A stretch of 24,291 nt of DNA from positions 1-24,291 of the IMG/VR virus record IMGVR_UViG_3300008050_005326; one strand, written 5' to 3'. The translations under genes were made by a program, and so were the position numbers. Positions 1-24,291 of the stretch are shown here, in pieces (the first letter of the stretch is position 1; each line of letters opens with the position of its first letter). This stretch comes from a virus. Under the pieces are notes generated by a model. The model saw nothing but the letters and a program-made list of their open reading frames with translations. It did not search any database and had not been told where the DNA came from.

Positions 1-309
1 GAGGACGAAGAGGACGAAGAGGAGGACGACTTCGACGAAGAGGACGACCTCAACTACGACCCGGACGAAGACCCGGACCTCGACGACGAGGAGGAGGACG
101 AGCCGCCGACGGTCCCCGCCTCGGTCGCCGCGCTCATGCGCTCCATCGTCAGCATCGCGAACGACCGCAGGAACGCCAGCAGCCAGGACGAGATCCGTCG
201 CTGCGACGCGCGCGCGAAGTCCCGCATCTCGAACGAGGGTGACGCCTACCTCGAATCCGGCTGGGCGCTCTACTGCGAGCAGGCCGGCATCGTCCAGAAC
301 GGGGTGTGA
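1..309 (+). CDS. C-terminal part of an acidic hypothetical protein (5' end outside window)
   Basis: Frame 1 is open from the first base to a TGA at 307-309, giving 102 residues of a protein whose start lies to the left. The first ~36 residues are almost entirely Asp and Glu, broken only by a few hydrophobic, Asn, Tyr and Pro residues. The last ~65 residues are a mixed, probably helical domain with several Arg and two Cys. I do not recognise the family. Acidic tails of this kind occur in phage DNA-mimic, single-strand-binding and chaperone-like proteins, but nothing here tells these apart. It is the first visible gene of a rightward operon and is followed after 47 bases by the next start. Confidence 0.75.
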   Translation, partial: EDEEDEEEDDFDEEDDLNYDPDEDPDLDDEEEDEPPTVPASVAALMRSIVSIANDRRNASSQDEIRRCDARAKSRISNEGDAYLESGWALYCEQAGIVQNGV

Positions 310-316
310 CAACTGC

Positions 317-346
317 GCCCGCGGTCGGCTTCGGTCGACCGCGGGC
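317..346 (+). promoter_or_regulatory. GC-rich hairpin just upstream of a ribosome-binding site
   Basis: An 11-bp perfect inverted repeat (GCCCGCGGTCG at 317-327 and its complement at 336-346) has an 8-base loop. It fills most of the 47-base gap between two rightward genes and ends one base before the GGAGG (348-352) that serves the next gene. There is no T-run after it, so it is not a classic intrinsic terminator. It could tune translation of the next gene or be an RNA-processing or stability element. Confidence 0.5.
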
Positions 347-356
347 TGGAGGGCGA

Positions 357-545
357 GTGATCTACGTCAATGTCAATGGAGTGATCCTGACACTCGGACA
401 GATCGAGGCAGCAGCGGAGCGCGCCTCGGAGGTCGTGGACTTCAGCGAAGGCGCCAACGTTGTCGAGTTCGTCGTAGGCGACTTGATCGCGGCGCTGGCC
501 AGCATCATCAGGGAGTATGAAGAGAAGCTCACCAATGAGACGTAA
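357..545 (+). CDS. Small hypothetical protein, 62 aa
   Basis: I chose the GTG at 357 because GGAGG lies at 348-352, four bases upstream. An in-frame GTG at 306 would add 17 residues but lacks a ribosome-binding site and its codons lie in the hairpin. The product begins MIYVNVNGVILTLGQ and then forms a predicted acidic/hydrophobic helix-rich body, with residues ~40-60 (VGDLIAALASIIREYEEKL) likely an amphipathic helix. No known family is recognised. It ends with TAA and overlaps the start of the nuclease gene, so the two are probably translationally coupled. Confidence 0.6.
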   Translation: MIYVNVNGVILTLGQIEAAAERASEVVDFSEGANVVEFVVGDLIAALASIIREYEEKLTNET

Positions 546-942
546 CTTCGCCAACCGCTCCGGGAACAAGAGCAGCAAGAAGAACGAGTCCGCGCACACG
601 CGAGACCTTCGGATTGCACTCGCCCGCACATGGCCCGGCTCCTTCTGGTGGAAGGAGGTCGGCGGCGAGTTCGGGATGAACGGACTGCCGGACCTCTTCG
701 GCTGCGTCGACGGATTCCTGTACGGCTTCGAGATCAAGCTGGACGGCAACTGGTTCAGCGCGATCCAGATCAAGCGCCTTCGACAGCTTCACGCTGCGGG
801 AGCTTGCGCTGGCGGTGTGATCCTCACAAAAGACGGCTGGATGTGGGTCGCCATAGAGCATCTCGGCCACGCCGGGGACCGAAGGAGGTCGAAGTGGATT
901 CCGTTCGTACTGGCGGACCTGAAGCTCTACCGCTCAGAGTAG
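517..942 (+). CDS. VRR-NUC-type PD-(D/E)XK nuclease
   Basis: This 141-residue protein has the layout of a stand-alone VRR-NUC (virus-type replication-repair nuclease) domain. Residues 56-59 read GLPD, residues 72-74 read EIK, and Gln84 follows with the spacing typical of the family; a hydrophobic strand and glycine turn come next (~96-104). In this family the Asp, Glu and Lys form the metal-dependent catalytic centre, and phage members act as Holliday-junction or flap nucleases in replication and recombination. The N-terminal ~28 residues are basic and probably disordered. The start is ambiguous: an ATG at 535 (135 aa) is also possible and sits seven bases after a weak purine stretch. The gene overlaps its upstream neighbour, and the next gene begins inside its 3' end. 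The family call rests on the motif pattern and small size only. Confidence 0.8.
   Translation: MKRSSPMRRNFANRSGNKSSKKNESAHTRDLRIALARTWPGSFWWKEVGGEFGMNGLPDLFGCVDGFLYGFEIKLDGNWFSAIQIKRLRQLHAAGACAGGVILTKDGWMWVAIEHLGHAGDRRRSKWIPFVLADLKLYRSE
882..889 (+). promoter_or_regulatory. Strong Shine-Dalgarno site inside the nuclease gene
   Basis: AAGGAGGT, a full match to the anti-16S complement, lies within the nuclease coding sequence, five bases (counting from GGAGG) before the GTG at 894. It fixes the start of the next gene, whose open frame otherwise runs far upstream as a shadow of the nuclease. Confidence 0.8.
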
Positions 943-1409
943 TCCTCTGGAAGACGATCTGCCGACTGTCCGGTCGCACTGTCCCTAAGTGTGACCGGCT
1001 GCCTACGCACGAACCGACCGTAAAGGGCTGGTATCTAGGCAGCGACCCGCACGGCAACGTCACACTGTTCACGGTTGACGAGGCGATCGAATACCACCTT
1101 GGCTGGATCTACCTGGGCAGCGAGCCCAGCCTTGAGTCCGTCTGCTCTGCGCTGGCGTGGACCTACCTATGGTCCATCGGCAGAGTGTCGGAAGTGACGT
1201 ATCGCGCCGCGCTCATGAACGGGATGGCTGGATGGCACATTCTCCGCACCGGCGAGCGTTACGACGCAATCCTTTTCGAGAACAGGGCAGGCAGGCTCGA
1301 TCTTGCCATCGCGGAGCCTGACGGCTTCTGGTCTTGCGAGGGCTGGGAAGTCAGGCCCGAACCAGGGATGGTTGCTATCCCGATTGAACTCGTTGCGAGG
1401 GAAGAATGA
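894..1409 (+). CDS. Hypothetical protein, 171 aa
   Basis: The start is the GTG at 894, chosen for the perfect Shine-Dalgarno at 882-889; the open frame extends upstream to 630 but there it only shadows the nuclease. The product starts MDSVRTGG. It contains two Cys near the N-terminus (CRLSGRTVPKC, about residues 23-33), then an alpha/beta-looking body rich in Trp and Tyr, and an acidic C-terminus. The two Cys are not followed by a second clear pair, so a zinc ribbon is not supported. I do not recognise a family. It overlaps the nuclease by 49 bases and the next gene by four (ATGA), so all three are likely made from one mRNA by coupled translation. Confidence 0.75.
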   Translation: MDSVRTGGPEALPLRVVLWKTICRLSGRTVPKCDRLPTHEPTVKGWYLGSDPHGNVTLFTVDEAIEYHLGWIYLGSEPSLESVCSALAWTYLWSIGRVSEVTYRAALMNGMAGWHILRTGERYDAILFENRAGRLDLAIAEPDGFWSCEGWEVRPEPGMVAIPIELVAREE

Positions 1410-2212
1410 ATCATATTAAGCTCTTGAGGGCCGACGGTACGTACGTCAAATTCAAGTTCGGGGACGCGGTCGTCTTCGGAGTCATCGTCGAGGACGACAT
1501 TGAAGCAGCGATGGTCGAGTATGCGCTCAACGCGGCGCTGCATGAATCGCTGCCGGTCTCGTTCGAGAACGTGGGCACGGATGAGGATCCGGTGTCGGTC
1601 AAAAGGCGGCTCCAGGGGGGTGATCCTGGCGATGCCACGACGGCCCCCGGATCCAGGGCCCCAGATGGCCCCAGGAAGGCCCCTCAGCCGCCGCAGGAAG
1701 CGTCGCAGGCCGAGGCCCCTTCCCATGAGGCGGATTCCAGGCCGCAGGCCAAGGAGGTGCCTGTCAGGCCCTCTAAGCCAACAGCCCCACAGGGGCCCTG
1801 GGAGGGGATGACCGAAGAGGACTTCGCGTTCCACGAATTGACCGGATGGTACGGAAAGCACGGGATGAAGAGGAAGGGTCAGATGCAGTTCGCCATGCCG
1901 CAGGTCCTGATCCTCGGAAGTAGGCGACTGAACAAGAAGCAGAAGATCAAGCTCTTTTGCGCAATCGCCACCGAAAGGTGGACACGCATCCGTGGCGAGA
2001 TCGCGAAGGACCTGGGTAAGAAGTCGATCAAGAAGATCGACGCGAAGCACTACGAGTCCGGGAGCGAGACGGTCGGCGGACTGTTCGGTAAGCTGCCGAA
2101 GGCTGAGCCGATGAAGGCACACCACGCTCAGAAAGGCGTCCATCTCCCGAGGCCGGTCCAGCGACCGGATCTGACTCCGGCGGCTGCGCTCGGGATGGTG
2201 GGGGATGAATAG
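1406..2212 (+). CDS. Hypothetical two-domain protein with Pro/Ala-rich linker, 268 aa
   Basis: The ATG overlaps the upstream TGA as ATGA, and AGGGA lies just before it. Residues 1-62 form a compact, acidic, beta-strand-rich domain (MNHIKLLRADGTYVKFKFG and following). Residues ~63-130 are a low-complexity linker rich in Pro, Ala, Gln and Lys. Residues ~131-268 are basic and helix-rich, with clusters such as KKSIKKIDAK, and could bind nucleic acid. The layout of small folded head, flexible tether and basic tail resembles accessory replication or packaging adaptors, but no family is recognised. Codon use in the linker is rich in CCC, AGG and GCC and differs visibly from the flanking parts. Confidence 0.75.
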   Translation: MNHIKLLRADGTYVKFKFGDAVVFGVIVEDDIEAAMVEYALNAALHESLPVSFENVGTDEDPVSVKRRLQGGDPGDATTAPGSRAPDGPRKAPQPPQEASQAEAPSHEADSRPQAKEVPVRPSKPTAPQGPWEGMTEEDFAFHELTGWYGKHGMKRKGQMQFAMPQVLILGSRRLNKKQKIKLFCAIATERWTRIRGEIAKDLGKKSIKKIDAKHYESGSETVGGLFGKLPKAEPMKAHHAQKGVHLPRPVQRPDLTPAAALGMVGDE

Positions 2213-2333
2213 TCGCCCCTACATTTACGACCACGTGACTCGCACGGTCGTCTATCTGCCGCCGAAGATGACGTTCGCACAGCTAGAGCAGTGGCTGAAG
2301 GACGCGCAAAGATTCTTCAAGGCCCGCGGGTAG
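2205..2333 (+). CDS. Very small hypothetical protein, 42 aa
   Basis: An ATG at 2205 overlaps the 3' end of the preceding gene by eight bases and is preceded by a G-rich stretch (GGTGGGGG) that may serve as a weak ribosome-binding site. The product begins MNSRPYIYDHVTRTVVYLPP and ends in a short amphipathic helix (FAQLEQWLKDAQRFFKAR). It has a believable two-strands-plus-helix composition and fills the gap exactly between two genes. No family is recognised. It is short, so coding status is not certain. Confidence 0.5.
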   Translation: MNSRPYIYDHVTRTVVYLPPKMTFAQLEQWLKDAQRFFKARG

Positions 2334-2342
2334 AAGCTTCCG

Positions 2343-2768
2343 GTGTACGGCCTGTTCGACTCCACGTACTACATGCATTCAGCGCAGGTAGCGCTCTCTC
2401 CGGTGCGCTTGTGGGCCCCGAACGGTCCTGGCATCGTCGCACGATCGATCAAGATGGGTCGAGAGTACACGGTCGAGATGAGCTACGACTGCGTAGACCT
2501 GTCCGCACACTTGTCCAGGCCAGATGTCGTAGAGTGGGGCGTGCGAAACAAGGTTGTGTCGATCATCGCAGACACGGGCGACATGGTCGCCAAGTACGCA
2601 CCAAGGTTTGCATGGACGGCAGGGTCGAGGGCTGAGAGCGAGGGCCGCTCCATCAGCCGGCTCGCGACCGCGTCGTTTACTTTCGAGGTTTCTGCCCCTT
2701 CGGGACGTACACCCGACCGTACTTCTTGTAGTACCCAGCGTTCAGCAGAAGGTTCTGAGCCGCGTTGA
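2343..2768 (+). CDS. Hypothetical protein, 141 aa, last gene of the rightward operon
   Basis: A GTG at 2343 opens a frame nine bases after the previous stop, in the same frame. There is no strong Shine-Dalgarno, so it may depend on re-initiation by ribosomes ending at 2333. The product begins MYGLFDSTYYMHSAQ and looks like a mixed alpha/beta protein to about residue 111. The last ~30 residues are Ser/Thr/Arg-rich and are encoded in the 92-base stretch that overlaps, antisense, the end of the giant leftward gene. Codon use in the first 110 codons matches the neighbouring genes, which supports real coding. No family is recognised. Confidence 0.55.
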   Translation: MYGLFDSTYYMHSAQVALSPVRLWAPNGPGIVARSIKMGREYTVEMSYDCVDLSAHLSRPDVVEWGVRNKVVSIIADTGDMVAKYAPRFAWTAGSRAESEGRSISRLATASFTFEVSAPSGRTPDRTSCSTQRSAEGSEPR

Positions 2769-5700
2769 TCCTGTCGCGGTTGAAGTACATCTTCCCGCGC
2801 TCAGGATCGTAAACGTAGGCCCGAGTGCCCAGAGCCTCAAGCGCTCCGTCCCACGAGACCTTGCCGGCCTCTGCGACGTCCCCGGAATCCAACGCAGCAA
2901 TGATCGCCTTCTCGCGACGCTCGTAGGTCCCGATGAATCGCCCAGCGGGCGAACGACCCAGCAGCCAGCGTCGCCACGCGACCGCCCTTGCCTGCTTCGG
3001 GTCTCCATCCACAGCTTCGCTCACGTCCAACGCGGCCCTAAGCCAGCGCGCGCCGACCTTCTCTCGACGGGAAGGATGGACGAGTGCGGCGGCGTTCTGG
3101 TACCTGGAGTAGCCTTCTTCGTTCAGGACTTCTCGGACCGTACCGGTCGGAGATCCGCTGAAGAGGTCTCGTCCGCTGAAGCCCTCGATGAGGGTTCCCG
3201 CGAGGAAGTCGATCTGCGCGAGGAAGCGGAGGTCGTCTCGGGGGTTGGCGTCGGGCGCAAAGACCTTCCAGGCGAGTTCATCCTGCCCTGTCATCTTCGC
3301 GACGCGGTGGCCCATCATCTTCGCGACTTCGGTCAGGCCGATGACCTGACGAGCGGCTTCGTCAGCATTGATACCGTTGATCAGGTACTTCTTGTAGAGG
3401 TCGTCACCCTCTTCAGACCAGATGCCAACGCGCTCCGCCATCCAGTCAGACTGGTAGTCAGGCGTCGGAGGGGTCGCGCCCATCGAGTCTTGGATCGCCT
3501 TCGTTGCCTTCAGGGGGTTCGTCATGGCGGTCGGGTTCGTCATGACGTCGCGGAAGAATCGCTCCATCGAAAACTGGACCCAGGAGTAGAAGGGCACGAG
3601 CGTCCGCATGTACTTCTTCTCGAACTTCGACAGGCGAGACCAGTCGTTCAGGTGCTTGCGTACTTCTTCCGCGGCTTCGTCGAACGACTTCCCGCGCTTC
3701 ACTGCATCCGTAAAGATGGCAAGGCGGAACGGAACGTCAACGACGTGCTCAGACTTGCGAGCAAGCCAGCGCGCTCCGCCGACCGAGTTCTTCACGAAGC
3801 CGGCTGCGGCCCTAGTCGCGGCCCCGGCGGTCTCCTTGACGACTCCGCCGATCGCGCCCTCTTCTTTCATCGCCTGTGCGTAGCGGACCTTCTGGGCTCC
3901 GGCGAAGCTGTCTGCGACCGTGCGCAGCATCCCGATGTTCGGAATCATCCGTCCCCGGAAGAGATCCCCGAAGACTCCGTTGACGGCATCGATCTCGTTC
4001 GCGACGAATCCCTGCGTCACTCCGCGCATGAACGCTTGACGGTAGATTTCTTCAGCAGCGTACGCGTTCCCGTTCACTGACGGGATCATGTGGCCCCTGA
4101 GCGGCGCCTCCAGGTCGGCCGCCTTCATGCCCTTCGGGAGATTTGCGGTCTTCCCGAGCGAGCGCGCTACGTCAGTCTCCTTGCCGAAGGTCCCTCGGTA
4201 CACACCGAGGCCGACTACAGCCGCGGCGTCGATCCAGTTCTTCGGGTTCAGCATACGCAGGCCAACGTGACCGCTCACGAGGAATGCGTTTGTGATGAAG
4301 TTTCTACCGTGGTGCTCAAAGAAGGGGAGTGTGTAGGGGATCTTCCAGAGCAGCTGGAACTGCTGGTAACCCCCCAGGAATCGGTCGATCTTGTCCGACG
4401 GGTTCCAGGTGTGCCCGAATGCTTCGTCGATGGCGTCGAGCCAGACCTCGGGCACGTAGTACGAGCCTGACAAGGTCTTGTCCCCCCGCATCGCGAGCTT
4501 CTGCTCAGCCTCGCGCAGTCCACGGAGCGTCTCGACCGCCTCGTCGTGCGCCTTCGCGCCCTCCTGAACCTTACGCGCCCTAGTCCACCTGTTGATGTAC
4601 CGCTCTGCGTCCTTCAGTTCAGTGGCGAGGGTCGCCTGACGAGTCTTGAGATCGTCAACCTTCTTCGAGAGGGCCGCGGCCACCTTCTTTGGTCCGGCCT
4701 CTTCCTTCCAGAGCGTGCGCTTCGCCTCGCGGAGCAGCTTCGTCTTCTCGTCTATCTTCGACGAGAGGGTCGCGGCCTGAACTCTTGCACCACGAAGATT
4801 GTCGCCACGATGGACGCCGCGAGCAATACGCTCGCTCACGAGAGCCAGCTTCGCACCGAGAGCTTTGATTTCTGCATTGACCCTCCTGACGGTCTCTCGC
4901 TGCGCGCGCGTCGCCGTTCGGGTTGCCGCGTTGTGATCTCCCAACGCCTTCTGTGCAGCGTCGATGCGACCCTTGATTCCAGACGCCTCAGCGACCGCCT
5001 TCTTGATCTCGGCAGGCACGGACGCCCGAAGGGACTTCGCGACCCTGCGGGTCCGCTTCGCCCTCTTCTTCGCTTTGCGTTCCGCCTTCTGGAGACCTTC
5101 GTCAATGACGTCGCGGATCAGGCGCTGGGATTGACCTGCTCTGGAGGCAACGGCCTCCCGGCCTATGTCTGCAAACTCTTTGGCGCGTTCAGGGCTGCCC
5201 GCGTCGGTCCGCTTGCGGATATCTCCATGAAGGGTGCCGGTCTCAGTCTTACGGCGAGACGCGATCGCTCGCCCGATCTCTTCAAGCTGCTTCGGAGTGT
5301 GCTCTACCGCCTCTCGCTCAAGCGAGTGGCCCACGCGCTTCGTTCGGATGCTGCCAACGCCTCCGCTGATCTCTGTCAGAGCGAGGCGGTGGACGTTGTT
5401 CATCCTGCCGATCTTCTCGAACTGCTTGATCGCCTCGTCGCTCTTGCGCACCGTCAGATTCAGGTAGTCCCGCAGGGCCTCGAACTCACCAGAGCTCAGA
5501 CGGCTCACAGGCTTACCGAACGCGGACTTCGAGATCTTGTCCAAAGCCTTGAGGTTCGCGTTCCTCGTGGCCTTTGAGATCTCTTCGGCCGACACCGGCA
5601 TCTCCGCCGCAGCCTTGATCGCTGCCGGACGACCCCGCTTTCTTGGCGGGAACTTCTTCTTCGCTTCATCGATCCGCTTCTGCCGGATCTTGGCGACAGC

Positions 5701-7887
5701 CCCTTCCGACGTCGCGAACCAGTTCGCGTTCTTGACAGTGGCGGCGTCGGTGAACGAGTCGGCCAGTCGTACGACCTCTTCCTGGCTCACCCTCTGAGGA
5801 ACGCCGGTATCGATGTAACTCCTGGTCAGTGCCCCGAGCTTCTCCCCAATCTCTCCGATTGCTGCGTGGGCGTGCTTGAACCCTTCCCCGAGAGCGTCAA
5901 TGCCGTGCTTCTCGATCATCGCGGCTTGCGCCTTGACCTTGCCCTGAAGGCGAAGGGATGCAGACCAGCGGCGCGCTAGGATCGACGCAATGTCGGTGTC
6001 AACGGCGCCGGCTCCGAAGGCTCGCTCTGCGTCGTCGAACGTCGCAATGACTCGATGCATCGCGAAGCTGTTGCGGTTCGCGATCTTCGTTCGGTCCAGT
6101 TCAGCGACGAGGCGTCGCGTTCTGTTGCTGTTCCTGAAGAACTTTGTGACCGCGCCAGCGATCCTCGACCCGTAATAGTGGGTGACATAGTGCTCCCAGG
6201 AGTCTCCGAGCATCCCGAGTTCGCGCTCCTGCTGCGCGATCATTGAGAACTGTTCCTCGACCCACTTCGACGGCCCGTAAAGGGGTGAGGTTTCGTCGAT
6301 CAGCTTCATGTCGGGGTTGTCGAGGTGCCGCGCGATGATCTCGCGGTCAGCCTTCTGGAGCTTGCGTGGTACGACGTTTCCGTCCACGACGTCGTTCACG
6401 ACCTTCGCGTCGAAGAAGTCGACTAGCTCAGCCTTCTTCGACGCGACCGCGCCGCCGACCCCGTCCTTGATCTGCTGAAAGAGGGCGGCGTCTTCTGCTG
6501 GCATCCGCTCAATACCGGCACGGAACGACTTGTCGAGAGCGCGGATTGCGCTGGTCGGCATCACGGCCGAGAGCACGGTCTTCCCGAGTGCCGGCACTTC
6601 GGTGAGCAGCCCTGCTCCGATGGCATTTCCGACCATCCCGAGGTCGCCTGTCACGGCACCGAAGCCTGCCTGAGCGACGGCAGATGCGCGCCCCAGGTCC
6701 TTCAGTCCGCGCTCTTTGTGCATGAAGCTGGCGGTCTCCTGGAACAGCGACTCGACGTTACCTTTCTTTCCGGCAGACCTGTAGCCTCCGATCGCCTTGC
6801 CGGCCCACTCCTGAAACAGCGATCCGGGGCCCCGTCGGATGTTCGCGCGGAACTCAGTCGGAACGTCAAGGCCCCTCGTGAGCGCAGCCTTGTCCTCCCA
6901 CCCGGACACGCGCAGCGCGAGGCGGTCGTAGTTCTGGACCATGTACTCGGCGACAGCGCTCTTGTACCACGGCTGCGAACTGAGTCTGCCGAGGTCGCTG
7001 GGGGTCAGGGCCTCGATCCCTGCCCGACCAGAAACGGAGGGGTCGGTCGAGTCCATCTTCGCGACGAGCTTCTGGAGGCGCTCGGGCATCAGCTCAACGA
7101 GTTCCTTCGACGCCGCCTGATAGACCGTCTCGCCCCATCGGCTGAGCGTGAGGTTCGTTGGAATCTGCGCTGCGCCAGTAGACTCCTGAAGGATCGCGGC
7201 GGCGGACTTTGCCTTGCTGGACTTCGAGAGCCCCGTCTTTGCTGCGCTCTTGAGCGCAATCTTCGACCCAGAAGCAACTCCGAAAGAGAGGTAGGTAGAG
7301 GGATCGAGCGCAATATCCATGGCGAGGGCTCCTGCCCCAGCCTTGAGCCCTCGCATCTCGCTCCCGCCCATCATCCAGATGTCGCGGTATGAGGTCCTCG
7401 GACCGTCGGACATCTCGCCCGTCCACGCCCTCTTGAACTCATCGGTCGAGAATGCGAACCCCCAGGTCCCCTTCTCTTTGAGGCCTTGCGTGACCGCTGC
7501 TGAGGCAGACAGGAACATCCTGTAGCCGGAGACGGTCTCAATGACTCCGAAGACGTCGTCGAGCGCTCCGAGCACACCGCCGGTGTGCGACTTGTAGCCG
7601 AGCAGCTTTTCAACCAGCGACCGCTTCTCCTTCTTGTCGGAGACCGAGATCAGCCAGTCGAATTCAGACTCATTGATGAACCCCTGGCGCTGCGCCTCGC
7701 GCGCGTGCGCGATCCCTCTGTTTGGATTGTCGCGATTCGACGATCCTCCAGGATCGTTCGCGCCGTACCGCCCGATGCCGGAATTGTTCCAGGCGTACGG
7801 AGCGTTCGACGCCTTCTCGGTCGTGATGTCCGAGAACGGGTCGTCGCCGAGCGCGGCGTCGAATGTCTTGTTGAATCCGTCACTCAC
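2677..7887 (-). CDS. Giant internal virion / DNA-ejection protein, 1736 aa
   Basis: This is the last and longest gene of the late block, starting with GTG and overlapping the upstream gene by eight bases. The N-terminus (1-~70) is Asn/Gly/Ser-rich and looks flexible. A phrase near residues 189-201 (MDIALDPSTYLSF) is of a kind seen in very large phage virion proteins. Residues ~747-755 read PPRKRGRPA, an AT-hook-like motif. Residues ~910-1110 are a long basic coiled coil. Residues ~1185-1240 are hydrophobic with an RNFITNAFL segment. About 1378-1450 there is a region resembling LPD38-type domains of polyvalent phage proteins (PFRLAIFTDAVKRG, AAEEV, then TLVPFYSWVQF). Position and size match T7 gp16, the DNA-translocating ejection protein, but I see no transglycosylase motif. 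Function is inferred. Confidence 0.7.
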   Translation of the reverse strand: MSDGFNKTFDAALGDDPFSDITTEKASNAPYAWNNSGIGRYGANDPGGSSNRDNPNRGIAHAREAQRQGFINESEFDWLISVSDKKEKRSLVEKLLGYKSHTGGVLGALDDVFGVIETVSGYRMFLSASAAVTQGLKEKGTWGFAFSTDEFKRAWTGEMSDGPRTSYRDIWMMGGSEMRGLKAGAGALAMDIALDPSTYLSFGVASGSKIALKSAAKTGLSKSSKAKSAAAILQESTGAAQIPTNLTLSRWGETVYQAASKELVELMPERLQKLVAKMDSTDPSVSGRAGIEALTPSDLGRLSSQPWYKSAVAEYMVQNYDRLALRVSGWEDKAALTRGLDVPTEFRANIRRGPGSLFQEWAGKAIGGYRSAGKKGNVESLFQETASFMHKERGLKDLGRASAVAQAGFGAVTGDLGMVGNAIGAGLLTEVPALGKTVLSAVMPTSAIRALDKSFRAGIERMPAEDAALFQQIKDGVGGAVASKKAELVDFFDAKVVNDVVDGNVVPRKLQKADREIIARHLDNPDMKLIDETSPLYGPSKWVEEQFSMIAQQERELGMLGDSWEHYVTHYYGSRIAGAVTKFFRNSNRTRRLVAELDRTKIANRNSFAMHRVIATFDDAERAFGAGAVDTDIASILARRWSASLRLQGKVKAQAAMIEKHGIDALGEGFKHAHAAIGEIGEKLGALTRSYIDTGVPQRVSQEEVVRLADSFTDAATVKNANWFATSEGAVAKIRQKRIDEAKKKFPPRKRGRPAAIKAAAEMPVSAEEISKATRNANLKALDKISKSAFGKPVSRLSSGEFEALRDYLNLTVRKSDEAIKQFEKIGRMNNVHRLALTEISGGVGSIRTKRVGHSLEREAVEHTPKQLEEIGRAIASRRKTETGTLHGDIRKRTDAGSPERAKEFADIGREAVASRAGQSQRLIRDVIDEGLQKAERKAKKRAKRTRRVAKSLRASVPAEIKKAVAEASGIKGRIDAAQKALGDHNAATRTATRAQRETVRRVNAEIKALGAKLALVSERIARGVHRGDNLRGARVQAATLSSKIDEKTKLLREAKRTLWKEEAGPKKVAAALSKKVDDLKTRQATLATELKDAERYINRWTRARKVQEGAKAHDEAVETLRGLREAEQKLAMRGDKTLSGSYYVPEVWLDAIDEAFGHTWNPSDKIDRFLGGYQQFQLLWKIPYTLPFFEHHGRNFITNAFLVSGHVGLRMLNPKNWIDAAAVVGLGVYRGTFGKETDVARSLGKTANLPKGMKAADLEAPLRGHMIPSVNGNAYAAEEIYRQAFMRGVTQGFVANEIDAVNGVFGDLFRGRMIPNIGMLRTVADSFAGAQKVRYAQAMKEEGAIGGVVKETAGAATRAAAGFVKNSVGGARWLARKSEHVVDVPFRLAIFTDAVKRGKSFDEAAEEVRKHLNDWSRLSKFEKKYMRTLVPFYSWVQFSMERFFRDVMTNPTAMTNPLKATKAIQDSMGATPPTPDYQSDWMAERVGIWSEEGDDLYKKYLINGINADEAARQVIGLTEVAKMMGHRVAKMTGQDELAWKVFAPDANPRDDLRFLAQIDFLAGTLIEGFSGRDLFSGSPTGTVREVLNEEGYSRYQNAAALVHPSRREKVGARWLRAALDVSEAVDGDPKQARAVAWRRWLLGRSPAGRFIGTYERREKAIIAALDSGDVAEAGKVSWDGALEALGTRAYVYDPERGKMYFNRDRINAAQNLLLNAGYYKKYGRVYVPKGQKPRK

Positions 7888-9631
7888 CCGAAAGGACCCT
7901 GCGAGCTTCGGCCGTCAGGCCAACTCTCTTGAAGACGGCGGCGAGTGCGTTCCTGTCCTGAGAGCGCTCCTCCTCGTCCTTCGTCAGGCTAAACTTGTTC
8001 AGCTCTTCGATCCACTGGTCCGCCTCCTTGACGATCTGGGAGACGGGGTACTCAGTGGCAGGAAGGAACGAGACCCCTGTAATGTTCACGAAGCGCTTCT
8101 CGTCCTTCGGGGCTTCGGGCTCAGCTTCGGGCTCAGCTTCGGGCTCAGCCTCCTCTTCGACCGGAACCCCAGCGATGCGGTCAGCGATGTCGCGGCTGAT
8201 GTCGTCGTAGAGACCCTGCCACGCCTTGCCGACCGCCTCGGTCCCGCCGAACTCCTTGTTCTCGATTTCGCGGAGCACGTTCTGCGCCTCGTTCAATCCT
8301 TCGTAAAGGGTTGAAGGGTCTTCGTACTTGCGCGAGCGCTTCCAGAGGGACCGTGCGCTTGAGAGTTGGTTGAAGTACCCGGACATCACGATCGTGTCGT
8401 TCGTGGTCCTGTCTGCATCTTCGGCGTACGGGTCGTCGTCAGCGATGTTTCCGCCGGCGCGCGACAGGCGCTCTGACGCAATGATGAGCGCGTCAGGAGG
8501 AAGTTGGCTGAGCCTCATGTACTCGCCAGCGTTCTGATAGAAGTACAGGTCCATCTCTGCCGCGACCCGCTCACGCTGAGCGCCGGAGAGTCCGAGGCCT
8601 TCGGCAGTTCGGGTGAACGCAGCCTGTCGCTCCATTCGCGACAGGCCCTTGCCGTTCGCCCCGCCGATCTCGGTCACGAGCGCCTTGTACGTGTCCGCGT
8701 TGTCGCCGGTGAACTCCAGTCCGTCGTCACCACCAGCATACACCAGACCGGAAGATGTCCGACCTCCGAGTACGGACATCTCCAGATCCGTTGCGTCCTG
8801 GTCCATGGCCGCTTGGCGACCCTCATCGCGCTTGAGCTGGAATGCGCTGCGAGCAGCCTCTTCTCGATCCGTCCTTCCGGTCACGACGCTGTTCATATGC
8901 GTGATGAATGCGCCCTCTGTGACGACCTCAGAGAGATCGACGCCAGGGAATGTCGGCCCCATGTCGCGCAGGAAATCTTCGCGGGCCTGCTGGGCGACCT
9001 GCTTCATAGTCAAGCCGCTATCTGAGCCCTTTTCGTGCTCCTCCCTCCAGCGGTTCGGATTGAAGTTCCCCTTGCCGTCGTCGAAGAAGTTCTGACGCGC
9101 CCAGAGCTTCACAGAGCCCCAGATCTTGTCGTCGATCTCTCGCTCTTCCTGGCGCGCAGAAGCGCGCGCGGCGATGTAGTAGTGGCCTGTGCGCTGACGA
9201 GCGATGGCGAGACGGTTCTGGCGGTCCTTCTCGGACTCGTCCGCCTTCCGACCAGCCATGCGGTCTTCGTGCGCCATCTTGTCGTCGAGGATCCGGATCT
9301 GCGCGGCCTCGGCCTGATCCTGCAGGTCGATGTCGTGGTCCATCTTGATTCGCTGAAGACGCTCGCGAGCCTTCTGTCCGCGAAGCTCGCGAGCGTCGAT
9401 GCTTTCGAGTTCCATCGCGCGAATCTGCATCATCTGCTTCTGGCGCCGGTCCTGAGCGATCAGCTGCTCCATCCCGAGCGCGATCTGCTGGACGTGCATC
9501 ATCCGTTCGTGCGTCTGCTTCTGTCGAAGCAATCGCTCCTTGTTGATGTCCCCCATCGCCTCGGCGAAGCCCTCGGCGCGACCTGCGCTGTCGCCGAGAT
9601 GGCCGAGCATGGCTTGAGCCTTGAGTGGCAT
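7880..9631 (-). CDS. Coiled-coil internal virion protein candidate, 583 aa
   Basis: The ATG overlaps the previous stop as TAATG. Residues ~25-170 are a long charged coiled coil rich in Arg, Gln, Met and Glu. The middle (~180-470) is mixed helical with many Asp and Ala. An EPEA tandem repeat at ~495-508 acts as an acidic linker to a C-terminal helical domain (~515-583). No enzymatic motif is visible. It lies between a 306-aa protein with a membrane-like segment and the 1736-aa protein, and this order matches T7 gp14-gp15-gp16, so it is the gp15-like candidate that would help form the trans-envelope conduit. The analogy rests on order and composition, not on recognised sequence similarity. Confidence 0.6.
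   Translation of the reverse strand: MPLKAQAMLGHLGDSAGRAEGFAEAMGDINKERLLRQKQTHERMMHVQQIALGMEQLIAQDRRQKQMMQIRAMELESIDARELRGQKARERLQRIKMDHDIDLQDQAEAAQIRILDDKMAHEDRMAGRKADESEKDRQNRLAIARQRTGHYYIAARASARQEEREIDDKIWGSVKLWARQNFFDDGKGNFNPNRWREEHEKGSDSGLTMKQVAQQAREDFLRDMGPTFPGVDLSEVVTEGAFITHMNSVVTGRTDREEAARSAFQLKRDEGRQAAMDQDATDLEMSVLGGRTSSGLVYAGGDDGLEFTGDNADTYKALVTEIGGANGKGLSRMERQAAFTRTAEGLGLSGAQRERVAAEMDLYFYQNAGEYMRLSQLPPDALIIASERLSRAGGNIADDDPYAEDADRTTNDTIVMSGYFNQLSSARSLWKRSRKYEDPSTLYEGLNEAQNVLREIENKEFGGTEAVGKAWQGLYDDISRDIADRIAGVPVEEEAEPEAEPEAEPEAPKDEKRFVNITGVSFLPATEYPVSQIVKEADQWIEELNKFSLTKDEEERSQDRNALAAVFKRVGLTAEARRVLSGE
8112..8147 (-). repeat. Three perfect 12-bp tandem repeats encoding EPEA
   Basis: The plus strand reads GCTTCGGGCTCA three times in a row. 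On the minus strand this encodes Glu-Pro-Glu-Ala units in the linker of the 583-aa virion protein. Perfect DNA identity of the copies suggests recent expansion by slippage, and copy number may vary between related phages. Confidence 0.9.
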
Positions 9632-10551
9632 TACACGACCGCCGAATCTTCGGGAAGGGTTCCGTGGATGTCACCCGCTCCCGCCGTGCTCGCGTCATTG
9701 ACCTGAGGGTCAGGCACGCCGCCTTCAGCGGTCTCGAACGGCTGCGACGTCTGCTGCTGGCTTTGGCCGCCACTCTGGATCAGCTGATCGAAGAGAGCGC
9801 CGAACGCCTGTCCGGCAGCGCCGATGCCTTGCTGGACCGCTGACGACTCAGCCTGCTTCATAGTCGAGACACGCTCGATCTCCAGAAGCGACTGACGCTC
9901 CGCGCTCAACTGAATGCCGTACTTCGCCTCGATGGCGCTCAGGCGAGCGAGCGCATCACTCCGCGCCTCTCGGGAGGCTTCTCCGATCGCTCTCGTCAGC
10001 TGAGGGCCAACGGTCTGTCGGTACTGCTGCTCTGCGAAAAGCTGTGCTGCGATCTTCTGAGAGCCTGTGAGGTTCTGGCCAGCGGACTGGATCGCGAAGA
10101 GGCGAGCGTTCTCCCGCGCTGCGAGTTCGATCGGCGTCGCCCACTGTGCGAGCTTGTTTTCGATGTCTGCCCGAAACCGCATCACCCCTTCCAGGTCCGA
10201 CTCGATATCTGACCGCCTCTCGCGAGCTTCGTCGATCGCGTCATTGATCGCGGAGTCGTACGCGATCCCGTCGATCAGTCCGTAGATCGCTCCGAGCGCG
10301 AGTCCGACGATCCCGTAAAGGGAGCCGCCAGCTTGCCCGCTTCCTTGGCCGAGGTCGCTGAAGAAGATGCTGGACTTGATCGTGTCTCGGGTGTGCTGCT
10401 CGTTCTCGGGGTCGAGCGCATCGGGGTTCGCCTCGAAGTACGCATCGTAGTCGTACCGCTCCGACGCGAGGTACCCCGACCCGCCAGCACCGCCGATCGA
10501 ATCGCTCGCTGCGCCGCCGGGGCTTCGTCTGGTGAACTCGTCGTCAGGCAC
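9631..10551 (-). CDS. Internal virion protein candidate with a membrane-like segment, 306 aa
   Basis: The start is GTG with GGAG eight bases upstream. The N-terminus is Gly/Ser/Ala-rich and flexible. Residues ~78-98 (LYGIVGLALGAIYGLIDGIAY) form a glycine-spaced hydrophobic stretch that could insert in a membrane. Residues ~100-235 are helical and coiled-coil-like, rich in Ala, Arg, Glu and Gln. The C-terminal ~60 residues are Gln/Gly/Ser-rich. A small Gly-rich protein with one membrane-like helix, encoded just before two progressively larger internal proteins, parallels T7 gp14, which enters the host outer membrane during DNA ejection. Function is inferred from position and composition. Confidence 0.6.
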   Translation of the reverse strand: MPDDEFTRRSPGGAASDSIGGAGGSGYLASERYDYDAYFEANPDALDPENEQHTRDTIKSSIFFSDLGQGSGQAGGSLYGIVGLALGAIYGLIDGIAYDSAINDAIDEARERRSDIESDLEGVMRFRADIENKLAQWATPIELAARENARLFAIQSAGQNLTGSQKIAAQLFAEQQYRQTVGPQLTRAIGEASREARSDALARLSAIEAKYGIQLSAERQSLLEIERVSTMKQAESSAVQQGIGAAGQAFGALFDQLIQSGGQSQQQTSQPFETAEGGVPDPQVNDASTAGAGDIHGTLPEDSAVV

Positions 10552-10554
10552 GAC

Positions 10555-10812
10555 CTACTCTCCGAGTGCTTCGCGCACGCGCTTGTCCGATGTCTTATGA
10601 TACACACCGGGCTCGTACGTGTCAAGGGAGGCTGCAAGTGCCGAGGAAGACGGGGTTTTCACCTCTTCGCCTGTGGCATCCTCGATTGCCCGCCGGATCT
10701 CTTTGGCGGTCATTTTCGAGTCCAGTACACCTTCTTCATCGATGCGCTGCTCAAGCGGTCGGGCCTGAAGCATCCAATCAGGTGAACTGTCCGTCAGTGT
10801 GGTTGTTGGCAT
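10555..10812 (-). CDS. Hypothetical protein, 85 aa, overlapping the tail-protein gene
   Basis: An ATG at the 10812 end is preceded by GAGGA seven bases upstream, and the frame overlaps the 3' end of the 420-aa gene by 35 bases. The protein is acidic and soluble, with a predicted helix around SKMTAKEIRRAIEDATGEE. It contains no motif I recognise. Good ribosome-binding site and tight packing support real coding. Its place between the tail proteins and the internal proteins suggests a minor structural or assembly role, but this is only inference. Confidence 0.65.
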   Translation of the reverse strand: MPTTTLTDSSPDWMLQARPLEQRIDEEGVLDSKMTAKEIRRAIEDATGEEVKTPSSSALAASLDTYEPGVYHKTSDKRVREALGE

Positions 10813-12040
10813 TGCCGGTCCTCTTCAGCTGAGCAACTGCCTGGATCCCGCTCGCCTCGAAGCGCGAGACCAGATTGAGGCCCCAGACGTTCTTCGAGAC
10901 GTCGCCGGTCGGCGCGTCGTCAGGGGCGCAGTCCCGCCGCCAGTCGTAGCTCGCGCCGTTCCACTTTCCCCATCCCAGGTAGTGCTCCGAAGAGTACCTG
11001 AGCGAGATCGTGTAGTAGCCAGCGGCGGGAATGTGGATCTCAGACGCGACGCGAAGCATCCCGGTCGGCCACGTGCTCATCTTCCACTCGCGACCTGCGA
11101 TCGCGGTGTCGAGCCCACGCGCCCCGAGTCCGACCTCAAGCTCGTTCTGGATCGGAGCCCAGTTCGCTTCGTAGGAGAGCCCGTTGGACCTCCATGCGAA
11201 CTTGCGGGAATCCTTGTCGTGCGCCTGATCCACGAAGAGGCGGAAGATGGTCGGGGCGTCGTCGCTCGCGTCCATCCCTCCCCACGCCTTCGCGATCGGT
11301 CCGGTCGGCTGTGGGGCGTCCGTGGGGTCTGCCGGACGGTGCGCGACCATGTTCCAGGTCCCGCGAGCCCACGCCTGAACGAAAAGCTGACAAGCTTCGG
11401 GTACGTAGATCTTCGCGGAAGCGTATGGTACGGTCTTCCAGGTGTCCCACAGCTCATTCGCAGGAAACCTGTTCCAGGGGAACGAGTTGTACGCGTTGAT
11501 GGCGGGGCCGGCCCCGAAGTTCGGTCGCTCCAGTCCGTGCCTCCAGTTGTTCCAGGACCACGTGATGTTCTCGAATTCCCTGGCATGGCCCTTCGGCGTC
11601 GGGATGTTCCCGAGGCGCTCGAACACGTAGCTTGCCTGCCAGGGCTTCCCTGTGATGTTGTATCCGGTGCCGCATGGGTTGACCAGATCGGTCTCCAAAG
11701 GGTTTCCTGGAGCGGCGCTGTATGCCAACTGCTGTCCGCCGTTCATGAACGGCGAGCCGTAGTACAGGAAATCCAGCACCGAGTCGCGGTCGATCGGCCA
11801 CTCGTGATTGTGGACGACGCTGCGCCTGCTCCACTCCATCGACGGACCGCTCTCGTAGGGGACCGGGGTGTAGAGCAGGAAGTTCTGGTCCTCGATCCTT
11901 GAGTTGTCCTTGATCGGAGTCGTCAGGTCGGAGCCTGGGACCCCTCCCCGAAGATAGGACTCAATCGCCTGAAGGTTCAGGTCGATGTCTGCGCGAGACA
12001 TCGCGGTGCCGGTGACGACTGGATTCTGAACGATCGGCAT
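10778..12040 (-). CDS. Tail fibre/spike candidate, 420 aa
   Basis: The ATG overlaps the previous stop (TAATG) with GAGGA upstream. The N-terminal ~45 residues contain a helix (SRADIDLNLQAIESYL) followed by IKDNSRIEDQNF, a layout similar to the next two upstream genes. The rest is rich in Trp, Tyr, Asn, Gly and Pro and looks all-beta, as expected for a receptor-binding or tail surface protein. It lies downstream of the tail nozzle candidate. No enzymatic (pectate-lyase or endosialidase) motif or chaperone domain is visible. Fibre is the best guess, but other tail-surface roles are possible. Confidence 0.55.
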   Translation of the reverse strand: MPIVQNPVVTGTAMSRADIDLNLQAIESYLRGGVPGSDLTTPIKDNSRIEDQNFLLYTPVPYESGPSMEWSRRSVVHNHEWPIDRDSVLDFLYYGSPFMNGGQQLAYSAAPGNPLETDLVNPCGTGYNITGKPWQASYVFERLGNIPTPKGHAREFENITWSWNNWRHGLERPNFGAGPAINAYNSFPWNRFPANELWDTWKTVPYASAKIYVPEACQLFVQAWARGTWNMVAHRPADPTDAPQPTGPIAKAWGGMDASDDAPTIFRLFVDQAHDKDSRKFAWRSNGLSYEANWAPIQNELEVGLGARGLDTAIAGREWKMSTWPTGMLRVASEIHIPAAGYYTISLRYSSEHYLGWGKWNGASYDWRRDCAPDDAPTGDVSKNVWGLNLVSRFEASGIQAVAQLKRTGNANNHTDGQFT

Positions 12041-12615
12041 TATCCGTTATCCTCTGCCCAGACGACCAGCAATGCCTGACCGCGGACCTTCGGGGTCCAG
12101 AATCCGATCTTGTCGTGCGTCACGTCGAAGTTGTCTAGGGACAGGTTCTTGATCTGGACCCTGTTCCCTCCGCGGTACCGTGTCCACGCGGCGACGCCGC
12201 CGTGCGGGCCGAAGCTCGTGTCCCTGTGCCCGAACTTGTACACCGGCTCCTGGTCGAAGCCAACGTGGTTGTAAGGCGTCCCGGTCAGGATCTTGAGTTC
12301 CGAGTCCTGAGTGAACACCCCGGCCGGAGTCGCGTTCCCGAAGGGCCAGAAGAAGCCTGTTGCGAACATTCTTGAGTTCGCTGCCCCTGACGACTGGAAC
12401 GTGACTTCGCAGACCGGGTCGCCAGTCGCAACTTCGTGCGGCGCATGGTTCCAGTCAGAGAGGAAGTACGCTGGCGGGTGTGCGAGGTGACGCGCCTGGA
12501 CGACCTGGTCTGCGACTTCATCCGGTCGCCACGCAGCAATCGCCGCGACGAGACCGTTGTAAGCAACCGAGTCCGCCGGGCTCCATCGCCAGAAGTCTGA
12601 GAGCCGGAACGCCAT
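12040..12615 (-). CDS. Tail-associated structural protein candidate, 191 aa
   Basis: Start and previous stop overlap as TGATG, with GGAG eight bases upstream. The N-terminus (residues ~12-30) is a helix ending near VADQVVQARHL at 34-44, after which the protein is beta-rich with many Gly, Phe, Trp, His and Thr. The pattern of short helix, linker, then jelly-roll-like beta domain is common in small phage tail or head-surface proteins. It sits between two genes with the same N-terminal layout. No family is recognised, and the assignment rests on neighbourhood and composition. Confidence 0.5.
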   Translation of the reverse strand: MAFRLSDFWRWSPADSVAYNGLVAAIAAWRPDEVADQVVQARHLAHPPAYFLSDWNHAPHEVATGDPVCEVTFQSSGAANSRMFATGFFWPFGNATPAGVFTQDSELKILTGTPYNHVGFDQEPVYKFGHRDTSFGPHGGVAAWTRYRGGNRVQIKNLSLDNFDVTHDKIGFWTPKVRGQALLVVWAEDNG

Positions 12616-13247
12616 CAGTGAAGCTCCGCAAACGACACGTTCAGCTTCCTGAACTTAACGCGGTCGCTCGTGATCAGTGCGACTTCAACCTTGTGCACGC
12701 CCTTGATCAGGTTCACGGCTGCGAATCCGCTCAGTCTCTTTGGGTCGCCGGCTGGACTGATAGTGAACCCAGAGTCGCCTCCGGCGTAGTCCGTCGCCTG
12801 GTCGTGGCGCCTCCCGTCGATATGGATCGTCGCATATGTTCCGCGAGCCCCATGGCCCTGAAGCTTATCCGCTGCCACGAACTCGTATGACACCAGGAAG
12901 CGTCCCGTTGCGTTCACGTCCAAAGTCAGGATTGACCGGCGAAGGCCAATCGTGCACTTCTCGAAAACGTTGAGTGACGTAGGCCCACCAAAGACCCCTC
13001 GCCCGCCGTGCTCCGGCATGTGGACGGTCCACTCGGAGAACCAGTCTTCGCGGTACGCCTGAAGCTGAGACATGCCGGCGATCTCGACCCAGTACCCTTC
13101 CTCGAAATGGCTCCTGTCGAGGGACCCGTCCTGGATCGCGATGTCGTCGATCTTCACGAGTCGCCGTGTCATCCAGCGAAGCTGGTCGAAGAACCACTTC
13201 CAACTCGGAACCGACTGCTGCACTGCCCTCTTGTAGATTGAGTACAT
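12615..13247 (-). CDS. Tail-associated structural protein candidate, 210 aa
   Basis: The ATG overlaps the nozzle-gene stop (TAATG) and AAGGA lies nine bases upstream. Residues 1-30 are a basic/aromatic helix (SWKWFFDQLRWMTRRL), followed by IQDGSLDRSHF at 38-48, a linker type often seen in tail fibres. Residues ~60-210 look like a beta-sandwich with repeated short strands (VEIAGM, SILTLDV, GRFLVSYEF, HKVEVALI). This could be a carbohydrate-binding-like fold, but no family is recognised. It is the first of three adjacent genes with this N-terminal plan, just after the nozzle gene. Confidence 0.5.
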   Translation of the reverse strand: MYSIYKRAVQQSVPSWKWFFDQLRWMTRRLVKIDDIAIQDGSLDRSHFEEGYWVEIAGMSQLQAYREDWFSEWTVHMPEHGGRGVFGGPTSLNVFEKCTIGLRRSILTLDVNATGRFLVSYEFVAADKLQGHGARGTYATIHIDGRRHDQATDYAGGDSGFTISPAGDPKRLSGFAAVNLIKGVHKVEVALITSDRVKFRKLNVSFAELH

Positions 13248-15223
13248 TAGGTCGGGTCCTTGTACTCGACCTCAAGGGCAACGCCCCCGAGCATGATGTC
13301 GCCGGTCCACTTGATGCGCAGGCTCAGGCGCTCCCAGGAGTCGCCTCCGATCGCCTTCTTGACCCACCTCCACTTGAAGCGGGGGCCGGACCATTTCGCC
13401 TTGTTGTCCCAGGTGAAGTCAGCGTCGTTCCACTTCGTCTCGTCAGCGTCCGCGGCCTCGATCAGACCGTCGAAGAAGGCATCGCTCGCGTAGTCCTCGT
13501 CAGCGTACCCTTCGATCGTGTAGTTCCAGTCGCCCATCGAAGCGTAGTACAGCCCGAGTCGACCGAAGTCTTTCCGGAACCAATCCAGCGCGTCGTCGAC
13601 TCCGAGCGAGCCCGGGATGATGAACTCGATCTCGCCGCTGCCGGACTCATCCTTGTTGAATGCCTTGAGGTTCCCGAGCGCTCCGAGGAAGACGTCGTTA
13701 TCCTCAACCAGCACGCAGAAAGCGTTCGTCTCATCGAGACGAAACCATGCGTTGAACGAGAAGTGATAGCAGAGGATCTGCTGCCCTCTGCCACGGGTCT
13801 GCGTCGCTGTGAAGTACATTCCGTCTGGAGAGATCCAGGCGAACGCTCCGTCATCCTCTTCGACTTCTTCAGAAAGGTAGCCGAGGGTGTTGTTCATCGA
13901 CTTGAAGGTGAAGCCGTCGAAGACCCCGAAGCCTGAGTTGAAGAACCCGAGTACATTGTCCTTGTAGGCAATGAGGGTGTTCCCGTACCTCGACCCCTTC
14001 GTGGCCTCCGTCCGCGCGTTCGCAAAGGTCCCGTTGTCCAAGAGTTGCAGCGTCTCGATCGACGACCTCGTGACGACAACAAGCGACTTGCTCAGTGGCA
14101 CGAGCGCGGTGACGACGTCGGATGCTCGGTACGAGTTCAGGATCGGCCAGTCCTCGGGGAACCCCGCCTTGCTGTACCTGACGCTGTTCGGGTCCTCCGG
14201 GTCGCCGGAGATCATGATGTGGCTCTTGAAGACGCACCCGATCTTCCCAGACGGTCCAGGGTACCCACTCAGAGCATCGTAGACCTCGGAGAGCGCTCCA
14301 TCGGCCTTCGTATCGGTGATCCTGGAGATTGGCAACGGCAGAGCGTACGCAAGCTGAAACACTCCAGCTTGATCCGCCTCATGCTCGTTGATCGTTCGCC
14401 AGACCACCACGCCGGCGATGTCTTCCTGGCTGAAGTCGGGTGCCCATTCAACGATCGGCCAGATGAAGTTGTGCGGAGACCACTCGTCCTCTTCGCTCGT
14501 CCAGTCTGTCCTGTCGAGTTCGATGTCTCCGGAACGCTGCACGATGAACGTAGTCGGCGAACTCATTCGACCGATCTGGCCGGACGTGTTGTAAAACGAA
14601 AGCGCCCACTCGTACTTGCGATCGAGCTGGTCGTCCTTCAGTGGGTTCCGGTCCTGCGTGGGGCTCGGCGGGACATACTTCGGGAACTCTTCGTCGAGAG
14701 GATCGAGGTTGTCCATCCCCCACGTGTTCGGGCGCCTGAAGTAGTCTGCCCACATGCCGTGAGCCCCGAGCGCAACGCGCACCTCTGGTGCCCGCGGGGT
14801 CTCGCGAACGCCGAGGAACGTGACGCCTTCGATCCCGTCCCACTTGTAGGGAGGCTCGTCAATCGACAAGAAGAGCATGAACCCGGCGTAGTTCAGCAGC
14901 TTCACCTCGCCGCTGAACTGCTTCAGAAGCACCGGCGTGTCGCCGCGAAGGTCCCACGCCTGCCAGTCGTCAGTAACGAAGACGCGCTTCTTGATCCCGA
15001 GCCTGTTCACGAACGCCGCCGATTGGACAACCTTCAGGCCGACCCACTCGGCTGGGGTCGCGAAGAGAACATTTTGCCCGCCGCGGTACCCGTACAGGTA
15101 GCCTCGGTTGTCCGGGAGCACGTTCACCGTGTGTGGCCCCAGGTGTCCCAGGGAGGGGAAGCGGCGACCATCTTCGCCGCGAACCGGCGAGAGGATCGTA
15201 ACCCTCCGGGTGCCACTGCTCAT
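13247..15223 (-). CDS. Tail nozzle / tail tubular protein B-like candidate, 658 aa
   Basis: This large, beta-rich protein has many short strands with Gly/Asp turns, consistent with a beta-propeller. Near residues 345-360 it reads SVRYSKAGFPEDWP, and at about 370-395 VTALVPLSKSLVVVTRSSIE. This 'rendered values, then probe or disable checks' pattern is typical of T7 gp12-like (tail tubular protein B) and related podovirus nozzle proteins. These form the hexameric tip of the short tail through which DNA exits. It overlaps the upstream adaptor candidate by four bases (ATGA) and lies after portal, capsid and adaptor, as expected. The C-terminal ~100 residues are acidic then Trp-rich. Alternative: another large tail-hub protein. 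Confidence 0.65.
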   Translation of the reverse strand: MSSGTRRVTILSPVRGEDGRRFPSLGHLGPHTVNVLPDNRGYLYGYRGGQNVLFATPAEWVGLKVVQSAAFVNRLGIKKRVFVTDDWQAWDLRGDTPVLLKQFSGEVKLLNYAGFMLFLSIDEPPYKWDGIEGVTFLGVRETPRAPEVRVALGAHGMWADYFRRPNTWGMDNLDPLDEEFPKYVPPSPTQDRNPLKDDQLDRKYEWALSFYNTSGQIGRMSSPTTFIVQRSGDIELDRTDWTSEEDEWSPHNFIWPIVEWAPDFSQEDIAGVVVWRTINEHEADQAGVFQLAYALPLPISRITDTKADGALSEVYDALSGYPGPSGKIGCVFKSHIMISGDPEDPNSVRYSKAGFPEDWPILNSYRASDVVTALVPLSKSLVVVTRSSIETLQLLDNGTFANARTEATKGSRYGNTLIAYKDNVLGFFNSGFGVFDGFTFKSMNNTLGYLSEEVEEDDGAFAWISPDGMYFTATQTRGRGQQILCYHFSFNAWFRLDETNAFCVLVEDNDVFLGALGNLKAFNKDESGSGEIEFIIPGSLGVDDALDWFRKDFGRLGLYYASMGDWNYTIEGYADEDYASDAFFDGLIEAADADETKWNDADFTWDNKAKWSGPRFKWRWVKKAIGGDSWERLSLRIKWTGDIMLGGVALEVEYKDPT

Positions 15224-16404
15224 CGGCGGGATACCCTCCGGTTCAGCGCGGCCACTGCCGACCTCGCCGCGATCAGGTGCTTCCCATCTCCGGTCTCGCC
15301 GTGCTTCGCGAGGCTTCGCATGACCTCGTAGAACCTGCCGTCGAAGTCGACTTCATCGTAGTACGAGTGAACCTGCTTGACCCCTGGCCAGCCGGTCACG
15401 GCAACGTTTTTGCGCTCCGTCGGAGAGCCTGCGTAGCTCAGCCCGACCGTCCCCGTCGTAGACTCGAACTTCGGAAGCCGCAGGATAGCAGCCTGATCAA
15501 GCTCGAAGTCTTTCGAGAGGTAGTCGGACCATGCGTTGCGACCGGCGACAACCCGGAGGCCGGTCTTCGAGTGCGTTCCGTGCACGCCGTCGATCGCCTC
15601 AATCGGTCCCTCGATGATGAAGACGGTGTCGGTGAACTCGTTCACGCCAACGGTGATCCTGCCCTTGTCGCCTGCGACGATTCCCGGGTAGTTCAGGATT
15701 GCGGAGGCCGGCGAAAGCTCGCTGATGAATGGCCCGATTCGGTTCGCGGTGTACGCCCGGTAGTTCCCGATCGTTGCCGGGTTTCCGCCGGCCGCCCCGA
15801 CCTTCGTGAGCGTCGGCTCGATCGCCGGCGCCGGTATGTACGGGCACGTGATGTACGAAAAGGTGTCGGATGATTCGATTCCCGCCCCGGAGAACCTTGA
15901 CCCTGCGCTCGGGTGGAGCCGTCTCGGGCCCCGGGCGATCGTATCAAGCGACGCCTTCGTGTGCGTCGGGTTCGACCGGACCTTGCCGAGCGGGCGTCCG
16001 GTCCTGGTCTTCGGGGCGTAGCGCCGCCGGCGGAGAGTCAGTACGGACGCTGTGATGTCTGCTTCGAGGGGGCGGTTCAAGTGGAAGTACCACGAACCGC
16101 CCCTGTCTTCGATGCCGTAGATCGCGATCGTCGCGTCGCCGTTTTCAAACTCGGCGTCGAGATACCGATCGAAGAACGTGTTCGGGGCCGCACTGAGCGA
16201 AAGCTCAAGGTCCCCGGCGACTCCCGTAGCGGTCACCGTAGTGACAAGCTCTGGGTCGATCTGGTAGAAGAAGGCGGAGTGCTGGTGCGTCCATGCCGAA
16301 CTCGACAGGCGCTCCAGGATCCCCTGGATGAACTGGAGGTCGTTCGCATACGCCGGACCGACGCCAGAGTTCCGAAGGAACGTGATGATGTCCGAAACGC
16401 GCAC
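15220..16404 (-). CDS. Head-to-tail adaptor / tail tubular protein A-like candidate, 394 aa
   Basis: The start is GTG with AGGAG six bases upstream. The first ~60 residues (MRVSDIITFLRNSG, then IQGILERLSSSAWTHQHSAFFYQIDPE) recall the helical N-terminus of T7 gp11 / P22 gp4-type adaptors, where a helix pair precedes 'W.hN....y.l.p'. The rest is beta-rich with Gly and Thr turns and a basic stretch near 125-160. It lies between the capsid genes and the nozzle candidate and is four-base coupled to the latter, the usual place of the adaptor in podoviruses. It is longer than T7 gp11 (about 196 aa), so extra domains are present. The call is tentative. Confidence 0.45.
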   Translation of the reverse strand: MRVSDIITFLRNSGVGPAYANDLQFIQGILERLSSSAWTHQHSAFFYQIDPELVTTVTATGVAGDLELSLSAAPNTFFDRYLDAEFENGDATIAIYGIEDRGGSWYFHLNRPLEADITASVLTLRRRRYAPKTRTGRPLGKVRSNPTHTKASLDTIARGPRRLHPSAGSRFSGAGIESSDTFSYITCPYIPAPAIEPTLTKVGAAGGNPATIGNYRAYTANRIGPFISELSPASAILNYPGIVAGDKGRITVGVNEFTDTVFIIEGPIEAIDGVHGTHSKTGLRVVAGRNAWSDYLSKDFELDQAAILRLPKFESTTGTVGLSYAGSPTERKNVAVTGWPGVKQVHSYYDEVDFDGRFYEVMRSLAKHGETGDGKHLIAARSAVAALNRRVSRR

Positions 16405-16422
16405 GGGGATCTCCTACCCGCA

Positions 16423-16456
16423 GAGGTGGGTGGTCCAATGCCGAACCACCCACCTC
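16423..16456 (-). promoter_or_regulatory. Strong 12-bp hairpin between capsid-associated and adaptor genes
   Basis: GAGGTGGGTGGT (16423-16434) and its exact complement (16445-16456) flank a 10-base loop. The hairpin occupies half of the 64-base gap, the longest in the late block. No U-run follows on the minus strand. It could be a partial terminator or attenuator, or an mRNA-stabilising end that sets high capsid versus lower tail-protein output. The ribosome-binding site of the adaptor gene (AGGAG, 16411-16415) lies seven bases beyond it. Confidence 0.65.
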
Positions 16457-16468
16457 GTTGCTGGTCGC

Positions 16469-17158
16469 CTAGAACTGGTTGAGAGCGAACCCGATCTCGT
16501 CCAGTTCGAGCCGGCACTGCCCGAACTGGTCAACAGCGCCGGGGTCGGCGGTGCACCAGCCCACGGCACGGTCGGTCCCCGCGGCGATCACCGCCGTGTG
16601 GTCCTCCAGCTGACCTTCCTGCGCCACCCCGCCGAGTCCGAGCGGAAGCCCGATCGCGCAGGCCGCGGCGCCGTAGTACTCGTACGGTCCGCCGACGACG
16701 ACCCAGTACCAGTCGCCGTTCTGCAGGTCGGTGAGCGGCGTCGGGGTCGGCGCACCGCGGTTGGGACGAGAAGCCTTCTCGTCGTAGTAGTTCGCGAAGA
16801 GCCCGCCCTTGACCAGGATCGCCTGCGTGGCGGCCACGGACATCGTGCCGTCAGAGACCACGAAGCGGCCCTCGGTCAGGCCGCTCTGGACGCCGCGCAC
16901 GGCGTTGTCCAGGTTGGTCCAGGCGCCACCGTTGTGCTGCACCAGCTTGAGCGTGAGCGACTGGTAGATGTCGTTCCCGACATCGTGGTAGATCACCTCT
17001 CGGATCGCGCCAGGGCGCTCGTGGTCGTCGGCCCCCAGGTCGTTCTGGGGGACGAAGTTGTTGGTCACGCGGTCCGCGAAGCGGCTCACGTTGAGCGGGT
17101 GGAGCCGGAAGGGCTCGTTCGGGTCTCGCTCGCGGAAGAATTCGTGTGCGTGGATCAT
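16469..17158 (-). CDS. Capsid-associated (decoration?) protein candidate, 229 aa
   Basis: I start this gene at the ATG at 17158 because AGGAGGT (17167-17173) lies just upstream; an alternative start 39 bases further would overlap the capsid gene and lacks a site. The product begins MIHAHEFFRERDPNEPFRL and is a mixed, beta-rich, Gly/Ala-rich soluble protein with no recognised motif. It directly follows the major capsid gene, shares its strong GC3 codon bias, and is followed by a hairpin, all pointing to an abundant product. Decoration or cement protein is a reasonable guess; a minor capsid or head-completion role is possible. Confidence 0.55.
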   Translation of the reverse strand: MIHAHEFFRERDPNEPFRLHPLNVSRFADRVTNNFVPQNDLGADDHERPGAIREVIYHDVGNDIYQSLTLKLVQHNGGAWTNLDNAVRGVQSGLTEGRFVVSDGTMSVAATQAILVKGGLFANYYDEKASRPNRGAPTPTPLTDLQNGDWYWVVVGGPYEYYGAAACAIGLPLGLGGVAQEGQLEDHTAVIAAGTDRAVGWCTADPGAVDQFGQCRLELDEIGFALNQF

Positions 17159-17166
17159 GTCCAGAG

Positions 17167-17173
17167 ACCTCCT
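17167..17173 (-). promoter_or_regulatory. Shine-Dalgarno overlapping the capsid stop codon
   Basis: On the minus strand AGGAGGT overlaps the TAG of the capsid gene and lies eight bases before the ATG at 17158. It decides that start and suggests efficient translation after the capsid gene. Confidence 0.8.
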
Positions 17174-18281
17174 ACCAGGTGTCCACGGAGCCGCCACCGG
17201 TGCCGCCGAGGCGACCCTGGACTCCCAGGTTCGAGTACATCATGACCTGGCTCACGAGGGCGTGAGTCACGTCGGCGAACTGCGTGTCGGAGTACCGCTT
17301 CGGTCCGTCGATGGCGACGTCCACCTCGGGGTGGTGACCGATGTACATGCCCTGGATGTCGCCGGCTTCGAGCGACAGGTTCGGGTCCTCGGTGCCGGAG
17401 CCCGCGAGGTTGCCGAACTGGGTCCGCTGCGCCTCCGCCGTGATCGCGATCCCGCACTCCGCGGGAAAGTCGCTCTCTTCGACGATCGGACAGCCCAGGA
17501 GCTGGACCTGATGGGGCACACCGGCGTTCACCGACGGGTCGATGCCGCCAGCGCCGCGGAAGGCGAACAGCTGGCTCATTGCGCGGAGCACGTTCAGGTG
17601 GATCGCGCTGTTGACGAGGAACACGTTCGGGAAGAGCGTGCCCTGCTTGCAGTCGGTCAGCAGCTGGAGCATCGTGAAGATGCCTCGGACCAGGTTGCCG
17701 CCCAGCGCGTCGCCGAACGCCTGACCGACGGTGTGCTGCCGGCTCTGGTTCTGCCAGTACGGCGTGGTCGCCTTCGGGATGCGGCCGACGACCGCGGTCT
17801 GAGCCGCCGGCGCGGCGTCCTCGATCGCGTTCAGGATGCCGAGCGGCTCCTTGCCGCCGGTGCCGTTCAGCGTGTAGAAGGCCAGCCGGTTGCGCAGCGT
17901 GATCATCATCTGGCGGAAGCGACGCTCCTCCAGGCTCATGATCGCGGACTGCCCGCGGTTCTGCCACTTCTTCGTCCACTCGACCGTGAAGGGGATCGCG
18001 CCCCAGGCCCAGGTGAACTCAGCCGCGGTGTCGCCGGGCTGGAAGTCCTTGCCGACCTTGTCGAGGTCGGTGAACCACGTCAGGTCCCCGGTCTCCTGAA
18101 CGAAGAGGGGCTGGACGATGGTGTGGCCGCCGTCGACGGGCTGGACGAAGCCCTTCCGACCGAACCACGAGTTGGTGACGTTGGCGTTGGAAACGAGGTC
18201 GACGATCGACCCCATGCGCGACAGCATGGTCGCGAGCAGAGCCTCGTCCGTACGAGGGTCTCCGCTGAAAAAGACGGGCAT
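17172..18281 (-). CDS. Major capsid protein, HK97-like fold
   Basis: The 369-residue length, the position just after a scaffold-like gene, strong codon bias and a very good ribosome-binding site (AGGAGG five bases before the ATG) all fit the major capsid protein. Residues ~168-178 (IPKATTPYWQN) match the 'treat-tPYW' loop typical of one HK97-fold capsid family, followed by a helix like the spine helix (~185-208) and strands with FLVNSAIHLNVLRAM. This shell protein would assemble around the scaffold and portal. There is no N-terminal delta domain long enough to replace the separate scaffold. Homology is judged by eye. Confidence 0.85.
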   Translation of the reverse strand: MPVFFSGDPRTDEALLATMLSRMGSIVDLVSNANVTNSWFGRKGFVQPVDGGHTIVQPLFVQETGDLTWFTDLDKVGKDFQPGDTAAEFTWAWGAIPFTVEWTKKWQNRGQSAIMSLEERRFRQMMITLRNRLAFYTLNGTGGKEPLGILNAIEDAAPAAQTAVVGRIPKATTPYWQNQSRQHTVGQAFGDALGGNLVRGIFTMLQLLTDCKQGTLFPNVFLVNSAIHLNVLRAMSQLFAFRGAGGIDPSVNAGVPHQVQLLGCPIVEESDFPAECGIAITAEAQRTQFGNLAGSGTEDPNLSLEAGDIQGMYIGHHPEVDVAIDGPKRYSDTQFADVTHALVSQVMMYSNLGVQGRLGGTGGGSVDTW

Positions 18282-18294
18282 TTCAGCCTCCTGG

Positions 18295-18816
18295 TCAGAG
18301 CTTGTTGCTTGCCGAGTAGTTGTTCAGTTCAGCCTTGACGAAGTCAGCGTTTTCGGGCTGCTCTCGCCACTTGCGCGCGTTCTTGAAGGACATCTTCCTC
18401 AGCGACGTCTGCTGCTCCATGACCCGTTCCCTCGTCCACTCGTGCTCCTGACCCGTCGGGCTCGGCGGCGTCGGTGCGCCAGAGCCTGCGGGGTCCACGG
18501 GCGGCTTCTTCAGCGAGTCGGCGCCGTGGTTCGACGCCGGGAAGTAGAGCGATGACGCCTCGTCGATCGAGAGTCCGCCTTGCGTAACCGCCTTGCGGAA
18601 CTGCTCCGACTTCGCCTCATAGAGGTCGTTGCCCACACGGGACTTGACCGAACTGAGGTGGCTGTCGATGGCGCGCTTGTTGAGGGCGCTCTGGACGCGG
18701 TCGTTGAACTTCCTGTCTTCCTCTGCCGGGTCAGGCTTCGGAGCCAGGGAGTTCCTGATCTCTTCAGGGAGGCTTTCGGGCTTCCCGTCCCACGTCTCGG
18801 TATCGAACAATGCCAT
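18295..18816 (-). CDS. Scaffold protein candidate, 173 aa
   Basis: The gene lies directly upstream of the capsid gene (13 bases apart) and starts with ATG after AAGGA. The product is acidic-to-neutral, highly charged and mostly helical, with a Pro/Ser-rich hinge near residues 105-122 (PPVDPAGSGAPTPPSP). The C-terminal ~50 residues are basic (RERVMEQQTSLRKMSFKNARKWRE), as in many phage scaffolds that bind the capsid through a C-terminal helix. Short length and poor conservation are usual for this class. No protease gene is seen nearby, so the scaffold may leave intact. Confidence 0.65.
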   Translation of the reverse strand: MALFDTETWDGKPESLPEEIRNSLAPKPDPAEEDRKFNDRVQSALNKRAIDSHLSSVKSRVGNDLYEAKSEQFRKAVTQGGLSIDEASSLYFPASNHGADSLKKPPVDPAGSGAPTPPSPTGQEHEWTRERVMEQQTSLRKMSFKNARKWREQPENADFVKAELNNYSASNKL

Positions 18817-18828
18817 CGCTTGCTTCCT

Positions 18829-19371
18829 TTACGCTGAGAGAGATTTTTGGTCAGTCGACGTCACTTCGTCGATTCGGGACCCCTTTTTCTTGGCGACGTC
18901 CAGAGTCTTCTTGCGAAGGCTCTCCGAACTCTTCATCTGGGAGAGCATCTTCATACCCTCTTCGACTTCAGCCTCGAACTTGCGGTCCTTCTCTGCCTTC
19001 TGGTCTCTCTTGAACGTGCCCCCTTGAACGAGGTGGTCTGAGTTGGTTTCCAGTTCCGTGAGTCCATTATTCTTCAGGACTTCCAGGAACTCTTTCCTTG
19101 ATCCGACTTCGATGTGCTGCATCTTGATACTGCCGTCGCTGTTCCGCATGACCTCGCCGGTCTTCGGATCACGAACAGGGGGCAGGGTCCACGGGGCGAT
19201 CTTCATGCCGCCCTCGTAATTCTTTGCCCAGGACCTCGCCGGCACGCTCTGAATGAGCGTCGCCGGCGATTCGCATTCTTCGCAAAGGACCGGAGCCCGC
19301 ATCGCTACGTAGTTACGAATGCGCTCGGTCACGTGACCTTCTTCGCATTTGTACTCGTAGCGGAATGGCAT
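18829..19371 (-). CDS. FmdB-like zinc-ribbon protein with coiled-coil tail, 180 aa
   Basis: The N-terminus starts MPFRYEYKCEEGH and gives C9-x3-H13 then C30-x2-C33, the pattern of FmdB-type zinc ribbons in the phage variant where the second Cys is His. A basic/helical middle (~85-110) and a charged coiled-coil C-terminus (~120-180) with a Lys-rich region follow. Such proteins occur near structural genes of several phages, and their role is unknown; they are proposed to act as regulatory or assembly factors. It lies between portal and scaffold candidates and uses noticeably fewer GC3 codons than both neighbours. The ribosome-binding site (GAGGA) is about 12 bases from the ATG, so translation may be low. 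Confidence 0.65.
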   Translation of the reverse strand: MPFRYEYKCEEGHVTERIRNYVAMRAPVLCEECESPATLIQSVPARSWAKNYEGGMKIAPWTLPPVRDPKTGEVMRNSDGSIKMQHIEVGSRKEFLEVLKNNGLTELETNSDHLVQGGTFKRDQKAEKDRKFEAEVEEGMKMLSQMKSSESLRKKTLDVAKKKGSRIDEVTSTDQKSLSA

Positions 19372-19376
19372 TCTGG

Positions 19377-21251
19377 TCAGCGTCCTCTGTTCGTCGCGCC
19401 AGCACTGGCGCTAACACTATCTTGCACGCCTGCGCCCGCGCTGTCAACCCCATCCCCGATCCGGGCCGAAGTGCCTGATTCTCCTCCGGTTCCGCCACCT
19501 AGGCTGCCCGGGGAGGGCACGCCCGGGCCCGCTTCCTCTGCATCCCCGCCCGAGAGGACCCGCGAAGGCCACCCGTTGAGCGCCGCGATCAGCTTCGAGA
19601 CCTCCTTCGGGTCGAAGTGCTGCAAGAGTACCGGGTTCGCAAACAGCTCCTTCAGCTGCTGAACCATCATCAGTCTGCCCGCCAGCGGGTCGGTTGCCGC
19701 CCGATTGACGGCGCTCATCGTGTAGTTCGCGATGCCGGAGACGGAGTCTCGGTCCATCGTGAAGCTGATCCCGTTGGACGTCACGACGAACTGCGACGAC
19801 CCGTACTGCATGATCAGCCATGTCGCGATCAGGGCGACGTCCATGTAGGCGTCGTAGAGCTTGCCCATGATCTCGCTCTGGCGCTTGTCCATGAACGAGG
19901 CTTCCTGCACGAAGGCGGTTGCGACCTTGTTCGACTCGCCGGAGCCCTGCGACGTCGAGGTCGCCCCGGTGTTCCTGCTGAACGACTGGTCTGCCAACTG
20001 GTCCATCTGCACCAGCGACGTCGGGAACTGCCTCGTGTGCGAGACCGTCGGGTCGAATCGCGGGCCTCCGTACCTGATGATCCGCCGCGTGAAGTTCCCG
20101 GAGGCGATCTCCTCCGTGGTCTCGTCGTCGATCACGACCGACTCGGGGATCCACATCGCGTCGGACGCCGACCACGCGGCGTGCTCCCGCACGGTCCTGC
20201 GCACCCAGGCACGGTCCTTCATGTCGTCCCACGCGAAGGAGATGTATGACGGCGTGAACCACATGAGCGGGTGCGTGTCGTCTGCGCGGATCACGGTCCA
20301 GCGGTTCGGGATCGCCAGCTTGTCCAGCGGCAGGATCCACTTCCCGCTGACCATGTCGATCACCCCAAACAGGCCCGACTCTTCCGGCTTGCTCGGGTCC
20401 TGGCGCACGTAGACCTCAGCGAGGACGGCCAGCTTCTGGTTCGTCATGGGCCGGAAGCTGGTCAGCTTCACGTTCCCGAACTTGATCGCCTCGGTGCGCC
20501 CTCGCACTTCGACCGTGTCCAAGTGCTCCTTGTAGCCGTACTGCCGCTCGACCTGGGCCGGCGTCCTGAGCACGAGGTGGGCGATGTAGTACGCTGCCTC
20601 CAGGCTCCCGATGTACGGGTCGGTCACGACGTGACGCGGATCCACGTACTCCGTCCGCGGCGTGCTCATGTTCGAGAGCGTCGGCATGTCGTTGATCTCG
20701 ACGCTCTTCATCATCTCCGGGGTCAGCTGAGCGACCTGAGCGATGTCGATCGCGGGCATCTGGTCGGGCGGAACCTCGTCGAGCCGGATCGGGCCGCCCT
20801 CGTCGGGGGAGCTTCCGTCTCTGGAGGGGTCGGCGCCCACGTCGGTGACGTCATCGAACGCCCGCTGCCACGCCACCGTGTTCGGCATCGCCGTCTTCAG
20901 GAACCCGCACGGCGAGTACACGCAGCAGCGATGACCCTGCGAGACCTTCCTGGTCATCTTCATGCGCTTCGCCAGCTGCTCCAGGAACGCCTCCATCCCG
21001 AGCGAGTTGTCGAGTCCTGCGCGGTCTGCGTACTCGATGTCGAGCCACGGAGGCACGCCGAGGAATCCGATCTCCCGCACGAACCGGTCGATGCGGCGCG
21101 CGAACGGCGCGATCGCTCGCAGCTCCCCGTCGGTGATCTTCTCCTGCGGGTTCAGCAACTTCTGCTGCCTGTCGATCAACGGGTGCACCTCGCTCACGAG
21201 GATGTTGAGATCGGACTTGATCACCTCCCACCAGTTCGTTCCATCGCTCAT
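19377..21251 (-). CDS. Portal protein
   Basis: This 624-residue protein lies right after the large terminase, the usual portal position. Its middle contains a typical portal phrase (YVDPRHVVTDPYIGSLEAAYYI, near residues 205-226), then beta-rich wing elements, then a helical crown-like region (QEASFMDKRQSEIMGKLYDAYMDVAL). The C-terminal ~55 residues are Gly/Ser/Ala-rich and probably disordered. It would form the dodecameric channel for DNA packaging and exit at one capsid vertex. The ATG overlaps the small upstream ORF stop as ATGA with GGAGAT upstream. Strong GC3 codon bias resembles the capsid gene. Confidence 0.8.
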   Translation of the reverse strand: MSDGTNWWEVIKSDLNILVSEVHPLIDRQQKLLNPQEKITDGELRAIAPFARRIDRFVREIGFLGVPPWLDIEYADRAGLDNSLGMEAFLEQLAKRMKMTRKVSQGHRCCVYSPCGFLKTAMPNTVAWQRAFDDVTDVGADPSRDGSSPDEGGPIRLDEVPPDQMPAIDIAQVAQLTPEMMKSVEINDMPTLSNMSTPRTEYVDPRHVVTDPYIGSLEAAYYIAHLVLRTPAQVERQYGYKEHLDTVEVRGRTEAIKFGNVKLTSFRPMTNQKLAVLAEVYVRQDPSKPEESGLFGVIDMVSGKWILPLDKLAIPNRWTVIRADDTHPLMWFTPSYISFAWDDMKDRAWVRRTVREHAAWSASDAMWIPESVVIDDETTEEIASGNFTRRIIRYGGPRFDPTVSHTRQFPTSLVQMDQLADQSFSRNTGATSTSQGSGESNKVATAFVQEASFMDKRQSEIMGKLYDAYMDVALIATWLIMQYGSSQFVVTSNGISFTMDRDSVSGIANYTMSAVNRAATDPLAGRLMMVQQLKELFANPVLLQHFDPKEVSKLIAALNGWPSRVLSGGDAEEAGPGVPSPGSLGGGTGGESGTSARIGDGVDSAGAGVQDSVSASAGATNRGR

Positions 21252-21421
21252 CGCCTGATCTCCATGTGCTTCTTGATGATCTTACGAAGGCCGGGACTCA
21301 TCGCCCCGAGCATCGTCTCATCTGCTTTGTGTGTTTCATGTGAAGCCTCAACGACCGCGCCCAGTCCTCTGGAGCGCATCCACACGATGAGTTCCCAGAG
21401 GAGGGCGCACATCATGACCAT
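21248..21421 (-). CDS. Small hypothetical protein, 57 aa, between terminase and portal
   Basis: This frame begins at the ATG at 21421, 15 bases after the terminase TAG, and ends with TGA overlapping the portal ATG by three bases. The product has a short hydrophobic start (MVMMCALLWELIVWM) and a basic C-terminus (LRKIIKKHMEIRR). It could be a small membrane-active or DNA-contacting protein. There is no clear ribosome-binding site, so coupling or in-frame re-initiation after the terminase stop is likely. No family is recognised. It fills a gap in an otherwise gapless operon, which is the main argument for coding. Confidence 0.5.
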   Translation of the reverse strand: MVMMCALLWELIVWMRSRGLGAVVEASHETHKADETMLGAMSPGLRKIIKKHMEIRR

Positions 21422-21436
21422 GTCGTCGAAGTAACG

Positions 21437-23503
21437 CTATCCGGTGCGCTCTGACTTTGTCTTCAGAGCTTCATACTTGCCCTTGTCGTTCTTTACGAAC
21501 CCCTCAGCGTCCCACTCGAATCGCTCGTCCACGATGGTGATCAGGTCGTTGTGGTACGCCTTCCTGAACGCAATCAACAGAGGCTCACGAGAAGCGGGGG
21601 TTTGCAGGAACCACACAGCCTTCAGGGTCTCTGTGTACCCCTTCGTGCGGCGCTCCTGCTCGTAGTCGTGACCGTGCCCGTAGTGCTCCCACGCTTTCAG
21701 CGCGACCTTCCCGGGGCCGTTCAGCTCTCCGATCACGTATGTGTCCGCGTGCCCGTAGAACGACACCGCTTTCGCGATCTCGTCCGCGCTAATCTCCGGG
21801 TCGATCCGCGTCCGACGCACAGCGCAGACGAGGCCGTCGTTCACTCGCGCTACGCCGATCGGCGAGTAGTCGCTGTCGTTCAGCCCGTCCGCAAAGTCGC
21901 CGGCGACCGCGTAGTACGCCTTCTCACCAGGAGGGAGTGGGGGCGGGTCCCACATATACCAGCCGCCGCGGACAGTGTCGCGGAACCCCACACTGTTCCG
22001 TACGGTCTGGACCTGCGCTCCGAACCCTGTCGTGGTCCACTCGAACTCACCGATGCGGTCCGCCGCCCTGCTCGCCTGGAGCCTCATGAAGAACCCACCA
22101 GAGACCAGTCCGAGCGATTCTTCGTACGTGTACGGGTACTCGGTGTGAACGAGCAGCAACTCGTCCAGCTCTTCGATCTTCCGCCGCCTGAACCCTACCT
22201 GCTCTGGTGTGAGCCTAAGTTTGCGAGCGTAGTCCTTTTCGCAGATCGGGTGCGGCTCGCCGTCGTCGCCGATCTCAAAGTCTGCAAACCTCCCGGCCGG
22301 GTTCGTTTCCTGCCTAGGTCCTGGTACAGGGTCGCCAACGTTACTCGCAAGCGACGCCGCTCCGAAGAACTGGAAGTCAACGTACGAGAGGACGGCGATG
22401 CGGTTCAGCTCGTGTGCCTGCTCGTCGTTCGTTCCCTCGTGCGCAATTACGTTGCGGGTCGACGGGTACACCGCGGGCAGGATCGCCTGATTGATGTTCG
22501 ACCAGACCTCCCCGCCTCCAACCCGCTCGTACTTCCCCGCCTCTGAGATGATGACCAGGTTGTACCCTGTGGCGCCGACCTTCTGCACGCCGCCGCTCTT
22601 GATGTCCGCGTGCCTGATCTCCCAGGCCGAGCCGTTCGCGAGCGCGAGCTTCCCCTCGGTGTAATTCTCCTGGATGAGCGGTGGGTACAGGTGCGGCCAC
22701 TTCGCGTTGAGTTCCCGCAGGTCAGCGGCGATGTCTCTGAGGTGGTCCTTCGCGTCGTCCTTCATCGGCAGGTGGAGCAGTGTCGCCCAGACGTCGATGT
22801 TCGCCCCGCAGAGCACGCTGAACTTCTTCCAGAACGTCGTGCTTCCGACCTTACGCGGCTTCGTGCGAGTGATCCAGTGCTTGTCCGTGGTCAGGCGCGG
22901 CTTGTGTACAACCTTCCCTCTGCGCACCCGTAGCGTGGTCTCTGGCACATGCGGGTCGTCGTTGGCCCACCTCTCCAAAAAGGGGCCGTAGCACTGGCGC
23001 TGGTAGCGGGAGCGGGGGTCTATCCCATCGAGGTCGAAGGGGATGATGTCCTTCTTGATCAGGCCCTGGGCATCTTCCGAGGTCAGCTGCGAGTTCACCG
23101 TCAGGAACGTCCGCATCCACTCCTTCGGCTTCTTGAGCGCCATCTTCCTGGCCTCGTCGCGCGTACCTCTGCGGGTCCCCTTCTCTGTGCCATTCTCGTT
23201 GTGGAGGTCGTCTTGAAGCTCGACCTCATCGCGCGATGCTGTGATCACGTCCAGGGAGGGGAGCGATGCGTCAGGCTTTGACTCGATTACTGAGTCGAGG
23301 ACCTTGTGCGCTCTGGTTCCAGCCATGACCACTGCGAACGCGGCCTGTACGTACCAGTGGTTCGCGGGCAACATCTTCCGCAGAAGCTCTGTGCTGGAGC
23401 GGATCTTGTCGTCGAGCTGCTCTCGGTCCGCGTTTGTGCAGTCGAGAGCAGAGCGGCGAGAGACAGCGGCGGCGAGGTCTCGCAGGGACCAGGAGTCTAC
23501 CAT
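21437..23503 (-). CDS. Terminase large subunit (packaging ATPase-nuclease)
   Basis: The protein powers DNA packaging and cuts the concatemer. The ATPase domain has a Walker A-like KPRKVGSTT at 215-223, a Walker B-like LVIISEA at 316-322 (Ser-Glu instead of Asp-Glu, a known variant) and a coupling-motif-like HEGTND at 355-360. The RNase H-type nuclease domain shows GDFADG with Asp536, then Asp543/545, then GELNGPG with Glu593, and a likely third acid at Asp653. The 688-residue length includes about 200 residues before Walker A, a longer N-terminus than in many relatives. The gene overlaps the preceding small gene by seven bases and has no strong ribosome-binding site, so translation is probably coupled. 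Confidence 0.88.
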   Translation of the reverse strand: MVDSWSLRDLAAAVSRRSALDCTNADREQLDDKIRSSTELLRKMLPANHWYVQAAFAVVMAGTRAHKVLDSVIESKPDASLPSLDVITASRDEVELQDDLHNENGTEKGTRRGTRDEARKMALKKPKEWMRTFLTVNSQLTSEDAQGLIKKDIIPFDLDGIDPRSRYQRQCYGPFLERWANDDPHVPETTLRVRRGKVVHKPRLTTDKHWITRTKPRKVGSTTFWKKFSVLCGANIDVWATLLHLPMKDDAKDHLRDIAADLRELNAKWPHLYPPLIQENYTEGKLALANGSAWEIRHADIKSGGVQKVGATGYNLVIISEAGKYERVGGGEVWSNINQAILPAVYPSTRNVIAHEGTNDEQAHELNRIAVLSYVDFQFFGAASLASNVGDPVPGPRQETNPAGRFADFEIGDDGEPHPICEKDYARKLRLTPEQVGFRRRKIEELDELLLVHTEYPYTYEESLGLVSGGFFMRLQASRAADRIGEFEWTTTGFGAQVQTVRNSVGFRDTVRGGWYMWDPPPLPPGEKAYYAVAGDFADGLNDSDYSPIGVARVNDGLVCAVRRTRIDPEISADEIAKAVSFYGHADTYVIGELNGPGKVALKAWEHYGHGHDYEQERRTKGYTETLKAVWFLQTPASREPLLIAFRKAYHNDLITIVDERFEWDAEGFVKNDKGKYEALKTKSERTG

Positions 23504-23811
23504 TCGATCTTTTCGCCGTAGGCACGTTGGATCTTTTTCGGCTTGTCTTCCTTCAATTCAAGAAGGGTTTTGAGTGCCTTCAACCGGATCGCTGGGTCTT
23601 CGACAAGCGTTTCGCTGACGACCTTACCTTCGCCGTTGCGGACGATGGTTCGTTTCACTCCTTGTGTTGCGAGGTCAATGATCCCTGCCAGTAGCGCATC
23701 ATCCGTTGCGCCGAGGCGTTCCATTGCCTTTGCGAGCTTGTTCTCGCGCGTGGGCGCAGGTGTATCTATGTCGCGCGTAGTGGGCAGGAAGGTGACGTTA
23801 CTGTCTTCCAT
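23497..23811 (-). CDS. Terminase small subunit candidate, 104 aa
   Basis: First gene of the leftward late block and directly upstream of the large terminase, whose start it overlaps. The product is a mostly helical, charged protein with helices around residues 23-50 and 70-90. The conventional DNA-binding helix-turn-helix of small terminases is not obvious, so the call depends on position and size. The ATG at 23811 has no Shine-Dalgarno and lies about seven bases after a good -10 box, so the mRNA may be leaderless. A later ATG at codon 30 is possible but less likely. Confidence 0.6.
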   Translation of the reverse strand: MEDSNVTFLPTTRDIDTPAPTRENKLAKAMERLGATDDALLAGIIDLATQGVKRTIVRNGEGKVVSETLVEDPAIRLKALKTLLELKEDKPKKIQRAYGEKIEW

Positions 23812-23817
23812 GCCTGT

Positions 23818-23845
23818 AGTGTAGCGGCTTGTTTTGCGTTGTCAA
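23818..23845 (-). promoter_or_regulatory. Consensus-like leftward promoter for the late block
   Basis: On the minus strand TTGACA (23840-23845) is followed after 16 bases by TACACT (23818-23823). The expected start point, about seven bases downstream, is the A of the small-terminase ATG at 23811. Both boxes are sigma70-type. Confidence 0.6.
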
Positions 23846-23952
23846 GTGGGATGTTGGAAGGGTCATTGTCGATGGGTTTTGAAAAATTGCCAATCCGGTT
23901 GAGGGTGGGATACTGATTATTATTACGGTCCACCCCGACCGTCGTGCAGTTC

Positions 23953-23981
23953 ATTGTACCCCATGCGTGCGTGAAGGGCAA
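23953..23981 (-). promoter_or_regulatory. Leftward promoter next to the first repeat pair
   Basis: On the minus strand TTGCCC (23976-23981), a 17-base spacer and TACAAT (23953-23958, five of six to consensus) form a plausible promoter. The -35 is weak, which fits activator dependence. The direct-repeat pair lies four bases upstream of the -35. Confidence 0.55.
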
Positions 23982-23985
23982 GAGA

Positions 23986-24003
23986 GCTTACAAACGCTTA
24001 CAA
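23986..24003 (-). repeat. Direct-repeat operator pair 1
   Basis: TTGTAAGC occurs twice on the minus strand with a 10-bp period (23996-24003 and 23986-23993). This spacing puts both copies on the same face of the helix, as for a dimeric or cooperative activator. It lies just upstream of the -35 of the promoter at 23953-23981. Confidence 0.7.
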
Positions 24004-24030
24004 TTCTCAGCGACCCACCTTCGCAGACGT

Positions 24031-24061
24031 AGCATAGCACACTTCGACCAACAAAGGTCAA
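24031..24061 (-). promoter_or_regulatory. Leftward promoter next to the second repeat pair
   Basis: On the minus strand TTGACC (24056-24061), a long 19-base spacer and TATGCT (24031-24036) preceded by TGC, an extended -10 feature, form a possible promoter. The repeat pair lies one base upstream of the -35. The distance from repeat to -10 (26 bases) nearly equals that of the other module (27 bases). Confidence 0.5.
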
Positions 24062-24062
24062 T

Positions 24063-24080
24063 GCTTACAATTGCTTACAA
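24063..24080 (-). repeat. Direct-repeat operator pair 2
   Basis: A second pair of TTGTAAGC copies with the same 10-bp period (24073-24080 and 24063-24070). It starts 77 bp from the first pair and is in the same orientation. Confidence 0.7.
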
Positions 24081-24141
24081 TCGATAGCTGGCATGAACCT
24101 TGCACCCGCGTGTGTGCGTCACTCTGATCTCCATGTGTAGA

Positions 24142-24156
24142 TGAGAATGATTCTCA
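24142..24156. promoter_or_regulatory. 7-1-7 palindrome resembling a Fur box
   Basis: TGAGAATGATTCTCA is a perfect 7-1-7 palindrome. It matches the published Fur 7-1-7 consensus TGATAATNATTATCA at all but two symmetric positions. An AT-rich TATAGAT (24164-24170) follows and could be a -10 box for rightward transcription. Another dimeric repressor is equally possible. Confidence 0.45.
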
Positions 24157-24191
24157 ATCTCAATATAGATCGAAAGAATCGTGATCTTTGT

Positions 24192-24221
24192 TTGACAGGC
24201 TCAATCCGTTCGTCGTAGTCT
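24192..24221 (+). promoter_or_regulatory. Possible rightward promoter with perfect -35
   Basis: TTGACA (24192-24197) is followed after 18 bases by a poor -10 candidate TAGTCT (24216-24221, three of six). The -10 would lie inside the inverted repeat at 24205-24239, which could then act as an operator. The poor -10 keeps this uncertain. Confidence 0.3.
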
Positions 24222-24239
24222 TTGACTACGACGAACGGA
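24205..24239 (+). promoter_or_regulatory. Perfect 16-bp inverted repeat overlapping the ribosome-binding site
   Basis: TCCGTTCGTCGTAGTC at 24205-24220 is followed by a TTT loop and its exact complement at 24224-24239. As RNA it would form a very stable hairpin that pairs three of four bases of the GGAG (24237-24240) used by the next gene. As DNA it is a 35-bp palindrome fit for a dimeric repressor. There is no T-run on either side. Confidence 0.7.
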
Positions 24240-24247
24240 GCGCAGTG

Positions 24248-24291
24248 ATGCAAGATCGATACCAAATCTTTCACGACAAGACCCGAAACGC
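24248..24291 (+). CDS. Start of an unidentified rightward gene (cut by window end)
   Basis: An ATG at 24248 follows GGAG (24237-24240) at seven bases and opens a frame that runs off the window: MQDRYQIFHDKTRN and on. A GTG three bases upstream is an alternative start. Fourteen residues are too few to identify the protein. Its place across the control region from the late operon suggests an early, regulatory or lysis gene. The strong hairpin over its ribosome-binding site predicts tight translational or transcriptional control. Confidence 0.5.
   Translation, partial: MQDRYQIFHDKTRN

Follow-up and report, generated by a model that had tools for sequence, protein, structure and literature searches.

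The inner-membrane ejection proteins gp16 of T7 and gp16 of P22 are each the final and largest of three late proteins, and T7 gp14, gp15 and gp16 are given as 196, 747 and 1318 aa (PMC8954989). Neighbouring products of 196, 510 and 4515 aa, the last an LPD38 protein, are all listed by mass spectrometry for the virions of Burkholderia phage JC1, and gp69 of this phage was found in virions (PMC9144972). Arthrobacter phage Jasmine, described as a podovirus by electron microscopy (PMC5513430), encodes a small, a medium and a giant protein in that order, as do Cellulosimicrobium phage DS1, Microbacterium phage Shocker and the podovirus isolate ctEqG8; the giant proteins of all four are annotated as 'hypothetical protein'. 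A structure exists for two large proteins of A-4L, a podophage of the cyanobacterium Anabaena, namely ORF26 ('tail protein', 1114 aa) and the giant ORF27, which are encoded by adjoining genes and solved in the same entry (PDB 9k3a, chains A and B, respectively). Saffermanviridae relatives of ORF26 are found in Pf-WMP3, Pf-WMP4 and TR020. In A-4L, ORF26 presumably sits within the capsid, attached to the portal. LPD38 proteins are known from phage–host conflict, and polyvalent proteins are said, after Iyer and colleagues in 2017, to unite within a single chain several domains whose biochemical activities differ.

The window, the whole stretch of 24,291 nucleotides analysed here, comprises positions 1 to 24,291 of IMG/VR virus record IMGVR_UViG_3300008050_005326. 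Its terminase-like, portal-like and major head protein genes (the last a match to phrog_9953, E 3e-21) are followed by genes for proteins of 306, 583 and 1736 aa:

2677..7887, minus strand: giant-protein gene, 1736 aa, GTG start, terminal gene of the late operon
7880..9631, minus strand: 583-aa gene directly upstream of the giant gene, presumed second ejection protein
9631..10551, minus strand: 306-aa gene, its product having a single hydrophobic segment and presumed to be the small ejection protein

The reading frame of the giant protein runs without interruption. Record G001 holds a protein identical save for one residue, locus L132 holds a near-identical copy, and the only full-length relative found, in locus L009, is 53% identical to the window protein. 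The description of this product as an ejection-type protein in the initial annotation is supported by its place in the late three-gene cassette and by C-terminal homology to the A-4L protein. Small, medium and large late genes are consecutive in the window, and most family loci examined have a similar layout: a same-strand gene adjoins the giant gene in 68 of the 77 listed pattern loci where more than 1.3 kb precedes it, and in 50 of these 68, again among the matches listed, it encodes 350–620 aa. The gene order is shared with Jasmine, DS1, Shocker, ctEqG8 and JC1; lysis-type genes follow the giant gene in DS1, Jasmine and Shocker, but not in the window. Like T7 gp16 and P22 gp16, the giant protein is the last and largest of its three, and neither gp16 matches it among PDB sequences at E <= 1; a transglycosylase domain was not found in it with Pfam (E up to 10). 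For the 583- and 306-aa proteins, a search of the ORFs collected gave homologues only in L009, window copies aside, so their role is assigned from position and size.

The giant protein has two conserved ends, and the C-terminal one connects it to known structure. The features of this end are:

2740..4470, minus strand: C-terminal module, residues ~1140–1716, related to A-4L ORF26 (PDB 9k3a chain A)
3580..3594, minus strand: PFYSW, residues 1432–1436, core of the C-terminal block
3415..4473, minus strand: residues ~1139–1491, related to the C-terminal part of LPD38-type proteins according to profile–profile comparison and BFVD folds

Profile–profile comparison of the module with five A-4L ORF26-type proteins gave a probability of 99.2% (E 1.8e-19, 498 columns), against 0.1% for the reversed control. 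When the same alignment was used as a profile, 9k3a chain A ranked first among all PDB sequences, at E 0.006 when the full chain is scored and E 0.1 when only the matching stretch is. Residues 462–1017 of ORF26 align with the entire C-terminal module, and its first 461 residues lie outside the match; in place of the window's single large protein, A-4L has two. The predicted structure of the module is of middling confidence (mean pLDDT 65, pTM 0.61). With this model, none of the solved structures reached E <= 0.001 in Foldseek, and VIA-align gave a best Z of 3.1; 9k3a was listed by neither, and the VIA-align match to a T7 gp15–gp16 chain (Z 2.6 over 69 residues) is not meaningful. In BFVD, 28 folds matched at E <= 0.001; they include Shocker and TR020, the latter of the A-4L family, and ten of the 28 are named polyvalent.

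The initial annotation had also seen an LPD38-like segment near residues 1378–1450. This segment does lie within a region that shares remote homology with the C-terminal part of LPD38-type proteins, but membership in the Pfam family has to be given up, as Pfam LPD38 (PF18857, cut-off 27 bits) has no match in the window protein at E up to 10, while the positive control, JC1 gp69, scored 120 bits. With the window protein as master, the profile–profile comparison of residues ~1139–1491 gave a probability of 96.5% (E 7.8e-10); five other masters gave 96.5–97.2%, with at most 0.2% for the reversed control, and an earlier, smaller alignment gave 93.5%. The match falls mostly just upstream of the Pfam domain. 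The relationship is weaker in single-profile searches: the LPD38-type profile reaches the window protein only at E 0.039, and the broader C-module profile missed a full-length Vibrio LPD38-type protein and found JC1 at E 98. Compared directly, the LPD38-type and A-4L profiles do not match (2.3%). The predicted fold of the module retrieves polyvalent proteins, but the 28 superpositions are loose (query TM 0.19–0.47). In JC1 gp69, as in the window, the LPD38-related part is C-terminal. LPD38 proteins differ from the window protein in having the Pfam match and enzymatic domains not found in it. The N-terminal module of the window protein was not found in any of three LPD38-type ORFs examined, of which one has a truncated start.

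The features of the N-terminal end are:

6973..7635, minus strand: N-terminal module, residues ~85–305, from a profile seeded with window residues 60–330
7291..7317, minus strand: signature DIALDPSTY, residues 191–199, used for a back-translated pattern search

The back-translated pattern D(V/I)AxDPxTY recovered at least 120 viral contig stretches, compared with two for the reversed-peptide pattern of equal degeneracy. Among the matches listed, the N-module profile matches 99 of 99 motif-bearing ORFs of at least 400 aa, a count that is partly circular because the ORFs were selected by the motif, and the C-module is also present in 51 of 55 3'-complete ORFs with the N-terminal signature. No Pfam or NCBIfam model names either module in the members scanned, and no NCBIfam model recurred among 28 members scanned. 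Two short patterns found no relatives in a bacterial and archaeal genome collection, which does not in itself show absence. The giant proteins of Jasmine (gp29, phrog_36598), DS1, Shocker and ctEqG8 have an N-module followed by a C-module, as in the window, with a middle that has no BLAST match to the window at E <= 0.001; DS1 alone of the four has a C-terminal BLAST match (24% identity, 394 columns). By profile, the N-module was found in neither A-4L ORF26 nor ORF27. A stretch of ORF27 noticed by eye, LDTILDPID, is not claimed as an N-module, because the reversed sequence scores higher in the profile. A model of the N-module was too poor for structural searching (pTM 0.31).

Between the two ends, conservation breaks down:

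4498..5880, minus strand: lineage-specific stretch, residues ~670–1130, including the AT-hook-like motif
5623..5649, minus strand: AT-hook-like PPRKRGRPA, residues 747–755, present here and not conserved in L009 or elsewhere in the family
4498..5310, minus strand: basic stretch, residues 860–1130, 66 K/R and 38 D/E

Among 110 family proteins, a seed of residues 760–1130 matches only the window protein, its copy L132 and L009. An earlier delimitation that confined the whole of residues 330–1130 to the window and L009 was ruled out by L119 and L135, whose likeness to the window protein (25–32% identity) precedes this stretch and stops at residues 649 and 665, respectively; the limits were set at ~670–1130. 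In the compact relatives L054 and L069 about 150 residues separate the modules, and several family members are only 831–1100 aa long.

We conclude that the giant protein is probably the large component of the internal core (pre-ejectosome) in a podovirus-like phage, its ends conserved and its middle variable. Since its C-terminus resembles a podophage protein of known structure, it would probably ride in the head and leave with the DNA. In the mechanism we propose, the giant, 583-aa and 306-aa products are probably assembled within the head, near the portal, and would be expelled ahead of the DNA to form a channel across the host envelope. The C-module, homologous to A-4L ORF26 and, at a greater distance, to the C-terminal part of LPD38-type proteins, probably docks the protein in the virion and in the ejection complex; the N-terminal GxxxDhAhDPxTY module is the second constant part, and the part between them, above all residues 670–1130, is lineage-specific and basic. 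A wider proposal is tentative: that these proteins form a large family of giant head proteins of podoviruses, for which our scans found no Pfam or NCBIfam model, and in which the constant ends are a general chassis for virion loading and ejection, the freely exchanged middles are interchangeable payload, the C-terminus is common to ejectosome and LPD38 conflict proteins, and the basic stretch is a DNA-contacting payload. At least 100 giant phage proteins appear to share the C-module with the solved podophage protein and, more distantly, with LPD38 proteins. If the module is the loading or docking part, genome-ejection machinery and injected effectors fall within one scheme, and effector payloads would be recognisable by their position between two constant ends. 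A guess based on a motif is replaced here by a link that can be tested.

That the protein is itself a polyvalent conflict protein, its conserved ends delivering a middle that acts as an effector against the host or its defence systems, we consider unlikely. The distant LPD38-type homology and the lineage-specific stretch are consistent with such a role, and so are BFVD fold matches that are named not only polyvalent but also ART-PolyVal, helicase, lysozyme-like and Zeta toxin; in a scan of 28 members, ParB-like PHROGs were matched by one, and a DNA methyltransferase PHROG by one that may be the same protein. However, the several activities that define polyvalent proteins are not seen here: no enzymatic domain was recognised in the window protein with Pfam (E up to 10) or PHROGs, and in 53 relatives each Pfam family matched is limited to a single member, with few enzymes among these families. 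An N4-type giant virion RNA polymerase would fit the size, the late-operon position and the presumed ejection, yet neither Pfam nor PDB sequences at E <= 1 gave a polymerase match and the short family members argue against it, so that this reading is unsupported and extremely improbable.

Also improbable, if less so, is that this virion protein carries a true AT-hook with which it binds incoming or host DNA in the minor groove. An AT-hook is defined by a GRP core with basic flanking residues, and PPRKRGRPA, which the initial annotation had placed correctly at residues 747–755 ahead of a basic region (residues 860–1130, pI 10.7), fits this definition. The proposal that it binds DNA as an AT-hook fails on conservation, however: in L009 the aligned sequence is KGKARKAAA, with a two-residue gap and without the core, and of 110 family proteins four contain [RK]GRP, the window protein and its copy L132 being two of these four. 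The motif also sits within the lineage-specific stretch. Pfam gave no AT-hook profile among its matches (E up to 10), a search in which HMMER filters easily lose short motifs. Of 20,000 composition shuffles of the giant protein, 33% contained GRP alone, 3.5% RGRP, 1% [RK][RK]GRP and 0.09% the strictest of the patterns tried, which is weak evidence either way because the motif was chosen after the fact. The RGRP is probably incidental, judging from these alignments, and dropping the AT-hook claim for the window removes a misleading statement. What is left of the idea is charge: the giant protein may contact DNA through a basic character that is kept at the site of the motif, with 14 K/R to 6 D/E in the window protein and 14 to 5 in L009.

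The initial annotation described the product of 2677-7887 as an ejection-type giant protein. The open reading frame is confirmed, and it most likely encodes an ejection protein from the head core of a podovirus. The gene is the last of a late operon that runs in the order terminase, portal, major head protein, several further genes, and then genes for proteins of 306, 583 and 1736 aa. The principal features are as follows.

2677-7887, minus strand: giant gene, 1736 aa, GTG start, last gene of the late operon
17172-18281, same operon: major head protein (phrog_9953, E 3e-21)
19377-21251, same operon: portal (SU10 portal, E 0.001, below the model's cut-off)
21437-23503, same operon: terminase (matches a Roseobacter phage terminase, E 3e-6)

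A longer record of 44,945 bases, G001 (IMGVR_UViG_3300025133_000214), matches the window across its 24,291 bases at all but ten positions, and its giant protein differs from that of the window by one residue. The T7 proteins gp14, gp15 and gp16 (196, 747 and 1318 aa) are ejected and form an envelope channel (PMC8954989); the 196-, 510- and 4515-aa products of neighboring genes in phage JC1 are all listed from virions (PMC9144972); and Jasmine, whose giant protein is a relative of ours, has podovirus morphology, its tail measuring 10 nm (PMC5513430).

The window protein and those of DS1, Jasmine, ctEqG8 and L010 have in common an N-terminal signature, a C-terminal PFYSW block, or both, and Shocker joins this family by profile detection of these elements. 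We back-translated the signature, D(V/I/M)A(L/F)DPxTY, and scanned viral contigs; at least 120 viral loci match, compared with 2 matches for a reversed-peptide pattern of equal degeneracy. In 108 of the 120 listed loci the ORF holding the signature has at least 400 aa or runs off the contig, with the signature 90-280 residues from its start. L131 at least, a short open ORF counted here, may be a chance match. Seven of the remaining 12 start at the contig edge, three (L059, L063 and L085) carry the signature in an ORF that is short or has another arrangement, and L065 and L113 look like chance. In L059 the signature is in a 287-aa ORF and the C-terminal module in a separate 1980-aa ORF, as in a split gene or a frameshift.

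Because the loci were chosen by their N-terminal signature, the C-terminal module (C-module, residues ~1140-1716) provides an independent test of the family, and it is the part with the best support. With a profile seeded by the window protein and iterated on the same ORF set that was counted, the module is found in 51 of the 55 ORFs of at least 400 aa that end within the contig among the listed loci. One of the 51 is L132, the near-identical copy of the window protein; the four without the module are in L085, L098, L111 and L137. At 90% identity the 55 ORFs form 48 clusters, 44 of them with the C-module. Upstream of the giant gene, an adjacent same-strand gene is present in 68 of the 77 listed signature loci with more than 1.3 kb of upstream sequence, as called by a simple longest-ORF caller; its product has a median of 439 aa and falls within 350-620 aa in 50 of the 68. 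These products separate into several sequence clusters, the window's grouping solely with that of L009, and therefore position is conserved more than sequence.

A search of all PDB sequences with the C-module profile (44 sequences) returned a single match below 0.02, chain A of 9k3a, named 'Tail protein' (E 0.006; the best stretch alone, E 0.1, aligns the PFYTW block). This chain is ORF26 of the Anabaena podophage A-4L, and chain B is ORF27. Against a profile of five A-4L-type proteins the whole module aligns, residues 1140-1716 with A-4L 462-1017 (99.2%, E 1.8e-19; reversed control 0.1%). Hou et al., in 2025, reportedly describe a pentameric pre-ejectosome in the capsid of phage A4; we infer that A4 is A-4L and that 9k3a comes from that study. 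The C-module would dock the window protein in the virion. Within ORF27 (L147:682-5835), the stretch LDTILDPID near residue ~386 looks signature-like by eye; profile comparison gives it no support as the N-terminal signature. If it were real, A-4L would hold the two modules on two neighboring proteins.

The segment near 1378-1450 had been called LPD38-like. A distant likeness to LPD38 proteins stands, while Pfam LPD38 itself (PF18857), searched at E up to 10, matches neither the window nor G001 nor DS1; the C-terminus of JC1 gp69 scores 120 bits against it. Our LPD38-type reference set consists of JC1 gp69 and six further proteins that count as LPD38-type through their similarity to JC1 gp69 or to another of the six. 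In a search of 1,890 ORFs and controls, the window-seeded C-module profile finds C-terminal pieces of JC1, BcepIL02, Ruegeria 45A6 and Vibrio 1.205 at E 8e-7 to 3e-4, level with the lowest-ranking family members or directly below them. The longer ORFs of these four score between E 3e-5 and 0.013, whatever follows in the ranking has E 0.14 or higher, and the reversed copies of the four pieces are all absent from the matches listed. With a broader C-module profile the pieces score E 3e-7 to 2e-4, the uncut JC1 ORF E 98, and the uncut Vibrio ORF is not found. In the opposite direction, with an LPD38-type profile, the best family member reaches E 7e-5 and the window only 0.039. The signal is clearer by profile-profile comparison, which gave 93.5% probability with the first alignment. 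The 44-sequence alignment gave 96.5% (E 7.8e-10, residues ~1139-1491) when the window was its master and 96.5-97.2% when five other sequences took that place, compared with at most 0.2% for a reversed LPD38 alignment. The Pfam domain occupies template columns 361-558, and the match ends at column 380 with the window and 468 with the five other masters. Most of the match is thus upstream of the domain, and 1378-1450 is indeed LPD38-like, its resemblance being to what precedes the domain. LPD38-type and A-4L-type proteins, which give no significant match when compared directly (2.3%), are connected through the window's family.

The AlphaFold2 model of the C-module is mostly helical (mean pLDDT 65, pTM 0.61). 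It matches 28 predicted viral structures in BFVD at E <= 0.001, including Shocker, TR020 (a Saffermanviridae relative of A-4L) and ten named 'large polyvalent protein associated' or ART-PolyVal, with two entries named LPD38 just below (E 0.003 and 0.011). The superpositions of the 28 are loose (query TM 0.19-0.47), and Foldseek returned no PDB match at E <= 0.001.

An AT-hook had also been proposed at residues 747-755. The motif, PPRKRGRPA, is there, but RGRP is not conserved among homologues, which leaves the AT-hook reading unsupported. The sole full-length relative found, L009 (IMGVR_UViG_3300009481_000001; 53% identical, 909 identities over 1701 aligned residues), has KGKARKAAA plus a two-residue gap at this position, and [RK]GRP occurs in 4 of 110 family proteins: the window protein, its copy L132, and L078 and L081 in other contexts. 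Of composition shuffles of the window protein, 3.5% contain RGRP, 1% contain [RK][RK]GRP and 0.09% satisfy the most stringent pattern applied, frequencies that weigh little because the motif was picked after the sequence was read. The site stays basic, with 14 K/R against 6 D/E in the window and 14 against 5 in L009. Searched against the 110, a seed of residues 760-1130 has no matches at E < 0.06 beyond the window protein, L132 and L009; upstream of it, the similarity of L119 and L135 to the window stops at residues 649 and 665. In L054 and L069 (831-848 aa), the closest of the compact relatives, ~150 residues separate the two modules. The C-terminal part of T7 gp16 is described in PMC8954989 as binding DNA without sequence preference; by analogy, any DNA contact by the middle of the window protein would go through charge, likewise without sequence preference.

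Of 53 family members scanned at E <= 0.01, no two match the same Pfam family and none matches LPD38; in a scan of 28, no two match the same NCBIfam model. The PHROG phrog_36598, which has no assigned function and a profile that spans Jasmine gp29 end to end, matches ten of 28 members scanned. The 991-aa relative L010:6069-9044 matches phrog_19395, labeled 'tail fiber protein; host specificity', which is also the RefSeq label of A-4L ORF26; should 9k3a be a structure of the head core, as we infer, that label would be misleading. In a 2404-aa member (L082:3849-11060), middle residues 1174-1329 match phrog_5935 (unknown function). Elsewhere in the family, ParB-like PHROGs and a DNA methyltransferase PHROG each have a match in a single member, perhaps the same one.

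The left part of G001 encodes a 1034-aa protein (L005:7377-10481) with a DnaG-type zinc ribbon, a Toprim-like stretch and an MCM-like P-loop domain, the latter two below Pfam cut-offs; it is a putative primase-helicase of unusual make-up. The same phage record encodes a CHAP-domain protein, likely a lysin (L005:753-1373), and a D12-class adenine methyltransferase (L005:10478-11752).

Follow-up and report, generated by a model that had tools for sequence, protein, structure and literature searches.

The sites of lambda CII consist of two direct half-sites, TTGC-N6-TTGC, with a 10-bp period; they straddle the -35 box and serve lysogeny promoters. Direct repeats are also found upstream of late promoters in phages of Gram-positive hosts. 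Alt of TP901-1 binds four imperfect direct repeats (-76 to -32) in front of the late promoter, and for Ltr of Phi13 the direct repeats at -107 to -42 are required, their deletion abolishing promoter activity (PMC13123087). In Phi11, the gene encoding RinA lies upstream of terS (PMC13123087). A different role is described for SPP1, where the pac region carries direct repeats and overlaps PL1 and PL2, the two late promoters, as well as the beginning of terS (PMC6316719); conservation of pac box A does not extend to SF6 (PMC4737164). The terminase represses its own synthesis, according to a title cited in this literature (PMC6316719; PMC4737164). Finally, Apl of phage 186 is described as binding direct repeats that are one helical turn apart and lie between divergent early promoters (PMC7498355).

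Here we analyzed paired direct repeats in a 24,291-nucleotide stretch of viral DNA (hereafter, the window). The window is 99.96% identical (10 substitutions) to the contig IMGVR_UViG_3300025133_000214 (44,945 bp), which extends 8.6 kb past its right end. None of the substitutions falls in the divergent hub, a region of 376 bp (23812 to 24187; 48% G+C) between the late and early arms. Leftward from the hub runs the late arm, with a small gene in the terS position, terL, and the genes for portal, capsid, tail, and internal proteins. This block comprises 16 genes over ~21 kb, and its largest internal gap measures 64 nt, compared to 376 nt for the hub. The hub is thus the only gap big enough for a late promoter, and the late promoter is expected there. 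The first gene of the late operon (23497 to 23811, minus strand, 104 amino acids) is a putative terS by position and length only, and a family match was not found for it. The terL gene (21437 to 23503, minus strand) encodes 688 amino acids in the window and 751 in the other contig; at 21437-21439, the window record has a TAG stop where the other contig has GAG, which is either a truncating variant or a sequencing error.

The early arm runs rightward and contains small open reading frames (ORFs) and genes for an SNF2-type helicase, a CHAP endolysin, a primase-helicase, and a D12 methyltransferase. Its first ORF (24188 to 24291, plus strand) continues beyond the window (L003 8693-8466, minus strand) and encodes 75 amino acids from a TTG or 55 amino acids from the ATG at 24248. 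A candidate early promoter with a borderline score (TTGACA, 18 bp, TAGTCT) lies at 24192 to 24221 on the plus strand. Its -10 box is overlapped by a perfect 16-bp inverted repeat with a 3-nt loop (24205-24239; RNA fold z of -4.9, without a T run), which ends ~50 bp before the end of the window and might act as an operator or form a leader hairpin. The hub also contains a perfect 7-1-7 palindrome, TGAGAATGATTCTCA, at 24142-24156 (0.04 expected at up to two mismatches in L003). It resembles a Fur box and does not match the 19-bp Escherichia coli Fur consensus within three mismatches. A tRNA scan of the additional contig and an Rfam scan of the hub region returned nothing relevant.

Two pairs of the octamer TTGTAAGC are present on the minus strand of the hub. 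Pair A (TTGTAAGC AA TTGTAAGC) occupies 24063 to 24080 and is the candidate regulator site of a promoter-like sequence named P1; pair B (TTGTAAGC GT TTGTAAGC) occupies 23986 to 24003 and is that of P2. The distance from start to start is 77 bp. The first-pass annotation had reported this unit twice on the minus strand, and both occurrences are exact matches (24080-24063 and 24003-23986). Its view that chance is an unlikely explanation is borne out as well. Five copies of the octamer are present where 0.11 would be expected, and the whole window holds two TTGTAAGC-NN-TTGTAAGC sites at up to three mismatches against 0.06 expected. Dinucleotide shuffling of the hub (20,000 rounds) never produced two tandem pairs of one 8-mer, and any 8-mer was present four times in only 0.01% of the shuffles. 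A count over the 44.9-kb contig, in line with the check proposed in that annotation, located the exact pair at the hub only, and the exact octamer one further time elsewhere. Outside the octamers, modules A and B are dissimilar. Since their likeness stops at the repeats, the kept unit is the octamer and not a long duplicated segment; a simple segment duplication is ruled out by the differing flanks of the two pairs. Pair A is, in addition, a perfect double decamer (two copies of ATTGTAAGCA), and the reverse complement of the octamer, together with a flanking T, contains TACAAT. The octamer pairs are a real, well-placed cis element.

We then considered the promoter-like sites next to the pairs, called with a sigma-70 weight matrix based on the E. 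coli consensus, which may not be that of the host. The late-sense scan covered 890 bp; for shuffled sequence, the maximum score was 8.2 at the median and 11.5 at the 95% point. The three top late-sense scores belong to P3, P2, and P1, all on the minus strand. P1 (24031 to 24061; score of 11.3) combines TTGACC, a 19-bp spacer, and TATGCT preceded by TG, and P2 (23953 to 23981; score of 11.9) combines TTGCCC, 17 bp, and TACAAT. P1 begins 1 bp after pair A, and P2 begins 4 bp after pair B. The -10-like boxes are where the first-pass annotation had placed them: TATGCT starts 26 bases past pair A and TACAAT 27 bases past pair B, a matching offset (±1) with a chance probability of ~0.002 to 0.007, according to how wide a range is allowed. 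Its description of the -35 boxes as weak does not apply uniformly, P1 matching the consensus at five of six positions and P2 at four of six. With transcription starts estimated 7 nt after the -10 box (24024 for P1 and 23946 for P2), pair A would span about -56 to -39 of P1 and pair B about -57 to -40 of P2. P3 (TTGACA, 16 bp, TACACT; 23818 to 23845; score of 12.9), which had not been annotated before, has no octamer pair and directly precedes terS. Its estimated start coincides with the A of the terS ATG, where a ribosome-binding site is absent; the terS message may be leaderless, or the true start may be the internal ATG at 23724. Consensus matches alone would be no proof of promoter activity. 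We discarded a MerR-type interpretation of the 19-bp P1 spacer, the nearby imperfect dyad being off-centre in it.

The best explanation, to which we give about an even chance of being correct, is that the octamer pairs are binding sites of a phage-encoded regulator from the early arm that activates the late operon. We infer that a protein binds the pairs, that its effect is activation and not repression, and that the phage encodes it, and we consider activation by a pair-binding regulator probable. An early-arm protein would bind the octamer pairs, each TTGTAAGC being read by one subunit, so that two subunits would be neighbors on the same DNA face. The bound subunits would lie directly upstream of the -35 boxes of the tandem late promoters P1 and P2 and would contact RNA polymerase, leading to leftward transcription of the ~21-kb packaging-head-tail operon. 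This reading is favored by several observations: each pair is immediately followed by a different one of the three top-scoring late-sense promoter matches, the operator position falls within -57 to -39 in both modules, the arm that departs from the hub in the opposite direction is an early one with replication genes, and conservation between the modules is confined to the octamers. It is weakened by the absence of a recognized activator among the scanned phage proteins, by the fact that the only other copy is near-identical, with the same hub in both, and by P1 and P2 being not especially weak while P3 lacks repeats. The late activator switch proposed in the first-pass annotation is therefore supported in part: position, orientation, helical period, and promoter distance fit a regulator of the late promoter, whereas no activator gene was recognized among the ~30 proteins scanned and no relative shares the hub.

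The regulator search compared ~30 phage proteins to Pfam, PHROGs, and NCBIfam, some small ORFs being searched in some of these libraries only. None of the known activator families (Ogr/Delta, CII, Mor, RinA/ArpU, Ltr, or other helix-turn-helix families) was recognized among these proteins, nor was an integrase or a lysogeny repressor. This extends the earlier remark that no activator gene is identifiable in the window, and the suggestion to look elsewhere in the genome for a small DNA-binding protein led to no recognized regulator among the ~30 proteins. One weak lead is a protein of 127 amino acids with two zinc ribbons (contig 1357-1740; L035:1357-1740). One of its ribbons is NrdR-like (E value of 0.08, below the cutoff), and the other resembles the C terminus of B12-dependent ribonucleotide reductase (E value of 1.4e-7). 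A 69-amino-acid zinc protein (contig 38814-39023) and a basic protein of 154 amino acids (contig 37421-37885) are further weak leads. The zinc-ribbon candidates gave no match to Ogr/Delta (PF04606) at E ≤ 10. Structure predictions made without alignments were of too poor a quality for fold searches.

The octamers could instead be packaging repeats (pac or cosB) bound by TerS, perhaps serving TerS self-repression as well. We regard this as unlikely, and it is nevertheless the main rival to the activator reading; at SPP1, pac coincides in part with two late promoters and with the beginning of terS. The pairs lie directly upstream of terS, as do the SPP1 pac repeats, and the window record stops ~210 bp from them. 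However, the 44.9-kb contig crosses the hub unbroken, which argues against fixed cohesive ends there, and the DNA-binding domain of SF6/SPP1 TerS shows little specificity for pac repeats (PMC4737164). Moreover, the predicted structure of the putative TerS (pLDDT of 61, made without an alignment) is too weak to reveal a DNA-binding fold.

It is quite unlikely, in our view, that the pairs form a repressor operator at which an early Cro-, Apl-, or RDF-like protein would block a late promoter or the divergent early one. Apl of phage 186 is a precedent for helically phased direct repeats (PMC7498355). The TACAAT in the reverse complement of the octamer plus T points the same way, a weak early-sense promoter match overlapping pair A. 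This match scores only 8.9, however, compared to the shuffled-maximum median of 8.2, and the late -35 boxes are left uncovered by the pairs, which are situated upstream of them. The scan that recognized neither an integrase nor a lysogeny repressor also speaks against a repressor.

Direct repeats of about one helical turn are common among the sites of response regulators, and many origins are marked by direct repeats. The period of the pairs would suit sites of a host regulator, such as an OmpR-type response regulator, or replication iterons, and we consider both very unlikely. OmpR-type boxes usually have a spacing of 11, whereas the spacing here is 10 bp. In 399 Pseudomonadota genomes, the motif was not enriched, one-mismatch pairs being about as frequent as those of the reversed control, and this favors a phage-encoded protein over a common host regulator. 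The exact pair was found in none of these genomes outside one array in Massilia. As for iterons, which the first-pass annotation had named as a finding that would speak against a switch, the proposal gains no support: iterons would be several, next to an AT-rich unwinding region and an initiator gene, whereas there are only two pairs here and the primase gene is far away.

A scan of genome contigs for two pairs gave one match, a decamer array in Massilia psychrophila with ten tandem copies of ATTGTAAGCG/T (L148:415-512), flanked by a gene resembling a ligD-type 5' end and by a secreted-protein ORF. No other exact pairs were found among 246 genomes of the same family. In IMG/VR, the pair scan returned 30 contigs, compared to 24 for the reversed control, and two pairs were present in this phage only; a core-relaxed scan returned decamer arrays with the octamer core in three contigs and one larger duplication. 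We rejected the M. psychrophila and IMG/VR decamer arrays as homologues and read them as unrelated minisatellites. That the pairs are themselves a functionless decamer minisatellite, born of chance or slippage, is hardly credible, for even though pair A is a perfect double decamer and such core-sharing arrays exist in M. psychrophila and three IMG/VR contigs, two separate pairs carry the same octamer with different flanks and matched promoter spacing, and two tandem pairs were seen in 0 of 20,000 shuffles.

We also searched for relatives of the phage. The near-identical contig was the sole match in IMG/VR scans with TerL and capsid, and profile scans returned distant relatives only (about 24 to 33% identity). 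From about 30% identity up to the near-identical contig, no relatives were found; the hub DNA had no real match among phages, and no relative shares it. A literature search on the octamer TTGTAAGC gave nothing relevant among the matches listed. We tentatively suggest, as a possibility that we hold to be somewhat doubtful, that this is an orphan lineage in which the whole late operon is run by tandem promoters with their own TTGTAAGC pairs and by an undescribed activator family. The element itself is ordinary in kind, and none of the early-arm proteins scanned matched a known activator. The octamer pairs provide a short, defined DNA target for fishing out the late-gene regulator of a phage in which almost no early gene is assigned. 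In addition, the question of activator versus packaging function for terS-proximal repeats becomes testable in one small region.

Compared with known systems, the two direct half-sites and their 10-bp period recall lambda CII. Unlike at CII sites, the half-sites here are 8 bp long, differ in sequence, and lie upstream of the -35 box, and the scanned proteins include no CII homologue. The comparison to CII made in the first-pass annotation is a loose one beyond the shared period, the repeats of Alt and Ltr being nearer in position and function. Late activation of the Ogr/Delta type of phage P2 is not indicated either, as the zinc-ribbon candidates matched no Ogr/Delta zinc-finger activator. As at the Apl sites of phage 186, helically phased direct repeats lie between divergent arms; however, Apl is also an excisionase binding att, and no integrase was recognized here. 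The resemblance to SPP1, a 44-kb phage, is that terS is immediately preceded by direct repeats and by two late promoters, but the SPP1 region is a packaging site, whereas the hub is a candidate for one by position alone. As in the Ltr and Alt systems, direct repeats lie here just upstream of the promoter-like sites of a packaging-head-tail block. In contrast to Ltr, Alt, and RinA, which belong to phages of Gram-positive hosts and have their regulator gene near the promoter, this locus has two promoters with one pair each, a different repeat sequence, and no regulator found. Because no homologue of RinA, ArpU, or Ltr was found among the early-arm proteins scanned against Pfam, PHROGs, and NCBIfam, we do not assign the locus to the Ltr/Alt/RinA type. 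Nevertheless, our best reading, by analogy, is that the octamer pairs would work like the Alt, Ltr, and RinA systems.
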